From contig JAKLKU010000004.1 of the NCBI GenBank assembly GCA_023150475.1, positions 248,001 to 312,000 of the forward strand: 64,000 nt of DNA, read 5' to 3'. Both the position numbers and the translations under genes were made by a program. The notes beneath the pieces were generated by a model. It saw nothing but the letters and a program-made list of their open reading frames with translations. It was not told the DNA's origin and made no database searches. Shown here piece by piece: positions 1 through 64,000 of the stretch (the stretch's first letter is position 1; each line of letters begins with the position of its first letter). The DNA comes from Planctomycetota bacterium. GTDB taxonomy: Bacteria > Planctomycetota > UBA1135 > GCA-002686595.

Positions 1-2
1 AG

Positions 3-101
3 AAGGACGTCGGGCGCCTGATGAAGGAAGCGATGGCGCGCCACAAGGGCGCCGTCGACGGCAAGCTCGTGCAGAAGCTCGCTGGCGAATTGCTGCCGTG
101 A
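3..101 (+). CDS. GatB/YqeY domain protein, C-terminal end (partial)
   Basis: Only the last 32 codons are in the window; the frame is open from the left edge to TGA at 99-101. The tail has the pattern of YqeY-type proteins: an amphipathic helix with Met-Lys, then a KGAVDGKLV segment and a final helix ending in GELLP. This is the tRNA-binding tail domain also found at the end of GatB. A stand-alone YqeY-like protein is the likelier reading, but the rest of the gene is outside the window. The end of murJ's upstream spacer is close by, so the two may share a transcript. Confidence 0.55.
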   Translation, partial: KDVGRLMKEAMARHKGAVDGKLVQKLAGELLP

Positions 102-222
102 TCGAGCGCGAAACGTCGGTTTCGAGCGTTCCGCACCAAGACCCTGCGGGCCTTGCGCCGGCGTCGGCGCCGCCAGCGTCGGCCACGAAGTCCCGAGCGC
201 GCTCGAGAGCTCGCCACGCGCG

Positions 223-1887
223 ATGACCCGAGCCGAGGAGTCTTCGACGACCTCCGCCGACATCGTCGGGCGGCACAAGCGGCTCGTCGCGCGCACCGTG
301 TTGATCTCGGTGCTGACGCTCTGCTCGCGCATCCTCGGTTATGCGCGCGAGTCGCTGACGGCGTTCCTCTTCGGCGATCGTTCGGCGATCTACGACGCGT
401 TCGTCACGGCGTGGCGCGTGCCGAACCTGTTCCGACGCTTGATGGGCGAAGGCGCGCTCTCGACGTCGCTGCAGAACGCCGTCACGGCAGCCGACCACGA
501 TCACGGCAATGCAGCCGGACGCCGCGTGTTCCTCGACACGCTTTGGCTCGCGACGTGGATCCTCGTCGGCATCAGCGCCGTCGTGATGGCGAGCGTGTAC
601 GTGCTCGGCGACACGTTTCCGTTCACCGATTGGTGGTGGCTCGGCAAGGATCCCGAGCCGGTGCGCGAGCTCACGTTGCACCTGACGCCGTTCCTGATCT
701 TCGCGTGCCTCGCGGGACTCTGCGCCGGCGCACTCGGCGTGCGCGGGCACTTCGCAGCGCCGACGTGGGGCCCCGCGGTGATGAACGTGATCGTGATCGC
801 GACGCTCGCGACGATCTGGTGGCGTTTCGGTTCGACGGCCGACGCGCTCGCGGATCCGGCGCTCGAACGCGAGCGCGAGTTCGACATGGCGAGGTGGCTC
901 GCGTGGGGCACGTTGGTCTCGGGCCTCGCGCTGCTCTTGATCCAAGTGCCGGCGTTGAAGCGCCACGAGCTCTGGCCGACCGGCGAACGCGTGCAACGAC
1001 GCATGAGCGTCGCGTGGGGCATCTTGAAGCAGAGCGCTCCGCTCGCGCTCGGCGCCGCCGTGTACCAGGTCAACGTGATGATCGACGGCCTGATGGCGCA
1101 GAGCATGCTCGACGTCGGTGGACCGTCGGCGCTCTGGTACGCGAACCGCATCCAGCAGTTCCCGCTCGCGCTCGTCGCGACTGCGGCGACCGCGGCGGTG
1201 TATCCCGCGCTCAACGCGCTCGGTCACAAGCGCGAGTTCGCGAGCTTGCGCACGCTGCACGATCGCACGCAGCTCGCGATCGTCTTCTTCGCGCTGCCGG
1301 CGAGCATCGGTCTCTGGGTGCTCGCGCGTCCGGTGGTGTCGGTGCTGCTCGAGCACGGCGAGTTCGGGCCGGAAGGCGCGGCGCGCACGGCGGCGTGCAT
1401 GCGTTGGCTCTGCGTGTCGTTGATCCCCGCCGGAGCCGTGGGGCTCGTCAGCCGCACCTACTACGCGATCGGCGACATGCGCACGCCGGTGCGGCTCTCG
1501 ATCGTGATGCTCGTGGCGAACGTCACGCTCAACTGGACGTTCGTGCGGGTCTTCGGAATGGACTGCGACGGGTTGACCGCGGCGACGGCGATCACCAACT
1601 GGGCGAACCTGTTCCTGCTTTTGCCGCCGCTCTGGCGACGGATGCCGCGCGCGGCCGACGCGCCGCAGCTCCGAGGCGGCCTGCTGCGGATCGCCGTCGC
1701 CGGCGCGGCGTGCGGACTGGCCGCTTGGGGGGCGCATTCCGCGCTCGGGGCCGGGCCCAAGTCGCTCTTCGCCCTCGGACTGGCGATCGGAGCGGGAGGG
1801 GCAGGATATGCCATGGCCTGCCAGCTCCTGAGCGTCCAGGAATGGCAACAATTGCTCGCGCGGGTGCGCCGCAAGGCCTCGCGCTGA
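223..1887 (+). CDS. murJ: MurJ/MviN lipid II flippase
   Basis: A 554-residue polytopic inner-membrane protein of the MurJ (MviN) branch of the MOP exporter superfamily. It flips lipid II across the membrane for peptidoglycan synthesis. The N-terminal hydrophobic segment carries the family signature SRILGYARES, followed by the DAFVTAWRVPNLFRRLMGEG region typical of MurJ. About 14 hydrophobic segments follow and the length is usual for the family. ATG at 223 is the first start before the conserved first helix; no convincing Shine-Dalgarno site precedes it, as for many genes here. The gene ends 333 bases before the ribonucleotide reductase start. Its presence shows the organism keeps lipid II based wall synthesis. 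Confidence 0.93.
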   Translation: MTRAEESSTTSADIVGRHKRLVARTVLISVLTLCSRILGYARESLTAFLFGDRSAIYDAFVTAWRVPNLFRRLMGEGALSTSLQNAVTAADHDHGNAAGRRVFLDTLWLATWILVGISAVVMASVYVLGDTFPFTDWWWLGKDPEPVRELTLHLTPFLIFACLAGLCAGALGVRGHFAAPTWGPAVMNVIVIATLATIWWRFGSTADALADPALEREREFDMARWLAWGTLVSGLALLLIQVPALKRHELWPTGERVQRRMSVAWGILKQSAPLALGAAVYQVNVMIDGLMAQSMLDVGGPSALWYANRIQQFPLALVATAATAAVYPALNALGHKREFASLRTLHDRTQLAIVFFALPASIGLWVLARPVVSVLLEHGEFGPEGAARTAACMRWLCVSLIPAGAVGLVSRTYYAIGDMRTPVRLSIVMLVANVTLNWTFVRVFGMDCDGLTAATAITNWANLFLLLPPLWRRMPRAADAPQLRGGLLRIAVAGAACGLAAWGAHSALGAGPKSLFALGLAIGAGGAGYAMACQLLSVQEWQQLLARVRRKASR

Positions 1888-2220
1888 ACTGGGCTAGGGG
1901 GGAACCGTGCCGCGCACGGAAGAGTAACTCGTTGTGCCACAACATCTGGTGGCACCTGACGGGAAAAAACCTTGCGACCCCAACATCCTGAGATACCTTC
2001 CGCCCCACCCCTCAACGCGGACCGTTGAGCCTTCGGGAGGCCTGGGGAGGCCCCCGACCGCTCCCTCTCCGCGCGTCTTGTTCTGCCCCCGCGCGACGCT
2101 GCCGAAGGAGGAGGGCGTGGCAGCCGATCGCGCCGGGAAGTCGTCGTTTTCAGGTACGGAAGTAGTTCTAGAGAGGCCGGTCCATGCCCAGAGCGCGTGG
2201 ACCCACGGAGAAGGACAAGC
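1888..2220 (+). promoter_or_regulatory. Hairpin-rich leader before the ribonucleotide reductase
   Basis: This 333-base spacer holds no convincing gene. It contains two perfect inverted repeats: a 7-bp stem with an 8-base loop (1934-1940 with 1949-1955) and a 7-bp stem with a 5-base loop (2011-2017 with 2023-2029). A third small stem (GGCCT GGGG AGGCC) follows at about 2035-2050. The first could help end murJ transcription, although no T-run follows it. The last bases hold a strong Shine-Dalgarno site, GGAGAAGGA, just before the GTG at 2221. I found neither a B12 box of the cobalamin riboswitch nor an NrdR box. Confidence 0.4.
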
Positions 2221-4755
2221 GTGAACACGGTCAGCGTTCAAGCGGAGAAGAAGGCGAACCCCATGGCGAGTTCGAAGGCCGGAGCCGATGCGCTCCATGC
2301 AACCCACGCCACGGCGCAGCTCGAGTCCAACGATCCGCCGGCGGATCTGATCGACCCGCAGCTCACGTCGAACGCGCTCAAGGTGCTCGAGCGCCGCTAC
2401 CTCAAGAAGGACTCCGAGAACGGCTCGGTGATCGAATCGCCGCGTCAGCTCTTCTGGCGCGTCGCGACGCACATCGCGAAGGGCGAGCTCTGCTTCACGG
2501 GCGGCACGCCGGAGAAAGCGCTCGCCGTCGCGCGCGAGTTCTACGACCTGATGGCTCGACGCTTTTTCATGCCGAACAGCCCGACGTTGATGAACGCGGG
2601 CCGCGAGATGGGGATGCTCTCGGCGTGTTTCGTGCTGCCGGTCGAAGACTCGATCGAAGGCATCTTCGACTCGATCAAGGCGACCGCGCTGATCCAGAAG
2701 GCCGGCGGCGGCACGGGCTTCAGCTTCTCGCGTCTGCGCCCGCAAGGCGACATCGTGAAGAGCTCGGGAGGCACGACCGAAGGTCCGCTGTCGTTCATCC
2801 AGGTCTTCTCGAAGGCCACCGACGCGATCCAACAGGGCGCGTTCCGCCGCGGCGCCAACATGGGCATCCTGCGGATCGATCACCCGGACATCCTCAACTT
2901 CGTCACGTTCAAGGACGATCTGTCGCGCCTGCAGAACTACAACATCTCGGTCTCGATCACCGATCGCTTCCTGAACGAGCTGCGCACGGATCCGGCGACG
3001 ATCCACCAAGTGATGAACCCGCGCACCAAGCAGTGGCGCGCGCTCGCGAAGCGGGACGACCACGGCAACGACACGAACGAGTTCTGGACCGTCGGCGAGC
3101 TCTGGGACCTGATCATCTCGCACGCGTGGCGCACCGGCGAACCGGGCGTCGTGTTCATCGACCGCATCAACGAGAAGAACCCGATCAAGAACGTCGGCTT
3201 GATCGAAGCGACGAACCCGTGCGGCGAGCAGCCGCTGCACCCGTACGACTCGTGCAACCTCGGGTCGGTCAATCTCGGGCTCCTGGTCAAGGGCGAAGGC
3301 AAGGACGCGCGCTTCGACTGGGACGAGTACAAGCAGATCATCCACACGACGACGCGCTTCCTCGACAACGTGATCGAGGTCAACAAGTACCCGCTGCCCG
3401 AGATCGACGCGATGTCGAAGACGACGCGCCGCATCGGCCTCGGCGTGATGGGTTTCGCCGACGCGCTCTACAAGCTCGGCATCGCCTACAACTCCGAAGA
3501 AGGCTGCGAGTTCGGCGAGAAGGTGATGCAGGTGCTGAACGACGAGTCGCACCTCGCGAGCGAGTTCCTCGCCGAAGAACGCGGCGTCTTCCCGGCGTGG
3601 GAAGGCTCGGATTGGCAGAAACTCGGGCGCCGGCTGCGCAACAGCTACACGACGACCGTCGCGCCGACGGGCACGATCTCGATCATCGCGGACTGCTCGG
3701 GCGGCATCGAGCCGATGTTCAGTCTCGCCTTCATCCGGCAAGTGATGAAGGACACGAAGGGCCGTCCGACGATCATGCGCGAGGTCAACTACGTCTTCGA
3801 ACACCTCGCGAAGGAACGCGGCTTCTACTCGGACGAACTGATCGACAAGATCGTCGAAGAAGGCTCGATCGCGCACCGTCCCGAGATCCCGGAGGACGTG
3901 AAGAAGGTCTTCGTCACGGCGCACGACATCACGCCGTACTGGCACATGCGCATGCAGGGCGCGTTCCAGCGTCACTGCGACTCGTCGATCTCGAAGACGA
4001 TCAACTTCTCGCACGACGCGACCGTCGAGGACGTGCGCAAGATCTACGACCTCGCCGTCGAGCTCGACGTCAAGGGCGTGACCGTCTACCGCGACGGCTG
4101 CCGAGACGTGCAACCGATGGCGCTCAAGAAGTCGGGCGACACGCACGCGAAGAAGGCCGAAGAAGCGCCCGCCGCGGAAGAGACCCCGGCGGCCCCGCCG
4201 GTCGGCACGGACCTCCAGCCGATCAAGCTGCCGGAGATCATGCCGAGCCTGCGCATCCGACAGATGACGCCGTTCGGCAACATGCACGTGAAGGTCTCCG
4301 TCGACCCGGTGCAGAACCGCGAGCGCGAGGTCTTCGCGCAACTCGGCAAGGGCGGCGACGTCGCGAACTCCGACCTGGAAGCGATCTGCCGCATCCTGTC
4401 GCTCTGGCTGCGCTGCAACGGCACGCTCGAGCTCGCGTTGAAGCAACTCGAAGGCATCGGCAGCTCGCTCTCGGTGCCGACGAAGGACGGGCGGATCATG
4501 TCGCTCGCCGACGGCCTCGCGAAGGCGCTGCAGCGCTACCTCGACGCGAAGAAGCGCTTCGGTCTGCATGCGCTGCTCCTCGGCACCGCGAACCTCGAAC
4601 AGAAGTTCGCCGAGCCCGCCGCGGAAGCACCGCAGATGCCGAAGGCGCGCAACAACCTCTCGGGCTTCAAGATCAAGTGCCCGGCGTGCCAAGGCGAACT
4701 CGCGTTCCAAGAAGGCTGCGTGAAGTGCCACGGGTGCGGCTTCAGTCAGTGCTGA
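2221..4755 (+). CDS. nrdJ: Adenosylcobalamin-dependent (class II) ribonucleotide reductase
   Basis: Reduces ribonucleotides to deoxyribonucleotides using a cobalamin-generated thiyl radical, so it works with or without oxygen. The 844-residue protein has the reductase core with the active-site motif NPCGEQ (Asn332, Cys334, Glu336) and the presumed redox pair Cys136 (SACF) and Cys345 (DSCNLG). The final 30 residues form a zinc-ribbon-like tail with CPAC and CVKC pairs, which in this family receives electrons from thioredoxin. GTG at 2221 is chosen because GGAGAAGGA lies five bases upstream; the in-frame GTG at 2197 would put that site inside the coding sequence. No small subunit is nearby, as expected for class II. 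A strong terminator follows. Confidence 0.93.
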   Translation: MNTVSVQAEKKANPMASSKAGADALHATHATAQLESNDPPADLIDPQLTSNALKVLERRYLKKDSENGSVIESPRQLFWRVATHIAKGELCFTGGTPEKALAVAREFYDLMARRFFMPNSPTLMNAGREMGMLSACFVLPVEDSIEGIFDSIKATALIQKAGGGTGFSFSRLRPQGDIVKSSGGTTEGPLSFIQVFSKATDAIQQGAFRRGANMGILRIDHPDILNFVTFKDDLSRLQNYNISVSITDRFLNELRTDPATIHQVMNPRTKQWRALAKRDDHGNDTNEFWTVGELWDLIISHAWRTGEPGVVFIDRINEKNPIKNVGLIEATNPCGEQPLHPYDSCNLGSVNLGLLVKGEGKDARFDWDEYKQIIHTTTRFLDNVIEVNKYPLPEIDAMSKTTRRIGLGVMGFADALYKLGIAYNSEEGCEFGEKVMQVLNDESHLASEFLAEERGVFPAWEGSDWQKLGRRLRNSYTTTVAPTGTISIIADCSGGIEPMFSLAFIRQVMKDTKGRPTIMREVNYVFEHLAKERGFYSDELIDKIVEEGSIAHRPEIPEDVKKVFVTAHDITPYWHMRMQGAFQRHCDSSISKTINFSHDATVEDVRKIYDLAVELDVKGVTVYRDGCRDVQPMALKKSGDTHAKKAEEAPAAEETPAAPPVGTDLQPIKLPEIMPSLRIRQMTPFGNMHVKVSVDPVQNREREVFAQLGKGGDVANSDLEAICRILSLWLRCNGTLELALKQLEGIGSSLSVPTKDGRIMSLADGLAKALQRYLDAKKRFGLHALLLGTANLEQKFAEPAAEAPQMPKARNNLSGFKIKCPACQGELAFQEGCVKCHGCGFSQC

Positions 4756-4781
4756 GCCGATAGCACGAGTCGTGAAAGCAC

Positions 4782-4814
4782 CGCGGGCCGCCATCCGGGC
4801 GGCCCGCGTCGTTT
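4782..4814 (+). terminator. Intrinsic terminator after nrdJ
   Basis: A perfect 10-bp G+C-rich stem (4782-4791 with 4799-4808) has a 7-base loop and is followed by TCGTTTTC. The T-run favours termination of the + strand gene. The stem may also help stop the convergent gene ending at 4815. Confidence 0.85.
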
Positions 4815-5414
4815 TCAGCGCTGCTGTTGGCCGGGCGGCTTCGCGCCGGCGGGCTTCACGGGCCGCCCGAACGCGTCGACTTGTTCGACGGCGCCCGGGA
4901 ACGGCAACTTGCCGAGCTTCTGGAAGAAGAGCCGTGTGCCGTCGGTGCGTTCGAGCGTCAGCTTCTCGCCAAGCAACGAGACCCGGAACCGTCGACGATC
5001 CCCTGCGGGTTGGAACTGGATGTCCTCGTCGTCGGTGAGGTTCGTCACACCGATCAGCGACGATGTCTCCATCCCGCCGGTTCCGTCGAGCGAGTAGCGA
5101 TGGAAACCGGTCTGAAAGAACTCGCCATCGCTGTCATCGAGCCCCATCGGCGTGATGCCGTGTAGCTCGAGCGCCATGTAGCCGTCGTGGAAGAGCGCGT
5201 AGCCTTCGGTGTCCGCCGGCATCAGCGGCACGAGCGGCGAGTCGATGCGCTCGAGCTGCCACGCGCCTTGGATCTGCTCGCCGAGCGTCGCCGCGACCGC
5301 CGAATCGGAGAGAGGGAACGGTTTGGGTTCCTGCGCGCTCGGATCCTGCGTCGTCGGCGTCTGCAGGTTCCAGGGCACGAGAGCGAGCACGATCAACAGC
5401 GGTTCGAAGCGCAT
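4815..5414 (-). CDS. Secreted lipocalin-like hypothetical protein
   Basis: A 199-residue protein that begins with a hydrophobic signal-like segment (MRFEPLLIVLALVPW) followed by a Thr/Gln/Pro-rich linker. The core, GAWQLERIDSP with later GYALFHDGYMALELHG and RFRVSLLGEKLTLERTDGTR, resembles the strands of lipocalin-like domains that report stability of a small beta-barrel. The C-terminus is Pro/Gly/Gln-rich. ATG at 5414 has AGGA six bases upstream. It is divergent from the DsbD-type gene and convergent with nrdJ. No catalytic residues are evident and the function is unknown; it is probably periplasmic or membrane-anchored. Confidence 0.65.
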   Translation of the reverse strand: MRFEPLLIVLALVPWNLQTPTTQDPSAQEPKPFPLSDSAVAATLGEQIQGAWQLERIDSPLVPLMPADTEGYALFHDGYMALELHGITPMGLDDSDGEFFQTGFHRYSLDGTGGMETSSLIGVTNLTDDEDIQFQPAGDRRRFRVSLLGEKLTLERTDGTRLFFQKLGKLPFPGAVEQVDAFGRPVKPAGAKPPGQQQR

Positions 5415-5640
5415 GGTGGGTCCTGGTTCCTGCGGCGAAAGGGCGCAGCCTCGATCGGCATCTTAGCCCTGGCGCAGGAGCCTCCGACCCCGCGATGTCC
5501 CGTGGAGGCCTCCGCGCCGCGCCGAATCGCCCGCGCCTGCCGCCGGCACAGCCAGGCGGTAAGCTCCCGGTTCGACCGCGGGCCGTCGCCAACCGTCTTC
5601 GAGCGGCAGGCGTAGCCCGCCCGCCCAAGTGTCCGTCTGC

Positions 5641-8076
5641 ATGAACGTCCCGCTCCTTCGCCGTTGGATCGCGCTCGCCGGCGCGTGGCTCTCGCTCGTG
5701 TTGCCGCTCTTCGCGCAAGGCGAAGCGCAAGCCGAGTTCTTCGCGCGCCGCGACGGCAACGACGTGCGCGCCGCGATCCGCATCGCGATCACGCCGGGGT
5801 GGCACCTCTATCACGACGAGCTCGGCCCCGCCGACGCGGTCGGCAAACCGACGACCGTGAAGTTCAAGGGCGACGGCTTCACGTGGAGCGAAGTGCGCTT
5901 CCCGACGCCGCTGCGTCTCGAGCAGCCGGGCCTCGGCGCCGACGGCGGCGACACGTGGATCTGGGGGCACGAAGGCACGATCGTGCTCTACGCGCGCGCG
6001 TCCGCGACGTCCACGGCGAAGCTCGAGGACATCGAGCTCGTCCTCAAAGGCCTGACGTGCGAAGACGAAGGCTCGTGCGTTCCGTACGCGGAGACGTTGC
6101 AGGTCGCCGGCAAAGGCGAGGACTCGTTGTTCGCCGCGTTCCCGAACGAACTCGCGGCGCCGGCGGCGCCGGGCGCTCCGAGCACGGCGGGCGCTGCGAG
6201 CGACGCAGGCGCTCAGGGCCAATCGGGAGGCAAGACCGAGTTCGGCAAGCCGTTCGGCCAAGTGCCCGGCGTTCCCGGGCTCGGCCGCGGCGGTCAGCGC
6301 GCCAGCGCGAAGCTCTATCTCCGCCAGCACGACGCGGACGTTCGCGCGGCGATCGAAGTCACGGTCCAACCGACGTACCACCTCTATCACGACGAGCTCG
6401 GTCCGCCGGACGCGGTCGGCAAACCGACGGTCGTCGGTTTCGACGGCGAAGGCATCGAGTGGAGCGACACGCGCTTCCCGAAACCCCATCGACTCGAACA
6501 ACCGGGCGTCGGCGACGACGGACGCGACACGTGGATCTGGGGTCACGACGGCACCGTCGTGCTGTACACGCGTGGACGCGCCGCTGCCGGCGCGACGTTG
6601 GCAGGTGTCACGGCGAAGATCGTCGGACTGACGTGCACCGACGGCGGCGAGTGCGTGCCGTACTCGCAGACGCTCGAGCCCGCCGGCGCCGGCCCCGATG
6701 CGCTGTTCGCTGCATTCCCGGAGGATCTGACGGTCGGCGAGGCTGGCGGCGAGCGCGGCGTGACGTCCGCCGACGCGGGCGCGGGCGGAGAAAGCTCTGC
6801 GAGCGGCTCGAGCGACATCGACTGGGATGCCGTCACGTTCCGCGACTACGCGCCGCGCACCGACACGGAACAGAAGAGCCTCCTCATGTGGCTCGTCTTC
6901 GCGTTCATCGCGGGCGCGCTGCTCAACGTGATGCCGTGCGTGCTGCCCGTCGTCTCGATCAAGGTGCTCTCGTTCGTCAAACAAGCCGGCGAGAGCCGTT
7001 CGCGCATCTTCTCGCTCGGCGTCGCGTTCTCGGCGGGGATCATGGTCGTGTTCCTCGCGCTTGCCGCGCTCGCCGTCTTCGCGAAGCAGGGCTGGGGGCA
7101 GCAGTTCCAAAACGAGACGTTCAAGGTCGTGATGATCGCGATCGTCTTCGGGTTCGCGCTCTCGCTCTTCGACGTCTACGAGCTCGGTGTGCCCTCGAAA
7201 GTCGGCGAGCTCGCCGCCGTGAAGCGCGAAGGGCTCGTCGATGCGTTCTTCAAGGGCATCATGGCGACGCTGCTCGCGACGCCGTGCAGCGGTCCGTTCC
7301 TCGGCAGCACGCTCGCGTGGGCGCTCTCGCAGGAGCCGCTGGTCGTCTTCGCGATCTTCACGTCGTGCGGTCTCGGCATGGCCGCGCCCTACGCGCTGTT
7401 GACGTCGAATCCGGCCTTCCTGAAGTTCGTGCCGAAGCCCGGTGCCTGGATGAAGACCTTCAAGCACCTGATGGGCTTCCTCCTGATGGGCACGGTGATC
7501 TTCCTGATGGTCAGCGTGCGTCAGGACCTGTTGCTCTTCACGGCGACGCTGCTCGTGTTCGTCGCGCTCGGTTGCTGGTGGTGGGGCGCATTCGCGACGT
7601 TCGAGCAGACGCCGATCAAGAAGCTCGGCACGCTCGCGGTCGCCGCGGGCATCATCGCGCTCGGCGCGTGGTTCTCGTTCGGCACGATGCGCGGTTGGTA
7701 CGCGCCCGTCGACAGCGAATGGGAGGAGTTCGATCCCGTGGCGCTCGAGCGTTATCACGCCGAAGGCCGCAACGTGTTCGTCGACTTCACGGCGAACTGG
7801 TGCTTGACCTGCAAGGCGAACGAGAAGTTCGTCTACAACACGCCCGAGATTCGTCGGCGTTTCGCCGAGAAGGGCTTCGCCGTCGTGAAGGCCGACGAGA
7901 CCGGCGACAGCCCGCGCACCGCCGCGATCCGTCGCTTGCGCGAACAACTCGGCGCGCGCTCGATCCCGTTCATGGCGATCTTCCCCGGCGACGACCCGGG
8001 GCGGCCGATGACGCTCAAGGACGTCGTGAAGCCGAGCGAACTGAACGCCTTGATCGACGCCTGCCCCGCGCCGTAA
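5641..8076 (+). CDS. dsbD: DsbD-family thiol:disulfide interchange protein with duplicated N-domain
   Basis: Carries electrons from cytoplasmic thioredoxin across the inner membrane to periplasmic targets. After a signal peptide there are two homologous DsbD-alpha-like domains (about residues 25-165 and 220-355), each with the string HLYHDELGP and DTWIWGH. A CcdA-like membrane domain follows (about 415-685) with the cysteine motifs MPCV and TPCSGP. The C-terminal thioredoxin-like domain has the motif WCLTC. ATG at 5641 is preferred to the GTG at 5629 because it starts directly with the signal peptide. At 811 residues it is longer than usual DsbD (about 560) because the N-domain is duplicated. 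It may serve cytochrome c maturation, since a cytochrome gene lies at 12.6-15.5 kb. Confidence 0.9.
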   Translation: MNVPLLRRWIALAGAWLSLVLPLFAQGEAQAEFFARRDGNDVRAAIRIAITPGWHLYHDELGPADAVGKPTTVKFKGDGFTWSEVRFPTPLRLEQPGLGADGGDTWIWGHEGTIVLYARASATSTAKLEDIELVLKGLTCEDEGSCVPYAETLQVAGKGEDSLFAAFPNELAAPAAPGAPSTAGAASDAGAQGQSGGKTEFGKPFGQVPGVPGLGRGGQRASAKLYLRQHDADVRAAIEVTVQPTYHLYHDELGPPDAVGKPTVVGFDGEGIEWSDTRFPKPHRLEQPGVGDDGRDTWIWGHDGTVVLYTRGRAAAGATLAGVTAKIVGLTCTDGGECVPYSQTLEPAGAGPDALFAAFPEDLTVGEAGGERGVTSADAGAGGESSASGSSDIDWDAVTFRDYAPRTDTEQKSLLMWLVFAFIAGALLNVMPCVLPVVSIKVLSFVKQAGESRSRIFSLGVAFSAGIMVVFLALAALAVFAKQGWGQQFQNETFKVVMIAIVFGFALSLFDVYELGVPSKVGELAAVKREGLVDAFFKGIMATLLATPCSGPFLGSTLAWALSQEPLVVFAIFTSCGLGMAAPYALLTSNPAFLKFVPKPGAWMKTFKHLMGFLLMGTVIFLMVSVRQDLLLFTATLLVFVALGCWWWGAFATFEQTPIKKLGTLAVAAGIIALGAWFSFGTMRGWYAPVDSEWEEFDPVALERYHAEGRNVFVDFTANWCLTCKANEKFVYNTPEIRRRFAEKGFAVVKADETGDSPRTAAIRRLREQLGARSIPFMAIFPGDDPGRPMTLKDVVKPSELNALIDACPAP

Positions 8077-8204
8077 CCACGAACGTCGTGTCGCAGGGCG
8101 CGCGGAAAAGATTTCGCGCGCGCGCTTCCAGTCGTCCGCTCGACGTCACCGAAGAGGAAAAGCCTGCGTCCGGTATGGACGTGTTTCCCTCTGGAGCGCA
8201 CCAA

Positions 8205-9053
8205 GTGAGCAAGGCCCTTCCGGTCATCCTCGACGAGATCAAGAGTCTCGAGCCGCTGCCTCAGGTCGCACTGCAAGTGATGGCGCTCTCCGAGCGAGAG
8301 GACGTCACGCCGCGCGAGCTGATCGCGATCATCCAGACCGACGGCGGGCTCACCGCGAAGGTGCTGAAGCTCTCGAACTCGGCGTACTACGGCTTCGCGC
8401 GCGAGATCGCGTCGCTCGAAGAGGCAGGCAACCTGCTCGGCACGCGCTCGCTCTTCAACCTCGTGCTCACGTCGTGCACGGGTCGTTACTTCCGCAACTA
8501 CGGTGGCTGCAGCAAGGAAGCGATGGAGAAGCTGTGGGAGTCGTCGGTGACGACGGCGATCACCGCGAGCACGCTCGCGCGCCTGCACGGCCACGTCGAC
8601 CGCCACCGCGCGTACACCGCCGGCCTGTTGCTGGACATCGGGCGCATCGTGCTCGAACGGTTCGTCATCCCGTTCCGCGGCGCGATCGACGCGCAGGTGC
8701 GGCTCGGTGCGGATCAGACGGAGGTCGAGCAGCGCCTCTTCGGCATGCACCACGCGGAGATCGGTGCCCAACTCGCGGAGCGTTGGGGATTCCCCGGCGT
8801 GTTGATCGACGCGATTCGGTTCCACCATGCGCCGGAGCACGCGCGCGTCGATCCGTTGATGACGAGCTTCTGCCATCTCGCCGCGACGATCTCCGAAGCG
8901 ATGGACCTCGACGGTGGTCCGGACGCGATCCATCTCGATCTCTCCGCGGAAGCGCTGACCGTCGCGGGCCTCGACAAGCGGGCGCTCGCGGACGTCGAGA
9001 GTCTGCTCGTCGGCGAGCTCAAGAAGGCTCGCGACATGGTCGAGGCCGAGTGA
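8205..9053 (+). CDS. HDOD domain signalling protein
   Basis: A 282-residue protein formed almost wholly of an HDOD domain, a catalytically degenerate relative of the HD phosphohydrolases. Typical segments are visible: LEPLPQVALQVM near the start, then KVLKLSNSAYYG, and a mid-region AGLLLDIGRIVLERF. A FHHAPEH segment lies where HD enzymes carry metal ligands. HDOD proteins act in signalling linked to c-di-GMP, chemotaxis and motility in other bacteria. GTG at 8205 is chosen because GGAG lies eight bases upstream; an in-frame ATG at 8175 is the alternative. A role beside the flagellar genes is possible but not shown. Confidence 0.82.
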   Translation: MSKALPVILDEIKSLEPLPQVALQVMALSEREDVTPRELIAIIQTDGGLTAKVLKLSNSAYYGFAREIASLEEAGNLLGTRSLFNLVLTSCTGRYFRNYGGCSKEAMEKLWESSVTTAITASTLARLHGHVDRHRAYTAGLLLDIGRIVLERFVIPFRGAIDAQVRLGADQTEVEQRLFGMHHAEIGAQLAERWGFPGVLIDAIRFHHAPEHARVDPLMTSFCHLAATISEAMDLDGGPDAIHLDLSAEALTVAGLDKRALADVESLLVGELKKARDMVEAE

Positions 9054-9062
9054 CGACGACCT

Positions 9063-9088
9063 GCGCCCGACGCAGGGTGGTCGGGCGC
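9063..9088. terminator. Hairpin between convergent HDOD and feoB genes
   Basis: A perfect 9-bp stem (9063-9071 with 9080-9088) with an 8-base loop lies between two convergent genes. No T-run follows on either side, so it may be a weak bidirectional terminator or a transcript-end stabiliser. Confidence 0.45.
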
Positions 9089-9101
9089 GCCACGCGCTCC
9101 G

Positions 9102-11393
9102 TCACGTGGCGCCGAGCAGCTTGCCGCCCTGGTACACGACGAAACTCGCGACGTAGGCGAGCACGCCCATGTAGACGAAGAGGAACGTCGGCCAACGCCA
9201 ACTGTGCGTCTCGCGCTTGACGGCGGCCAGCGTCGACATGCACTGGCACGCGAGCGCGAAGAAGACCATCACGGAGAGACCGACGAGCGGCGTGTACGCC
9301 GGTGAACCGTCACTGCGTTTCTCGGAGCGCATGCGGTCGCGCAACGCGGTCGATTCTTCGTCCGCATCCGAGCCGATGCCGTAGACGGCGCCCATGGTGC
9401 CGACGAACACCTCGCGCGCGACGAACGCGCCCATCACGCCGATGCCGAGCTTCCAGTCGAAGCCGAGCGGCGCGAGCACGGGCTCGATCGTGCGCCCCAC
9501 GCGCGCGGCGATGCTCCGCTCGAGCCGCGTCGCTTCTTCCTTCCGGTCGACTTCGACGAGCGCCTCTGCGCGCGCAGTTTCGTCGGACACGGTCGCGACG
9601 ATCGTCGCGCGTTCGGTCTCGAACGGCGCCGCGTCCGAAGCGCTCCACGGGAAGCGGAGGAAGAACCACATCAGGATCGAGCAGACGACGATCACCTTGC
9701 CGGCCTCGGTGATGAAGCTCTTGCTCTTCGTCCACATCATCCGCAGCACGCTCGGCCAGTGGGGCACGCGGTACGGCGGCATCTCGAGGATCAAAGGCAC
9801 GCGTTCGGCGCGCAGCAGCGTGCGGCCGAGCACGGCCGCCGCGACCAACGCGATCACCGTGCTGAACACGTACATCGCGACCATCATCAAGCCCGGCACG
9901 GGCAGGAAGCCGAAGACCTTCTGCTCGGTCGCGAAGAGCGCCGCGATGATCAGCGTGTAGACCGGCAGACGCGCCGAGCACGTCATCAGCGGCACGACGA
10001 GCATCGTCAACGTGCGGTCGCGCTGACGTTCCATCGTGCGAGTCGCGAGGATCGCCGGCACAGCGCACGCGAAGCCGGAGAGCATCGGCACGAACGCGCG
10101 ACCGTGGAGGCCGATCGACTTCATCAACCGGTCCATCATGAACGCGACTCGCGCCATGTAGCCGGTGTCCTCCATCAGGCCGAGGAAGAAGAAGAGCAGC
10201 AGGATCTGCGGCAGGAACACCAGCACGACGCCGACGCCACGGACGAGGCCGCGCGCGATCAAGTCGCCGAACCAGCCGTGTCCGATCGCGTCGAGCGTGC
10301 TCGCTTCCAAGGTCGCGAACGTGCCGTCGATCAGATCCATCGCCGGCGACGCCCACGTGAAGAGCGACTGGAAGATCACGCCCATCGCGAGCAGGAAGAG
10401 CAGGAAACCGATGATCGGATGCAGGAGCACCTTGTCGATGCGATCGGTGATCGTCGGCGCGCCGGACTTGCGTTGTTTCACGAAGGCCGACGCGCGGGCG
10501 TCGATCCAGCCGTACCGACCACGGATGATCTCTCCGTCGATCTCGCGCCCGGCGGCGGCGGCGAGCTTGCGGCGCGAGAGCACGGTCGACCGGAGCTCGG
10601 GCGGCGCGTCGGCGAGCTCGTCGCGCTCGTCGATCGAGAGCAGCGCCCACGCAGCGAGCGCCCGCGCGCGCGACTCGTTGCCGTGGTGCCACGCCGCCGG
10701 CACTTTCTGGGCGACCGCGCGCAAGTCGGCTTCGAGCACCGGATCGTCCGGTCGCCAACGCGCGCCGGGTCGCCCGCGACGCGGATCCTCGAGCACGCGC
10801 TCGAGCGCCGCTGCGAGCACGTCGAACCCCGCGCCGGTCTTGCCGGACACCGAAACGACCGGCACCCCGAGCTCGCGTTCCAGCGCTTCACGATCGAGTG
10901 TTTGGCCGGTCGCTTCGAGTGCGTCGCTCATGTTGAGCGCGAGCACGACCGGCATCTCGGTCTCGATCACTTGCAGCGCGAGGTACAGGTTGCGGACGAG
11001 CTGCGTCGCATCGAGGACGAGCAGCACGACGTCGGGCGGCTCGAGCGGCGGCAAGCCGCAGATCGCCTGGATCGCGATCTGTTCCTCGCGGCTGCGCGCC
11101 GAGAGGCTGTACGTGCCGGGGACGTCGACGACTTCGACCTTGCGGCCGTGAGGCAGCGTCAGCCCACCGATCTCGCGGTCGACCGTGACGCCCGGATAGT
11201 TGCCGACCTTCGCGCGCGCGCCGGTCAGCCGATTGAAGACCGTCGTCTTGCCGGTGTTCGGGTTGCCGGCGATCGCGACACGCGCGAGCCGAGCGTCGGG
11301 CGGCGACACTTCCCCGTGCGCGGAAGGGGAGGGCGACAAGGCGGTGTCCGGCGGACTAGAGCGGCTCGACGACGAGCTCACGCGCCTCGCCAT
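9102..11393 (-). CDS. feoB: FeoB ferrous iron transporter
   Basis: Inner-membrane Fe(II) importer with a G-protein domain. The N-terminal GTPase domain has the P-loop GNPNTGKTT, then NYPGVTVDRE, the DVPGTYSL segment and LNMSD as the G4 motif. A helical spacer follows and then a membrane domain of about eight segments with paired gate motifs. Length (763 residues) is normal. The start is uncertain: ATG at 11393 overlaps feoA by 38 bases, while later in-frame TTG and GTG codons would remove the overlap but lack a well-spaced ribosome site. The upstream gene is feoA, so the two should be translated together. Iron-dependent control is likely from the palindrome upstream of feoA. Confidence 0.93.
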   Translation of the reverse strand: MARRVSSSSSRSSPPDTALSPSPSAHGEVSPPDARLARVAIAGNPNTGKTTVFNRLTGARAKVGNYPGVTVDREIGGLTLPHGRKVEVVDVPGTYSLSARSREEQIAIQAICGLPPLEPPDVVLLVLDATQLVRNLYLALQVIETEMPVVLALNMSDALEATGQTLDREALERELGVPVVSVSGKTGAGFDVLAAALERVLEDPRRGRPGARWRPDDPVLEADLRAVAQKVPAAWHHGNESRARALAAWALLSIDERDELADAPPELRSTVLSRRKLAAAAGREIDGEIIRGRYGWIDARASAFVKQRKSGAPTITDRIDKVLLHPIIGFLLFLLAMGVIFQSLFTWASPAMDLIDGTFATLEASTLDAIGHGWFGDLIARGLVRGVGVVLVFLPQILLLFFFLGLMEDTGYMARVAFMMDRLMKSIGLHGRAFVPMLSGFACAVPAILATRTMERQRDRTLTMLVVPLMTCSARLPVYTLIIAALFATEQKVFGFLPVPGLMMVAMYVFSTVIALVAAAVLGRTLLRAERVPLILEMPPYRVPHWPSVLRMMWTKSKSFITEAGKVIVVCSILMWFFLRFPWSASDAAPFETERATIVATVSDETARAEALVEVDRKEEATRLERSIAARVGRTIEPVLAPLGFDWKLGIGVMGAFVAREVFVGTMGAVYGIGSDADEESTALRDRMRSEKRSDGSPAYTPLVGLSVMVFFALACQCMSTLAAVKRETHSWRWPTFLFVYMGVLAYVASFVVYQGGKLLGAT

Positions 11394-11586
11394 GGCGCAC
11401 GGAGAGGCGCGCACCGCGGACTTCGAGCTCGAGGACGCCGCCCAGATCGACACGCCGCACCATGCGCACCGAAGTGCCCGGCAGCAGTCCGAGCTCCATC
11501 AACCGACAACGGAACGCACGTTCGCCTCCGATGCGCACGAGGCGGACCGAGGTGCCGGGCAGGACGGTGTCGAGGCTGTGGCGCAT
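11356..11586 (-). CDS. feoA: FeoA ferrous iron transport accessory protein
   Basis: A 76-residue SH3-like protein that assists FeoB. The family pattern is visible: a short lead, then RRLMELGLLPGTSVRMV-type sequence (here CRLMELGLLPGTSV), a middle strand and LSVRHGEARELVV at the end. ATG at 11586 is the only reasonable start. feoA and feoB overlap and form a two-gene operon, with no feoC visible. A promoter with an overlapping palindrome lies just upstream. Confidence 0.9.
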   Translation of the reverse strand: MRHSLDTVLPGTSVRLVRIGGERAFRCRLMELGLLPGTSVRMVRRVDLGGVLELEVRGARLSVRHGEARELVVEPL

Positions 11587-11604
11587 GGGGGCCGTATCGG
11601 CAGT

Positions 11605-11625
11605 TGAGAACCGATCTCAGTATAC
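11605..11625 (-). promoter_or_regulatory. Candidate feoAB promoter and operator
   Basis: Read on the - strand, a good -10 hexamer TATACT is immediately followed by the interrupted palindrome TGAGA-N5-TCTCA (11605-11619). The palindrome lies about 20 bases upstream of the feoA start, where a repressor would block transcription start. It does not match the classical 19-bp Fur box by eye, so the regulator is open; the -35 element is weak. Confidence 0.45.
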
Positions 11626-11815
11626 GCCATCCGCCCGGACGCACCAGGCGGACGACGTCGGGTGTTGTGCGTAGGGTGGGGCCACCCACCGCGCGCCGCA
11701 GCGCCGGCAAGCTGCTCGACGCCGCGTAGACGACCACGCCATCGACGGCGGACGAGGCCGAGGCGACCCGCTAGCATCCGCGCCCGCCGGCAGGCGCCGG
11801 GGAAACGAGTCGAGC

Positions 11816-12499
11816 GTGAGCAACGTGAAGGAACTGGCGGGGCGAGCGGCCGCGGAGCTCGTCCGCGACGGGATGTGCGTCGGGCTCGGCACCGGGTCGA
11901 CGGTGCACTTCACGTTGGTGCGGCTCGCGGAGCGCATCCGAGACGAGCGCCTGCGCATCACCGGCGTGCCGACCTCCGAGGACACCGAGCGCAAGGCGCG
12001 CGAGTTCGGCATTCCGTTGGTCGAGCTCGGCGCAGTCGCGCGGCTCGATCTGACGATCGACGGCGCGGACGAGATCGACGCACGCTTCGACATGATCAAG
12101 GGCGGCGGCGGTGCGCTCCTGCGCGAGAAGGTGGTCGCATCGATCAGCGAACGCGAAGCCATCGTCGTCGGCGAGGACAAGGTCGTCGAGCGCCTCGGCG
12201 TGCGCTTCAAGTTGCCGGTCGAAGTCGTGCCCTTCGCGGCACCGGTCGTCGCGCGGGCCCTCGCGAAGCTCGGCGCCGCGCCGAGTCTGCGCAAGCGCGC
12301 CGATGGAGCGACGTTCGTCACCGACAACCACAACTGGATCTTCGATTGCACGTTCGCCGAAGGCATCACCGACGCGCGCGCGCTCGACGGCGCGTTGAAG
12401 CGCGTGCCCGGCGTGGTCGAGACCGGGCTCTTCCTCGGCCTCGCTCACGTGCTCTTCGTCGGCCGCGCCGACGGCCGAGTGGAGCGACGCGAGAAATGA
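11816..12499 (+). CDS. rpiA: Ribose-5-phosphate isomerase A
   Basis: Interconverts ribose 5-phosphate and ribulose 5-phosphate in the pentose phosphate pathway. All key family motifs are present: GLGTGSTVHF near residue 25, DGADEID near 82-88, and KGGGGALLREK near 94-104 with the catalytic lysine and acid. At 227 residues the length is typical for RpiA. The start is GTG at 11816, which begins the conserved N-terminal helix VKELAGRAAAELV. It is divergent from feoA and convergent with the cytochrome gene, separated from it by a terminator. Confidence 0.94.
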   Translation: MSNVKELAGRAAAELVRDGMCVGLGTGSTVHFTLVRLAERIRDERLRITGVPTSEDTERKAREFGIPLVELGAVARLDLTIDGADEIDARFDMIKGGGGALLREKVVASISEREAIVVGEDKVVERLGVRFKLPVEVVPFAAPVVARALAKLGAAPSLRKRADGATFVTDNHNWIFDCTFAEGITDARALDGALKRVPGVVETGLFLGLAHVLFVGRADGRVERREK

Positions 12500-12501
12500 A
12501 G

Positions 12502-12538
12502 CGGGGCCCCGCGCGGCGTCAGACCGCGCGAGGCCCCG
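12502..12538. terminator. Bidirectional hairpin between rpiA and the cytochrome gene
   Basis: A long G+C-rich hairpin pairs CGGGGCC and CGCGCGG with their complements across a 7-base loop, with a single mismatch in the stem. It sits exactly between two convergent genes. A run of T is lacking, but position and stability make a shared terminator likely. Confidence 0.6.
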
Positions 12539-12556
12539 AAAGTCGTCAGCGTTCGC

Positions 12557-15454
12557 TCAGAGCGAGCTGATGTAGGAGAGCAGCGCTTCGATGTCCGCTT
12601 GGACGTTGGTGCTTTGCAGGTTGACCTGCACCTTCGAAGCGCCCTGCACGAAGTCCTCGTGGCCGCGGACGTCGTGGAACTCGTTGTAGAACTTGAAGAC
12701 GCCCGGGAACGCCGGACCCGACGTGTAGGCGGGCGAACCGTAGACCGGGTCGAACATCTGCGCGGCCGGGTCGAGCAGCGAGCGCAGCGAGTAGGCGACG
12801 TGGTCGTGGAAGTACGGGCCGCTCGAGAACACGCCGAGCTTCGTCGGCACGGAGAAGAGCTTCATGTTGCGCTGGAAGACCTTCAGCGGGCTCTGCGGAT
12901 CGAACGGATCCGTCGGGCACATGTAGCTGTTGGAGTCGTCGCGCGTGAAGTTGTCGTTCTTGTCCGTGTTCATGATCACGTACGTCTCGGTGTCGAGGAA
13001 ACCGTCGGCGTTGCGATCAGGATCGGGGATCGTGTCGAAGTCTTGGTCGATGTCGCAGCCGGAGTTCACGTTGCGGATGTTCGCCGCGACGATGTTCTCC
13101 TGGAGCTGGATGCAGAACGGGTCGACGCCCTGCAGGTTCTCGCCCATGGAGAGCTGCGGATCGATGAAGTCCGTCGTGTAGCCGCGCTTCGTCTGCGTCG
13201 CAGTGTCGAAGTCGGGGTGGCATTGCGCGCAACCCGCGTTGCGTCCCGTCGGGTTGAGGCCGGTGTCGTTGGTGCCGAAGAACAGGTCTCGGCCGAGCGC
13301 CGCTTGGGCGCTGTAGGTGCTGCCGGGCCCGAGGTTCGGGTTGAGCGGCACCGGCATCGTCTCGTGGAAGTCGACGAGGCCTTGTTGCTCGGCGTTGGTG
13401 AACGCACCCGTACCGCCGTTCTCGCCACCGAACATCGGACCGGTTTCGCCGGCGTTCAGACGGACACCCTTCCAGAGGACGAGGCCCGTGAGCAGCGTGC
13501 CACCGTACATCGGCATCGTCGCGCGCGGCCCGTTGCCGCGTTGCCAGACGTTGCCGTCTTCACCACCTTCGAAGTGGCACGACGTGCAGCTGTTGTTGAA
13601 GTTGCCGGCGGTCTGCGGACGCGACGCGTCTTCGAAGACTTCCTCGCCGAGGCGCACGGACGTGTTGAAATCGTCCGGCGCGATCAGCGTCGGGATCTGA
13701 CCGCCCGCGCTGTGGATCGTGCACGTCTTGAAGTCGATGCGCAGCTTCGACAGCGTGCGCGTCGCTTCGTTCATCACGACGAGCCAGGCATCGTCGTTCG
13801 TCGTCGCCGGATCCGGGATCATCGCGAAGCCGAGCGGGAAGTCACCCGTCGGCGTCGTCGTGTCGAGCGGTTGGCGCGGCTGGAAGTTGTGACGCGGCGG
13901 GTAGACCGTCGCGAGTTCCATCGAGCTGCCGTTGACGGAGTAGACGAAGAAGTCTTCGGAGCCGCGGTTCATCATCACCGCGATCGAACCCGTCGAGTCG
14001 AACTGGACGCGCGACGGCTGACCGGCGCGGAGGCCCATCTTGTCGACGCCGTAGCCTTGCGTGCCGAGGAAGAGCTCGACGCCGTTCGAGAGCCGCTCGA
14101 GCACGCCGGTCGTCGAGTTGAAGAACGCCGCTTGGGCGTACGCCGAGACGCCCGCGAGTTGCGGCGCGGTCGGAATCGTCATCGTCGCTTCGCCGAGGCC
14201 GTTGACGTTGTAGACGAAGCGCGTCTTGACGTACTGCTCGCCGATCGTGCCCAGGTTGACGTAGGTCAGGCGACCGACCCAGATCTTCGCCGTTTGGTTC
14301 GGCTGCAGGCCATCGACGACGAACTTGATCTGGCTGCCGAGGATCGGCGAACCCTTGACGCCGAGCGTCGCGATGCCGCCGCCGTTCGCGTTGGTCTTGC
14401 CGAACGGAATGGTCGCGGCGGGATCGAGCGGGTCCGCGAGCTCGTGGTGCAGGCGGGCCGAGTTGTCACCCGACTGGCCGTAGCTCAGGTTCGTCGCGTC
14501 GACCATCGTCAGCGCCGGGTAGACGCGGTTCGCGAACGCGCCGGCGAGCGACGGGCCGAAGTTGAAGTTGACGTCGTGGTTGAGGTTGTGGAGCACCGCG
14601 GGGACGAGCGCGCGCGAGCCGTCCGGGGAGAGCGCGATGTCCTCACCGAAGCGCGGCACGCCCTGGCTCTTCAGGATCTGCACCGGCGTCGGGTTGTAGA
14701 TCGGGTCGAACGGGTAGTCGTTCGTGTTGATCTTCGCCGTCACCGTGGCCGCCGTCGGCAGACCGTTGCCGTCGAGCGTGAGGTCCAAGACCGACACGTA
14801 CGGCGAGCGGTGGTGAGTGACGTAGAGGCGCGAGCTGTCGGCGCGGATCGTGAAGCCGCGCGGCTCGCCGAGGTCCGCCATCGAATCGCGGTTCGCATCG
14901 ACGTCCGCGATCGTGAAGGGCGACGGAATGAAGTTCAGGTCCGCGAGGTACTGGTGCGTCAGCACCGGCGCGAACGTCTGCGCGTCGAAGAACTTGACGG
15001 TGTTCGAGCGGAAGCCCGTCACGGCGAAGTACTCGCCGTTCGGCGCGACCGCGATGCCGTAGGGCTCGACACCGACGTCGTTCAGCGTCGTGATCACCGA
15101 CCGCGTCGCAGTGTCGATCACGGTGACTTGACCGCGGATCTCCGAGCCGTCGAACGGAGTGATGAAAGTCTTGTCGAAGGCGACGTTGCCGCGCTGACAG
15201 GCGACGAACACCTTGGAGCCGTCGGCGCTGAACGCGAGCGATCGCGGCCAGTTGCCGGTCGGGATCTCGGCGAGAGCGCCGTGGAGCGACAGGCTGACGA
15301 CGGAGACGCTGTTGTTGTCTCGGTTGCACGTCCAGACTTCGGTGGGGACACCGGGACGGGCGGCAACGCACGTGACCTGAGCATGTTGGGCCGACGCGGC
15401 CGTGCTGACGACGACGGCGGCGACGGCGCCGGACAGGAGCTTCTGGAGATTCAT
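12557..15454 (-). CDS. Secreted beta-propeller/di-heme cytochrome c protein
   Basis: A 965-residue exported protein with a clear signal peptide (MNLQKLLSGAVAAVVVSTAASA). The first third has YVTN-type propeller repeats such as NNSVSVVSL, PRSLAFSADGSKVFVAC and PYGIAVAPNGEYFAV. The second half has two heme-attachment motifs, C623-TSC-H627 and C742-AQC-H746. A late segment, GVFSSGPYFHDHVAYSLRSL, resembles MauG and cytochrome c peroxidase proteins. Together these suggest a periplasmic or surface electron-transfer or peroxidase-like enzyme joined to a propeller. Similar architectures are common in planctomycetes. The substrate is unknown. It is divergent from fliK with its own upstream region. Confidence 0.8.
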   Translation of the reverse strand: MNLQKLLSGAVAAVVVSTAASAQHAQVTCVAARPGVPTEVWTCNRDNNSVSVVSLSLHGALAEIPTGNWPRSLAFSADGSKVFVACQRGNVAFDKTFITPFDGSEIRGQVTVIDTATRSVITTLNDVGVEPYGIAVAPNGEYFAVTGFRSNTVKFFDAQTFAPVLTHQYLADLNFIPSPFTIADVDANRDSMADLGEPRGFTIRADSSRLYVTHHRSPYVSVLDLTLDGNGLPTAATVTAKINTNDYPFDPIYNPTPVQILKSQGVPRFGEDIALSPDGSRALVPAVLHNLNHDVNFNFGPSLAGAFANRVYPALTMVDATNLSYGQSGDNSARLHHELADPLDPAATIPFGKTNANGGGIATLGVKGSPILGSQIKFVVDGLQPNQTAKIWVGRLTYVNLGTIGEQYVKTRFVYNVNGLGEATMTIPTAPQLAGVSAYAQAAFFNSTTGVLERLSNGVELFLGTQGYGVDKMGLRAGQPSRVQFDSTGSIAVMMNRGSEDFFVYSVNGSSMELATVYPPRHNFQPRQPLDTTTPTGDFPLGFAMIPDPATTNDDAWLVVMNEATRTLSKLRIDFKTCTIHSAGGQIPTLIAPDDFNTSVRLGEEVFEDASRPQTAGNFNNSCTSCHFEGGEDGNVWQRGNGPRATMPMYGGTLLTGLVLWKGVRLNAGETGPMFGGENGGTGAFTNAEQQGLVDFHETMPVPLNPNLGPGSTYSAQAALGRDLFFGTNDTGLNPTGRNAGCAQCHPDFDTATQTKRGYTTDFIDPQLSMGENLQGVDPFCIQLQENIVAANIRNVNSGCDIDQDFDTIPDPDRNADGFLDTETYVIMNTDKNDNFTRDDSNSYMCPTDPFDPQSPLKVFQRNMKLFSVPTKLGVFSSGPYFHDHVAYSLRSLLDPAAQMFDPVYGSPAYTSGPAFPGVFKFYNEFHDVRGHEDFVQGASKVQVNLQSTNVQADIEALLSYISSL

Positions 15455-15838
15455 GGGCGATGTGGCGAGCAGACGAGGCGACGGAGGCCCCGGGAGTCGG
15501 GGCGGGATGAGGATCCTCTTGGACGGAGAGACGCTGATCCGCCGGAAGCCTCAGGAAAGCCCCAGCCAGATACGGCGAATATCCCAGGATAACCGGCCGG
15601 AAACCGCCGCGCGGAACCGCCGCGCAAAGAGGTGGCAAGAAGTCGACGCCGCTCGGGTGTGGACGATTCGCACCAGGGCGTAGGGCGGCGAACGCGACGC
15701 TTCGCGAAACGGTTTCCGCCGAACGACCGCGAAGTTCGCGACCCGGAAGGAAATGCAGGGAGGACCGGCGGGCTGGTCGCAGGCCGCCTATGGCGCTAAC
15801 CCCTTTCCCCCGCGTAGTTTGGCGCGCGCGGCGGCACT
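15455..15838. other. Intergenic region between the cytochrome gene and fliK
   Basis: This stretch must hold the promoter of the leftward cytochrome gene and upstream sequences for fliK. Base and codon use differ from the surrounding genes, and no gene was identified. Short G+C-rich inverted repeats occur (for example around 15591-15630) but none is convincing as an operator. An ATG at 15753 opens a frame into fliK, but its codons up to about 15945 are unlike those of the genes nearby. Confidence 0.4.
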
Positions 15839-15853
15839 TGGCCGCAGGCTTGC
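15839..15853 (+). promoter_or_regulatory. Sigma-54-type promoter of fliK-flgDE
   Basis: TGGC at 15839-15842 and TTGC at 15850-15853 are separated by seven bases, matching the spacing of the sigma-54 consensus (TGGCACG-N4-TTGC). Transcription would start near 15865. The operon is flagellar and a sigma-54 activator is encoded at 57858-59240, which fits. Confidence 0.6.
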
Positions 15854-15869
15854 GAAACAGGCCGCCGCA

Positions 15870-17126
15870 ATGGAGCACTGTCCCAGTCTCCGTTCCTTGG
15901 AAGCAGTAGCAGGTCGGCCGTCCGGCACGGGACGGCCGACCTCATCTTCCGAAAGCGAACGCGAACAACCTTTCGAACGAGTGCTGGCGCACCGCGAGGA
16001 GCGCCGCACGGATCTCGAGGAACGCCGCGCAGAGCGGCTCGAGCGAGCGCGCGAACGTCGCGCAGAGGCTCGTGATGCGGAGCGCTCGAACCGCGCCGAC
16101 CGTCCGGAGCGCCGCGAGCGTTCCGAACGCGCCGAACGCGAGCGAGACACGTCGAACGAACGTGATGGCGTCGAGCGCACCGACGAGAGCCCGGCCGAAC
16201 GAGCGCCGGAAGCCGAACCGACCGACAAGGTGGGTGAGGGGTCTCGCGCCGAGCGCAAAGGACCAGCGGCCACCGAGGCTTCCGCGTCGGCCGGCGCGCC
16301 TCGGCGCGCGGGTGGCGACGGAGCGGCGGGTTCCGCCGAGGCCCTTGCTCACGCGGCGTCGCACCCGGCGCTGCACGCCGGTTCGCCGCCGAACACCGCC
16401 GCGGCGCGCGCGACTACGGCAGCACCGCTCGAACGCGCACTGGCGTCGGCTCACGCGACGGCCTTCGAAACACCTCTCGACCTCCCCGTGGAAGCGACCG
16501 GCGAGTCGAACGAGGCGCTGACGACCGCGCTGCGTCCGGACGCGAAGCTCGTCGAGCTCGCGGCCTCTCCGGACGCGGCGCGCGGTCGAACGGCGACGGA
16601 ATCCGCGACGCCCGACGCACAAGCGCAACCGGCGCAGCGCCTCGAGCTCGCACCTCGCGCGGACGTCGAACGCGCTGCCGCCGCTCCTCGCGCGGAGCCG
16701 CAACCGACGCCGGCCGAGAAACACGCCGCGGACATCCTGCGGCAGTTGCGGCTCGAGCTCGCGATCGGCCGACGCGAAGCGGCGCTGCAACTCGAACCCG
16801 CCGAGCTCGGCCGCATCGCGGTCAAGCTCGCGCTCGATCGCGGCAAGCTGCGCGCCGAAGTGCGTGCGGAGTCGAGCGACACGCTCGCCGTGCTCCAACG
16901 TCACGTACCCGAGTTGCGCGCGATGCTCGAAGCGCGCGGCGTGACGCCCGAGAGTTTCGACTTCCAACTCGGTTTCCAAGACGACCGCCGCGGCGGCGCG
17001 GAGCAGGGCGGTGAACGCCGTGGCTCGCGCTCCGACGCGTCCGAATCCACCGGATTGCTCCGTCGCGCTGCGCGCGAAGTGCGCTCGCTCGTGCGAGGCG
17101 TCTGGGGCATCGACACCTACGCCTGA
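15870..17126 (+). CDS. fliK: FliK flagellar hook-length control protein
   Basis: Sets hook length and switches export from hook to filament substrates. The N-terminal two thirds are low-complexity, rich in Glu/Arg then Ala/Pro, as is usual in FliK. The conserved C-terminal domain lies at about residues 288-370, with LQLEPAELGRIAVKLALDRG and a later LRAMLEARGVTPESFDF. The start is uncertain: ATG at 15870 lies about five bases after the predicted sigma-54 transcript start, GTG at 15981 is an alternative, and an ATG at 15753 lies before the promoter. With 15870 the protein is 418 residues. It is first in operon A, 17 bases before flgD. Confidence 0.85.
   Translation: MEHCPSLRSLEAVAGRPSGTGRPTSSSESEREQPFERVLAHREERRTDLEERRAERLERARERRAEARDAERSNRADRPERRERSERAERERDTSNERDGVERTDESPAERAPEAEPTDKVGEGSRAERKGPAATEASASAGAPRRAGGDGAAGSAEALAHAASHPALHAGSPPNTAAARATTAAPLERALASAHATAFETPLDLPVEATGESNEALTTALRPDAKLVELAASPDAARGRTATESATPDAQAQPAQRLELAPRADVERAAAAPRAEPQPTPAEKHAADILRQLRLELAIGRREAALQLEPAELGRIAVKLALDRGKLRAEVRAESSDTLAVLQRHVPELRAMLEARGVTPESFDFQLGFQDDRRGGAEQGGERRGSRSDASESTGLLRRAAREVRSLVRGVWGIDTYA
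15912..15941 (+). repeat. Perfect 12-bp hairpin at the start of fliK
   Basis: A 12-bp perfect stem (15912-15923 with 15930-15941) with a 6-base loop, followed by TCATCTT. It falls in the first codons of fliK or in its leader, depending on the true start. It looks like a terminator stem with a poor T-run, and may act as an attenuator or translational control element. Confidence 0.6.
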
Positions 17127-17143
17127 AGCAGCTCGAGGACCCG

Positions 17144-17626
17144 ATGACGATCAGCGGAATCAGCTCGAACGATCCGATCAGCATGTCCGGCCAAGACGCG
17201 ATGTCGAAGCTCGACAAGGACGCGTTCATGAAGCTCCTGGTGAATCAGATGAAGAACCAGGACCCGATGCAACCGGCGGACAACACGCAGATGATCGCGC
17301 AGCTCGCGCAGTTCTCGTCGCTCGAGCAGATGCAGTCGCTCAACGACAACATCGTCGGACTCGCCGTGTTGCAACAGCAGAACGCTCTCTTGAGCCAGTT
17401 GACGAGCGCGAGCTCGTTGATCGGCGAGAACATCCGCTACGTCGATCCGGCGACGGAGACCGAGCAGTGGGGCACCGTGTCGGCGGTCAAGATCGTCGAC
17501 GGCCTCGCTTCGCTCTCGATCGACGGCAAGGACGTGCCGCTCGCGAACGTCGCCGAAGTCGGCGCGCCGCCGCCGCCGAGCGGCGACGACACGAATTCCG
17601 GCACCGACGACGACGCCTCCAACTGA
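17144..17626 (+). CDS. flgD: FlgD hook-capping protein
   Basis: Scaffold that caps the growing hook and lets FlgE subunits assemble. The conserved N-terminal region is clear: KDAFMKLLVNQMKNQDP followed by NTQMIAQLAQFSSLEQM. The second half has the short Tudor-like segment GENIRYVD and VSAVKIVDGLASL. At 160 residues it is shorter than enterobacterial FlgD (about 230) and seems to lack the inserted FnIII-type domain. The tail is Pro then Gly/Asp/Ser-rich. It sits between fliK and flgE, the usual order. Confidence 0.92.
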   Translation: MTISGISSNDPISMSGQDAMSKLDKDAFMKLLVNQMKNQDPMQPADNTQMIAQLAQFSSLEQMQSLNDNIVGLAVLQQQNALLSQLTSASSLIGENIRYVDPATETEQWGTVSAVKIVDGLASLSIDGKDVPLANVAEVGAPPPPSGDDTNSGTDDDASN

Positions 17627-17668
17627 AAACGCCAGACACCGCGCCAGACTCCGCGACGGACACAGCAC

Positions 17669-19609
17669 ATGACCAGCGCACTCTTCTCCGCACTTTCGGG
17701 CCTCCAGGCGCACGAATCCTGGATCAGCGTCATCGGCAACAACCTCGCGAACGCGAGCACGCCGGGCTTCAAGAGCTCGCGCGCTCTCTTCAGCGACCAG
17801 TTCAGCCAGACGCTGCGTTTCGCGTCGTTGCCGTCCGGTTCGCTCGGTGGGCGCAACCCGATGCAGCTCGGCCTCGGCGTGCAGCTCGCCGACATCGGCC
17901 GCAACATGGACCAAGGCGTGCTCGCCAACACCGGCCGCACGTTCGACCTCGCGCTCAACGGGCGCGGATTCTTCATGGTCACCGACGGGCTCAACACGCT
18001 GTACACGCGCGTCGGCACGTTCGGCCTCGACGCGACGAGCCGTCTCGTCGACCAACGCACGGGCTTCCGCGTGATCGGCCTCGACGGTCAACCGATCGAC
18101 CTCGACACGACCTCGCTCTTCCCGCCGGCGGAGACCGGACAAGTGTCGTTCGCCGGCAACTTGCCCGCCGTCGTCAGCGGCCCGCTCGCGCAAGTGATGA
18201 CGACGTCGTCGGGCCTGAAGGACGGCACGCCGGCGACGATGACGAGCAACGCGGGTCCCTACGCGTCGACGAGCGGCACCACGTACACGTTCGATCTCGT
18301 CGTCAACGGCGGCGCTCCGCAGACCGTCAGCGTCACCGACACCGGCGCCGGCATCGACGCGACCGATGTCGTCAACGCGATCAACGCGCTCACCAACAGC
18401 GGTGTGGTCGCGTCGGTCACCGGTTCGAACGAAGTGCAGATCGACACGGTGAAGACCGGAGCCGCCGCGACGATCAAGATCACGCCGGGCTCGAGCGGAA
18501 CGGACCTCGCCACGCTCGCGGGGCTCTCGACCTCGCTGGTCAAGGGCACGGAGACCGTCGCCACGTCGACGACCGACCTGAACGACCTGACTTCGAACGT
18601 CACGGACTACGCGTCGGGCGACACGATCGACGTCTCGGGCATCGACTCGGACGGCACGCCCGTCAGCGCGAGCTTCACGTACGGCAACGGCGTCGGTGAA
18701 GACGGCACGACGGTCGCCGATCTGCTCGCGTTCATCGACAACCTCTATCCCAACTCGACGGCGACGCTCGACGCGACGACCGGGCAGATCCAACTGACCT
18801 CGGACACCACCGGCGTCACGAGCATGTCGGTCGCGATCACCGACAACGCGGGCTCGGGCTCGACCAACTGGTCGACTCACGCGTTCACCGTCACGACGCA
18901 GGGCACCGGGCCCGACACCGCGTCGACGTCGATCGAAGTCTTCGACCAAGCCGGCGTCGCGCACACGGTCAGTTTCGCCTACGCCCGACAAGACGACGGC
19001 AGTTGGAACGTCACGGCGTCGGTGCCGTCGAACGAAGGCACCGTGCTGTCCGGCACCGTCACCGGCCTCGTCTTCAACGACGACGGTTCGATCGCTTCGC
19101 TGCCGTCGAGCTCGTCGATCTCGATCCAATTCTCGGGTCAGAGCTCGCCGCAGTCGATCTCGCTCGACTTCGGCACGCCGGGCTTGTTCGACGGCGTCAC
19201 GCAGCTCGGAGGCGCCGCGAGCGTCTTCGCCGACAACCAGGACGGTTTCGGCGTCGGCGAGCTCTCGAACATGTCGGTCAACGCGAACGGCGACATCCAA
19301 GGGTTCTACTCGAACGGCCAGATCCGCGTGCTCGGTTCGATCGGCGTCGCGAGCTTCGTCAACGACTCCGGTCTGCGCGAGATCGGCAACAACCTCTGGG
19401 CGGAAACGCCGAACTCCGGCATCCGCACGGTGAGCCAAGGCTCGCAAGGCAAGGCCGGCGCCGTGGTCGGCGGCGCGCTCGAGAGTTCGAACGTCGCGAT
19501 CGCCGAGGAGTTCGTGCGCTTGATCGAAGCGCAGCGCGGCTTCCAAGCGAACGCACGCGTGATCAGCACGACGAACGACGTGCTCGCCGAGCTCAACAAC
19601 CTGCTCTAG
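17669..19609 (+). CDS. flgE: FlgE flagellar hook protein
   Basis: Major subunit of the flexible hook. The N-terminus has the rod/hook signature SALSGLQAHESWISVIGNNLANAST-like sequence (seen from about residue 8), then NGRGFFMV in the first domain. The C-terminus has SNVAIAEEFVRLIEAQRGFQ and NDVLAELNNLL, both typical. At 646 residues it is larger than E. coli FlgE (about 400); the extra length is a Thr/Ser/Asp-rich central region (about 180-500) with repeats resembling flagellin hook IN motifs. That region should be exposed on the outer surface and is a likely site for modification. ATG at 17669 lacks a clear ribosome site. Confidence 0.94.
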   Translation: MTSALFSALSGLQAHESWISVIGNNLANASTPGFKSSRALFSDQFSQTLRFASLPSGSLGGRNPMQLGLGVQLADIGRNMDQGVLANTGRTFDLALNGRGFFMVTDGLNTLYTRVGTFGLDATSRLVDQRTGFRVIGLDGQPIDLDTTSLFPPAETGQVSFAGNLPAVVSGPLAQVMTTSSGLKDGTPATMTSNAGPYASTSGTTYTFDLVVNGGAPQTVSVTDTGAGIDATDVVNAINALTNSGVVASVTGSNEVQIDTVKTGAAATIKITPGSSGTDLATLAGLSTSLVKGTETVATSTTDLNDLTSNVTDYASGDTIDVSGIDSDGTPVSASFTYGNGVGEDGTTVADLLAFIDNLYPNSTATLDATTGQIQLTSDTTGVTSMSVAITDNAGSGSTNWSTHAFTVTTQGTGPDTASTSIEVFDQAGVAHTVSFAYARQDDGSWNVTASVPSNEGTVLSGTVTGLVFNDDGSIASLPSSSSISIQFSGQSSPQSISLDFGTPGLFDGVTQLGGAASVFADNQDGFGVGELSNMSVNANGDIQGFYSNGQIRVLGSIGVASFVNDSGLREIGNNLWAETPNSGIRTVSQGSQGKAGAVVGGALESSNVAIAEEFVRLIEAQRGFQANARVISTTNDVLAELNNLL

Positions 19610-19824
19610 TCCTGATCTCCCGCCCGCCCGTTCAGCGACCGGCTCGGCGCGGAGAGCAGAGGCCACGTTCCCCGGGGTCGGGCGCCGCGCGCGCTCGGCC
19701 CCGCTTGCGTTCGCCTGCACCGCGCGGCCCTTTGGGAACGAAGTTCTTTCCCGGCGCGCAGTTCCTTCGTGGTGCGCGAGCTCGCGAATCGGCCCGCACG
19801 GGTGCGCCAAGGCGCATCCGCGCT

Positions 19825-19840
19825 TGGCAGCCGGATTGCT
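19825..19840 (+). promoter_or_regulatory. Sigma-54-type promoter of flgF and downstream genes
   Basis: TGGC at 19825-19828 and TTGC at 19836-19839, followed by T, match the sigma-54 consensus with correct spacing, in a 245-base gap between flgE and flgF. The predicted start point near 19851 lies about four bases before the flgF ATG. The rest of the gap (19610-19824) shows no gene. Confidence 0.65.
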
Positions 19841-19854
19841 CCCGACGGGGCGAC

Positions 19855-20556
19855 ATGGATCGCGGTCTCTACTGGGGCATCAGCTCGATGAACACTGGCG
19901 AGCGTGGGCTCGACACGCTCGCGAGCAACCTCGCCAACCTGTCGGTCACCGGCTACAAGCGCCAGGGCATGGCGACGCAGTCGTTCGACGTCGTCATGCG
20001 CGGCAGTCTCGAGCGCAAGATCTCGTCGCAGACGACGCTCGACTTCAGCCAAGGCGCGCTGGTACCGAGCGGCAACACGTACGACTTGGCGTTCTCGGGC
20101 CCCGGGTTCTTCGCGATCGAAACGTCGGAAGGCGAACGCTACACGCGCAACGGTCGCTTCCGCGTCGACGAGGCCGGGACGCTGCTGACGCTCGACGGTC
20201 AACCCGTCGCGTGGGAAGGCGCGCGCGGCAAGATCGACATCGAAGGCGTCGAGGCCAAAGTCGACGGCGAAGGCATCGTGTGGCAGGGCGCGACGCGCGT
20301 CGGCCAACTCAAGCTCGTCGATTTCTCCGATCTCTCTCGGCTCGTCACCGACGGGTCGAGCACGTTCCGCACCGTCGGCAACGCGAAGCCGATCGCTCGC
20401 CGCGGAGAAGTCGTCCAGAAGACGCTCGAGAGCTCGAACGTCTCCGCCATCGACGAGATGGTCGCGATGGTCGCGTTGCAGCGCGGCTACGAGTCGTCGA
20501 CGCGCTTGCTCTCCGCGATCGATTCCACCTACCGCCGGCTCACGTCGCCGCGCTGA
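19855..20556 (+). CDS. flgF: FlgF-type proximal rod protein
   Basis: A 233-residue rod subunit of the FlgF/FlgG family. The N-terminus GLYWGISSMNTGERGLDTLASNLANLSVTG-like region is the Flg_bb_rod motif, FSGPGFFAIET matches the inner domain, and the C-terminal SSNVSAIDEMVAMVALQRGYES is the family tail. It directly precedes flgG, giving the standard flgF-flgG order. The ATG at 19855 is forced because the conserved helix begins at residue 4. The start lies only a few bases after the predicted sigma-54 transcript start, so the message may be nearly leaderless. Confidence 0.9.
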   Translation: MDRGLYWGISSMNTGERGLDTLASNLANLSVTGYKRQGMATQSFDVVMRGSLERKISSQTTLDFSQGALVPSGNTYDLAFSGPGFFAIETSEGERYTRNGRFRVDEAGTLLTLDGQPVAWEGARGKIDIEGVEAKVDGEGIVWQGATRVGQLKLVDFSDLSRLVTDGSSTFRTVGNAKPIARRGEVVQKTLESSNVSAIDEMVAMVALQRGYESSTRLLSAIDSTYRRLTSPR

Positions 20557-20579
20557 ACCTCGAACCCGCAGCCTGAACC

Positions 20580-21368
20580 ATGATCCGAGCCCTGATGACC
20601 GCCGCCTCCGGAATGAAGGCGCAACAACTGCAGGTCGACACGATCGCGAACAACATCGCGAACGTGAACACGGTCTCGTTCAAGAAGAACGAGCTCGCGT
20701 TCCGCGACATGTTCTATCAGACGTATCGCGAGCCGGGCGCGCCGACGGGCCAGCAGCGCATGACGCCGACCGGTCTGCAAGTCGGCTCCGGCGCGGAGAT
20801 CGCGAGCTCGCTCAAGATCTTCAATCAAGGCGAAGTGCAACCGACCGCGGCGCCGTACGACATGGCGATCCTCGGACAGGGGTTCTTCCGCGTGTTGCTC
20901 GGCTCGGGCGACTTCCGCTACACGCGCGACGGTTCGTTCCGACCGGACGGCAACGGCACGTTGGTGACCGCCGAGGGTTACCAACTCGATCCGCCGGTGC
21001 GCATCCCGCCCGACGCGATCGAAGTGACGATCAGCGAAGACGGCACCGTTGCCGTGCGCAAGTCCGAAGGCAGCGCCGCGGAACCGGTCTCGAACATCTC
21101 GCTCTTCCGTTTCGCGAACCCGACCGGTCTCAAGGCCGTCGGCGGCAACCTCTACGTCGAGACGGAGAGCTCCGGCACCGCGCAACAACAGTCGCCGGGC
21201 ACCACGGGCACCGGCACGATCAAACAAGGCGCGATCGAGCGTTCGAACGTCACGGTCGTCGACGAGCTCGTCGGACTGATCATGGCGCAGCGCAACTACG
21301 AAGTGAACAGCCGCGCCATCCGCGTCTCCGACGAGATGCTCCAGCAAGTCAACAACTTGATCCGCTGA
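20580..21368 (+). CDS. flgG: FlgG distal rod protein
   Basis: Forms the distal rod that crosses the P and L rings. The 262-residue length is exactly that of typical FlgG. N-terminal ALMTAASGMKAQQLQVDTIANN, central ILGQGFFRVLL and C-terminal SNVTVVDELVGLIMAQRNYE followed by DEMLQQVNNL are all canonical. It starts with ATG 23 bases after flgF and is followed 10 bases later by flgA. Confidence 0.95.
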   Translation: MIRALMTAASGMKAQQLQVDTIANNIANVNTVSFKKNELAFRDMFYQTYREPGAPTGQQRMTPTGLQVGSGAEIASSLKIFNQGEVQPTAAPYDMAILGQGFFRVLLGSGDFRYTRDGSFRPDGNGTLVTAEGYQLDPPVRIPPDAIEVTISEDGTVAVRKSEGSAAEPVSNISLFRFANPTGLKAVGGNLYVETESSGTAQQQSPGTTGTGTIKQGAIERSNVTVVDELVGLIMAQRNYEVNSRAIRVSDEMLQQVNNLIR

Positions 21369-21378
21369 GGTCGCGCTG

Positions 21379-22308
21379 ATGTTCCTCGCCGCACTGATCG
21401 CTGCTTCGAGCGTCACGCTCAACCTGCCGAACGACGCTCGCGTCCGCGGCACGGAGCTCACGCTCGCCGCCGTCGCGCAAGTGACGTCGGACGATCCGGA
21501 ACTCGTCGAACGGGCGCGCAACTACGCGCTCGGTTACGCGCCGGCGCCGGGCTACAGCCGGCTCTTGATGGCCGAACATCTCGAGCGAGAGCTCGAGCGC
21601 TTCCTCGGCGTCGACGTGGTCGTCAAAGGGCAACCGAGTTGCCGCGTGTACCCGGAGATCGAACGCGTGCCTGGCGCGACGATCGAAGCGGCCGCGCGGC
21701 GCGAACTCGAGAACACGTTGCTCGGCAAGGACGCGAAGGCGACGTTGCTCGAGTCGGCCGCCGGGATCGACGTGCCCGCGGGCGAGGCTCCGGCGACGTT
21801 CCTCGCGCGCGTGAACGCCGACTCGCTGCGCTCGGGTTCGTTCTCGGTCCCGGTCGAAGTGCGCGTCGACGGCAACGCGTATCGCACCGTCTGGACGAAC
21901 TGGCGCCTCGACCTCTGGGAACAGCGCTCGGTCCTCGTCCGCCCGGTGAAGGCCGGCGAGCTGATCACGAGCGACATGCTCGCCGAGAAACGCGTCGCGC
22001 TCGACACGTCGAACGCGAAGCGCCTCGACCCGCGGCAGATCGTCGGTTCGGTCGCGTCGCGCAACCTGACCACCGAAACGGCGATCGTCGAAGCCGACCT
22101 GATCCGTCCCGCGATCGTCCGCAAGGGCGATGCGCTCTTCCTCTCGATCAAGAAGGGCGCGATCAACGCGCGCGTCGCCGGCACCGCGCAAGAGAACGGC
22201 GCGATCGGCGACCGCATCCGCATCGAACTCACGGACAACAAACGCGTCCTCACCGCGGTCGTGCTCTCGCGCGACACGGCGGAGATCGACCTCGCACCGA
22301 AACCCTGA
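21379..22308 (+). CDS. flgA: FlgA P-ring assembly chaperone
   Basis: Periplasmic chaperone for FlgI polymerisation. The 309-residue protein starts with a short hydrophobic signal (MFLAALIAAS). The C-terminal half holds a SAF domain, with VLVRPVKAGELITSDMLAEK, and the family end GDRIRIELTDNKRVLTAVV. It is longer than the E. coli protein (219) because of an N-terminal region of about 100 residues. It lies between flgG and the ring genes, as expected for its role. Identification rests on the SAF region and the context. Confidence 0.87.
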   Translation: MFLAALIAASSVTLNLPNDARVRGTELTLAAVAQVTSDDPELVERARNYALGYAPAPGYSRLLMAEHLERELERFLGVDVVVKGQPSCRVYPEIERVPGATIEAAARRELENTLLGKDAKATLLESAAGIDVPAGEAPATFLARVNADSLRSGSFSVPVEVRVDGNAYRTVWTNWRLDLWEQRSVLVRPVKAGELITSDMLAEKRVALDTSNAKRLDPRQIVGSVASRNLTTETAIVEADLIRPAIVRKGDALFLSIKKGAINARVAGTAQENGAIGDRIRIELTDNKRVLTAVVLSRDTAEIDLAPKP

Positions 22309-22318
22309 AGCTGCACCC

Positions 22319-22924
22319 ATGCTGTTCCAACTGCTGCTCGTCACGTTGCCGATCTGCGTCGCGCAAGACCGTCCGGGTTCGATCTACAAGCCCGATCGCG
22401 GCCCGGTGTCGATGATCCAGGACAAAGTCGCGATGCGCCCCGGCGACATCGTCACCGTGATCATCGCGGAGAGCCAAGCCGTCAAGAACGAGGAGTCGAC
22501 CGACCTCTCGCGCGCGACGAACCTCAACTACAAGCTCAACCTCTTCGACGTGAAGCCGAACGCGTTCACGACCTTGCCGAAGGTCGACGCGGACTCGACC
22601 GACGGCTTCGTCGGCAGCGGCAGCTACCAGAAGACCGGCGCGTTCAACGCGCGGCTCGCAGCGGTGGTCGTCGACGTGCTGCCGAACGGCAACATGGTCC
22701 TCTCGGGTCGTCGCGAGATCCACATCGAGGACGACACCAAGCTGATCGAGTTCACCGGCATCGTGCGCCGCCACGACATCGAAGCGGACAACACGGTGGC
22801 GAGCGAGCTCGTCGCGAACGCGACGGTCACGTACCGCGCGTCCGGCCCGCTCTCCGAACACACCAAGCGTTACGGCATCGGCGGCATGGTGCACCGCGCC
22901 ATCGCTTGGATCTGGCCGTTCTGA
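22319..22924 (+). CDS. flgH: FlgH L-ring protein
   Basis: Forms the outer-membrane L ring. The 201-residue protein has RPGDIVTVIIAESQAVKNEEST, SGSYQKTGAFNARLAAVVVDVLPNG-like and LSGRREIHI segments, all characteristic. The signal region MLFQLLLVTLPICVAQ has a cysteine at position 13 but the preceding residues (LPI) differ from a standard lipobox, so lipid attachment is doubtful. ATG at 22319 follows flgA by 10 bases. Confidence 0.92.
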   Translation: MLFQLLLVTLPICVAQDRPGSIYKPDRGPVSMIQDKVAMRPGDIVTVIIAESQAVKNEESTDLSRATNLNYKLNLFDVKPNAFTTLPKVDADSTDGFVGSGSYQKTGAFNARLAAVVVDVLPNGNMVLSGRREIHIEDDTKLIEFTGIVRRHDIEADNTVASELVANATVTYRASGPLSEHTKRYGIGGMVHRAIAWIWPF

Positions 22925-22950
22925 TGCGCGCCTAGAGAAGGAACGGCTCC

Positions 22951-24204
22951 ATGATCCTCGCTTTGTTGCTCGCTCTCGTCGCGCAGGACGCTGCACCGCA
23001 GCCCCAGCCGACCACGCCGGTGCCGCCGAAGAGCGACGTGTTGGTCGCGCCGCGCGGTGCCATCGAGGCACCGACGCAACCGAACCGCAAGTCGAGTTCG
23101 GCGATCAGCGTCGGGCCGCGCGTCGAACGCACGCCGGGTCGCGGCAGCACGAGCCGCGTGCTCGCGACCGTCGAGAGCCTCGTCGAAGTGCGCGGCCAGG
23201 AAGAGAACGCGCTCGTCGGGCTCGGGCTCGTCACTGGCCTCGCGGGCACGGGCGATTCGCCGACGATCACGCGCGGCATCCTCGACAACCTGTTGCGCAC
23301 GCACAACGTCAACATCGATGCGCAGCAGCTCTCGCCGAAGAACATCGCGCTGGTGCGCGTCGAAGCGGTGCTGCCGCCGGGGATCAAGCCCGGTCAGCGC
23401 ATCGACGTGCGCGTGTCGACGATCGGCGACGCGAAGAGCATCGAGAACGGCACGCTCGCGCTGACCGAACTCACCGACATCACCGGCCAAGTCGTGTACG
23501 CGACGGCGCAGGGCCCGGTGACGACCGGCGGCTTCTCCGTGTCGGGCGAATCGGCGAGCGCGACCAAGAACTCGGTCACCGTCGGCGTGTTGCCGCTCGG
23601 CGGCAAGGTCGAACGGGCCGTCGAATCGCAGCTCGTCAGCGAGAACGGCTTCATCTACCTCGACGCTCGCGCCGCCCACGGTTCGTTCGGGAACATGGTG
23701 CGCATCGCGGAGACGATCAACGAGCTCTTCCCCGGCGCCGCGACGCCCGACTCGACCGGCCGCGCGGTGCGCGTGCGCGTTCCGTCGGACCTGCCGGACT
23801 ACGAGCACGTCGCGTACATCGCCGCGATCCTGAAGCGCGAGATCGAAGCCGACAGCGTGCCGCGCGTCGTCATCAACGAACGCACCGGCGTGATCGTGAT
23901 GGGCGAAGGCGTGCGCCTGCGGCCCGGCGCCGTCACCCACGGTGCGCTCACCGTCACGGTCGCGGAGTCGAAGGAGACGAGCCAGCCTGGTCCGCTCTCG
24001 GGCGGCCAGACGCAGCAGAACCCGCGCACCGACCTCAAGGTCAACGAAGAGAACAACGGGCTGACGATCGTCAACAGCGCCGTGACGCTGCAGGAGATCG
24101 TCGAAGTGCTCAACGTGCTCGGCACGACGCCGCGCGACTTGATCAGCATCCTGCAAGCGATGTCGCAAGCCGGGCTCTTGCTCGCCAACGTGGAGCGGAT
24201 GTGA
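22951..24204 (+). CDS. flgI: FlgI P-ring protein
   Basis: Forms the periplasmic P ring around the rod. The 417-residue protein has a signal peptide, a Pro-rich linker, and the family core from about residue 65: RGQEENALVGLGLVTGLAGTGD-like sequence, KNIALVRVEAVLPP, and late DLKVNEENNGLTIV. ATG at 22951 has AGAAGGA about seven bases upstream, one of the better ribosome sites in this operon. The linker between signal and core (about 45 residues) is longer than usual. Confidence 0.94.
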   Translation: MILALLLALVAQDAAPQPQPTTPVPPKSDVLVAPRGAIEAPTQPNRKSSSAISVGPRVERTPGRGSTSRVLATVESLVEVRGQEENALVGLGLVTGLAGTGDSPTITRGILDNLLRTHNVNIDAQQLSPKNIALVRVEAVLPPGIKPGQRIDVRVSTIGDAKSIENGTLALTELTDITGQVVYATAQGPVTTGGFSVSGESASATKNSVTVGVLPLGGKVERAVESQLVSENGFIYLDARAAHGSFGNMVRIAETINELFPGAATPDSTGRAVRVRVPSDLPDYEHVAYIAAILKREIEADSVPRVVINERTGVIVMGEGVRLRPGAVTHGALTVTVAESKETSQPGPLSGGQTQQNPRTDLKVNEENNGLTIVNSAVTLQEIVEVLNVLGTTPRDLISILQAMSQAGLLLANVERM

Positions 24205-24205
24205 C

Positions 24206-24562
24206 ATGCAGGACGTCACGAGTCTCCAAACGTCGCGAGCGCTCGACCTCGTCGCCGGTCAGAAGCTGAAGGCCGCCGAGCAAGCGCCGCAGGGCGAATC
24301 GCGCGCGGCGGCGAAACGCTTCGAAGCGTTGCTCGCGACGCAACTCGTCAAGGAGATGCGGCGCACGCTCGACGACGGCTTCTTCGGCAGCGGCCCAGGC
24401 AGCGAAGTGTTCGACGGTTGGCTCGACGAGCATCTCGGCGAAGCGCTGGTGCGCGGCCGTGGGCTCGGACTGACCGAAGGCATCGCGGCGAGCCTCGGTG
24501 AGAAGTTCGAGGCCGCGCAAGCCGCCGCGGCCAAGGCCGCCGCAGGGGAGGCGCAGCCGTGA
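24206..24562 (+). CDS. flgJ: FlgJ-like rod-binding protein without muramidase domain
   Basis: A 118-residue protein matching the N-terminal rod-binding domain of FlgJ: AKRFEALLATQLVKEMRRTL, then GSEVFDGWLDEHLGEAL and GLGLTEGIAASL. The glycosaminidase domain of gammaproteobacterial FlgJ is missing, so another enzyme must cut the wall for rod passage. It follows flgI by one base and overlaps the next gene by four bases (GTGA). Confidence 0.85.
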   Translation: MQDVTSLQTSRALDLVAGQKLKAAEQAPQGESRAAAKRFEALLATQLVKEMRRTLDDGFFGSGPGSEVFDGWLDEHLGEALVRGRGLGLTEGIAASLGEKFEAAQAAAAKAAAGEAQP

Positions 24563-25035
24563 AAGAGCTGCAGACGCTCGTGCGGCACCTCGAAGCGCAC
24601 CTGCAAGACGAACTCGCGGCGCAGGAACGCACGCTCGGGCTCCTCGAAGCGGAAGAACACGCGTTGCGCGGCCGCGATCCGCACTTGGTGTTCGAACGCA
24701 CGACGGCGCTCGAGCGCGAGCTCGCGACCGGCGTCGGACGCGCGCGTCGCCGCGAAGAGCTGCTCGCACGTCTCGGCGCGCTCTGGCGCGTGCCGCCGGC
24801 GACGCTGACGCTTTCGAGCATCGCCGAACGGGCCGGCGTGGAAGGCGAACGCATTCGGCGGTTGCGCGGCGAGCTGCGCGAACGCGTCGCGAAGGTCGTC
24901 AAACTCGCGCGACGCGTCGCGACGCTCGCCCGCACGCACCAACGCTTCTTCTCGGACGTGTTGCAGTCGCTCTTCGCCACGATCGGCGCAGGCGACGTGC
25001 GCCAGAACGGCTCCTTGCTCGACGCGGAGGCCTGA
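24559..25035 (+). CDS. flgN: FlgN-like export chaperone
   Basis: A 158-residue, largely helical, charged protein. In FlgN-type proteins such a coiled-coil chaperone binds the C-termini of FlgK and FlgL before export. The sequence shows heptad-like helices (LETVRHLEAHLQDEL-type start, then ERTLGLLEAEEHALRGRD) and its position directly before flgK fits. Start is GTG at 24559, overlapping the flgJ stop. No single residue pattern is decisive, so the call relies on size, helicity and position. Confidence 0.75.
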   Translation: MKELQTLVRHLEAHLQDELAAQERTLGLLEAEEHALRGRDPHLVFERTTALERELATGVGRARRREELLARLGALWRVPPATLTLSSIAERAGVEGERIRRLRGELRERVAKVVKLARRVATLARTHQRFFSDVLQSLFATIGAGDVRQNGSLLDAEA

Positions 25036-25037
25036 GC

Positions 25038-27377
25038 ATGTCGAATCTCGGACTCAACATCGGTCTGCAAGGGCTGCTCTCGTCGCAGTCGTCGCTCGAC
25101 ACGATCGGCCACAACATCACGAACGCGAACACGCCGGGTTACTCACGGCAATCGCTCGAGATCGGCACGAACACGGCAGTGCAGGTCCGCAACCTGCTGA
25201 TGGGCAACGGCGTGCAGGCGACGATCGTGCGCCGCACCGTCGACCAACTGCTCAACGCGCGCCTGATCGGCCAGCAGTCGGGCGTGTCGCGGCTCGACGC
25301 ACGGCTCTCGGTGCTCGGCGAAGCGGAAGGCTTGCTCGGCAACACGAGCGAGAGCGGACTCGGCAAGGCGATGCAGTCGTTCTTCACGGCGCTCTCGAAC
25401 CTGTCGGCGACGCCGGAAGACCCGGTCCTGCAGAGCGGCGCCGTGCAGAACGCTTCGCAGCTCGCGTCGGTGTTCAATCAACTCGCGACGAACGTCAACG
25501 TCTTGAAGGACGACACGATCGCGCGCATGCAAGCACACGTCGACGCGGTCAACGAGCTCGCCGAGCAGATCTCGGGCCTCAACAAGCAGATCTCCGCGAC
25601 CGAAGCGTCCGGCGTGACGGCGAACGACCTGCGCGACCGCCGCGAGAACGTCTTGCGCGAGCTCGCGAAGCTGATCGACGTCAAAGGCATCGAGGACGCG
25701 CGTGGTGCGGTCCGCGTGCTCGTCGGCGGCAGCATGCTCGTCAGTCCGACCACGTTCAATCAGATGGAACTCGCGACGTCCGGCGACGGCTCGCTCGAGA
25801 TCCGCATGCAGGGACAGACGGACTCGCTCGGCATCACCGGCGGAGCGATCGGCGGCCTCTTGCAGGTCTATCAGAACTCGTTGCCGACGATCTCGAACGA
25901 GCTCGACGAGCTCGCGAAGAACTGGATCCTCGAGCTCAACCGCGTGCACACCACCGGCGTCGGCGGGAGCGGTCCGTTCACGTCGCTCGTCGCCGCGAAC
26001 ACGTTCTCGGACGTCGACGGCGATGGCGTCGTCACCGACGAGTTGCTCTCGAACTCGGGCCTGCCGTTCGACGTCGTCGACGGCGAGGTGGTCGTCAACG
26101 TGACGGACCTCGCGACGGGAGCGATCGACAAGCACGTGCTTGCGATCGATGCTTCGCGCGCGACGGTCTCCGACCTCGTCAACGAGCTCAACTCGCTCGG
26201 CCACGTCACGGCGACCGTCGATGGACAGGGCCGCCTGCACGTCTTCTCCGAGCCCGGCTACGGGTTCGATTTCAGCGCGCGGCTCGATACGAACCCCGAC
26301 GCGGTCGGCAGCTTCGGCGGCGGACAAGCGACGATCACGAGCGCGACCGACGGACCCTACGCGCTCGCGGACGGCGACACGCTGCAACTCACCGGCCCGG
26401 CCGGCACGTTCACGGTCACGTTCAGCGCATCGCAGTTCGCGCAGATCGGCGCGGCGACGGCCGACGAGCTCGCGGCCGTGATCAACGCCGACCCGAACAT
26501 GCAGACGAACGGCCTCGTCGCGACCGTCGTCGGTGAGCGGCTCGTGCTGCAAACCGCCGGCAGCGGCGCGAGCGAGTCGTTCTCGGTCGACGCGGGTTCG
26601 GCGCTCGGCGCGCTCGGTTGGAGCGCGGCGACGACCGTCGTCGGTCACGACAGCGCGGTCTCGGTGACGATCGGCGGCAGTTACACGGGCAGCGCGAACG
26701 ACCAATACACGTTCGTGCCGAACATGGACGGCGTCGTCGGCACGACGGCGGGGCTCAAGGTCTTCGTCTACGACCAGAGCGGGCAGCAAGTGGCGGCGCT
26801 CGACGTCGGCGCGGGCTACAACCCCGGCGACGAGCTCGACGTGCTCAACGGAGTCACGCTGAAGCTCGGCTTCGGCACGCTGTCGGCGAGCGACTTCGAC
26901 GTGTTCCAAGTCGACGTGACGGCGGACTCCGACACGTCGGATCTCCTGCCGGCGCTCGGGCTCAACGCGCTCTTCACCGGCGACGATGCGCTGTCGATCG
27001 GCGTGCGCAACGACTTGCTCGCCACGCCGTCGCTGTTCGCGAGCTCGCAGAGCGGCGCGCCCGGCGACGGTTCGAACCTGCTCGAGATGCTCGAGTTCGA
27101 TGCGGCGGACGTCGCGGGGCTCGGCGGCAGCTCGTTCGGTGCGACGTGGGCGGATCTCGTGTCGAGCGTCGGCCTCGACATCGATTCGTCGCGCAGCGCG
27201 TACGACGCCGAAGAGTTCCTGATGCAGAGCCTCGACGCGCGTCGCGACCAAGTCAGCGGCGTCAACGTCGACGAAGAGCTCGTCAACATGATGACCGCAG
27301 AACAGGCCTACAACGCCGCCGCGCAGTTCATTCGCGTCAGCGCGGAGCTCGGCGACGAACTGATGCGCCTCCTCTGA
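25038..27377 (+). CDS. flgK: FlgK hook-filament junction protein 1
   Basis: First junction protein between hook and filament. The N-terminus is canonical (GLQGLLSSQSSLDTIGHNITNANTPGYSRQ-like, from residue 9). The middle has LNKQISATEASGVTANDLRDRRE, and the C-terminus VNVDEELVNMMTAEQAYNAAAQ is the family tail. At 779 residues it is much longer than typical FlgK (about 550); the addition is a Thr/Ser/Asp/Gly-rich region at about 340-660 with beta-type repeats. The start ATG at 25038 follows flgN by two bases. Such extensions are usually surface-exposed. Confidence 0.94.
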   Translation: MSNLGLNIGLQGLLSSQSSLDTIGHNITNANTPGYSRQSLEIGTNTAVQVRNLLMGNGVQATIVRRTVDQLLNARLIGQQSGVSRLDARLSVLGEAEGLLGNTSESGLGKAMQSFFTALSNLSATPEDPVLQSGAVQNASQLASVFNQLATNVNVLKDDTIARMQAHVDAVNELAEQISGLNKQISATEASGVTANDLRDRRENVLRELAKLIDVKGIEDARGAVRVLVGGSMLVSPTTFNQMELATSGDGSLEIRMQGQTDSLGITGGAIGGLLQVYQNSLPTISNELDELAKNWILELNRVHTTGVGGSGPFTSLVAANTFSDVDGDGVVTDELLSNSGLPFDVVDGEVVVNVTDLATGAIDKHVLAIDASRATVSDLVNELNSLGHVTATVDGQGRLHVFSEPGYGFDFSARLDTNPDAVGSFGGGQATITSATDGPYALADGDTLQLTGPAGTFTVTFSASQFAQIGAATADELAAVINADPNMQTNGLVATVVGERLVLQTAGSGASESFSVDAGSALGALGWSAATTVVGHDSAVSVTIGGSYTGSANDQYTFVPNMDGVVGTTAGLKVFVYDQSGQQVAALDVGAGYNPGDELDVLNGVTLKLGFGTLSASDFDVFQVDVTADSDTSDLLPALGLNALFTGDDALSIGVRNDLLATPSLFASSQSGAPGDGSNLLEMLEFDAADVAGLGGSSFGATWADLVSSVGLDIDSSRSAYDAEEFLMQSLDARRDQVSGVNVDEELVNMMTAEQAYNAAAQFIRVSAELGDELMRLL

Positions 27378-27380
27378 AGC

Positions 27381-28814
27381 ATGGCACTCCGACCCACACA
27401 ATCGTCGACGTTCGCGATGGTCCGCCTGGGCCTGATGACGAACTTCTCGAAGCTCGCGAGCGCACAGGAGCAAGTGGCGTCCGGCAAACGCATCCTGCGT
27501 CCGTCGGACGATCCCGTCGGCGCGAGCCAAGCGCTCGGCTATCGCAACCGGCTCTCCGCGTACGAACGTTTCGCCGCGGCGACGCAGAGCGGCCGCACGT
27601 TGCTCGACACGGCGGCGAGCAACCTGCAGGACGCCGGCGAGCTGCTCTCGGACGCGCGCGCGACGCTCCTGCAAGCGATGAACGGCACGCAGACGGCCGA
27701 GGATCGGCAGCTCTACGCGAACGAGCTCAGCCTGATCCGAGATCGATTGCTCTCGATCGCGAACGCGACTTCGGGCGAACGTTACTTGTTCGGCGGCACG
27801 GCGACGGGCAGCGCGCCTTTCCAAGTCACGAACAACAACGGCCGCGAATCGGTCGCGTACGTCGGCAACGACGAAGTGCAGGAGCTCTTGGTGGGCTTCG
27901 GCGAGAACGTCGGCGTCGGCGTCTCCGGCGAGCGGGTGTTCGCGCGCCAAGAGCGCACGGGCACGCAGTACGGCGGCTTGACCGGGGCGGCGGCGGGCAC
28001 GAGCGCCGACCAAGGCACCGGTTACGGCACGTTGTACGTGCGGCACGACGCGACGAACGCGACGTTCTCGAACGGCCTGCAGCTCGCGAACGGCGGTTCC
28101 GCGGACACGCTCTTGGGCACGCACACGCTGACGATCGACGCGGCGCTCGGCACCGTGCGCCTGGACAACGGCGTCGCGTTGCAGATCCCGGGCGCAGGCG
28201 CCGGGAACGTCGCCGATTTCACCGTCACGAACGAGGACGGCGCGGAGGTCCACCTCGACTTCAGCGCGTGGAACGGCACGTCGAGCACCGACACGTTGGT
28301 CGGCGAGGGTTCGGTGTCGATCGACGGCAGCAATTGGACTGCGCTCGATTTCCTCGACACCGACCTCGAGCTCGTCGACGCGACGACGGGCAGGGTGTTG
28401 CACGTCGACACGACGGGCATCCACCGCGCTGGGGACGAGCTCGTGATCTTCGGCGGCGCGGTCAACCTCTTCGACGTCATGCAAGGCATCGTCGAGGACC
28501 TGCGAAACCCGCAAGGGCTCGATCACGACCAACAGCTCTCGCGGCTCGAGATGTGGCTCGACGAGTTCGATCGACATCATTCGAACGTGCTGTCGGCGAC
28601 CGGCGACCTCGGAGCGCGCAGCGCGTACCTCGCGGACGTCGGCACGCGGCTCGAAGACTCCTCGCAGGAAGTGAAAGGGCTGCTCAGCCAAGTCGAGGAC
28701 GCGGACTTCAGTGAAGTCGTGCTCGACATGAGTCGCGCGGAACAGACGCTCCAGCTCACCCAAGCGACCAGCGTTCGACTGATCCAGAACACTCTGCTCA
28801 ACTATCTGAGGTAG
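27381..28814 (+). CDS. flgL: FlgL hook-filament junction protein 3
   Basis: Second junction protein. The N-terminal part SKLASAQEQVASGKRILRPSDDPVGA-like (from residue 24) is diagnostic, as is the GERYLFGGT segment near 135. The C-terminus SEVVLDMSRAEQTLQLTQATSVRLIQNTLLNYL resembles flagellin D0. At 477 residues it exceeds the usual 300-320, due to a central insertion of Thr/Gly/Asp-rich sequence. It starts three bases after flgK and is followed by the small FliE-like gene after four bases. Confidence 0.93.
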   Translation: MALRPTQSSTFAMVRLGLMTNFSKLASAQEQVASGKRILRPSDDPVGASQALGYRNRLSAYERFAAATQSGRTLLDTAASNLQDAGELLSDARATLLQAMNGTQTAEDRQLYANELSLIRDRLLSIANATSGERYLFGGTATGSAPFQVTNNNGRESVAYVGNDEVQELLVGFGENVGVGVSGERVFARQERTGTQYGGLTGAAAGTSADQGTGYGTLYVRHDATNATFSNGLQLANGGSADTLLGTHTLTIDAALGTVRLDNGVALQIPGAGAGNVADFTVTNEDGAEVHLDFSAWNGTSSTDTLVGEGSVSIDGSNWTALDFLDTDLELVDATTGRVLHVDTTGIHRAGDELVIFGGAVNLFDVMQGIVEDLRNPQGLDHDQQLSRLEMWLDEFDRHHSNVLSATGDLGARSAYLADVGTRLEDSSQEVKGLLSQVEDADFSEVVLDMSRAEQTLQLTQATSVRLIQNTLLNYLR

Positions 28815-28818
28815 GCGC

Positions 28819-29133
28819 ATGGCCAACGAAATCCCGATCCAGGGCCCGCAGAAGACCGGCCCGATCCAACCGGGCGTCGGTTCGAACGCGAAGACCGGAC
28901 CGACCGACGGCGGTGTCGCGTTCCGCGCGTTGCTCGACGAGCTCGAAGCGAAGTCGCGCGACTTGCAGGCGCAGTCGAAGTCCGTCGAGAGTCCGGCCGA
29001 CCTCGCCGGCGCGGTCCAAGGCGCGAAAGCGTCGCTGGACGACGCGCTGTCGATTCGCGACCGACTGCTCGAGGCGTACCGCGAGGCGCGCCAGCAGGAT
29101 CTCGCGCCGCGCGAGCCGAAGCGCAAGATCTAG
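28819..29133 (+). CDS. Small FliE-like protein of flagellar operon A
   Basis: A 104-residue protein whose last half resembles the C-terminal helix of FliE encoded at 56680-57048. Aligned without gaps, DALSIRDRLLEAYREARQQ corresponds to KFAMEVRNKLIDAYRETMRM, sharing Ala, Arg, Leu, Ala, Tyr, Arg and Glu at fixed spacing. The N-terminal 35 residues are Gly/Pro/Gln/Thr-rich and probably disordered. It lies tightly between flgL and the acetyltransferase gene. It could be a second rod-junction or adaptor protein, or a chaperone. The FliE link is inferred from eye alignment only. Confidence 0.6.
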   Translation: MANEIPIQGPQKTGPIQPGVGSNAKTGPTDGGVAFRALLDELEAKSRDLQAQSKSVESPADLAGAVQGAKASLDDALSIRDRLLEAYREARQQDLAPREPKRKI

Positions 29134-29137
29134 TTCG

Positions 29138-30226
29138 ATGAACGCCCGCACCGGTTCGACCGATCGCCGCGCGCTGCGCTTGATGGAGCGTGTGTTGCGC
29201 GGCGGCGGTGAGCTGGCGGCGGAATACCCGTTGGTCTTCGGCGCCGACGCGCCGGGCTCCATCGTGACGGTCGGCGAGAACGGCATCGTGCACTCGGCGT
29301 GCGCGATCCTCGTGCGCGACCTCGTGATCGGAGCGGAACGCCTGCGCGTCGGCTTGATCGGGTCGGTGGCGACCGATCCGGCGGAACGAGGCCGCGGACT
29401 CGCGACGGAAGTGCTCGCGCGAGCGGAGCGCGAGCTCGCGCGCGACGGTGCCGTGATCGCGCTGCTCTGGGCCGACGATGCGGAGTTCTACCGACGTCGT
29501 GGGTGGCGCGAGTTCGCGAGCGAGCTCGACTTCGCGTTCGACGCGGACGCGATCGCGCGTCTGCCGCGCCGCGGGACGATCCGTCGGGCCGCGCCGGACG
29601 ACGAAGGCGCGCTGCATCGGCTCTACCAGCGGCATCGCGCGCGAATCGAGCGCACCGAGGACGAGACACGCGCGTTGTTGCGCGTGCCCGGCATGGAGAC
29701 GCTCGTCCTGCACGAGGATCGCGACGTGCGGGCCTACGCGTGCCTCGGCCGCGGCGCGGATTTCGAACACACGATCCACGAATGGGCCGGCGGGCCCGAC
29801 GACGTCCTGGCGCTCGTGCGGGCGCACTTCGAACGCGCGAACGGCGCGGAGAACGTCTTCCTGCTCGCGCCGACCGACGCACAGGAGCTCGCGAGCGCCG
29901 CCCGTACGGTCGGCGCGCGCGAATGGCGCGGCGTGCTCGCGCTCGCGAAGGTCGTCGATCCGCTCGCCGCCGCGGAGCGTCTGGCGGACCTGACGCGCGG
30001 CGAGATCCGCGTGGACGTCGAAACGACGACCGACGCCGAACACGAGCCGCAGATTTCGCTCGCCGGTCCGACGCGCACGGTCACCGTTCGGCCGAACGAG
30101 CTGCTCGAGCTCATCGCACCGGCCCGCGGCGAGTGCGCGCGTCTCGGCGAACTCGAGCGAGCGCTCGACGTGTCGTTCGCGAAGCTGCCGCTCGCGCCTT
30201 TCGTCTGGGGCCTCGATTCGATCTGA
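29138..30226 (+). CDS. GNAT-family N-acetyltransferase (tandem-domain, Eis-like)
   Basis: A 362-residue protein with a first GNAT domain: strand VGLIGSVATDPAERGRGLATE, where RGRGLA (84-89) is the acetyl-CoA binding loop, followed by WADDAEFYRRRGW. A second, weaker GNAT-like part starts near 145 (IRRAAPDDEGALHRLY) and the C-terminus is a small domain of unknown type. This arrangement recalls Eis-like acetyltransferases. The gene is four bases after the FliE-like gene and 27 bases before the TMTC-like gene, so it belongs to the operon. Acetylation of flagellar protein is a reasonable but unproven guess. Confidence 0.75.
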   Translation: MNARTGSTDRRALRLMERVLRGGGELAAEYPLVFGADAPGSIVTVGENGIVHSACAILVRDLVIGAERLRVGLIGSVATDPAERGRGLATEVLARAERELARDGAVIALLWADDAEFYRRRGWREFASELDFAFDADAIARLPRRGTIRRAAPDDEGALHRLYQRHRARIERTEDETRALLRVPGMETLVLHEDRDVRAYACLGRGADFEHTIHEWAGGPDDVLALVRAHFERANGAENVFLLAPTDAQELASAARTVGAREWRGVLALAKVVDPLAAAERLADLTRGEIRVDVETTTDAEHEPQISLAGPTRTVTVRPNELLELIAPARGECARLGELERALDVSFAKLPLAPFVWGLDSI

Positions 30227-30253
30227 ACGGAGCGCGGCTAACCTAGCCGCGCC

Positions 30254-32335
30254 GTGCCCTCGACTTCCGTCCCGAAGACGCGCTCAATCGCGTTCCTCCT
30301 CGCCGTCGCTTGCGTACTCGCCTTCGCGCAAGTCTTCGTCAACGGGTTCGTCGCGTACGACGACGACGTCTACGTGTACGCCAACCCGGTGGTGCGTGAA
30401 GGGCTGACGTGGGCGGGCGTCGAGTGGGCGTTCACGACCCACCACGCCGCGAACTGGCATCCGCTGACGTGGCTGTCGCACATGCTCGACGTCGAGCTCT
30501 TCGGCCTGAACGCCACGGGGCATCACGCGAGCGCGCTCGTCCTCCACGTGCTCGCGACGTGGGCGTTGCTCGCGGCGCTCGTGCGCGCCGGCGTGGCGCT
30601 CGGCGCGAGTGCATTCGTCGCCGCGGTGTTCGCCCTGCATCCGACGCGCGTCGAATCCGTCGCTTGGATCGCCGAGCGCAAGGACGTGCTCTGTGCGCTG
30701 TTCTGGTTCCTCGGGCTGGGCGCTTGGGTGCGCTGGAGCCGCGGCGGTGGTGCGCGCTGGTTCGTCGTGACGCTGCTCTGCCACGCGCTCGCGTTGCTCG
30801 CGAAGCCGATGGCCGTGACGCTGCCGCTGACGTTGCTCTGTCTCGATCGTTGGCCGCTCGCGCGCGCCCGAGGCTTGGTCTCGGGCGTCGTCGAGAAGCT
30901 GCCGTTCTTCGCACTGAGCGCGCTGTCGAGTGTGATGACGTGGCGCGCGCAGTCCGCGGGCGGCGCCGTCAGCGGACTCGACGTGATCCCGCTCGGTGAG
31001 CGCATCGCCAACGCGTTCGCGAGCTTCGCGGCGTACCTCGCGCGCTTCGTGTGGCCGTTCGACCTCGCCGTGCTCTATCCGTTGCCGCGCGCAGGTCGCT
31101 CGCCGGCGGAGCTCGTCGTCGGCGTCGCAGCCTTCGCGCTCGCCGTGGCGCTCGCCGTCTGGACGCATCGCCGGCGGCCGGCGATCACGGTCGGCGTCGC
31201 TTGGTTCGCGCTGACGCTCCTACCGGTGATCGGACTCGTGCAGGTCGGTTTGCAGGCCAACGCCGATCGTTACACCTACGTGCCGTACGTCGGCGTCGCG
31301 TTCGTGATCGTCGGCGCGCTCGAGACTCTCCGCGTCGACCGCGCGAAGCTCGTGCACGCGAGCTGCGCGGCGCTCGCCGGCGTGTGGTGCGTGCTGACCT
31401 TCGTGCAGACGGGCACGTGGCGCGACACGCCGACCTTGTTCCGTCGCGCGCTCGCCGTCACCGAGGACAACTTCATCGCGCACAACAACCTCGGCATGGC
31501 GTTCCTCGACTCCGGCGCGGTGCCGGAAGCGATCGTGGAGCTCGAAGCGTGCGTCCGCATTCGTCCCGACTACCACCGCGGACAGTCGAACCTCGCGTCG
31601 GCGTACGTGCAGGTCGGTCGGTACACGGAGGCCGAGCGTGTGTATCGGTCGTGGATCGCGACGCACGGCGACGAAGCCATGATGCTCGCCAATCTCGGCA
31701 CGCTCGAGCTGCGAGTCGGTGCCTTCGCCGACGCGCGGCGCACGCTCGAGCGCGCCGTGGCACTCGACGCGGCGGGAGCGACGCAAGCGCGAGCGCGGCT
31801 CGTCGATCTGACCGCGCTGACCGGCGACTTCGGCGCCGCCGAGACGTTGCTCGCCGGCGAACTCGCGCAGCGTCCGGACGACCCCGAGCTCGCCGCGCGC
31901 CTCGCCGCGGTTCGTGCGCTCGCTGCCGATCCGTTCGTCGCGGACCCGGGCGCCGCCGCGTTGCGAGCCGAGCTAGCGGCGTTGGAGCGCGAGATCGCCT
32001 CGGCGCTCGTTTCCCTCGCACGTGCGGGCGAGGCCGTCGCACATCTGCGCCGCGCGAGCGAGCTCACCCCGGCGGATGCGGACGTGCAAGTCGAGCTCGC
32101 CGTCGCGGCGGTCGGCGCGAACGACCTCGCGCTCGCGGAGCAGGCGTTCGCCCGCGCGGCCGAACTCGCGCCCCAGCGAGCCGACGTCTTCAACAACCTC
32201 GGCTTCGTGCGGTATCGCGTCGGCGAACTGGCCGCGGCGCGCGACGCCTTCCGTCGGGCGCTCGAGCTCGCGCCGAACTACGCCGAAGCGCGCAAGAACC
32301 TGGACGCCGTCGAGCGCGAGCTCGCGCAGCGCTGA
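30254..32335 (+). CDS. TMTC-like membrane glycosyltransferase with TPR tail
   Basis: A 693-residue membrane protein. The N-terminal half has about ten hydrophobic segments with the early acidic motif FVAYDDDVYVYANP, resembling the GT-C proteins of the TMTC type that add sugars to protein hydroxyls. Conserved patches HHAANWHPLTWLSHM and ALHPTRVESVAWIAERKDVL are typical. The C-terminal part (about 395-690) is TPR repeats such as FIAHNNLGMAFLDSGAVPEAI. GTG at 30254 begins just before the first membrane helix. A paralogue sits at the end of the other flagellar operon (44291-46258). Enzyme activity is inferred from the family. Confidence 0.8.
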   Translation: MPSTSVPKTRSIAFLLAVACVLAFAQVFVNGFVAYDDDVYVYANPVVREGLTWAGVEWAFTTHHAANWHPLTWLSHMLDVELFGLNATGHHASALVLHVLATWALLAALVRAGVALGASAFVAAVFALHPTRVESVAWIAERKDVLCALFWFLGLGAWVRWSRGGGARWFVVTLLCHALALLAKPMAVTLPLTLLCLDRWPLARARGLVSGVVEKLPFFALSALSSVMTWRAQSAGGAVSGLDVIPLGERIANAFASFAAYLARFVWPFDLAVLYPLPRAGRSPAELVVGVAAFALAVALAVWTHRRRPAITVGVAWFALTLLPVIGLVQVGLQANADRYTYVPYVGVAFVIVGALETLRVDRAKLVHASCAALAGVWCVLTFVQTGTWRDTPTLFRRALAVTEDNFIAHNNLGMAFLDSGAVPEAIVELEACVRIRPDYHRGQSNLASAYVQVGRYTEAERVYRSWIATHGDEAMMLANLGTLELRVGAFADARRTLERAVALDAAGATQARARLVDLTALTGDFGAAETLLAGELAQRPDDPELAARLAAVRALAADPFVADPGAAALRAELAALEREIASALVSLARAGEAVAHLRRASELTPADADVQVELAVAAVGANDLALAEQAFARAAELAPQRADVFNNLGFVRYRVGELAAARDAFRRALELAPNYAEARKNLDAVERELAQR

Positions 32336-32360
32336 CGCCGCGGGGCGCGGGGAGATTCGC

Positions 32361-32957
32361 TCAAGCGTAGTTGTCGGGGAAGAGCCTGCGCTCGACCGCC
32401 TCGATCACGATGTGCAGCACCTTGATGTGGATCTCTTGGATGCGGTCCGAGCTATCCGCGAGCGGGACCACGATCGGGATGTCGACGAGCCCTTTCAGCT
32501 TGCCGCCACCTTTCCCGAGCAGGCCAACGACCGTGATCCCACGCTGCTTCGCCGCCGCGACGGCCTTGAGCACGTTCGGTGAGTTGCCGCTCGTCGAGAT
32601 CGCGACCAACAGGTCACCCGGCTTGCCGAGCGCTTCCACCTGCCGCGCGAAGATCTCGTCGAAGCCGAAGTCGTTCGCGATGCACGTGATCTGACTCGGA
32701 TCGGAGAACGCGACCGCGGGCAGCGCCTTGCGGTTGCCCCGGAAGCGGCCGGTCCATTCCTCCGCGAAGTGCATCGCGTCGCACATCGAGCCGCCGTTCC
32801 CGCAGGAGAGCAGCAGTCCCCCGCGTTCGAGGGTGGCCGCGGCGGCGTCGGCGAAGCGGCGGACGTTGGCCAGGCCGTCCGGTGAGCGCAGGAACGCGTC
32901 GAGGACGGCTGCGGCTTCCATGAACGAACGTTGAACCGGATCGGGTGTCGCTGACAT
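32361..32957 (-). CDS. gmhA: Phosphoheptose isomerase (SIS domain)
   Basis: Converts sedoheptulose 7-phosphate to D-glycero-D-manno-heptose 7-phosphate, the first step to the heptose of lipopolysaccharide or glycoprotein sugars. The 198-residue SIS domain has CGNGGSMCDAMHFAEEWTGRF, VAISTSGNSPNVLKA and the C-terminal helix EIHIKVLHIVIEAVE with its two histidines, all diagnostic. The start ATG at 32957 gives the usual length; the frame is open further upstream but that part lacks homology. Its nearness to the TMTC-like genes is suggestive of sugar supply, but it is on the other strand. Confidence 0.9.
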   Translation of the reverse strand: MSATPDPVQRSFMEAAAVLDAFLRSPDGLANVRRFADAAAATLERGGLLLSCGNGGSMCDAMHFAEEWTGRFRGNRKALPAVAFSDPSQITCIANDFGFDEIFARQVEALGKPGDLLVAISTSGNSPNVLKAVAAAKQRGITVVGLLGKGGGKLKGLVDIPIVVPLADSSDRIQEIHIKVLHIVIEAVERRLFPDNYA

Positions 32958-33300
32958 AGTTAGGGAGCTTGCGGTGTTCGACCTGGAGTGTCCATCGATC
33001 GCCACGGCCTGCGCTCCGTGGCTCTTCTGTGGCCTGTGCTCGCTCTCGCAAGCGAGCTCACCGGTTCGGATCCACACGGCTCACGAGCTCCGACGCGCCG
33101 AATCTCTCAGAATCGAGTGTTGCATCGCTGAACCAACCCTGTGCCAGCACAAAATTTATGAAGGTGCACCCCGTCTACGCACAATCTCCTGCGCGCGATC
33201 GTGCGAGTCGTTGCTCTATTGAGCCGATCACGTTTCAGTGATGGAACGTGCCCGCGTCAGCTCGGATGCGCTCCCCACTTCCCAACCCGGAGTTCTACCC
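32958..33300. other. Intergenic region between gmhA and the XRE regulator
   Basis: A 343-base divergent spacer, lower in G+C than its surroundings in the part around 33150-33240 (for example ACAAAATTTATG). It should contain promoters for both flanking genes. It also contains a perfect 7-bp inverted repeat with a 6-base loop (33038-33044 with 33051-33057). No gene or RNA was recognised. Confidence 0.4.
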
Positions 33301-33669
33301 ATGAATCGCCTTGGATCCCGCCTGCGTTTGCTTCGCGGTGCTCGCTCGCTCGTCGCCTTCTCTCGCGCGCTTGGGCTCTCGTACACCTTCGTGCGAGAGA
33401 TGGAGCGCGGCAACCGACTGCCGTCCGACGACGTCATCTTGCTGCTCGCCGAGCGTTTGCAGGTCGACTCCGGAGAGCTCGCGCTGCTCACGTACTGCGA
33501 TCGTGCGGCGTTGCTCGCCGAGCATCTGACGCGCCGCGGGCTCGACACGACCGCAGGTGCGACCGTGATGCCGACCGCCAGCGCCGTCGCTCCCGCTGCG
33601 GCGTTGCCCGCCGCGGCGCCGGCCGCGCAGGCGAGCCCCGAGCCGGTCCGCCGCACGCCGTTCCTGTGA
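33301..33669 (+). CDS. XRE-family helix-turn-helix regulator
   Basis: A 122-residue DNA-binding protein. The N-terminal 65 residues form a Cro/C1-type helix-turn-helix (LGSRLRLLRGARSLVAFSRALGLSYTFVREMERGNRLPSDD), where the second and third helices are clear. The remaining half is an Ala/Pro/Thr-rich linker without known domain. ATG at 33301 has GGAG about eight bases upstream. It lies in an AT-richer patch, upstream of rmuC. Its targets are unknown. Confidence 0.75.
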   Translation: MNRLGSRLRLLRGARSLVAFSRALGLSYTFVREMERGNRLPSDDVILLLAERLQVDSGELALLTYCDRAALLAEHLTRRGLDTTAGATVMPTASAVAPAAALPAAAPAAQASPEPVRRTPFL

Positions 33670-33675
33670 CGGCCC

Positions 33676-33694
33676 GCCGCTCGAATCGAGCGGC
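33676..33694 (+). terminator. Hairpin after the XRE gene
   Basis: A 7-bp perfect stem (33676-33682 with 33688-33694) with a 5-base loop, shortly after the stop codon and followed by TCGCTTG. It could end the XRE transcript, but the T-run is poor. Confidence 0.4.
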
Positions 33695-33756
33695 TCGCTT
33701 GATGGAACCCGGCCGTTCGCCGACCCTCTGAGGCCGGCCGGAGACGAACCCAAGCG

Positions 33757-35097
33757 ATGTTGGACGTGATCGTGATCGTCGGGGCGCTCGCTGCGCTCGC
33801 GGCGGTGGTCCTGCTGGTGCTCCTGCTCCGGCGCGACCCGCGCTCCGCGCTCGTCGGGCTCGACCAGCGGCTCGACGGGCTCGAACGCGCGAACGAACGC
33901 GCCGAGCGCGGGTTGCGGGACGAGTTGGCGCGAGCTCGGGCCGAGGAGCAGGTGCTCGCCAAGGAGCTGCGCGACGAGCTCGCCGCTCGTGGCAAGGACA
34001 CGAACGACGCGTTGATCGCGGCGATCGGCAAGCTCTCGGACTCGCAACGGCACGCGCTCGAGCTCTTCGGCAAACGGCTCGACGACGTCAGCTCGGCCAA
34101 CGAGCGGCGCTTCGAGACCTTGCGTGTGTCGGTGGAGAAGAAGCTCGGCGAGATCCAACACGACAACACGCAGAAGCTCGAGCAGATGCGCGTGACGGTC
34201 GACGAGAAGCTCCAAAGCGTGCTCGACAAGCGCTTGAGCGACAGCTTCAAGTCCGTGCGCGACATGCTGGAGAACGTTCAGACCGGCGTCGGCGAGATGA
34301 AAGCGCTCGCGTCCGGCGTCGGCGACCTGAAGCGCGTGCTCACCAACGTGAAGACGCGCGGCACGTGGGGCGAAGTGCAGCTCGGCGCGTTGCTCGAGCA
34401 GATGCTCACGGCCGAGCAGTTCGAGCGCAACGTCGTGACCCGCCCCGGCACCAGCGAAGTCGTCGAGTTCGCGATCAAACTCCCGGGACGCGGCGATGCC
34501 GGAGACAAGCCCGTGTGGCTGCCGATCGACGCGAAGTTCCCGCAGGAGGACTACCAACGGCTCGTCGAAGCGAGTGAACGCGGCGATGCCGACGCCGTCG
34601 ATGCGGCGGTCAAGCAGCTCGAGGTGCGCATCCGCGGCTTCGCGAAGGACATCTCGAAGAAGTACGTCGAGCCGCCGCACACGACCGATTTCGCGCTGAT
34701 GTTCCTGCCGACCGAGGGCCTCTACGCGGAGATCGTGCGGCGCACCGAGCTCGTCGACGCGCTGCAGCGCGAACATCGCATCGTCGTCGCGGGTCCGACG
34801 ACTCTCGCGGCGCTGCTCAACTCGTTGCAGCTCGGTTTCCGCACGCTCGCGATCGAAAAGCGCTCGAGCGAGATCGCCAAGGTGCTCGGCGAAGTGAAGA
34901 CCGAGTTCGGCCGGTTCGGCGAAGTGATCGCCAAGGTCAAGGACAAGCTCGATCAGGCGTCGCGACAGATCGAAGACGACGTGGGTCGCCGCACGCGGAT
35001 GATCGATCGCAAGCTCAAGAACATCGAAGCGCTGCCGATCGCGGGCACGCCACCGCTGCTCGTCGAACCCGAGGAAGACGAGCCGGCGGCGAAGTGA
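33757..35097 (+). CDS. rmuC: RmuC-family DNA recombination protein
   Basis: A 446-residue membrane-anchored protein of the RmuC family, thought to limit inversions at short repeats and related to nuclease-fold proteins. A membrane helix (residues 3-25) is followed by a long coiled coil to about 185 and the RmuC domain from about 195-410, with KTRGTWGEVQLGALLEQML, WLPIDAKFPQEDYQRL and FLPTEGLYAEIVRR. All are characteristic. ATG at 33757 starts directly with the membrane helix. It is convergent with the ECF sigma gene, 33 bases away. Confidence 0.92.
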   Translation: MLDVIVIVGALAALAAVVLLVLLLRRDPRSALVGLDQRLDGLERANERAERGLRDELARARAEEQVLAKELRDELAARGKDTNDALIAAIGKLSDSQRHALELFGKRLDDVSSANERRFETLRVSVEKKLGEIQHDNTQKLEQMRVTVDEKLQSVLDKRLSDSFKSVRDMLENVQTGVGEMKALASGVGDLKRVLTNVKTRGTWGEVQLGALLEQMLTAEQFERNVVTRPGTSEVVEFAIKLPGRGDAGDKPVWLPIDAKFPQEDYQRLVEASERGDADAVDAAVKQLEVRIRGFAKDISKKYVEPPHTTDFALMFLPTEGLYAEIVRRTELVDALQREHRIVVAGPTTLAALLNSLQLGFRTLAIEKRSSEIAKVLGEVKTEFGRFGEVIAKVKDKLDQASRQIEDDVGRRTRMIDRKLKNIEALPIAGTPPLLVEPEEDEPAAK

Positions 35098-35130
35098 CCG
35101 CGACGGGACCAGCCGCCTCGACTTCGGCCG

Positions 35131-35709
35131 TCAGCCGCCGAGATCCAGTTTCTCGGCCAGCTTGGCGAGCGCGCGGTGCAACAGGACGCGCGTCGCGCCT
35201 TCGGTCTTGCCCAACGCTTCGGCGATTTCCTTGTGCGGCAGTCCGACGATGCGGGCGAGCGTGATCACTTCGCGTTCTTCCTCGCCGAGCTCGTCGAACG
35301 CGCGTTCGATGCGTTCGAGCTCCTCCTTCGCCATCGCGCGTCGGCTCGGCGACGAGACGTTGCGATAGAGCTCGAGCAGAGCGTCGTCGTTCGCGACGAC
35401 ACGCGCAGCTTCGCGCTTTTGCGCGCGCCAGTGTTCGTCGCGCTTCTGCAGCTTGCGCAGCGCCGTGGCGTAGAGCCAGTGCTTGAACCCGGCTTCGCCG
35501 CCGTACTTGAAGCTCGCGAGGTTCTGCAACACTTCGCGGCACGCCGACTGCGCGATGTCCGACGCGGACTCGTGCGCGCGCACGGTCGGCCCCGCGCGCA
35601 GTCGCACGAACGCGCGCAAGCCGGGCAAGTAGCGGCCGAGCAGCGTCTCGAGCGCGAGTTCGTCGCCGCGTTGCGCGGACTCGATCAAACGGCTCGTGTC
35701 GTCGGCCAT
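35131..35709 (-). CDS. ECF-type RNA polymerase sigma factor
   Basis: A 192-residue sigma-70 family factor of the ECF group. Region 2 includes SDIAQSACREVLQNL and FKHWLYATALRKL; region 4 includes LGEEEREVITLARIVGLPHKEIAEALGKTEGATRVLLHRAL, the DNA-binding part. It is divergent from the kinase at 35785-38637, with 75 bases between. ECF factors paired with serine/threonine kinases are known from planctomycetes; the kinase probably controls this factor or its regulon. No separate anti-sigma gene is seen. Confidence 0.88.
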   Translation of the reverse strand: MADDTSRLIESAQRGDELALETLLGRYLPGLRAFVRLRAGPTVRAHESASDIAQSACREVLQNLASFKYGGEAGFKHWLYATALRKLQKRDEHWRAQKREAARVVANDDALLELYRNVSSPSRRAMAKEELERIERAFDELGEEEREVITLARIVGLPHKEIAEALGKTEGATRVLLHRALAKLAEKLDLGG

Positions 35710-35745
35710 GCTCGCATTCTAGCCCCGTTCCCTTCGTCGCCGCCT

Positions 35746-35760
35746 TGTCGGCACACGACA
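35746..35760. promoter_or_regulatory. Inverted repeat between ECF sigma and kinase genes
   Basis: TGTCG-N5-CGACA lies in the 75-base divergent spacer, 25 bases upstream of the kinase ATG and 37 upstream of the sigma start. Its location suits an operator serving both genes. The binding protein is unknown. Confidence 0.35.
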
Positions 35761-35784
35761 CCGCGCGTCCAATGGCCGGCCGCG

Positions 35785-38637
35785 ATGTCCGACACGGCAC
35801 GATCTTCCGGCGACGAGCAACTGAACGAGCTCGTGGTGTCGGCGCTCGAAGCGTTGGATCGTGGCGACACCCGTGCCGTCGAAGCGCTCCTCGAAGCGCA
35901 TCCCGAGCGCGCGGCCGCGCTGAAGCGGCGGCTCGCATTGCTCGCCGACATCGGCGTGCTGGAGGGCGACGGCGCGGGCGCGACGCGTCTCCCGGAACGC
36001 ATCGGCGAATTCCAAATCCTGGAGCAACTCGGCGCGGGCGGCATGGGAGTCGTCTATCGCGCTCGCGATCCAAAGCTCGAACGCGACGTGGCGCTGAAGG
36101 TCGTGCGACCCGAACGACTCTTCTTCGAAGGCACGCGCGAACGCTTCAAACGTGAAGTCGAGACCGTCGCGCGCCTGCAGCACCCGGGCATCGTGCCGGT
36201 GTACAGCGTCGGCGAGGCGCAAGGCCTGCCGTACTTCGCGATGGAGCTCGTCGACGGGTGGACGATCGAACGCGTGCTCGCACGCGCGAATGGACGCGAC
36301 CCGACTCGGCTCGAAGGGCGCGACCTCGCGCCCGATCCCGAACAGGCGGGCTACCTGTTCGAGGGTTCGTGGGAGGCCGCGTGTCTGCGCGTGATCGAAC
36401 AAGTGGCGCACGCGATCGAACACGCGCACCGTCGTGGCGTCGTCCATCGCGACCTCAAGCCGTCGAACCTCTTGCTGACGCGCGGCGACGCGGCGCGCGC
36501 GATGGTGTTCGATTTCGGACTCGCGACCGACGGCGCGTCTGCGGGCCGAACCCTGACGCGCACGGGATCGCGGCTCGGGACGTTGCACTACATGGCGCCC
36601 GAACAAGTGCGCGGCGACGCGCACGCGATCGACGCGCGCACCGACGTCTATGCGCTCGGAGTCACGCTCTACCAGATGCTGACGTTGCGTCCGGCGTTCG
36701 GCGGCCGCTCCGACGCGGAAGTCGTCGTCGCGATCGAGCGTGGCGAAACGCGGCCCGTGCGTGCGCTGAACCCGGCGATCTCGTGGGAAGCGGAGACCGT
36801 CTGCGCGACGGCGATGGAGCGCGAGCCGTCGCGGCGTTACGCGAGCGCGGCCGACTTCGCGCGCGATCTCGCGAACGTGCTCGAGAAGCGTCCGATCGAA
36901 GCGCGCCGCGCAGGTTTCGCGTTGCGCACGAGGCGCTGGGTCGAACGTCATCCCGCGCGGGCCGCCGCGGTCGCCCTGGCCGGCGTCGTGTTGCTCGGCG
37001 GTCCGTTGCTCTGGGCATGGCAAGAACGCCGCGCCGCCGGTGAGATCCGCGCGCAACGCGACCGCGCGGAGCAGAACCTCGCGCACGCGATGGAAGCGGT
37101 CGAGCAGATGCTCTCTCGTGTCGGCGACGTCGATTTGCGCTTCGTGCCCCAGATGGAACCGGTGCGCCGCGGCTTGCTCGAGGAAGCCGTGAAGCTGCTC
37201 GAACGCTTCGTCGCGGAGAACGAAGGCGACGTGCGCGTCGCCGCCGAACTCGCGCACGGTCGCGCTCGGCTCGCGTCGTTGTTCGAAGAGCTCGGGCGCA
37301 ACGACGACGCGGCGCGCGCGCGCGAGAAGGAGCTCGAGAGCTACGCGACGCTGCTCGCGAACGCGCCGGACGATCGCGACCTCCTCGTGGCGCAAGCTCG
37401 CGCGGTCGTCGGCCTCGCCCGAGCCCGACTCAACGCGGGCAACGTCGCGACGGCGAAACCCGTGCTCGAGGAGAACGCGCAGCGGATCGAAGCGTTGCTC
37501 GCGCGCGAACCCGGACGGCTCGAGTTCGAGAGCGTGCGCATCGAGAACGACATCTCGCTCGGCAAGCTCCAGCGGCTCGCCGGCGAAGTCGAACGCGCTC
37601 GGGAAACGCTGAAGGCTGCTGCGGAGCGGTTCGAGCGCGTGCTCGCGACCCGGCCCGACTCGATCGCGCTCGTCAGGATCGGTTACGCAGCGTGGAACGA
37701 ATACGGCTTCGTCGTGATGGACCACTTCACGGTCGAACGACAAGTCAACGAGGAAGCCGCGCGCGCGTTGACGCGTGCGGTCGAACTCTGCCGCGTGCTC
37801 GTGGCGGCGGCGCCGAAGGACGGGCAGCAGACGGCGGCACTCGCGGAGGCGCGCATCAACCTCGGCGGCGTGTGGTTGCGAGCCGGCGAGTTCCTGAAAG
37901 CGCGCGAGTTCTACGTCGCGGCGCGCGACGAACTCGACGCGCTCTGCCGGAGGTTCCCGAACACGCCGGTCTTCAAGTTCACGCTCGCGACCGCGCACAA
38001 TCAGGTCGGGCTGACGGCGGATTGGCTGCAGGACTGGCCGCTCGCGGAGGAGCAGTACACGAAGACGCTCGAGCTCTTGCGCGAACTCGTGCGCACGGGC
38101 GCGGAGCCGGTGATCTCCAATCGGCTCGGATTGATCGCGGTGAACCTGAGCTCGATCGAGCTCAACCTCGGCAAGGCGGACGAAGCGGAAAGGCTCTTGC
38201 TCGAAGCGATCGAGTCGCATCGCCGCGCGACGCAGGCGGCGCCGGAGAACCGCGAGTTCGCCGGCGATCTCTCGACCTCGTACATGGCGATCTGCACGGT
38301 GCGGCGCATCGCGAAGAACTGGCGCGGCGTCGCCGAGTTCGCAGAGCTGATCGCGACGACGTTGCCGGAAGCGCCGCAGAGCCACTGGCGCGCGATGATC
38401 GCGTGGGCGGGCTGTGTCGAGCTCGTGCGCGCCGATCCGACGTTGTCGGAAGCCGAACGCGAAACGTCGATCGACAGGTTCGCCGAGCGTGCGGTCGGAT
38501 GTCTGCGCGCGGCGATCGAGCGTGGCGACCCGCGAGGACAACGCGACCTCGAGACGTTGAACGACCCGAAGCCGCTCCACGGGACGCGCGCGTGGCAACT
38601 GCTCGTCGACGAGCGGCGCGCGCCGAACGGTCGCTAG
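35785..38637 (+). CDS. Serine/threonine protein kinase with transmembrane helix and TPR-like tail
   Basis: A 950-residue PknB-type kinase. The N-terminal 75 residues are helical (a possible sigma or adaptor contact). The kinase domain (about 75-370) has LGAGGMGVVYRA, the ATP lysine in DVALKVV, HRDLKPSN, DFGLAT and MAPEQV, so it should be active. A membrane helix follows at about 393-412, then a 500-residue helical repeat region of TPR-like type. With an active-site set intact and the ECF gene divergent, a signalling pair is likely. ATG at 35785 lies just inside the spacer. The ligand of the outer repeat part is unknown. Confidence 0.9.
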   Translation: MSDTARSSGDEQLNELVVSALEALDRGDTRAVEALLEAHPERAAALKRRLALLADIGVLEGDGAGATRLPERIGEFQILEQLGAGGMGVVYRARDPKLERDVALKVVRPERLFFEGTRERFKREVETVARLQHPGIVPVYSVGEAQGLPYFAMELVDGWTIERVLARANGRDPTRLEGRDLAPDPEQAGYLFEGSWEAACLRVIEQVAHAIEHAHRRGVVHRDLKPSNLLLTRGDAARAMVFDFGLATDGASAGRTLTRTGSRLGTLHYMAPEQVRGDAHAIDARTDVYALGVTLYQMLTLRPAFGGRSDAEVVVAIERGETRPVRALNPAISWEAETVCATAMEREPSRRYASAADFARDLANVLEKRPIEARRAGFALRTRRWVERHPARAAAVALAGVVLLGGPLLWAWQERRAAGEIRAQRDRAEQNLAHAMEAVEQMLSRVGDVDLRFVPQMEPVRRGLLEEAVKLLERFVAENEGDVRVAAELAHGRARLASLFEELGRNDDAARAREKELESYATLLANAPDDRDLLVAQARAVVGLARARLNAGNVATAKPVLEENAQRIEALLAREPGRLEFESVRIENDISLGKLQRLAGEVERARETLKAAAERFERVLATRPDSIALVRIGYAAWNEYGFVVMDHFTVERQVNEEAARALTRAVELCRVLVAAAPKDGQQTAALAEARINLGGVWLRAGEFLKAREFYVAARDELDALCRRFPNTPVFKFTLATAHNQVGLTADWLQDWPLAEEQYTKTLELLRELVRTGAEPVISNRLGLIAVNLSSIELNLGKADEAERLLLEAIESHRRATQAAPENREFAGDLSTSYMAICTVRRIAKNWRGVAEFAELIATTLPEAPQSHWRAMIAWAGCVELVRADPTLSEAERETSIDRFAERAVGCLRAAIERGDPRGQRDLETLNDPKPLHGTRAWQLLVDERRAPNGR

Positions 38638-38652
38638 CTCAGCGGCTTTCGA

Positions 38653-38862
38653 TCAGATCGGATCCCAACTCGCGCCGTGCGGCGGAGGCGGAACCGGGAA
38701 GTCGGCGCTCTCGCCGTGCACGACGATCTCGTGGTCGAGCGGCGTCGAGAGGCGCGCGGAGAGCTCGTAGAGATCGTCGAGCGTCCAGAGGCTGCGCTCG
38801 TCCTCGTCGAGCGGTTCGTCGTGGGGCAGTGCGTACGCGGACCGATTTCGTTGGTGCGTCAT
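38653..38862 (-). CDS. Small hypothetical acidic protein
   Basis: A 69-residue protein with acidic (DEPLDEDERSLWTLDDLYELSARL) and Pro-rich (FPVPPPP) parts. ATG at 38862 is preceded by a G-rich stretch that may serve as ribosome site. The start is 169 bases from the divergent sigma-fusion gene, and its end is 15 bases from the kinase gene. I do not recognise a family; the middle helix could be an anti-sigma or adaptor element but nothing supports this directly. Confidence 0.45.
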   Translation of the reverse strand: MTHQRNRSAYALPHDEPLDEDERSLWTLDDLYELSARLSTPLDHEIVVHGESADFPVPPPPHGASWDPI

Positions 38863-39031
38863 GCCCCCGTTGTCGACGGCGACGGCCAAGGTCCGGTCAA
38901 TGGCCCGAGAAGCTCGGATCGACGCCGCAAGTGCGCACGCCACAAGGTGCTACGGCGAACGTGCTACCTTCGCCGCGCAGCTTCGCAGCGATTGCCGGTG
39001 ACGCCGGCGCCCGCTCCGACGAGTAGCGCCC

Positions 39032-42000
39032 ATGAGAGATCGAACCGTCGAGCGCCTGTTCGAGCGTTTTCGGTCGCACGGCGACGTGCGAGCGCTCGGA
39101 GACGTCTTCGACGCGACCGCGGAAGAGCTCCTGCGCATCGCGACGAGCCTGACGCGCCAACTGCCGGAGGCAGAAGACCTGCTTCAGGCCACGTTCGTCA
39201 CCGCGATCGAGCGCGCGAAGCACTGGGACCGCGAGCAACGGCTCGTGCCGTGGCTCTGCGGCATCCTCGTGCGGCATGCGCACGCTCGGCGGCGCGAACG
39301 TCTGCGCGACGTCGACGCCGAACGGCTCGAGCGCACGCCCGAACGGGCGCCGATCGCTGCGGCATCCGCTGCGGAGTTCGAGCGCGAGCTCGAACGCGCG
39401 CTCGGCGAGCTCGCGAGCGACGATCGCGCGGTGCTCGTCGCGTACTTGCGCGAAGGCAAGGAGCCGATCGAGATCGCGCGTGAGCGCGGCCTCGCTCCGG
39501 GGACCGCGCGGATGCGCGTGCACCGCGGGCTCGAGCGCTTGCGCAAGGCGTTGCCGGCGGGTTTCGCGCTCGGCGCGGGCGCGTTGCTCGCGGGCCGCGG
39601 TCTCGCCGCGGTGCGCGACGACGTGGTGCGCGAAGCAACTGCAGCGGCGGCGAAGCTCGTGGCGGGCGGCTCGATCTCCTCGGCACCGACACTCGGAGGT
39701 CTGCTCGTGGTGAAGAAAGCGCTCGTCGCCCTGATCGTGGTCGCACTGTTGTCGTTCGTCGCTTGGTGGCGGTCCACGGCGGAGTCGACGCCCCTCGTGG
39801 GCGCGGGCACGACGGCGGTCGCGTCGGCGAGCGCCGACGAGGTGCCGCGCGCGTCGCTCGAGGCGCCGCGCGCCGAGCTCGCGCCGCGCGAGGCAGCGCG
39901 AGCGCCCGACGCGGCGGTCGATGTGGCCTACCGCAGCGCGCTCGCCGGATTGCGTGGGCGAGTGGTCGACGCCGAGCGCTCGCCTCGCGCGGGCGTGGAG
40001 GTCGTGCTCTTCGAGACGCGCGCCGTCGATTGGTTCCGCGACGAGTTCGACTTGCAAGAGCCGCGCGCGCCGCAGTTGGAGCTCGGCCGCACCGTCACCG
40101 ACGCCGAAGGGCGCTTCACGTTCGACGGGGCGCGGCCGGAAGCGCTGCACGCGCTCGGCATCGCGCTCGGACGAGGCAACGGCGCCGTGCACTTCGTGCG
40201 CGAGCCGTTGGATTCGGCCTCGACACGCGACCTCGGCGATTTCGTGCTCGCGGCCGGCGCGCCCGTGCGTGGCCGAGTCGTCGACGACGAAGGCCGGCCG
40301 CTCGCCGGCGTGCGCGTGCGCGCGGGCGAGATCGCGCCGCTCTTCCTTGAGCTCGGACCCGCCGACCTGCGCGCCCAAGCGTTGGTTCTCCTACGCAGCG
40401 AGCGCGAGACGAAGGTGTTCGAGCTCCCGCACTGGGCGGAGCCGTACCTCGAGCGCCTGCCGCTCGCGACGACACGCACCGACGAGCGCGGTGAGTTCGT
40501 GCTCGACGACGTCCCGTCTGGCCGAGTCACGCTGCTCGCGGACGCGCCGCAACGAGTTTCCGCCGTCGTCGAGAGTCTGGCCGTCGAAGAGGGCGTCACC
40601 CGTGACGCTGGCGACCTCGTGCTCGCGCGCGGCGGACGCGTCGAAATCTCCGTCGTCGACGCGTCCGGAGCGCATGTCGGCGCGGATGTCCGCGTCGGCG
40701 TCGTGCGTGCGTCGGCGTTGGGGGCGATCGGCTGTCTCGAAAGAGCGCGGGAGCGAGGCGAGGGCATCTACGAGGCCGAGGGACTCGACGCCGACGGCGC
40801 GGTCTGGGTCGCGGTGCGCCGCACCGAGCACGATGCATGGACGGCGAGCGAGCTCGGCCGGCGTGACGGCTTGGCGACCGTCACGCTGCCGGCGCTCGCC
40901 GAACGCGAGTTCGTCGTCGAGGATTCGGCCGGCGTCGTCGCGGGCGCGACGTTGGCGCTCGTGCCGACCGTGGCGGCGTTCGACGCCGCGCAACGTTGGC
41001 TGGCGACACCGAGACCGCGGGTGGTCACGACCGACGCGAACGGACGCGCGCAATTCGTCGACGTCGCCGACGGGGCGTACACGCTGGTCGTGACCGGGCC
41101 GAGCGGGGCGCGCACGCGCCTGGAGCTCGAGCTCGCGGCCGAGAGCGGACCACGGAAAGTGCGTCTGCCCGGAGGGCGCGCGGTCGAGTTCCGCGTCACC
41201 GACGCGACGTCCGGTGAACCGGTCGCGAGCGCGGAGCTCGCGCTCACCAGTGCGGATCGACGACGCACGGTTCCTTCGCGCGCGACGACCGACGCCGACG
41301 GTCGAGCGCGCATCGTCGGCGTCGAGCGCGACGACCCAGCGATTGCGTGGAGCGTGCGCATCGATCATCCGCGCTACGGCCGCACGTACGCGGCCGTCGA
41401 CTTCGACTGCGAGGTGCAGGAATGTCGTCTGGAGGCGACCGGCGCGGTCGCTGCGCGGCTCGCGAGCCAAGCGCGAGACCTGCCCGACGCCGCGCTCGTC
41501 TTGGAACCGCGGCCGGAGCCACGGCCAAACTACTCGCTCGCGAACGACTTCCGGATCGCGCGGTTCGACGGCGATGGACTCGCACGTTGCGCGGGGCTCG
41601 CGCCGGGACGCTATCGCTACGAACTCGTCGAAGGGTTACCGTCCGAAGTCGGCGCGCAATTCCTCGCGAGCATCGAGCTCCCGATGCGAACGGTCGGCGT
41701 CGGTGAGTTCGTGGTCGAGTCCGGGCGAACGACGGAGCTCGAAGTCGCGCCTCGCGAAGCCACGCGGCCGGAACCGCGCCGCGCGGGCGTCACGTTGACC
41801 GGGACGTTGAAGGTCGACGGCCGAACGGCCGCGAATCACGTCGTCGAAGTGCAGGCTCGCGGCTGCGAGCCTCGACAGGACATCACCGACGGCGGAGGGC
41901 GTTTCCGCATCGAAGGACTGGGCGGCGGAACGGTCGCTGTCTGTGTGTCGCGCTCCGCGCGACTCGGAGCCGTCGAGTACGTCGGCGTCCGCATGCTCGA

Positions 42001-42604
42001 ACTCCCGAACGACGGCGAGGTCGAGCTCCCGCTCGAGCTTGAGACGCTGTCGGTCACGGTGACCGTGCTCGACGACGTGACCAGTGAACCGGTGCCGGAC
42101 GCCAGGGTGGTCTGTCAGGGTCGAGGCACCGCAGGGTTCGGCGAGCGCGCGACGGATCGCAAGGGGCGAGCGAAGTTCCAGATCGGTGCGACCGACGGCG
42201 TCGTGGTGCGCTGTGTGAAACCCGGCGTCGGCGTGGCGAGCGGAACGTTCGAACTCGACGCGCAGACGACGACGCACGCCGTGCAGCTCCGCCTGAGGTT
42301 CGCGCCGCGCTTCGGCTTCCGAGTGGCGTTCGCGGAGGGCGTCGAGGCGCCCGCGAACCTGCGGCTCGACATCGTGGACGGCGCTGGAGTCGCGGTGGAA
42401 GTGCTGGTCGTCGACCCGAAGCAGTTCCCGGACGCGGACTACGGCTTCGACTCGCTGGTGCCGGGCCGTTACGAGCTGCGCGCATCCGGCCCGGAGGTCG
42501 AGTTCGAGCCCGTGCCTTTCGACGTGACCGACGTCGGTGCAAGCTCGTTCGTGTTCCGCTTGCAGCCGAAGCTCACGCCCGCCGCGCCTGGCGCTCGGCG
42601 ATGA
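39032..42604 (+). CDS. ECF sigma factor fused through a membrane helix to extracytoplasmic carboxypeptidase-regulatory-like domains
   Basis: A 1190-residue fusion. Residues about 30-95 form sigma region 2 ([19 protein letters not shown]), and 118-172 region 4 ([43 protein letters not shown]). A single membrane helix at about 228-246 separates these from about 940 residues of repeated beta-sandwich sequence with the pattern of carboxypeptidase regulatory-like domains, such as [18 protein letters not shown] and [16 protein letters not shown]. The sigma part should be cytoplasmic and the rest outside. Release or direct signalling through the membrane would be needed for promoter use. It ends 32 bases inside the opposite ispG gene. 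Confidence 0.85.
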
Positions 42605-43715
42605 GTCGATCGAGCTCCTGCTTCAGGCGCGGCAGGATCGCGTCGTACGGATAGGCGCCGAGCTCCTTTTCGCCGCGCTTCAAGTTGACGAAATTCGGGC
42701 CGCACCAGAGGCCGAGATCGGCGTCGTCGGTTTCGCCCGGGCCGTTCACGCGGCAACCCATCACCGCGATCGTCAGCTTGTGCTCGCGCGCGTACTCGGA
42801 CATGCGCTTCACGTCCTCGGCGAGCTCGATGAACTTCTCGTTCTCGACGCGCGAACACGACGGGCACGCGATGATGTTGAGGCCGTCGAAGAAGTTCGGC
42901 GGCACCGAGCGGAAGCGGCCGGCTTCGACGTCGCGGACGAGCTCGCGACCGACCGCGATCTCGCGGCCCTTGTCGTCGAAGGGCAGCGTCAGCGAGACGC
43001 GCAGCGTGTCGCCGATGCCGCGCGAGAGCAACTGCTCGAACGCGATGCGCGTCTTGATGATGCCTTCGGGCGGCATGCCGGCCTCGGTGACGCCGAGGTG
43101 GATCGGCACGTCGGGGCGCGCCGCGGCGAAACGCTGGTTCGCGTCGATCACGAAGCGCGGATCGGAGTCCTTGATCGACACGCAGTAGTCGACGAAGCCG
43201 AGCTCGTCGACCATGGCGCAGTGGTCGATCGCACACTGCGCGATCGCGCCGACGTGATCGTCACCGAAGCGCAGATCGTATTCGGGCGCGATCGAGCCCG
43301 CGTTGACGCCGATGCGGAGCGCGAGGCGGTGCTGCTTCGCCACGCCGACCAGGTACGCGACTTTCTCCCGGACCGGCTTCTCCTTCTCGTGGTGGTGGAG
43401 GTGGCCGGGGTTGTAGCGGAGCTTGTCGACGTAGGGCGCGACCTTCTCCGCGAGTCGGTAGTTCTCCTGGAGGTCGACCGAGAGGCGCGCCTTGGTCTGG
43501 CGGCGGATCTCGGCGAGCGCGTCGACGTCGGCCTGGCTGTCGACCGCGATGCGGATCAGGTCCGCGCCGGCCTCCTCGAGGATCCGGACCTGGCGCAACG
43601 TCGCCGGGACGTCGCGGGTGCGGGTGGCGGCCATGCTCTGGACGGCGATCGGAGCCGTTCCACCGATGGCGAGGTCACGGACGTGGATGGTGCGGGTGCG
43701 GCGCGGAGGGAGCAT
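42573..43715 (-). CDS. ispG: 4-hydroxy-3-methylbut-2-enyl diphosphate synthase
   Basis: Iron-sulfur enzyme of the non-mevalonate isoprenoid pathway (GcpE). The 380-residue protein has the N-terminal barrel with [16 protein letters not shown], then RIGVNAGSI and LGVTEAGM, and the C-terminal iron-sulfur domain with CPSCSR and [10 protein letters not shown]. The cysteines for the cluster are all present. ATG at 43715 is chosen since the barrel starts soon after; a longer frame begins at 43766. Its 3' end overlaps the convergent sigma-fusion gene by 32 bases. Confidence 0.95.
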
Positions 43716-43739
43716 CGGTGAGGCCGCGCATCCTAAGGG

Positions 43740-43980
43740 AAAGGGGGAGTCCGCTCGGCGCTCCACACCTCGGTGAGGTTCTTCGAAAAAAACTCGAAGT
43801 TTCCTGCCCCGCTCCGAGCGAGACCTGCGGAAGCCTCCCGGGAGAATCCAAGAGGACCTCTGCTGCCCCGGACACGCCCATCCCCTCGCGGAGATCCGGA
43901 CGTCGGTGGAGTGCGAGCCTCGTGCCTTCCGTGGGCTGCCCCAGCCGTGCGCGAGAACGGCTGGGGCGGCCCCTTTTTCT
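43740..43980 (+). ncRNA. Candidate structured small RNA ending at a strong terminator
   Basis: No + strand gene leads into this stretch, yet it ends in a nearly perfect intrinsic terminator. Before it are two other stems: CTTCGA-N7-TCGAAG (43781-43799) and a 10-position stem with one mismatch and one wobble at 43854-43863 with 43888-43897. Open frames here give no convincing protein. By eye it is not SRP RNA, tmRNA or RNase P; 6S RNA was not matched. The alternative is that the terminator ends transcription read through from the sigma-fusion gene, antisense to ispG. Confidence 0.35.
43933..43979 (+). terminator. Very strong intrinsic terminator without an obvious upstream gene
   Basis: A 16-bp stem (43933-43948 with 43957-43972, one G-T wobble) with an 8-base loop and then CTTTTTC. 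It is the best terminator in the window and is directed along the + strand. Confidence 0.88.
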
Positions 43981-44290
43981 GCGCCAGGGGCCGCCAGCGT
44001 GCTCGACGGCGATGACCGGCGCGCACGCCTGAGGCGGGCGCGGTTCCCGTCGCGGTCAGCCGCGCTAGACGCCTGCTGAGCAAGGATTTACGCGCTCGGC
44101 CGGGCCGCGCCGCACACGGTCAGCACTGTGTCCGCACGGCGCCAGCGAGCTGCCAGCGCGATGCTCGCGCCCGGTCGCCCGCCGAAGGCCGGCCGTCGAA
44201 CGAGGCTCGGCACCCTGGGGGAGCTGCCAGACGAAGAGGCCCATTCGAGAGCCATTCGCGACCCACATCGGGCTCCGATGCGGCCGCAGG
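43980..44290. other. Intergenic region after the orphan terminator
   Basis: No convincing gene in 311 bases. The right end contains a 6-bp stem with a 3-base loop (44266-44271 with 44275-44280) just after the end of the leftward TMTC-like gene, which may help to stop it. The rest is G+C-rich with several short repeats. No tRNA was recognised. Confidence 0.4.
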
Positions 44291-46258
44291 CTAAGGCACG
44301 GCGTCGCGCAACGGCTGGCGGCTGCGGTAGAGCTCACGCTCCCGTTCGAGCGCCTGGAGCAGCGGCGGGGGGCCGGACGGTCCGATCAGACCGAGCGCTC
44401 GCTCGACGGACGCGAGCGCTTCGTCGAAGCGCCCGAGCTCCGCGAGTGCCGCCGCGCGCAGCCGGGCGGTCGACGTCTGGTAGCCGAGCAGACTCGGGTT
44501 GGCCGCCTCGAGCAGCCGCAGCGCCTCCGCCCCGTCGCGCACCGCGTCGTCGCTCGAAGTCGCTCGCAGGAGCACGAGGCACTCGAAGACGCCCGGATCC
44601 TCGGGCAGTGCCGCCGATGCGCGGCCGAACGCGTCGAGCGCGGCGGTCGCCCGGCCGAGTCGCACTAACGCGCGGCCACGCGCCAGTTGGAACGCGCCGG
44701 ACTCCGGCGCGGCCGCGACCAATACGTCGAGGTGCTCGAGCGCGCCCGCCGCGTCGCCGCGCATCAAGAGCGCCTTGGCGAGGTTCTCGCGTTCGAGGGT
44801 CGCGTTCGGCAGGAGCTCGACCGCTCGCCGCCAGTGCGTGATCGCGTCGTCCAAACGCCCGAGTTGGGCTTCGAAGCGCGCGAGGTTGTTGTACCAGAGC
44901 GGCCATTCGGGGTGCAGCTCGACCGCGCGCTGATAGGCGGCGCGTGCGTCGTCGATCCGTTGACGCTTCTCGAATGCATCGCCGAGGTGGGCCCACGCGC
45001 GATCGTTCTCGGGCCAGTGCTCGAGCGTCACGCGCCACATGCGCTCCTCGTCGGCGAAGTTCGCGTTCGCGCGCTGCGTCATCCAAGCGCTCGCGCCCGC
45101 GAGCAACGCGAACGTCGCCAAGGTCGGCGCGAGCCGGGCGCCGGTGCTGCGGACCAGCACGAACGCGAGCAGGCCCATCAGGCTCGCGAGCGGCAGGTAC
45201 ATGCGGTGGAGCGCGTAGAGCTCCATCGGGATCGGCACGAGGCTCGAGGCCGGCGCGAGCAAGAGGAAGAAGCTCACCGCGATCACGCCGAGTCGCGGCG
45301 CACGCCAGCACGCGTGGGTACTCGCGAGCACCAGCAGCGCGACGAACGTGGCGTGAGGCAACCACTCGGCGAGCGAACGTGGGATCGGCCAACCGTAGTC
45401 GATCAGGATCGGCGTCGGCCACAACACGAGGCGCAGGTACTCGACGATCGCCGGACCTTGCGCTTGCAGCCACACGGTCCACGTCACGCGTTCGACGAGA
45501 CCCTCCGCCGTGACGCGGTGGATGCCGCCGAACGCGACCGACAGCGCGACGAGCGGGAAGACCAGCGCGAGCGAGAGGTAGAGCGTGCGATGCGCGCGCC
45601 ACGCGGCGCTCGCCGACCCGCTCGCGAACGTCCAATCGAGCGCGAAGACGACGACCGGCAACATCGCGATGGATTCCTTGGCGCCGGCGCCGAGCGCCGC
45701 GCACGCCGTCGACAGCGCGACGAGCCCGAGCGCGCGTTCGCGCTTGAGGCTCGCGAGCGCCGCCCAGAGCCCCGCGAGGAAACAGAGCCCCATCAACGAC
45801 TCGCATCGTTGGATCACCAACGTCACGGCGCTCGTCTGCAGCGGATGCACGGCCCAGAGCAGCGCGGTGCCAAACGCGAGCAAGTCGCCGTGTTCGCGCA
45901 GAGGTCCGCTCGCGCGCGGCAGCCGCCCGAGCGCTCGCACGGCTCCGAAGAGGCACAGCGCCGCCGCGACGTGGATCGCAAGGTTGGTCGCGTGGTAGCT
46001 CCACGTCGCGAGCTCGCTCATCGCGTAGTTCAGCGCGAACGTGAACGCGACGACGGGGCGGCCGGTCAAGCCGCAACCGGGCACGGCCCACCAGTCGGTG
46101 GTGGGGGGCCAGAGCTGGCGCAGCGCCGGGTTGAGGACGATGTCGGGGATGTCGTCGAAGAGCAAGACGCCCGAGAACGAGTTCGCGAAGGCGCTGCAAG
46201 TCGCGACGACGAGGACGAACGCGTAGAGCTTCGAACGGTCGCGCCGCGGCTCGGTCAT
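44291..46258 (-). CDS. Second TMTC-like membrane glycosyltransferase with TPR tail
   Basis: A 655-residue paralogue of the protein at 30254-32335. The early motif LLFDDIPDIVLNP, then WSYHATNLAIHV and AVHPLQTSAVTLVIQRCESL, match the same family; about ten membrane helices follow, and the last 270 residues are TPR repeats such as AWAHLGDAFEKRQRIDDARAAY. ATG at 46258 is chosen because GGAGG lies nine bases upstream, while the ATG at 46267 would touch that site. The gene lies 60 bases after fliN on the same strand and may be the last gene of operon B. Substrate sugar and target proteins are unknown. Confidence 0.8.
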   Translation of the reverse strand: MTEPRRDRSKLYAFVLVVATCSAFANSFSGVLLFDDIPDIVLNPALRQLWPPTTDWWAVPGCGLTGRPVVAFTFALNYAMSELATWSYHATNLAIHVAAALCLFGAVRALGRLPRASGPLREHGDLLAFGTALLWAVHPLQTSAVTLVIQRCESLMGLCFLAGLWAALASLKRERALGLVALSTACAALGAGAKESIAMLPVVVFALDWTFASGSASAAWRAHRTLYLSLALVFPLVALSVAFGGIHRVTAEGLVERVTWTVWLQAQGPAIVEYLRLVLWPTPILIDYGWPIPRSLAEWLPHATFVALLVLASTHACWRAPRLGVIAVSFFLLLAPASSLVPIPMELYALHRMYLPLASLMGLLAFVLVRSTGARLAPTLATFALLAGASAWMTQRANANFADEERMWRVTLEHWPENDRAWAHLGDAFEKRQRIDDARAAYQRAVELHPEWPLWYNNLARFEAQLGRLDDAITHWRRAVELLPNATLERENLAKALLMRGDAAGALEHLDVLVAAAPESGAFQLARGRALVRLGRATAALDAFGRASAALPEDPGVFECLVLLRATSSDDAVRDGAEALRLLEAANPSLLGYQTSTARLRAAALAELGRFDEALASVERALGLIGPSGPPPLLQALERERELYRSRQPLRDAVP

Positions 46259-46318
46259 GGCGCCCATCCTCCGGCGGCGCCGCTTTCGGTCAAGCTCGGC
46301 GGATGCGTCTCGCGCCGG

Positions 46319-46660
46319 CTACTCCTGGCTCTTCACGCTGGTGATGCGCACGCCGTAGGTCTTGTCGATCGTGACGACTTCGCCGCGTGCGACGACCTTG
46401 CCGTTGACCAGGATGTCGGCGGGCTCGTGCGCTTCGCGATCGAGCGACACGAGGGTTCCAGGCCCGAGTTGGATCAGCTCGGCGAGCGTCATGCGCGTGC
46501 GCCCGACCTCGACCGTCAGCCGCACGGGCACGTCGAGCAACTGCGCGAGCCCGAGCGGGTCGCCGCTCTTCGGCGCGGGCTTCAGCTCATCGAGTTGGTT
46601 CGTCTGCACCGACACGGCGCCTTCGGCCGGAGTCTGATCTTGGTTGGCTTCGTTCGACAT
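46319..46660 (-). CDS. fliN: FliN flagellar motor switch protein
   Basis: C-ring component. The 113-residue protein has the SpoA-type domain: LAQLLDVPVRLTVEVGRTRMTLAELIQLGPGTLVSLDREA and ILVNGKVVARGEVVTIDKTYGVRI, which is canonical FliN. The N-terminal 35 residues are a Gln/Pro-rich linker. It follows fliM by 15 bases. Confidence 0.95.
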   Translation of the reverse strand: MSNEANQDQTPAEGAVSVQTNQLDELKPAPKSGDPLGLAQLLDVPVRLTVEVGRTRMTLAELIQLGPGTLVSLDREAHEPADILVNGKVVARGEVVTIDKTYGVRITSVKSQE

Positions 46661-46675
46661 GGCTCGTGTCCTCGT

Positions 46676-47608
46676 TCATTCCTCGCGTCCGCGCGGACGC
46701 AATCGTTCGACTTTCACTGCGAGAGTTCCGTCACGCGTGCCGAGCCGGACGTCGGCGCACACGCGATCTTCGACGATCAGGCGCAGCGGTTCGTCGGTGC
46801 GCGATCCGAGCGGGATCACGTCGCCGAGCTCGAGATGCAGGAGATCGGCGAGATGGATCTCGGTCGCGCCGAGCCGCACGGACACCTCGAACGGGACTCC
46901 GACGAGGTGTTCGGGCGCCTGCGCGGCCTGCGGCGCCTTCTTCGGCGCGGGTGCGGCGGGCGCGGCGGGGACCACGCCGGGCAAGTAGAGCTTGAGCGAG
47001 CTCGAACCACCGGCGCCTTGGAGTTTCAGGTGGACCAACACGCGTTGTGCGTCGGCCGTCGGGCCCGCGTCGCGCCAGGAGCCGAGCTCCTCGGGGATCT
47101 CGACGACGCGCAGGTCCTTCGGTTCGAGACGCCAGAGCTTCGCAAAGCGTTGCAGCGGCAGCGCGACGAGCCGCTTCAGCATCGTCTTCTCGACCGACGT
47201 GAGCTTGCGCGCCTTGCCTTGTTTGACGTCCGGCATGCCGAGCGCCGTTTCGATCGCCGCGACGGCGCCCGCGAGTTCCCAGACGGCCCAACCGGGCTCG
47301 CCCTTGATCTCGAAGCGCGCGATCGCGAACGGCGGTTCGACGTCGGCGAACAGACCCTCCGCGTTGATCTCGTCGAGGTCGGCGAGCTCGAGCTCGACCT
47401 TGCCGCGCAACGCGGCGCCGACTTCGCGTTCGAGATCCGGAGCCATGCGGGCGACTTGTTCGATCAACGTCGCGCGTTGTTCGCCGCTGAGCCGCCTCGG
47501 CCGGTGGAAGTCGCGCGACGACACTTCGCCCGCGGGCGGCTGATCGCCGCTCTTGGGCAAGAGTTCCAGGATCGCCCGGATCTCTTCGGGTAGCAGGTTC
47601 TGGGCCAC
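46676..47608 (-). CDS. fliM: FliM flagellar motor switch protein
   Basis: C-ring component that binds CheY-P. The 310-residue protein begins with LLPEEIRAIL, similar to the EIDALL CheY-binding motif, so chemotactic switching is likely. The middle domain is divergent, with EKTMLKRLVALPLQRF and DAQRVLVHLKL. A Pro/Ala linker leads to the C-terminal SpoA domain with VPFEVSVRLGATEIHLADLLHLELGDVIPL. Start is GTG at 47608. The middle domain lacks an obvious GGxG motif, so it is less conserved than usual. Confidence 0.88.
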   Translation of the reverse strand: MAQNLLPEEIRAILELLPKSGDQPPAGEVSSRDFHRPRRLSGEQRATLIEQVARMAPDLEREVGAALRGKVELELADLDEINAEGLFADVEPPFAIARFEIKGEPGWAVWELAGAVAAIETALGMPDVKQGKARKLTSVEKTMLKRLVALPLQRFAKLWRLEPKDLRVVEIPEELGSWRDAGPTADAQRVLVHLKLQGAGGSSSLKLYLPGVVPAAPAAPAPKKAPQAAQAPEHLVGVPFEVSVRLGATEIHLADLLHLELGDVIPLGSRTDEPLRLIVEDRVCADVRLGTRDGTLAVKVERLRPRGREE

Positions 47609-47620
47609 GCGAGGTTCAGG

Positions 47621-48436
47621 TCACTGCACGAGGAACGAGTCGCGGAAGATGCGTTTCACGCGTCCGGGGACGCCCACGGGCACCTTGCCGACGAAGCCGT
47701 CGACGAGCTTGGTCGTGTCGAGGTAGACGAACTCGCCTTTCTTGTTCACGACCTGAAGGTCGCGCGACTTGTCGAGTTTCATCGCCGGGCCGTCGTCGAG
47801 CTGGACGGTCTTCTTGACCGAGTCGATGTCGACGAAGTGCTCGTGCAACAACCCGCGCATCGTCGCGGACGCGTTCGACTCGCCGACGCGCAAGCCGGAC
47901 TTCGTGTCCGGCGTCGCAGGCGCGAGCGAGTCGCCGACGTAGACCGGGAAGAGCACGGGGTCGACCGCTTCCCGCACCTCTTCGAGGAACGAATCGACGA
48001 GCACCGGATCGGTGACCTGATTGATCGTCTTGGTCGCGGCGAGCTTGATCATCGCGTCCTTGAGCGACACGAGATACAGCGGATCCTCGGCGCCCGCGCC
48101 GCCGTGGCCGCCGCCACCGCCGCCTCCGAGGCGACCGGTGACGTAGTGTTCCTCGTAGGCGAAGTACTCGGCCTGCAGCGAGAGCACGACGTAGCGCTTG
48201 CCGTCCGCGCCCGCGAGGTTCGCTTGGATGTCGCTCTTCGAGAGCTTCGCGACGAACGGGCCTTCGAGTTCGGGCTCGGGCTCGTGTTTCGGCACTGCCA
48301 TCAACGACGCGACGAACGCGAGTGCGAGCACCACGACGGCTCCACCTCCGATGAAGAGCGGCAGCTTGCTCTTCTTCGGCGCGTCGCCTTCCGCGGGCTT
48401 CTGCCCTTCTTGCGCAGGTTTCTTCTCTTCGGCCAT
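47621..48436 (-). CDS. fliL: FliL-like stator-associated protein
   Basis: A single-pass inner-membrane protein with a charged N-terminus rich in Lys/Glu/Pro, a helix at about 24-48 (LPLFIGGGAVVVLALAFVASL) and a periplasmic domain. FliL helps stators and, in many bacteria, torque. The length (271) is larger than typical FliL (about 150-180) and includes a Gly-rich loop (GRLGGGGGGGHGG) near 102-116. The final part, GKVPVGVPGRVKRIFRDSFLVQ, resembles the end of FliL in position. It lies between motB and fliM as in other flagellar operons. Sequence support is moderate. Confidence 0.7.
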   Translation of the reverse strand: MAEEKKPAQEGQKPAEGDAPKKSKLPLFIGGGAVVVLALAFVASLMAVPKHEPEPELEGPFVAKLSKSDIQANLAGADGKRYVVLSLQAEYFAYEEHYVTGRLGGGGGGGHGGAGAEDPLYLVSLKDAMIKLAATKTINQVTDPVLVDSFLEEVREAVDPVLFPVYVGDSLAPATPDTKSGLRVGESNASATMRGLLHEHFVDIDSVKKTVQLDDGPAMKLDKSRDLQVVNKKGEFVYLDTTKLVDGFVGKVPVGVPGRVKRIFRDSFLVQ

Positions 48437-48447
48437 GGCTGGTTCCG

Positions 48448-49248
48448 TCAGTTCACTTCTGTGGGGACCGGTTGGATGAGGCGTGCGTCGACCGCAGCAG
48501 GGACACCGTCCGCGAAGCGCGGTTCACGTGCCCAGGCGCGAGCTTCGACGCGTTGGTTGACGAACGTGTGCGTCGTGATCAAGTAGTCCCGCACGGCGGC
48601 CGCGCGGCGGAACGCGGTCACCGGATCGGTCGCGTGACCTTCGAGGATCAGCAGCTGCCCGAAACCCGGGCGGAGGCTCTCGGCGATCAGGTCGAGGTAC
48701 TTGGTGGCCTTGGCGTCGAGCTCGACCGAGTCCGCGGCGAAGCGCGCGATCACCGGTTGCGGCAACGCGTTGTACGAACGCAACGCCGTGTCGAGGATGC
48801 GGCGCACTTCGTCGAGATTGCGCGCGTCGACGCGACCTTCGAGCAGCTCCTCCTCCGTGATCTCGTCGAGCCCGAAGTTCTTGCGGAAGAGGTTGACGGC
48901 GTTCAGGTATTCGGCGCCGGAGAGCGGCGCGCCCATGCCCTTGCTTTCGAGCGCCACGACGAACGTGCCGAGACCGCGCGCCATCAGGCCCGCGTCCTGC
49001 TTCTTCGCCATCGTCACGAGGATGATGAAGAAGCAGAGGAACAGGGTCATCATGTCGCCGAACGAGATCAGCCACGGCGGAGGACCGTGGTGACCGTGGT
49101 CGTGATCGCCTTTGTGGCCGCCGTGACCACCGTGGCCGCCATGACCTCCGTGCCCGCCGTGTTCTTCGTGACCGCCGTGACCCTCCGCGCCGCCGTGCGC
49201 GTGCGGATCGGGCTCGCCGTGGCCGTGTGACGAATGGGCTTCGCTCAT
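48448..49248 (-). CDS. MotB-like protein with histidine-rich N-terminus
   Basis: A 266-residue MotB-family stator protein. The first 54 residues hold 17 histidines, largely as HGG repeats, before a membrane helix WLISFGDMMTLFLCFFIIL in which Asp65 sits in the position of the proton- or ion-binding aspartate. The C-terminal domain is OmpA-like but weak; ILEGHATD matches the motif. It follows the standard motB by seven bases. The histidine part could bind Zn, Ni or Cu, or be a flexible linker; it lies on the cytoplasmic side. The encoding region around 49105-49200 is a tandem of 9-base units. Confidence 0.85.
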   Translation of the reverse strand: MSEAHSSHGHGEPDPHAHGGAEGHGGHEEHGGHGGHGGHGGHGGHKGDHDHGHHGPPPWLISFGDMMTLFLCFFIILVTMAKKQDAGLMARGLGTFVVALESKGMGAPLSGAEYLNAVNLFRKNFGLDEITEEELLEGRVDARNLDEVRRILDTALRSYNALPQPVIARFAADSVELDAKATKYLDLIAESLRPGFGQLLILEGHATDPVTAFRRAAAVRDYLITTHTFVNQRVEARAWAREPRFADGVPAAVDARLIQPVPTEVN

Positions 49249-49255
49249 GACGGCC

Positions 49256-49963
49256 TCAGCGGTCGCGGTCCTTGGCGCCGGCCCAGCCGAGCGCGTGGTC
49301 GCTGGTCACGGCGAGCACGCGCAGCGTGACGCGGCGATTGAGTTTGCGGCCCAACGCGGTGCTCTCGACCGCGCGCAGTTTCGTGGCGCCCTGGCTCGAG
49401 ACCTGGAGTTGTTCGGGCCGGAGCTTGCTGCTCGCGAGCAAGGCGCGCGCCGCTTCGCTCGCCCGTTCGAGTCCGAGCCGTTCGACGTCGTGTGATTCTG
49501 ACTCCTTGGAGTCGGTGTGGCCTTCGACGAGCACCAACTGATCGTGTTTCGCGAGCAGCGGCCCGAGCTTCGCGAGCTCCTTCGCCAGCGTCTCGGAGAC
49601 TTCGAACGAGCCCACGGCGAACGAACACTCCGAACCGAACTCGATCGCGAGTCCGTCGACGGCTGCGTCCAACACCACGCGTCGTTCGGTGTCCGCCGCG
49701 CGGTGGACGTCGAGGTCGCGCGCGAGGCTCGCGAGCATCGAACGGTCGATCTCGATCGGCGGACCGAACCCGGTGAGGTTCGGGAACACGCCACCGCGGC
49801 CTTTCAACAGACCGACACCGATCGCCTTGACGTCGCCTTTGTCCGACGTCGAGAACGTCATCATCATCAAGAAGAACGTGACGAGCAGCGAGATCATGTC
49901 GCAGTAGCTGACGAGCCAGCCTTCACCCGCGCCTTCCGGTGCCTCGTGCTTCTTCTTGCCCAC
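49256..49963 (-). CDS. motB: MotB stator protein
   Basis: Stator subunit that anchors to peptidoglycan. The 235-residue protein has WLVSYCDMISLLVTFFLMMMTFS with the key Asp22 in the membrane helix, and a clear OmpA-like domain with LVEGHTDS, ERLGLERASEAARALL and KLNRRVTLRVL. Length is near that of short MotB. It starts six bases after motA in the transcript direction, so the two are a standard motAB pair, with an additional MotB-like gene following. Confidence 0.93.
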   Translation of the reverse strand: MGKKKHEAPEGAGEGWLVSYCDMISLLVTFFLMMMTFSTSDKGDVKAIGVGLLKGRGGVFPNLTGFGPPIEIDRSMLASLARDLDVHRAADTERRVVLDAAVDGLAIEFGSECSFAVGSFEVSETLAKELAKLGPLLAKHDQLVLVEGHTDSKESESHDVERLGLERASEAARALLASSKLRPEQLQVSSQGATKLRAVESTALGRKLNRRVTLRVLAVTSDHALGWAGAKDRDR

Positions 49964-49969
49964 GGCGCA

Positions 49970-50743
49970 TCAACCCTTGACACGCTCGCGCTCCGCCGGA
50001 GCGAGGAAGCCTTTGAGCTTCTCCTTGATCAACTGCGGCTTCTCGCCGGATTGGATCGCGACGATGCCGGCGATCATCAACTCGCGCAGTTGCGTCTCTT
50101 GTTTGTTGCGCTGATCGAGTTTGCCCGCCATCGGCAGGAAGAGCATGTTCGCCGCGAACGCGCCGTAGAACGTGCCGACGAGCGCGCCGGCCATGCCCGC
50201 GCCGATCTTCGACGGGTCCGACAAGTTGGAGAGCATCTGCACGAGGCCGATCAGCGTCTCCACCATCCCGAACGCCGGCGCGAACGTGCCGAACTGTTCG
50301 AGCATCTTCTTGCCCGTCGCGTGACGCTGTTTGGCGATCTCCGCTTCGACTTCGAGGATGTCGCGCACCGTGTCGGCGGAGAAGCCGTCGATCACGAGCT
50401 GCATGCCCTTCGCCATGAACTTGTCGTCGACCTGCTTGAGCTTGCTCTCGAGCGACAGCAAGCCTTCCTTCCGCGCGAGCGTCGCGTAGTCGATGATCCG
50501 GTCGATCTCCTCCGCGGGGGTCGGCAGCGGATACAAGAACGCGCGCAGGATGACCTTGACGAGGTTCTTCACCTCTTCGATGCGGAAGTGGATCATCACT
50601 GCCGCGAGCGCGCCGCCGAACACGACGGCGAAAGCCGCCGGGTGCACGAACAGCACGAGGCCTGGGAGTCCGCCGACGTGGGCCATCGACCAAGTGATGA
50701 GGCCGAGGCCGAGCGCGAAGCCGAGCAGTGTGGAGATGTCCAT
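49970..50743 (-). CDS. motA: MotA stator protein
   Basis: Stator subunit with four membrane helices. The 257-residue protein has GFALGLGLITWSM, the cytoplasmic loop with RAFLYPLP and SLESKLKQVDD, then the paired helices PAFGMVETLIGLVQML and GTFYGAFAANMLFLPMAGKL, both containing the conserved residues and prolines of MotA/PomA. It lies downstream of the MotE-like gene with a 127-base gap that may hold an internal promoter. Confidence 0.95.
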   Translation of the reverse strand: MDISTLLGFALGLGLITWSMAHVGGLPGLVLFVHPAAFAVVFGGALAAVMIHFRIEEVKNLVKVILRAFLYPLPTPAEEIDRIIDYATLARKEGLLSLESKLKQVDDKFMAKGMQLVIDGFSADTVRDILEVEAEIAKQRHATGKKMLEQFGTFAPAFGMVETLIGLVQMLSNLSDPSKIGAGMAGALVGTFYGAFAANMLFLPMAGKLDQRNKQETQLRELMIAGIVAIQSGEKPQLIKEKLKGFLAPAERERVKG

Positions 50744-50776
50744 TGGGGCGTTCCGGTGCCACTCCGCGACGGGAGT

Positions 50777-50790
50777 TCCGGACGTCCGGA
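50777..50790. promoter_or_regulatory. Perfect 14-base palindrome upstream of motA
   Basis: TCCGGACGTCCGGA lies in the 127-base gap between the MotE-like gene and motA. It could be an operator or the core of a hairpin. No good -24/-12 or -35/-10 promoter can be assigned to it by eye. Confidence 0.4.
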
Positions 50791-50870
50791 CTTATCGACG
50801 CAGCCCGGGAAACCCTTGACCGCGTGCTGCGCGCGCGCGTCGCGCTTTCGGGCCTCGCGCGGACGAAGCG

Positions 50871-51701
50871 CTACTTCGCGGTCTTCGCCGCGAGCGCCTT
50901 CGTGTAGGCCTCGGCGAACTCGCGCCACTTGGCCTGCGGCAACGCGTCGAGCAGCTCCTTCGCGCGTTCCGGAGTCAGCGTGACGAGGATCTTCGCGGCC
51001 TCTTTCGGCCCGTAGGTCGTCAAGCGCGACGCGAGCGCGTCGAGCTCGCCATCCTCGAACATCGCACCGAGCGCCTTGATCGACTTCTGTTCGACCTCGG
51101 TCTTCTTCTCGGTTTCGTCCTGGAGCTCCTCCGCGCGCGCCGCGAGTTCGGCCTGCAGCTCCTCGAGCTCGGTCTTCATCGCGTCGAGCGCCTTCTGACG
51201 ATCCTCGATCGCTTCGAGGCGGTCGTCGGCGAGCTCTTCCTTGGTCGCGAGCTCGGCCATGCGGCGATCGAGCTCGGCGTTCTTCTTCTCGAGCGTCTCG
51301 ACGAGCTCGCGCAGCTCGTCGCTCGTGTACGGCGAGTCGAACTTGAACGAGCCGAGCAAGTCGGCGGTCGCTTCGCGCGACTTGTTCGACTTCGAGGACG
51401 CGTGCGTGCCGGCGGGCGTCGTCTTCGAGCCGTGCGTTTCGCCGCCCGCGACTTCACCGTGCGTCTCGTGCGCTTCGGTCCCGGTGGAGTCGGCTGCGCC
51501 TTCGGTCGAGTGTTCCGCGCCTTCGCTCGCGTGCTCGTCGCCGTGCGCACCTTCTTCCTCGGGCGGCGCGGGGAACAGCGAACCGAAGACCGGCAGCGTG
51601 TGCATGGGCACGCCGTTCATCTTCGCGAAGCCGATGTAGGCGACGGAGAAGAGGAAGAGTCCGCCGGCTCCGGCCAGCGACATCGTGGCGACCTTGTTCA
51701 T
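50871..51701 (-). CDS. MotE/FlbB-like membrane-anchored coiled-coil protein
   Basis: A 276-residue protein with a membrane helix (about 7-25), an Ala/Glu/His-rich stretch, a long coiled coil (about 125-215), and an end domain, MFEDGELDALASRLTTYGPKEAAKILVTLTPERAKELLDAL, resembling the MgtE N-terminal or FliG-like helix repeat. This arrangement fits MotE of alphaproteobacteria or FlbB of spirochetes, which support stator assembly. It lies between fliJ and motA, a typical place. The family link rests on architecture. Confidence 0.75.
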   Translation of the reverse strand: MNKVATMSLAGAGGLFLFSVAYIGFAKMNGVPMHTLPVFGSLFPAPPEEEGAHGDEHASEGAEHSTEGAADSTGTEAHETHGEVAGGETHGSKTTPAGTHASSKSNKSREATADLLGSFKFDSPYTSDELRELVETLEKKNAELDRRMAELATKEELADDRLEAIEDRQKALDAMKTELEELQAELAARAEELQDETEKKTEVEQKSIKALGAMFEDGELDALASRLTTYGPKEAAKILVTLTPERAKELLDALPQAKWREFAEAYTKALAAKTAK

Positions 51702-51708
51702 GGATGAC

Positions 51709-52215
51709 TCACGGTCCGGTCAGTTCGTCGGGGGCCTTTTCGGCGCGACGGCCCGAAAGGTTGTGGGGGGCTCGCGCGCGGCCGGCCCGAATCAGGGCCT
51801 GTTCGTCGAGGCGCTGGTTGTCGGCGTGCTCGTCGGCCGCCCGGTGGCCCGCCCGAGCCCGTTCCCGCAGGTTTTCGAGGCTCTTCAGGGCCTGTTTGCG
51901 CGCTTCCCAGACCCGGCGCTCGCGTTCGGCGGCGTCGCGCGCCTGCTCGGCGCGGCGGGCGGCGACCGGAACCCGTTTCGCGGCCTGGTCGACGGCGTAC
52001 TGATCGAGCAACACGGCGTCGGCGTCGAGCTCGCGGGCTTCGACGGCGCGCGCGAGCTCGGCGAGCCCTTCGCGCACGTCGAGCCGCGCGCGCTCGTGCT
52101 GGGCCTCGGCGGCCCGGGCGCGCGTCTCGACTTCCATGAACGCGGCGCGAGCGATCTCCTCTTCGAGCCGACGCACGCCGAGCACGCGTTGCAAACGGAA
52201 GCGGAAGCGGCTCAC
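51709..52215 (-). CDS. fliJ: FliJ flagellar export stalk protein
   Basis: A 168-residue coiled-coil protein that acts as stalk in the export ATPase and links it to FlhA. The N-terminal FRFRLQRVLGVRRLEEE is typical, and most of the remainder is a two-helix coiled coil rich in Ala/Arg/Glu. Start is GTG at 52215, overlapping the fliI stop by four bases. Position right after fliI supports the call. Confidence 0.85.
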   Translation of the reverse strand: MSRFRFRLQRVLGVRRLEEEIARAAFMEVETRARAAEAQHERARLDVREGLAELARAVEARELDADAVLLDQYAVDQAAKRVPVAARRAEQARDAAERERRVWEARKQALKSLENLRERARAGHRAADEHADNQRLDEQALIRAGRARAPHNLSGRRAEKAPDELTGP

Positions 52216-53537
52216 GGCGCGACTCCGGCCTTTTCGGCGATCGCGGCGAGCAACGCCGTGGTCTCGGCGAACGACGAGCCTTCGCGCGTGCCTTGGCGCA
52301 GGAAGATCTGCAGCGCCGGCATCAACTTGAGCGCGAGATCGAGCCGAGCGTTCGTGCCCGGCTTGTACGCACCGATCTCGACCAAGTCGCGGCCTTCGCG
52401 GTACGCGGCGAGCAGCTCGCGCATCTTCGACGCCGCGCGTTGGTGTTTCGCGTCGGTGAGCTGCGGCATCAGACGCGACAGACTCGCGAGCACGTCGATC
52501 GCCGGGAAATGCCCTTGGTGCGCGAGGTCGCGCGAGAGATAGACGTGTCCGTCGAGCAGACCGCGCAACGTGTCGGACACCGGATCGTTCGGATCGTCCT
52601 GGTCGAGCAGCACCGTCAGGATGCCGGTGATCGAGCCCGTGTGCGTCCGACCCATGCGTTCGACGATCTTCGGCACGGTCGCGAAGAAGCTCGGCGGATA
52701 ACCGCGCACGGTCGGCGGCTCGCCGGCGGCGAGACCGATTTCGCGCGACGCGGCGGCGAAACGGGTCACCGAGTCCATCACGAGCAGCACGTCGAGCCCG
52801 CGGTCGCGGAAGTACTCCGCGGCGGTCACGGCGACGAACGGCGCGAGGAAACGTTCGATCGGCGGCCGGTCGCTCGTCGCGACGACCACGACCGACTTCT
52901 TGCGGCCTTCCGGTCCGAGCACTTCGTCGACGAACGCCTTGACCTCGCGTCCACGCTCGCCGATCAGGCCGACGACGATCACGTCCGCGTCGGTGCCGCG
53001 CGTGATCTGCGAGAGCAACGTCGACTTGCCGACGCCGGAGCCCGCGAAGATGCCGATGCGCTGGCCGCGGCCGAGCGTGTTGAGCCCGTCGATCGCGCGC
53101 ACGCCGGTCTGCAGCGGCTCGTCGATCTCCTTGCGTCCGAACGGATCCGGCGCGGCCGTGCGCACGTTGCGCAAGTCGCCGCGTTCGAGTTGGCCACGGC
53201 CGTCGAGCGGCCGACCGAAGCCGTCGAGCATGCGCCCGAGCAGCGTGTCGCCGACCGGCACGCAGAACGGGCGGCCGAGCGCGACGACCGGTTGCATCGG
53301 TGCGACGCCCGCGAGGTCGCCGTGCGGCATCAGCAGCGTGCTCGAGCCGCGGAAGCCGACGACCTCGGCGTCGACGAGCCCCGCGCGACCACGATCGATG
53401 CGGCACACTTCGCCGATCGCGGCGGGCACGCCGACCGCTTCGACCATCACGCCCGACACGATGTCGACGCGGCCGCGGTAGATCGGCCGCGCGCCGGCGC
53501 GGATGCGTTCGCGTGCCTTCTCGAGGTCGAACGTCAC
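52212..53537 (-). CDS. fliI: FliI flagellar export ATPase
   Basis: Hexameric ATPase of type III flagellar export. The 441-residue protein has the Walker A motif GSGVGKST (166-173), Walker B segment VLLVMDSVTRFA, and DGHVYLSRDLAHQGHFPAIDVL typical of FliI. Start is GTG at 53537, overlapping the fliH stop (GTGA). The end overlaps fliJ by four bases. Confidence 0.96.
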   Translation of the reverse strand: MTFDLEKARERIRAGARPIYRGRVDIVSGVMVEAVGVPAAIGEVCRIDRGRAGLVDAEVVGFRGSSTLLMPHGDLAGVAPMQPVVALGRPFCVPVGDTLLGRMLDGFGRPLDGRGQLERGDLRNVRTAAPDPFGRKEIDEPLQTGVRAIDGLNTLGRGQRIGIFAGSGVGKSTLLSQITRGTDADVIVVGLIGERGREVKAFVDEVLGPEGRKKSVVVVATSDRPPIERFLAPFVAVTAAEYFRDRGLDVLLVMDSVTRFAAASREIGLAAGEPPTVRGYPPSFFATVPKIVERMGRTHTGSITGILTVLLDQDDPNDPVSDTLRGLLDGHVYLSRDLAHQGHFPAIDVLASLSRLMPQLTDAKHQRAASKMRELLAAYREGRDLVEIGAYKPGTNARLDLALKLMPALQIFLRQGTREGSSFAETTALLAAIAEKAGVAP

Positions 53538-54052
53538 GTCGTTTCTCCGCGCAGTTCGCCGCCGATCGCGTCCAACGCTTGTTCGAACTCGCGCACGAGC
53601 AAGCCGCGCGGCGTCGAGACCTGCACGTTGCCGCGTGCGACCGCGACGTCCGGCTCGATGACGGTGCCGGCGCGGAACGTCAGGTTCTCGAGGGCCTTCG
53701 CGTCCTCGGGATTCAGGTGCACGACGCAGCGGCCGCGATCGACGCCGGACACCGCGAGCGTCTCGCGCACGATCCGTTCGAGGTCGTAGTTGCCGGTCTG
53801 CGCTTCGCGACGGAGCAGCACCCGCGCGATCTCGAGCGCCAGCTCGACCGCGAGCTTCGCGGCGCGGGCGTGTTCGGCCTCGAGTTCGGCGGTGGCGCGC
53901 TCGAGCGCACCGGCGGCCTGTTCGAGCGCGAGAGCGCGGCCTTCGGCGACGCCACGGGCGTGCGCACGTCGCTCGCGCCAATCGCCGAGCTCGCCGGGTA
54001 CGACACGCGCCGCGGTCGGCGACGCGTGCACGCGAATCCGTTCAGGAAACAA
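53534..54052 (-). CDS. fliH: FliH export ATPase regulator
   Basis: A 172-residue protein that holds FliI and delivers it to the base. The middle helix (RALALEQAAGALERATAELEAEHARAAKLAVELALEIARVLL, spanning about 40-82) and the C-terminal ATP-synthase-delta-like part (VHLNPEDAKALENL, VSTPRGLLVREFEQALDAI) fit the family. The start is TTG at 54052, 11 bases inside the end of fliG; a later GTG is the alternative. It lies between fliG and fliI as usual. Confidence 0.87.
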   Translation of the reverse strand: MFPERIRVHASPTAARVVPGELGDWRERRAHARGVAEGRALALEQAAGALERATAELEAEHARAAKLAVELALEIARVLLRREAQTGNYDLERIVRETLAVSGVDRGRCVVHLNPEDAKALENLTFRAGTVIEPDVAVARGNVQVSTPRGLLVREFEQALDAIGGELRGETT

Positions 54053-55061
54053 GCTCTTGCCCCGCTCGTGCCGGGCGGAACTCGCCCGATTCCATCAAGG
54101 TGCGCACGGCCTTCATGATCTCGTTGCGCGCGTTCAAGACTTCCTGCATCGGCAGGGCGCCGGCGAGCTCGCGCTCTTCGGCGACCATGACGCGGACGCG
54201 TTCGGAGAGGTTGGCCATCACGTTGCCTTCGACCTTCGGCGAGCAGGCCTTCAGCGCGATCGACAGCGTCTTCGTGTCCACCGACGCGAGGATCTTCTGC
54301 ATCGGCCGTTTCTCGACCTTCGCGAGGTCCTCCCACGTGAACATGAACTCGCGCACTTCCTTGGCGAGATCGGCGTCGTCCTTCGCCATCGAGTCGAGCA
54401 CGTTCGTCTCCACTTCGGCGGGCGAGAAGTTGAGCATGTCGGCGATCGTCTTCTTGCGCAGTGTCGGTTCGGTGACCACCGGACCGGACGCGATCTCCTT
54501 CAGGCGCGCCGAAAGGTCCTCGGAGATCGCGACGAGCACGTCGGTCGACGGCGGCGTGACGCTCGCCATGCGCTTGACGACGTCGTAGGCGCGTTTCGGC
54601 TCGAGCGAACGCAACACGTCCGCGGAGAGCGACGGATCGAGGTGCGCGAGCACGAGCGCGATCACGGGCTCGCTCTGTTCGCCCAGCGCGATTGCGATGT
54701 TCTTCGACGGCTCCTTCTCGATCACCATGAAGGGGCGTTCTTGTTGGAGCCGGTGCTGGATCTTGTGGAAGAGCTCTTGCGCCTGCTGCTTGCCGAGCGT
54801 CGACTCGATCAGCGCGTAGAGCTCGGACTCGCTCTTGCGTCGGACGCCGCGCGGGCCGGCGAGCGACTTGATCATCTCCTTGTAGAGCTCGCGCACGCCT
54901 TCGGCGCCGGTCAAGTCGGCGGGCAGTTCGCCCATCGCTTCGACGACTTCGACGATCACTTCGGGGTCGATGTGCTTGAGCACGGTCGCCGCGTGCTCCT
55001 TCTCGAGCGTCAGCAGGAACGCGGCGGCGCGTTGTGCGCCGCTGACTTCGTCGAGGGTCAT
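54042..55061 (-). CDS. fliG: FliG flagellar motor switch protein
   Basis: Rotor protein that interacts with MotA. The 339-residue protein has the three-domain order: N-terminal QRAAAFLLTLEKEHAATVLKHID, middle LAHLDPSLSADVLRSLEPKRA, and C-terminal FMFTWEDLAKVEKRPMQKILASVDTKTLSIALKACS-like part with the charged torque helix. ATG at 55061 overlaps the fliF stop by one base. Strong full-length match. Confidence 0.96.
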   Translation of the reverse strand: MTLDEVSGAQRAAAFLLTLEKEHAATVLKHIDPEVIVEVVEAMGELPADLTGAEGVRELYKEMIKSLAGPRGVRRKSESELYALIESTLGKQQAQELFHKIQHRLQQERPFMVIEKEPSKNIAIALGEQSEPVIALVLAHLDPSLSADVLRSLEPKRAYDVVKRMASVTPPSTDVLVAISEDLSARLKEIASGPVVTEPTLRKKTIADMLNFSPAEVETNVLDSMAKDDADLAKEVREFMFTWEDLAKVEKRPMQKILASVDTKTLSIALKACSPKVEGNVMANLSERVRVMVAEERELAGALPMQEVLNARNEIMKAVRTLMESGEFRPARAGQELVS

Positions 55062-56662
55062 CAGCTACCGCCCCGCGCCGCAGCGCGGCTGTCACCGGCC
55101 CAACGAGAGAGGATTTCGCCGACGCGCCGCGGGTCGGTGCGGACGAGCTCCTCGATGCGCGCACGAGCCAACGCTTCGGGATCGGGCTCGCTCTCGCCGA
55201 CCGAGACGGACGAACCGTCGCCGACGGAGCCGCCCAGCGCGGCGGACGGCGAAGCAGCGGAGCCTCCGGACTTCGCGCCCTTCATCGCCTTCAGCAGCAC
55301 GAAGAGGAACACGATCGCCGCGACGATCTCGACGCCGCGCTCGAGCAGCATGCGCATCATCGGCGACGGACCGCCGCTCTCCTCGGCGGCGGGCTCGGTC
55401 GGGTTCGCCGGATCGGCCGCCGTTTCGGTCGCGAACGTCGTCGTGCCCACTTGGATCACGTCCTCGCGACCCTTGTCGAAGCCGACCGCGGCTTGGACGA
55501 TCGCTTGGATCTCGTCCTTCTTCGCGGCGAGCGAGTCGTCGAGCAACAGCGAGACGGACAGGCGACGCAACATCGGCGTCGCGTGCACCGTCTGCGTCTT
55601 CGAGCGCGCGGTCTCGTAGCTCTTCTCGGTCTCGTTCGAGGTCGAGAGCTGGGGCGTCGTGCTCGCCGTGGTCGATTCGCCGGCGACGGCCGCGTTGTCG
55701 ACGCCGAACGAACCTTCGTTCGGCACGTTCGACGCCGAGCCGGCCGGACCGCCGTTCTGCGAAACGCCGCCCATCGGCGTCTCGCTCTTGATCGTCTTCT
55801 CGCTGACCAACGTGCCTTTCGGCGAGAGCGTCTCGCTCACCGTCGTGCGTTGGTCGTAGTCCCACTCGGACGTGACCGCGACGTGCGCCTTCTTCAGGCC
55901 GTAAGCGAGCGTGAGCTGTTGGTTGACCTTCTCTTCGAGCCCACGGTCGTAACTCCGCGCGTGGTCCATCAACGCGGCCGGGTCGCTGCCGAAGCTGCCG
56001 GCGGAAGCCGGGTCGTACAGCGCGCGGCCGGTTTGATCGGAGACGATCACGTTCTCGGCGGGGACGCCGAAACGGAACCGCACGAGCTTGGCGACGTTCT
56101 CCGCGCGGTCGCGCGAGAGTTCGACCAAGTTCTTGAGCTTGAGCGTCACCGACACCGTCAGCGGCTTGCGTTCGCGGATCGGCGACGGGTCGGGCATCGA
56201 GCTCGTCACCGTCGCGTCGGCGACGAACTCGAGCGACTCGAGCTGGCGTTCCATCTCCTCCCAATCGCGCTTGAGCATCGACTGAGCGCGTTCCGCCGAC
56301 GACAGGAAGATCGCGGCGGCGCCGCCGACCGACGAGTCGACGCCGCGCGGCATCTCCTTCAGTGCGCCGGAGAGCGCGACGAGGTTCTGCGCTTCGTAGA
56401 ACGTGTCCTCGTCGACGTAGACGTTGTACGGTCCGGGCGGCTGGCTGACCTTGTAACGGATCGAGCCACCGGCGAGTGCCTTCTCCACGCCGCCGCGCGA
56501 AGGGTCGTCGATGCCGCTGTAGAGCAGCACGAAGTTCGGCCGATCGGCGAGCATCGTGCCGACCGTGATCGCGACGATCACGGCCGCCGCGGCGAGCACG
56601 AGCACGAGCTTCGTGCGCGGCGCGGCGTTCTTCAGCGAATCGAGCAGATTGTTGAGGTCCAA
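55061..56662 (-). CDS. fliF: FliF MS-ring protein
   Basis: Forms the MS ring that seeds the basal body. The 533-residue protein has membrane helices near the two ends (about 18-40 and 445-465), with RNFVLLYSGIDDPSRGG-like and YKVSQPPGPYNVYVDED ring motifs and a SVSLLLDDSL segment. The C-terminal tail RARIEELVRTDPRRVGEILSRWAGD is the FliG-binding part. A Ser/Thr/Gly-rich section lies at 285-355. Length is normal. Confidence 0.95.
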   Translation of the reverse strand: MDLNNLLDSLKNAAPRTKLVLVLAAAAVIVAITVGTMLADRPNFVLLYSGIDDPSRGGVEKALAGGSIRYKVSQPPGPYNVYVDEDTFYEAQNLVALSGALKEMPRGVDSSVGGAAAIFLSSAERAQSMLKRDWEEMERQLESLEFVADATVTSSMPDPSPIRERKPLTVSVTLKLKNLVELSRDRAENVAKLVRFRFGVPAENVIVSDQTGRALYDPASAGSFGSDPAALMDHARSYDRGLEEKVNQQLTLAYGLKKAHVAVTSEWDYDQRTTVSETLSPKGTLVSEKTIKSETPMGGVSQNGGPAGSASNVPNEGSFGVDNAAVAGESTTASTTPQLSTSNETEKSYETARSKTQTVHATPMLRRLSVSLLLDDSLAAKKDEIQAIVQAAVGFDKGREDVIQVGTTTFATETAADPANPTEPAAEESGGPSPMMRMLLERGVEIVAAIVFLFVLLKAMKGAKSGGSAASPSAALGGSVGDGSSVSVGESEPDPEALARARIEELVRTDPRRVGEILSRWAGDSRAAARGGS

Positions 56663-56679
56663 GGGAGCAGGCTCCTAGC

Positions 56680-57048
56680 TCACACGCTCATCCGCATGGT
56701 TTCGCGGTATGCGTCGATCAGCTTGTTGCGGACTTCCATCGCGAACTTGAACGAGAGTTCGACCTGTTTGATCTGCACGGCGAGCTCGTGGAAGTCGCCG
56801 ACCTTGCCCGTGACCATGTCCGCGGGCAGTTCGTCGATGCGGTTGATCGACGCGTTGACTTCGCGCAGGCCACGTTCGAGGCTTTCGCCGAACGCCGGCG
56901 CCTTCGGAGCGCCCGAGACGTCGAGTCCGCCCGTCGCGAAGCTCTTCGACACGTCCGCTTCGACGCGTTTGGCGCTCTCCGACTGCGTGCGCAACGCCGC
57001 TTCGATGGCGGCGCGGGCGAACGAGCTGGATCCGATTCCGTCGACCAT
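56680..57048 (-). CDS. fliE: FliE rod adaptor protein
   Basis: Links the MS ring to the rod. The 122-residue protein has the family C-terminus FKFAMEVRNKLIDAYRETMRMSV, and a middle VNASINRIDELPADMVTG. It is slightly longer than E. coli FliE (104). Its place between flgC and fliF is the standard order. The small gene at 28819 resembles its last helix. Confidence 0.93.
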   Translation of the reverse strand: MVDGIGSSSFARAAIEAALRTQSESAKRVEADVSKSFATGGLDVSGAPKAPAFGESLERGLREVNASINRIDELPADMVTGKVGDFHELAVQIKQVELSFKFAMEVRNKLIDAYRETMRMSV

Positions 57049-57068
57049 GGTTCACCTTCGGCTGCGCG

Positions 57069-57497
57069 TCACTGCAGCATGCGCAGCGCGCGTTCGGCCA
57101 TCGACACGAACGACTCCTGCGCCGACAAGTTCGCTTCGTAGGCGCGCGAGGCCGAGATCAGGTCGACCATCTCGTGCGTCGTGTTGACGTTGGGCATCGT
57201 CACGTAGCCCGACGCATCCGCGTCCGGGTGCCCGGGGTTCAGCACCTTCTCCATCGGCGACACCATGTCCGGCTGCACGCCGCGGACCTTGACGCCGACG
57301 ACTTCGGGGCCGCCCTCCGCGCGTTCGAGCATCGACTCGAACCACACCACCTGACGGCGGTACGGCACGCCTTCGGGCGTGTGCGTGGTCTCGGCGTTCG
57401 CCAAGTTGCGTGCGATGACGTCCATGCGCAGACGTTCGGCGGCGAGGCCGCTCGAGGACGCGCGCATGCCGGAGAAGAGATGTGAGATGCCGCCCAT
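57069..57497 (-). CDS. flgC: FlgC proximal rod protein
   Basis: A 142-residue rod subunit. N-terminal FSGMRASSSGLAAERLRMDVIARNLANAET and C-terminal NVNTTHEMVDLISASRAYEANLSAQESF are diagnostic. ATG at 57497 is chosen; a TTG two codons earlier would overlap the flgB stop. Fits the flgB-flgC-fliE order. Confidence 0.94.
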   Translation of the reverse strand: MGGISHLFSGMRASSSGLAAERLRMDVIARNLANAETTHTPEGVPYRRQVVWFESMLERAEGGPEVVGVKVRGVQPDMVSPMEKVLNPGHPDADASGYVTMPNVNTTHEMVDLISASRAYEANLSAQESFVSMAERALRMLQ

Positions 57498-57499
57498 GA

Positions 57500-57856
57500 T
57501 CAACGCGAGTTTTCGAGGGAGACGCGGATGAGGTTGTACTTCGCAGTCAAGATCGCCGCGTAGGAGTCGTAGAGGAGCTTGTTCTCGCGCAGCGCGTGCA
57601 TCTCGAGCTCGAGGCTCGTGTTGTTGCCGTCCGCGCGAGCAGGCGTGACGAGATCGAGCTCGATCTCGGGCGCGACCGTCGTCGGGTCGCGCCCGGATTC
57701 GAGCGCCTTCCGCACCGCCTCTTCGAAGCGCACCATCCTGCGCGTGTAGCCCGGCGTGTTGACGTTCGCGATGTTGCCCATGACGACCTCCTGCCGACGC
57801 ACGGAGGCCGAAAGCAATTGCGACAGCAGATCGCCGGATTCGACGCGCAGGTCCAT
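57500..57856 (-). CDS. flgB: FlgB proximal rod protein
   Basis: A 118-residue rod subunit with the N-terminal motif LSASVRRQEVVMGNIANVNTPGYTRR and C-terminal LELEMHALRENKLLYDSYAAILTAKYNLIR, both canonical. It begins one base after the activator gene stop and is the first structural gene of operon B. Confidence 0.93.
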   Translation of the reverse strand: MDLRVESGDLLSQLLSASVRRQEVVMGNIANVNTPGYTRRMVRFEEAVRKALESGRDPTTVAPEIELDLVTPARADGNNTSLELEMHALRENKLLYDSYAAILTAKYNLIRVSLENSR

Positions 57857-57857
57857 G

Positions 57858-59240
57858 TCACGCCACCAAACCGAGACGACGCCAGAGCTTCATCTTGTTG
57901 GAAAGCGTGCGCGCGCTGACGCCCATGCGGCGCGCCGCTTCGGTCTTGTTGCCGCCGGTCGAGTGCAGCGTCGCGAGGATCGCTTCGCGTTCGATGTCGG
58001 CGAGCGGACGATTCGCCAGGCTCATGTTGAGCCCGTCGACCACCACGCCCTGCGGCCCGGTGACCTTGTTGCTCGAGGACGACGGCCCGAAGACCAGATC
58101 GTCGACTTGCACCGTGTCGCCGTGCATCAGCACGACGGCGCGCTGGATCACGTTCTCGAGCTCGCGGACGTTGCCCGGCCACGACCAGCTCTTGAGCCGC
58201 TCTTCCGCGTCGCGCGAGAGTTTCGCGTTCTCGACGCCGTTCTGCGCGGCGAAGCGGCGCAGGAAGTGCTTGGCGAGAGGAAGCACGTCTTGGGGACGCT
58301 CACGCAACGGCTTCAGGTGGATCGGCAGCACGTGCAGGCGGTAGTAGAGGTCCTCGCGGAACGTGCCGCGTTGGACTTCGGCCGCGAGGTCGCGATTCGT
58401 GGTCGCGATCACGCGCACGTCGACGCGCAACGTCGTCGTGCCGCCGACGCGTTCGAACTCCTCTTCTTCGAGGACGCGCAGGAGCTTCGCTTGCAGCGCG
58501 GGCGAGATCTCGCCGATCTCGTCGAGCAGCAGCGTGCCCTTGTCCGCGAGCTCGAAGCGACCTTCGCGCGTCTTGTGCGCGCCGGTGAACGCTCCGCGCT
58601 CGTGGCCGAAGAGCTCGCTCTCGAGCAACGTCTCGGACAGCGCCGCGCAGTTGACGCGGATGAACGGACCGGACGTGCGCGGGCTTTCCTTGTGGATCGT
58701 CTGCGCGATCTTCTCCTTGCCGGTGCCGGACTCGCCGGTGATCAACACCGTGCCCTTCGAGCGCGCGACGCGTTTTGCCGCGCGCAGCGTTTCCTGCATC
58801 GCCGGGCTCTCGGCGACGAGTTCGTTCGGGCCGCCGACTTCGGCGCGCAAGTAGCGGTTCTCGCGCTCGAGCCGTTGCGCACGATCGACGCGCTCGATCA
58901 GGAGCTTCAACGTCTCCGGCGTGACCGGCTTCATCAGGAAGTCGGCCGCACCGCTCGCCATCGCTTCGACGGCGGTTTCGACCGTGCCATGCGCCGTGAT
59001 CATCACGACGGGCAGGCCGGGAACGTGCTCGTGGATGCGCTTGACGAGCTGCATGCCGTCGGTTCCGGGCATGCGCAGGTCGGTGATGACGAGGTCGGGC
59101 GAGGTCGAGGTCGCGATCGCGAACCCTTCCTCTCCGCTCTTCGCCTGCGTCGCCTTGAATCCGAGGGCCGTGACGGCCTCGACCAGGAACTCGCGCGACA
59201 GGGAGTCGTCGTCGACGACCAGGATCTCTCGAATCGACAT
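57858..59240 (-). CDS. Sigma-54-dependent response regulator (FlrC/FleR type)
   Basis: A 460-residue NtrC-family activator. The receiver has the phosphorylation site Asp54 (VITDLRMPG). The AAA+ domain has Walker A GESGTGKE (169-176) and the sigma-54 contact loop GAFTGA (216-221), both intact. The C-terminus is a Fis-type helix-turn-helix (GNKTEAARRMGVSARTLSNKMKLWRRLG). It lies between the kinase gene and flgB, so it is the probable regulator of the sigma-54-type promoters in operon A. The nearest counterparts are FlrC and FleR. Confidence 0.93.
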   Translation of the reverse strand: MSIREILVVDDDSLSREFLVEAVTALGFKATQAKSGEEGFAIATSTSPDLVITDLRMPGTDGMQLVKRIHEHVPGLPVVMITAHGTVETAVEAMASGAADFLMKPVTPETLKLLIERVDRAQRLERENRYLRAEVGGPNELVAESPAMQETLRAAKRVARSKGTVLITGESGTGKEKIAQTIHKESPRTSGPFIRVNCAALSETLLESELFGHERGAFTGAHKTREGRFELADKGTLLLDEIGEISPALQAKLLRVLEEEEFERVGGTTTLRVDVRVIATTNRDLAAEVQRGTFREDLYYRLHVLPIHLKPLRERPQDVLPLAKHFLRRFAAQNGVENAKLSRDAEERLKSWSWPGNVRELENVIQRAVVLMHGDTVQVDDLVFGPSSSSNKVTGPQGVVVDGLNMSLANRPLADIEREAILATLHSTGGNKTEAARRMGVSARTLSNKMKLWRRLGLVA

Positions 59241-59244
59241 CTTT

Positions 59245-60435
59245 CTAGCTCTTGGATTGGAAGGGGATGGTGATGCAGAAGTCGGCGCCGCCGAGCGGAG
59301 CCTTCTTGGGGGAGAGTTCGACTCGACCGCCGTGCAGCACGGCGATCGTGTTTACGAGTGCGAGGCCGAGGCCCGTGCCTTCGGCGCGCGACGTGAAGAA
59401 CGGCTCGAGCACGCGAGCGCGGTGTTCGGGCGGCACGCCCGGACCGGCGTCGGTGACGCGGAACGTCACGTCGTCTCGACCGACGCGGACCGCGACGTCG
59501 ACGGAGCCGCCCGACGGTTGGGCTTGGATCGCGTTCGCGATCAGGTTGCGCAGCGCTTGGCGCAGCTTGACGTAGTCGCCGTCGAAGCTCGGCACCGGTT
59601 TCGGCTCGATCGACGTCGTGATGCGCCAACGTTCCACGCCCTCGAGCGCGAGCGTGGCTTCGCGGATCGCGTCGGGGACGAGTTCTTCCGCTTCGACGCG
59701 GTCGCGGCGCAGCGCGTCGCTGCGGGCGAGCGTCAACATGCTGCCGAGCACTTGATCGGCGCGCCGCACGCCTTCGACGACGTTGGCGGCGAGCTCGCGT
59801 TCGCGCGAGCCCTGCGGCAGACGCTGCTGCAGGAGCGACGCGAAGCCTTGGATCGCGTGCATCGGGTTGCGCAGCTCGTGCGCGATGCCGCTCGCGACGT
59901 TGCCGAGCGCGGCGAGCTTCTCCTGCGCGTGCAGCTTCGACGTCAGCCGCGCGAACTCGGTACGGTCGTCGACGATCGCGACCGTGCCGATGGCGGCACC
60001 ATGCGACTCGATCGGCGAGCGTTTGCACGCGACGACCCGGACGTCGCCGTTCGACGTCTCGAGCTCGCGACCGTCGCCGGCGGCTTCGATCGCGGCGAGG
60101 CGTCGCGCGGCCGCGACGTCGAGCTCGGCGAGTCGCTCGGGTCCGTCCACTCCGACGAGCGCGCACGCCGCACGGTTGATCCGCGCGATGCGGCCGTCGC
60201 CGTCGCGCACGATCACGCCGCTCGGCAGGGCTTCGAGGATCGCTTCGAGGTGGTGCGAGAGCTCGTCGAGCTCCGCGACCTTGCGCGCGAGTTCGTTCTC
60301 GACGCGCTGCGCGCGCTTCTCGATCGCTTGGTAGCTCTCGATCAGCCCGGCGCTGACCTCGGCGAACGAGCGCATCGCCGCTTCCAGGTCGGACGCCGAC
60401 AGGGCGCCCGTGTTCGTCGGAAGCGTCGGGTTCAC
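59245..60435 (-). CDS. Sensor histidine kinase with PAS domain (FlrB/FleS type)
   Basis: A 396-residue soluble kinase. A coiled coil (about 25-60) leads to a PAS domain (about 65-165), then the dimer domain with the phospho-acceptor His186 in GIAHELRNPM, and a HATPase domain with DAGPGVPPEH and GTGLGLALV. No membrane helix is visible, so it senses an internal signal, perhaps basal-body progress as in FlrB-type kinases. GTG at 60435 overlaps the upstream gene by four bases (GTGA) and four bases separate it from the activator. Confidence 0.9.
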   Translation of the reverse strand: MNPTLPTNTGALSASDLEAAMRSFAEVSAGLIESYQAIEKRAQRVENELARKVAELDELSHHLEAILEALPSGVIVRDGDGRIARINRAACALVGVDGPERLAELDVAAARRLAAIEAAGDGRELETSNGDVRVVACKRSPIESHGAAIGTVAIVDDRTEFARLTSKLHAQEKLAALGNVASGIAHELRNPMHAIQGFASLLQQRLPQGSRERELAANVVEGVRRADQVLGSMLTLARSDALRRDRVEAEELVPDAIREATLALEGVERWRITTSIEPKPVPSFDGDYVKLRQALRNLIANAIQAQPSGGSVDVAVRVGRDDVTFRVTDAGPGVPPEHRARVLEPFFTSRAEGTGLGLALVNTIAVLHGGRVELSPKKAPLGGADFCITIPFQSKS

Positions 60436-61178
60436 GGCTTCGTGACCTCCGTGCGTTTCGCTTCGAAGCGCATCTGCCACTCGAGGAACTCGAGCGCTTC
60501 CTTGGCGCGCGCCGCGTCGGCGCCGCCGTCCTTCGCGTCCCGCGCGGCGCGATACGCGACCAGCGCTTCGTCTCGGCGGGCGAGCTTCTCGAGACACCGT
60601 CCGCGCCAGTAGTTCGAACTCGCGTCGGCGGATGCTTCGTCGAGCACCGCGAGCGCTTCGCCATAGCGAGCCTGCTTGAAGTAGGCGCGCACGAGCTTCA
60701 GCGGATCCGCGACGTAGCCGTGCGTCTCGAACGCGGAGGGCGCGTGCGTGTCGCCCGACTTGCGCGTGCCGGCCGGTCGTTCGTTGCGCGCGGGCTTCGC
60801 CGACGGCGCCGACGCGCCGCCGCGCGGCTTCGCGGGCTCTTCGTCGAGGACGCCGACGACGAGCGGTTCCGCGCCGGGAGCGCGCAGCACGTCGTGACGG
60901 CCCTGCAGACGCTGGATCTCGTCACGGAGTTCGTCGCGGCGCTGGTCACGCTCCGCGTCGGTGCCGAACGGAGGTTCGGTGACGCGCAGGAGGTCTTGCA
61001 CCGCGCTCGGGTCCTTCTCGGCGAGGCGCTTCTCGATGCCGGCGAGTTCGTCGAGCACCGCGACGGTCTTCTGCAGCGAATCACCGAGCGACTTCGCGTC
61101 GCCGCCTTGGAGCGCGACGGCGGGAACGAGCAGGACGATCGCAGCGCCGACGTTGGTCGCGAACGAGTGCTTCATCAT
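60432..61178 (-). CDS. Exported coiled-coil/TPR protein of the flagellar operon head
   Basis: A 248-residue protein with a hydrophobic signal region (VGAAIVLLVPAVAL), a coiled-coil part (DSLQKTVAVLDELAGIEKRLAEKDP, RRDELRDEIQRL), a low-complexity Pro/Ala linker, and a C-terminal TPR pair (LVRAYFKQARYGEALAVLDEA). It overlaps the kinase gene by four bases and the upstream gene by one. CpoB/YbgF-like proteins share a coiled-coil plus TPR layout, but no identity is claimed. Probably periplasmic. Confidence 0.7.
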   Translation of the reverse strand: MMKHSFATNVGAAIVLLVPAVALQGGDAKSLGDSLQKTVAVLDELAGIEKRLAEKDPSAVQDLLRVTEPPFGTDAERDQRRDELRDEIQRLQGRHDVLRAPGAEPLVVGVLDEEPAKPRGGASAPSAKPARNERPAGTRKSGDTHAPSAFETHGYVADPLKLVRAYFKQARYGEALAVLDEASADASSNYWRGRCLEKLARRDEALVAYRAARDAKDGGADAARAKEALEFLEWQMRFEAKRTEVTKP

Positions 61179-62635
61179 CACAGTCGCCCCTGGTAGGCCT
61201 CGACGGCGGCGTCGAGGCGGTCGTGTGCTTCGTAGAGGTCGCCGGCGAGCACGTAGATCGCACGGCGCGCGTCGGCCGAGTGCAGCTCGGGCACCACGGT
61301 GCGCAGCGCGTCGATCGCGGAGTCGACGCTCTTCGCTTCGGCGAGGGCGCGGGCGTAGAGCTCGAGCACTTCGAGCAACTCTGTTTCCTCGAGGTCCTTG
61401 CGCGCGTCGAACATCGGCTTCAACACGCCGAGTGCGTCGCGGGCCGCGCCGCCGGCGAGCAGCCGACGCGCACGATCGAGGCGTTCGCCGCGTTCGTCGG
61501 TCGGACGCAGCAGTTCGTCGATGCCGAGTTCCTGCGCCGCGCGCTGACGGATCTCGAGCGCGGTCTCGTCGGTGCGATCCGCGTCGGCGAGTCGGCTGAT
61601 GAACATCGCGCCGAGCTCGTCGCCGGATTCGAGCGCGAGCCGCGCGGCTTGCGTGAAGGCGATCGCGCGCTCGGCGCCCTTCGCGGCGCGGCCGTAACGC
61701 AGCCACGCTTGCGAAGCTTCGGCGGGCGCTCCGGTGCGTTCGATGGCGCGCGCGCGCAGCTCGAGCAGCTCGAGCGCGAACTCGTCGCGTGCGCCGAGCC
61801 GTTCGACGTAGTCCAACGTCGCGATCGCGGCCGTCGTCTCGCCGGCGGCGAGTTCGGCGCGTGCGCGGATCAGTTGGCGGCGTTGGATCTCGGAAGGCTC
61901 GGACGCCGGTTGGTACGTGTCGACGACGTCGAGCATGAAGAACGCGTGCTCGTGGTCGCCGAGCATCGCGTGGGCCCGAGCGAGCAGGAGCCGCGCCGGG
62001 ATCTCGTAGCCGTGACGTCGATCGAGGCGCAGGAGATCGGTCAGCCGCGTGACGACGCTGGCCCACTCGTGCTGCGAAGCCAGGAGCTCCGCGGAACGCA
62101 TCAACGCGTCCGGCAACTTCTCCGAGTTGCGGTGCCGTTGGATCGTCGCTTCGAGGTGCGCGATCGCCGCCGGCACGTTCCCACGCGCTTCTTCGATCGC
62201 GGCTTGCGCGAGCTTCGCTTCGACTGCGCCGGGGTGATCGGGCCACCGCCGTTGGGCGGTGAGGTACGTCGCGACGGCGAGGTCACGCAGCTCGTCGGCG
62301 GTCGCGTGTTCGTGATCGAGCGCGTCGACGCGCAGGACGTTGGTGCGCAGCTCGGCCCCGCAGCCGACGGCACCGAGCACGCGTGCGAGCACTTCGTGGA
62401 GCTCACGATCGTCGAGTTGCGCCGTGATCTCCTGCTCGGCCGCGACCGAGTCGAGGCCTTCGACGTGCACGCCCAATTTGAGCGCGAGCGAACGGAGGAC
62501 GTCGCGCAAGTTGGCGCGGTGCGCTTCGAGCGAGCACCACCAGCGGCCGTCGCGCCGCTCGACGCGGATGTCGTAACCGTCGCCGGCGAACGCAGGCGCG
62601 GCGAACAGGACGAGGAAGAGCGCGGCGAACTTCAT
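61178..62635 (-). CDS. Exported STN-domain and TPR-repeat protein
   Basis: A 485-residue exported protein. Signal peptide MKFAALFLVLFAAPAFA is followed by a segment LRDVLRSLALKLGVHVEGLDSV and a second, AQLDDRELHEVLARVLGAVG, that look like the STN domain found at the N-terminus of secretins and TonB receptors. The remaining 380 residues are TPR-like helical repeats. ATG at 62635 has a GGAGGAG ribosome site. It overlaps the next upstream gene by four bases. The role is unknown; a periplasmic scaffold around the basal body is an inference from context. Confidence 0.72.
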   Translation of the reverse strand: MKFAALFLVLFAAPAFAGDGYDIRVERRDGRWWCSLEAHRANLRDVLRSLALKLGVHVEGLDSVAAEQEITAQLDDRELHEVLARVLGAVGCGAELRTNVLRVDALDHEHATADELRDLAVATYLTAQRRWPDHPGAVEAKLAQAAIEEARGNVPAAIAHLEATIQRHRNSEKLPDALMRSAELLASQHEWASVVTRLTDLLRLDRRHGYEIPARLLLARAHAMLGDHEHAFFMLDVVDTYQPASEPSEIQRRQLIRARAELAAGETTAAIATLDYVERLGARDEFALELLELRARAIERTGAPAEASQAWLRYGRAAKGAERAIAFTQAARLALESGDELGAMFISRLADADRTDETALEIRQRAAQELGIDELLRPTDERGERLDRARRLLAGGAARDALGVLKPMFDARKDLEETELLEVLELYARALAEAKSVDSAIDALRTVVPELHSADARRAIYVLAGDLYEAHDRLDAAVEAYQGRL

Positions 62636-63489
62636 CGGTGCTCCTCCGCGGACTCGGGAGCATGCGCGGCGTGTTCGTCCGGGCTCGCCGTCTGCGTGTC
62701 GGCCGTTCCGTGTTCGTCTCGGGCGTCGGCCTGCCGGCGGAACGCTTCGGCGATCAGCAACGTCGCGCGCGCTTCGAGATCGTCGCGGCGCTCGGGCGGC
62801 CAACGATCCGCGACGGCGAGCAGACCCCAGAGGAGCTGCCGCGCGCGTTCGTAGTCGCCGCGTTCGATCGCGGCGTGCGCGGACTCGAGCGTCTCTTCGC
62901 CCTCCGGCCGCGCTTCGAGTTGCGCCGGGATGTGCGTTTCGAACTCGTCGACGTGGCCGCCGGCGTGCGACGCGCCGTCGCGGCTCGACGGTTCGTCGGC
63001 GTGACTCGGACCGGCGGCTGCGCGCGCGCCGAGCGATTGTTGGAGCGTCGCCATCGACTTCCACGTCAGTCCGATCAACCCGAGGTTCGCGAGCGCGAAC
63101 ACGGCGAGTCCGACGAGCAAGAGCGGCGAAGCGCGCAAGTCGCCGAGCGAGCGCCGCGCGCCGCCGCTCGCGGGCTCGAGCGTCGAGCCCGGCTTCGTGG
63201 CGTCGTTCGCGCCCGCGCCTGCGGTCGACGTCGCCGCGGTTTGGACCGGGGCCGCGTCCGCCTTCGTCGCCGTTGGCGCAGTGACGGCGGTACCCGGCGC
63301 GGGCCCGAGCACGGCGGCCATCGCTTCTTCGTTCGGATCGCGCTGCGCCGACGCACCGCCGCTGCCCTTCGGGAGCGGCGCGACGTCGAGCGGTGCGATC
63401 TTCGGCTCCGTCAGCTCGTCGAAGCTGAACAGGTCGTCGTTCTCGTCGATCGCCGACTTCGGCGTGACGTGGTTCGGCGTGTCGCTCAT
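62632..63489 (-). CDS. Single-pass membrane protein with Ala/Pro-rich cytoplasmic tail and periplasmic repeat
   Basis: A 285-residue protein with an acidic start (IDENDDLFSFDELTEPK), a long Ala/Thr/Pro-rich region, one membrane helix at about 121-143 (LLLVGLAVFALANLGLIGLTW), and a C-terminal half with a helical TPR-like repeat (LESAHAAIERGDYERARQLLWGLL), ending in a His/Glu-rich tail. ATG at 63489 overlaps the upstream stop (ATGA). No family was recognised. It could carry a signal between the ATPase encoded upstream and the periplasmic proteins encoded downstream. Confidence 0.7.
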   Translation of the reverse strand: MSDTPNHVTPKSAIDENDDLFSFDELTEPKIAPLDVAPLPKGSGGASAQRDPNEEAMAAVLGPAPGTAVTAPTATKADAAPVQTAATSTAGAGANDATKPGSTLEPASGGARRSLGDLRASPLLLVGLAVFALANLGLIGLTWKSMATLQQSLGARAAAGPSHADEPSSRDGASHAGGHVDEFETHIPAQLEARPEGEETLESAHAAIERGDYERARQLLWGLLAVADRWPPERRDDLEARATLLIAEAFRRQADARDEHGTADTQTASPDEHAAHAPESAEEHR

Positions 63490-64000
63490 CGCGAGCCTCC
63501 GTACGCGGAATCGAGCGCCGTGCGCGCGAGTTCGGTGTGGGTCGGACCGACGAGCAGCCGCCCGACGCTGACCGCCAGCGCGGGAGAGAGTTGATACGCG
63601 GGCTCGTCGACGCCGGCGAGCGAAGCGAGCACGCGCGCGGAGAGCTCCGGGGTCAGGTAGTCGAGCTCCGAGAGGTCGACACCGGCCTCTTCCTCGAAGC
63701 GCACGTGCCACGCCGCGAAGCGGAGTTGGATGCGCGTGCCGCGCCGCGTGCCCGCGTCGATCCGCAGGTCCTCCGCCAACGCGGCGGCGCGACCCAGGCC
63801 GTGCACGGCGTCCGCCGTGACGTGCGGGTCGATGCCGATGCCGTGATCGCGCACCTCGACGAGCAGCTCTCGCGCGGCGAGCGTCGCACGGAGCTCGAAC
63901 TCGCCGAGACCGTCTCCGTAGGCGTGCCGCGCGACGTTGTCGACGAGCTCGTGGACGGCCGCGGCGACGCGCGCACGCGTCGACGGACCGAACGACCAGC
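63486..64000 (-). CDS. Anti-sigma-type HATPase (RsbW/SpoIIAB-like), 5' part outside the window
   Basis: The last 171 codons or so of a gene that continues beyond the right edge. The N-box VHELVDNVARHAYGDG with Glu and Asn for Mg-ATP, and the G1 box VRDHGIGID, identify a GHKL ATPase of the anti-sigma/serine-kinase type; the GTRRGTRIQL segment matches the lid end. A C-terminal extension of about 70 residues (SELDYLTPELSARVLASLAG) is unusual for RsbW and may be a separate module. It is the first gene of operon B visible here. Partners such as an anti-anti-sigma factor would lie beyond the edge. Confidence 0.8.
   Translation of the reverse strand, partial: WSFGPSTRARVAAAVHELVDNVARHAYGDGLGEFELRATLAARELLVEVRDHGIGIDPHVTADAVHGLGRAAALAEDLRIDAGTRRGTRIQLRFAAWHVRFEEEAGVDLSELDYLTPELSARVLASLAGVDEPAYQLSPALAVSVGRLLVGPTHTELARTALDSAYGGSR

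Follow-up and report, generated by a model that had tools for sequence, protein, structure and literature searches.

Three consecutive genes upstream of flgB in a planctomycete flagellar operon, here called P2, P3 and P4, probably encode a periplasmic TPR scaffold that is anchored in the envelope and forms a spoke of the flagellar motor of planctomycetes; we put the probability of this reading at about 0.55. The scaffold is best read as architecturally like PflA/PflB and is not demonstrably homologous to them. We favor it because the locus brings together an anchored TPR chain that includes a PilQ-type domain, another TPR protein and an FlgY homolog, is strictly tied to flagella and has regulators that vary. 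The first-pass annotation of the 64,000 nt of Planctomycetota DNA analysed here (the window) had proposed an undescribed conserved block tied to flagella, and this was borne out by conservation in the family and the phylum and by co-occurrence with flagellin.

The four open reading frames that had been placed at 60432-64000 were all found on the minus strand, the RsbW-like one running off the window. The window end falls inside the operon, and the minus-strand run continues past position 64000. Its order is RR1-HK1-RECW-P2-P3-P4-HK2-RR2-flgB-flgC-fliE-fliF-fliG-fliH-fliI-fliJ-FlgY-motA-motB and beyond; a divergent set of four flagellin genes, fliD and fliS lies upstream of RR1. RR1, a second sigma54-type activator (65377-66633), and HK1, a degenerate kinase (64487-65200), are outside the window. 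RECW (63486-64490, 334 aa; 63486-64000 in the window, start outside) combines a degenerate receiver with an RsbW/SpoIIAB-type HATPase. It is followed by P2 (62632-63489), P3 (61178-62635), P4 (60432-61178) and two genes assigned with Pfam: HK2 (59245-60435), a soluble PAS-HisKA-HATPase kinase like FlrB, FleS and FlgS, and RR2 (57858-59240), a receiver-sigma54 activator-Fis HTH protein like FlrC and FlgR. The block had been taken for the head of the operon; its four genes do precede HK2-RR2-flgB, but HK1 and RR1 lie further upstream. Next come flgB (57500-57856) and flgC (57069-57497), both identified by synteny and homology, fliE (56680-57048; synteny) and the MS-ring gene fliF (55061-56662; TIGR00206, E = 1.3e-28 in this genome), and further downstream motA (49970-50743; Pfam MotA_ExbB, 5.8e-28) and motB (49256-49963; Pfam MotB_plug, 7.8e-14, and OmpA, 4.3e-13). 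The window contains the core genes for rod, hook, P/L-ring, switch and stator, and P2-P4 are therefore additional to a complete basal body.

Overlaps of 1-4 bases had been claimed for the whole run down to flgB. They were found at RECW/P2, P2/P3 and P4/HK2 (4 bp each) and at P3/P4 (1 bp, or 4 bp if P4 starts at the GTG at 61181), but HK2/RR2 and RR2/flgB are separated by gaps of 4 bp and 1 bp. In relatives, whose genes were called with a simple codon-usage caller, overlaps were present at P2-P3 (27 of 29) and P3-P4 (21 of 28), and P4-HK2 was mostly at −4; the RECW/P2 joint usually had a gap of +2 to +5, not an overlap.

P2 (285 aa) has a disordered cytoplasmic tail, one TM helix at about residues 115-137 (single in 27 of 29 members) and a periplasmic TPR-like region of only about 60-70 residues. 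The family alignment revealed an invariant D-L-F motif (DEDLFDF) in the tail. No significant match was obtained when P2 was searched against solved structures. The K/R residues flanking the TM (2.2 vs 1.6) do not by themselves fix the membrane side; from the fusion to exported P3 described below, we infer that the C-terminus is periplasmic and the N-terminal region cytoplasmic. The shortness of the periplasmic part of P2 speaks against a scaffold.

P3 (485 aa) is an exported protein, with an N-terminal hydrophobic signal in 28 of 29 members, an STN/secretin-N0-like domain at residues 21-105 and a TPR solenoid of about 10 repeats at 113-481. The AF2 model is a solenoid with a mean pLDDT of 86, and the predicted order of the N-domain is beta-beta-alpha-beta-beta-alpha-beta-beta. 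The STN domain named in the first-pass annotation is weak in the single sequence and gained support at the family level. The remote-homology search that had been suggested for the STN and TPR parts returned TPR matches, Pfam STN in 4 of 32 family members, Pfam GspD N0 likewise in 4 of 32, and PilQ chains (6w6m and 4ar0, E = 3e-5 and 7e-5). P4 is exported or N-anchored, with an N-terminal hydrophobic segment in 28/28 members, and consists of a helical hairpin/coiled coil (28-99), a linker and TPRs (149-245). Its AF2 model has a pLDDT of 68, mostly >90 in the TPR part; AF2 models were built with 8-9 sequences. The similarity search with P4 gave generic TPR matches only.

In L141 and L145-L148, P2 and P3 form a single ORF that reads N-tail or N-terminal TM, TPR, STN, TPR; the L141 fusion also has DLF in its tail. 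Most other loci outside the order have a separate small TM+TPR gene directly upstream of P3, often overlapping by 4 bp. The fusion indicates that P2 and P3 act as one unit, with the P2 C-terminus in the periplasm together with P3.

Conservation beside flgBC in relatives, another check that had been proposed, was examined by six-frame profile search. P2, P3 and P4 were detected in all 39 genomes of the own family with a covered locus, and the order RR1-HK1-RECW-P2-P3-P4-HK2-RR2-flgB recurs genus after genus. Absence of the block from relatives with the same operon was not observed within the family, and conservation across so many genera excludes chance for the block. Flagellin was used as the flagellar marker because the FliF model TIGR00206 misses divergent planctomycete FliF. 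Among 81 own-family genomes, P3 and flagellin were both present in 65 and both absent in 12; four had flagellin without P3, all of them at most 78% complete, and none had P3 without flagellin (Fisher p = 2.6e-11, phylogeny not corrected). The joint losses are spread over genera g6, g8, g20, g23 and g60, of which g20 and g60 hold both states, and so do not represent one event.

Confinement of the block to the own family was considered and rejected, as it was found in other families of the order and of the phylum. Within the order, f8 (L068, L069) and f7 (L070-L072) carry it; in the flagellated family f6 it was not found at flgB. A contig scan with a subset of the 29-member P3 alignment, the full alignment being too divergent, yielded 8 loci, all in Planctomycetota MAGs. 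Planctomycetota families in which the block lies beside flagellar genes number at least 22, and all 18 loci examined outside the order adjoin flagellar genes. In fourteen of these the order is P3-P4-HK2-RR-flgB, the P4 position sometimes being taken by an unlabelled gene. The L149 locus, at the edge of a contig, has P3-P4-HK2-RR, and the P3 genes of L141, L145 and L148 stand beside other flagellar genes. Since whole P3 draws many generic TPR proteins in a phylum search, the count was restricted to matches that include the STN domain. Such STN+TPR relatives occur in at least 76 genomes, from 21 families among the matches listed, and 76/76 are flagellin-positive, compared with 221 of 392 genomes (56%) in the phylum sample (hypergeometric 1e-22 for the listed matches, phylogenetic dependence not corrected). 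The remaining 145 of the 221 flagellated genomes had no STN-covering match among those listed, which speaks against the scaffold reading.

The operon also encodes a homolog of the E-ring protein FlgY/MotE/FlbB (50871-51701), directly after fliJ and before motA, with a TM, a coiled coil and an MgtE_N-like C-terminus. The FlbB model NF047368 matched 21 of 22 family members (best 8.5e-9) and Pfam MgtE_N matched 13 of 22 (best 2e-6); the scores are below the curated cut-offs, which indicates a distant relationship. Homologs are present in 64 of the 81 own-family genomes and in 0/12 of those without flagellin. The E-ring is built of FlgY-type proteins, which make contact with TPR spokes (PMC13023049). 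Genome G036 has a second P3 copy between fliJ and flgY, an arrangement that recalls the FlgY-PflA adjacency of Caulobacter CC_2059/CC_2058 (PMC11870540). The position of FlgY beside fliJ and of the G036 paralog beside FlgY are likenesses to E-ring systems with the TPR partners MotC/MotK/FlcB; as a difference, P2-P4 normally stand at the flgB end of the operon and not beside flgY.

PflA consists of a PilQ-like N-domain and TPRs, and PflB of a cytoplasmic tail, a TM and TPRs; TPR proteins near flagellar genes have already been proposed as candidate PflA homologs (PMC12222027, PMC11870540). Like PflA, P3 is exported, has an N-terminal PilQ-type domain before a TPR solenoid, and is encoded near flagellar genes in a genome with FlgY. 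However, the N-domain of PflA is described as an AMIN-like beta-sandwich whereas that of P3 is STN/N0 (alpha/beta), and PflA has 16 TPR repeats against about 10. No sequence homology between P3 and PflA was detectable, PflA being absent among the sequence matches listed. Foldseek aligned P3 over a long stretch with C. jejuni scaffold chain 9hmf_K (E = 3e-5), one among 198 generic TPR matches (E ≤ 0.001, TM about 0.3). P2 shares the layout of PflB, a cytoplasmic N-terminal region, a single TM and a periplasmic TPR part, with the membrane side assigned as above. PflB, in contrast, is about 820 aa long and has a large TPR array with a central beta pair, which P2 lacks, and P2 for its part carries the D-L-F motif in its tail and, in some families, is joined to P3 in one protein. 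The differences of P3 from PflA and the generic nature of the Foldseek similarity weigh against the scaffold reading.

We suggest that P2 would anchor the assembly to the inner membrane. Its tail on the cytoplasmic side is acidic and, with the conserved D-L-F motif, probably docks on a cytoplasmic partner; its periplasmic end would run on into P3, as one chain where the genes are fused. The secretin-N0-like domain and long TPR solenoid of P3 would then make up the spoke, which P4, with its hairpin and TPRs, may cap or cross-link. Likely neighbours of the module are the E-ring protein FlgY, which would surround the MS-ring, and the MotAB stators. Stator positioning would then be its role, in parallel with PflA/PflB of Campylobacter and Helicobacter, and it would be made early, together with flgB-fliF and the flagellar kinase and activator.

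It has been argued that periplasmic spokes and E-rings belong to the ancient components of the flagellar motor. To our knowledge, PflA/PflB cannot be traced by sequence, and Planctomycetota are not named in the main texts of two 2025 motor papers nor in the E-ring review. The present module can be traced as a family, has conserved synteny and exists in a fused form; the spoke idea thus becomes open to direct tests in a phylum whose cell envelope is unusual.

An assembly checkpoint is a less likely but possible alternative, since HK2 and RR2 come after P4 in most loci. P2-P3-P4 would sense basal-body or envelope assembly, and the P2 tail would signal through HK2 (and RECW if present) to RR2 and RR1 at sigma54 genes. 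P3, P4 (or the gene in its place), HK2 and RR are consecutive in 15 of the 18 loci outside the order, HK2 adjoins P4 and RR2 in nearly all loci, and the prevailing P4-HK2 overlap of 4 bp fits such coupling; HK2, in which no TM was recognised, must receive an input, the cytoplasmic tail of P2 carries the conserved D-L-F motif, and sigma54 is present in 80/81 own-family genomes. Operon adjacency alone is nevertheless no proof of signalling, and the P2-P3 fusion is kept without an adjacent HK2 in L141, L145 and L148, in the latter two together with P4. A sigma54 consensus scan upstream of the flagellin genes stayed at chance level, RECW is dispensable and HK1 is degenerate. Most own-family members no longer have the phospho-acceptor His of HK1, many showing Arg instead; it persists in L037 and L041 and in HK1 relatives of two other families. 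HK1 of the own family is, judged from these residues, a putative pseudokinase, and it is absent in about 9 of 39 genomes. Regulatory parts vary; P2-P4 stay. A regulatory role would be an equally good reading of the close linkage to HK2/RR2. HK2-RR2 resemble FlrB-FlrC, FleS-FleR and FlgS-FlgR, a soluble PAS kinase and a sigma54 activator in a flgB-fliF operon, but unlike in those systems RR1 and a degenerate HK1 precede them in the same gene run. It is doubtful, though conceivable, that a planctomycete-specific N0-TPR spoke, tied across the membrane by a D-L-F tail, combines stator positioning with signalling of the assembly state to the adjacent kinase and partner-switch regulators.

P3 and P4 are unlikely to act as periplasmic chaperones or to localise components during ring or stator assembly, in the manner of a secretin pilot or CpoB, instead of being structural motor parts. 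The STN/N0 domain, the CpoB/YbgF-type TPR similarity and the hairpin-TPR build of P4 would suit such a role, but P2 anchors P3 in the membrane where the two are fused, and the P- and L-ring genes are present with their own FlgA chaperone.

The first-pass annotation had also described RECW as an RsbW-like ATPase and placed it at the end of an envelope-to-anti-sigma path. The ATPase was confirmed (HATPase_c_2, 8.5e-11; weak NCBIfam RsbA/SpoIIAB/RsbW matches), with E181, N185, D215, G217 and G219 kept in the family alignment and the N-box and G1 residues conserved; the description was incomplete, as a degenerate N-terminal receiver (Response_reg, 0.0015), whose Asp is not conserved, is also present. 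The partner-switch-type protein does belong to the neighbourhood, but RECW is missing in L034, L057, L080 and L081 (4 of 39 own-family genomes) with P2-P4 intact, so that the path is not the core function, although some regulatory coupling is possible; the TPR make-up together with FlgY points to a motor scaffold instead. That P2-P4 control an RsbW-like protein sequestering a flagellar sigma factor is very improbable: RECW is directly upstream of P2 in most own-family loci and HsbR-HsbA, which sets FlgM/FliA activity in Pseudomonas (PMC6482189, PMC5085249), offers a precedent, but RECW-like proteins were not found in several other families (none in L134-L136), own-family loci yielded no STAS gene matching an L138-type profile and no phosphatase gene, and canonical anti-sigma FlgM was detectable in 22/81 own-family genomes, with no match of the FlgM model in this one.

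RECW is best read as a reduced form of an HsbR-type flagellar partner switch. It shares the receiver and RsbW-type ATPase of HsbR-HsbA and CrsR-CrsA but, unlike HsbR, has no PP2C domain, no nearby STAS gene and no conserved receiver Asp. The full set occurs in another planctomycete family, where genes for a receiver-SpoIIE/PP2C-RsbW protein and for a STAS protein are placed between RR1 and P2, directly upstream of the latter (L138, L139, L142); L140 and L143 have a receiver-SpoIIE protein. This cassette lends the anti-sigma proposal of the first-pass annotation a real foundation. The locus also ties partner-switch regulators to a motor-associated operon, a link that could reveal how the swarmer state is controlled in such bacteria. 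The family with the cassette has a GC content of 0.35-0.41 and, as a guess based on GC and genome size, may be anammox-like.

HK1, a gene upstream of that for the envelope protein P2, encodes a degenerate histidine kinase and lies past the window end (L031, 9488-10201, corresponding to window coordinates 64487-65200). Its phospho-acceptor histidine is gone in most members of the window's own family but retained in relatives from two other families of the same order (f7 and f8). In another planctomycete family, receiver-SpoIIE-RsbW and STAS proteins are encoded between the sigma54-type activator RR1 and P2 (L138, 4669-6574; L139, 3797-5705; L142), and this pair resembles HsbR-HsbA, the receiver-PP2C-RsbW and STAS partner switch of Pseudomonas.

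A homolog of the E-ring proteins FlgY/MotE/FlbB is encoded 3' of fliJ (window 50871-51701) and is restricted to flagellated genomes within the own family. An extra paralog of P3, the STN/N0-TPR protein, is flanked by fliJ and the FlgY homolog in one relative (L047, G036:C44:24905-26377). The flagellar cluster also encodes, immediately 3' of fliN, a 655 aa protein (window 44291-46258) with strong TPR repeats and a hydrophobic N-terminal half that is probably a multi-pass membrane region. At window 48448-49248, motB is immediately followed by a gene for another MotB-like protein with an OmpA domain, whose full length is probably 266 aa, starting at the upstream ATG (49248).

Elsewhere in the genome, an flhA-flhF-flhG-fliA cluster (L118, G000:C22:386000-398000) is followed by two small lipoprotein-like genes, which are kept in relatives (L119-L121). 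Two rpoN copies were found in many flagellated own-family genomes and one in most flagellin-negative ones (genera g20, g23 and g60), with exceptions in both directions.
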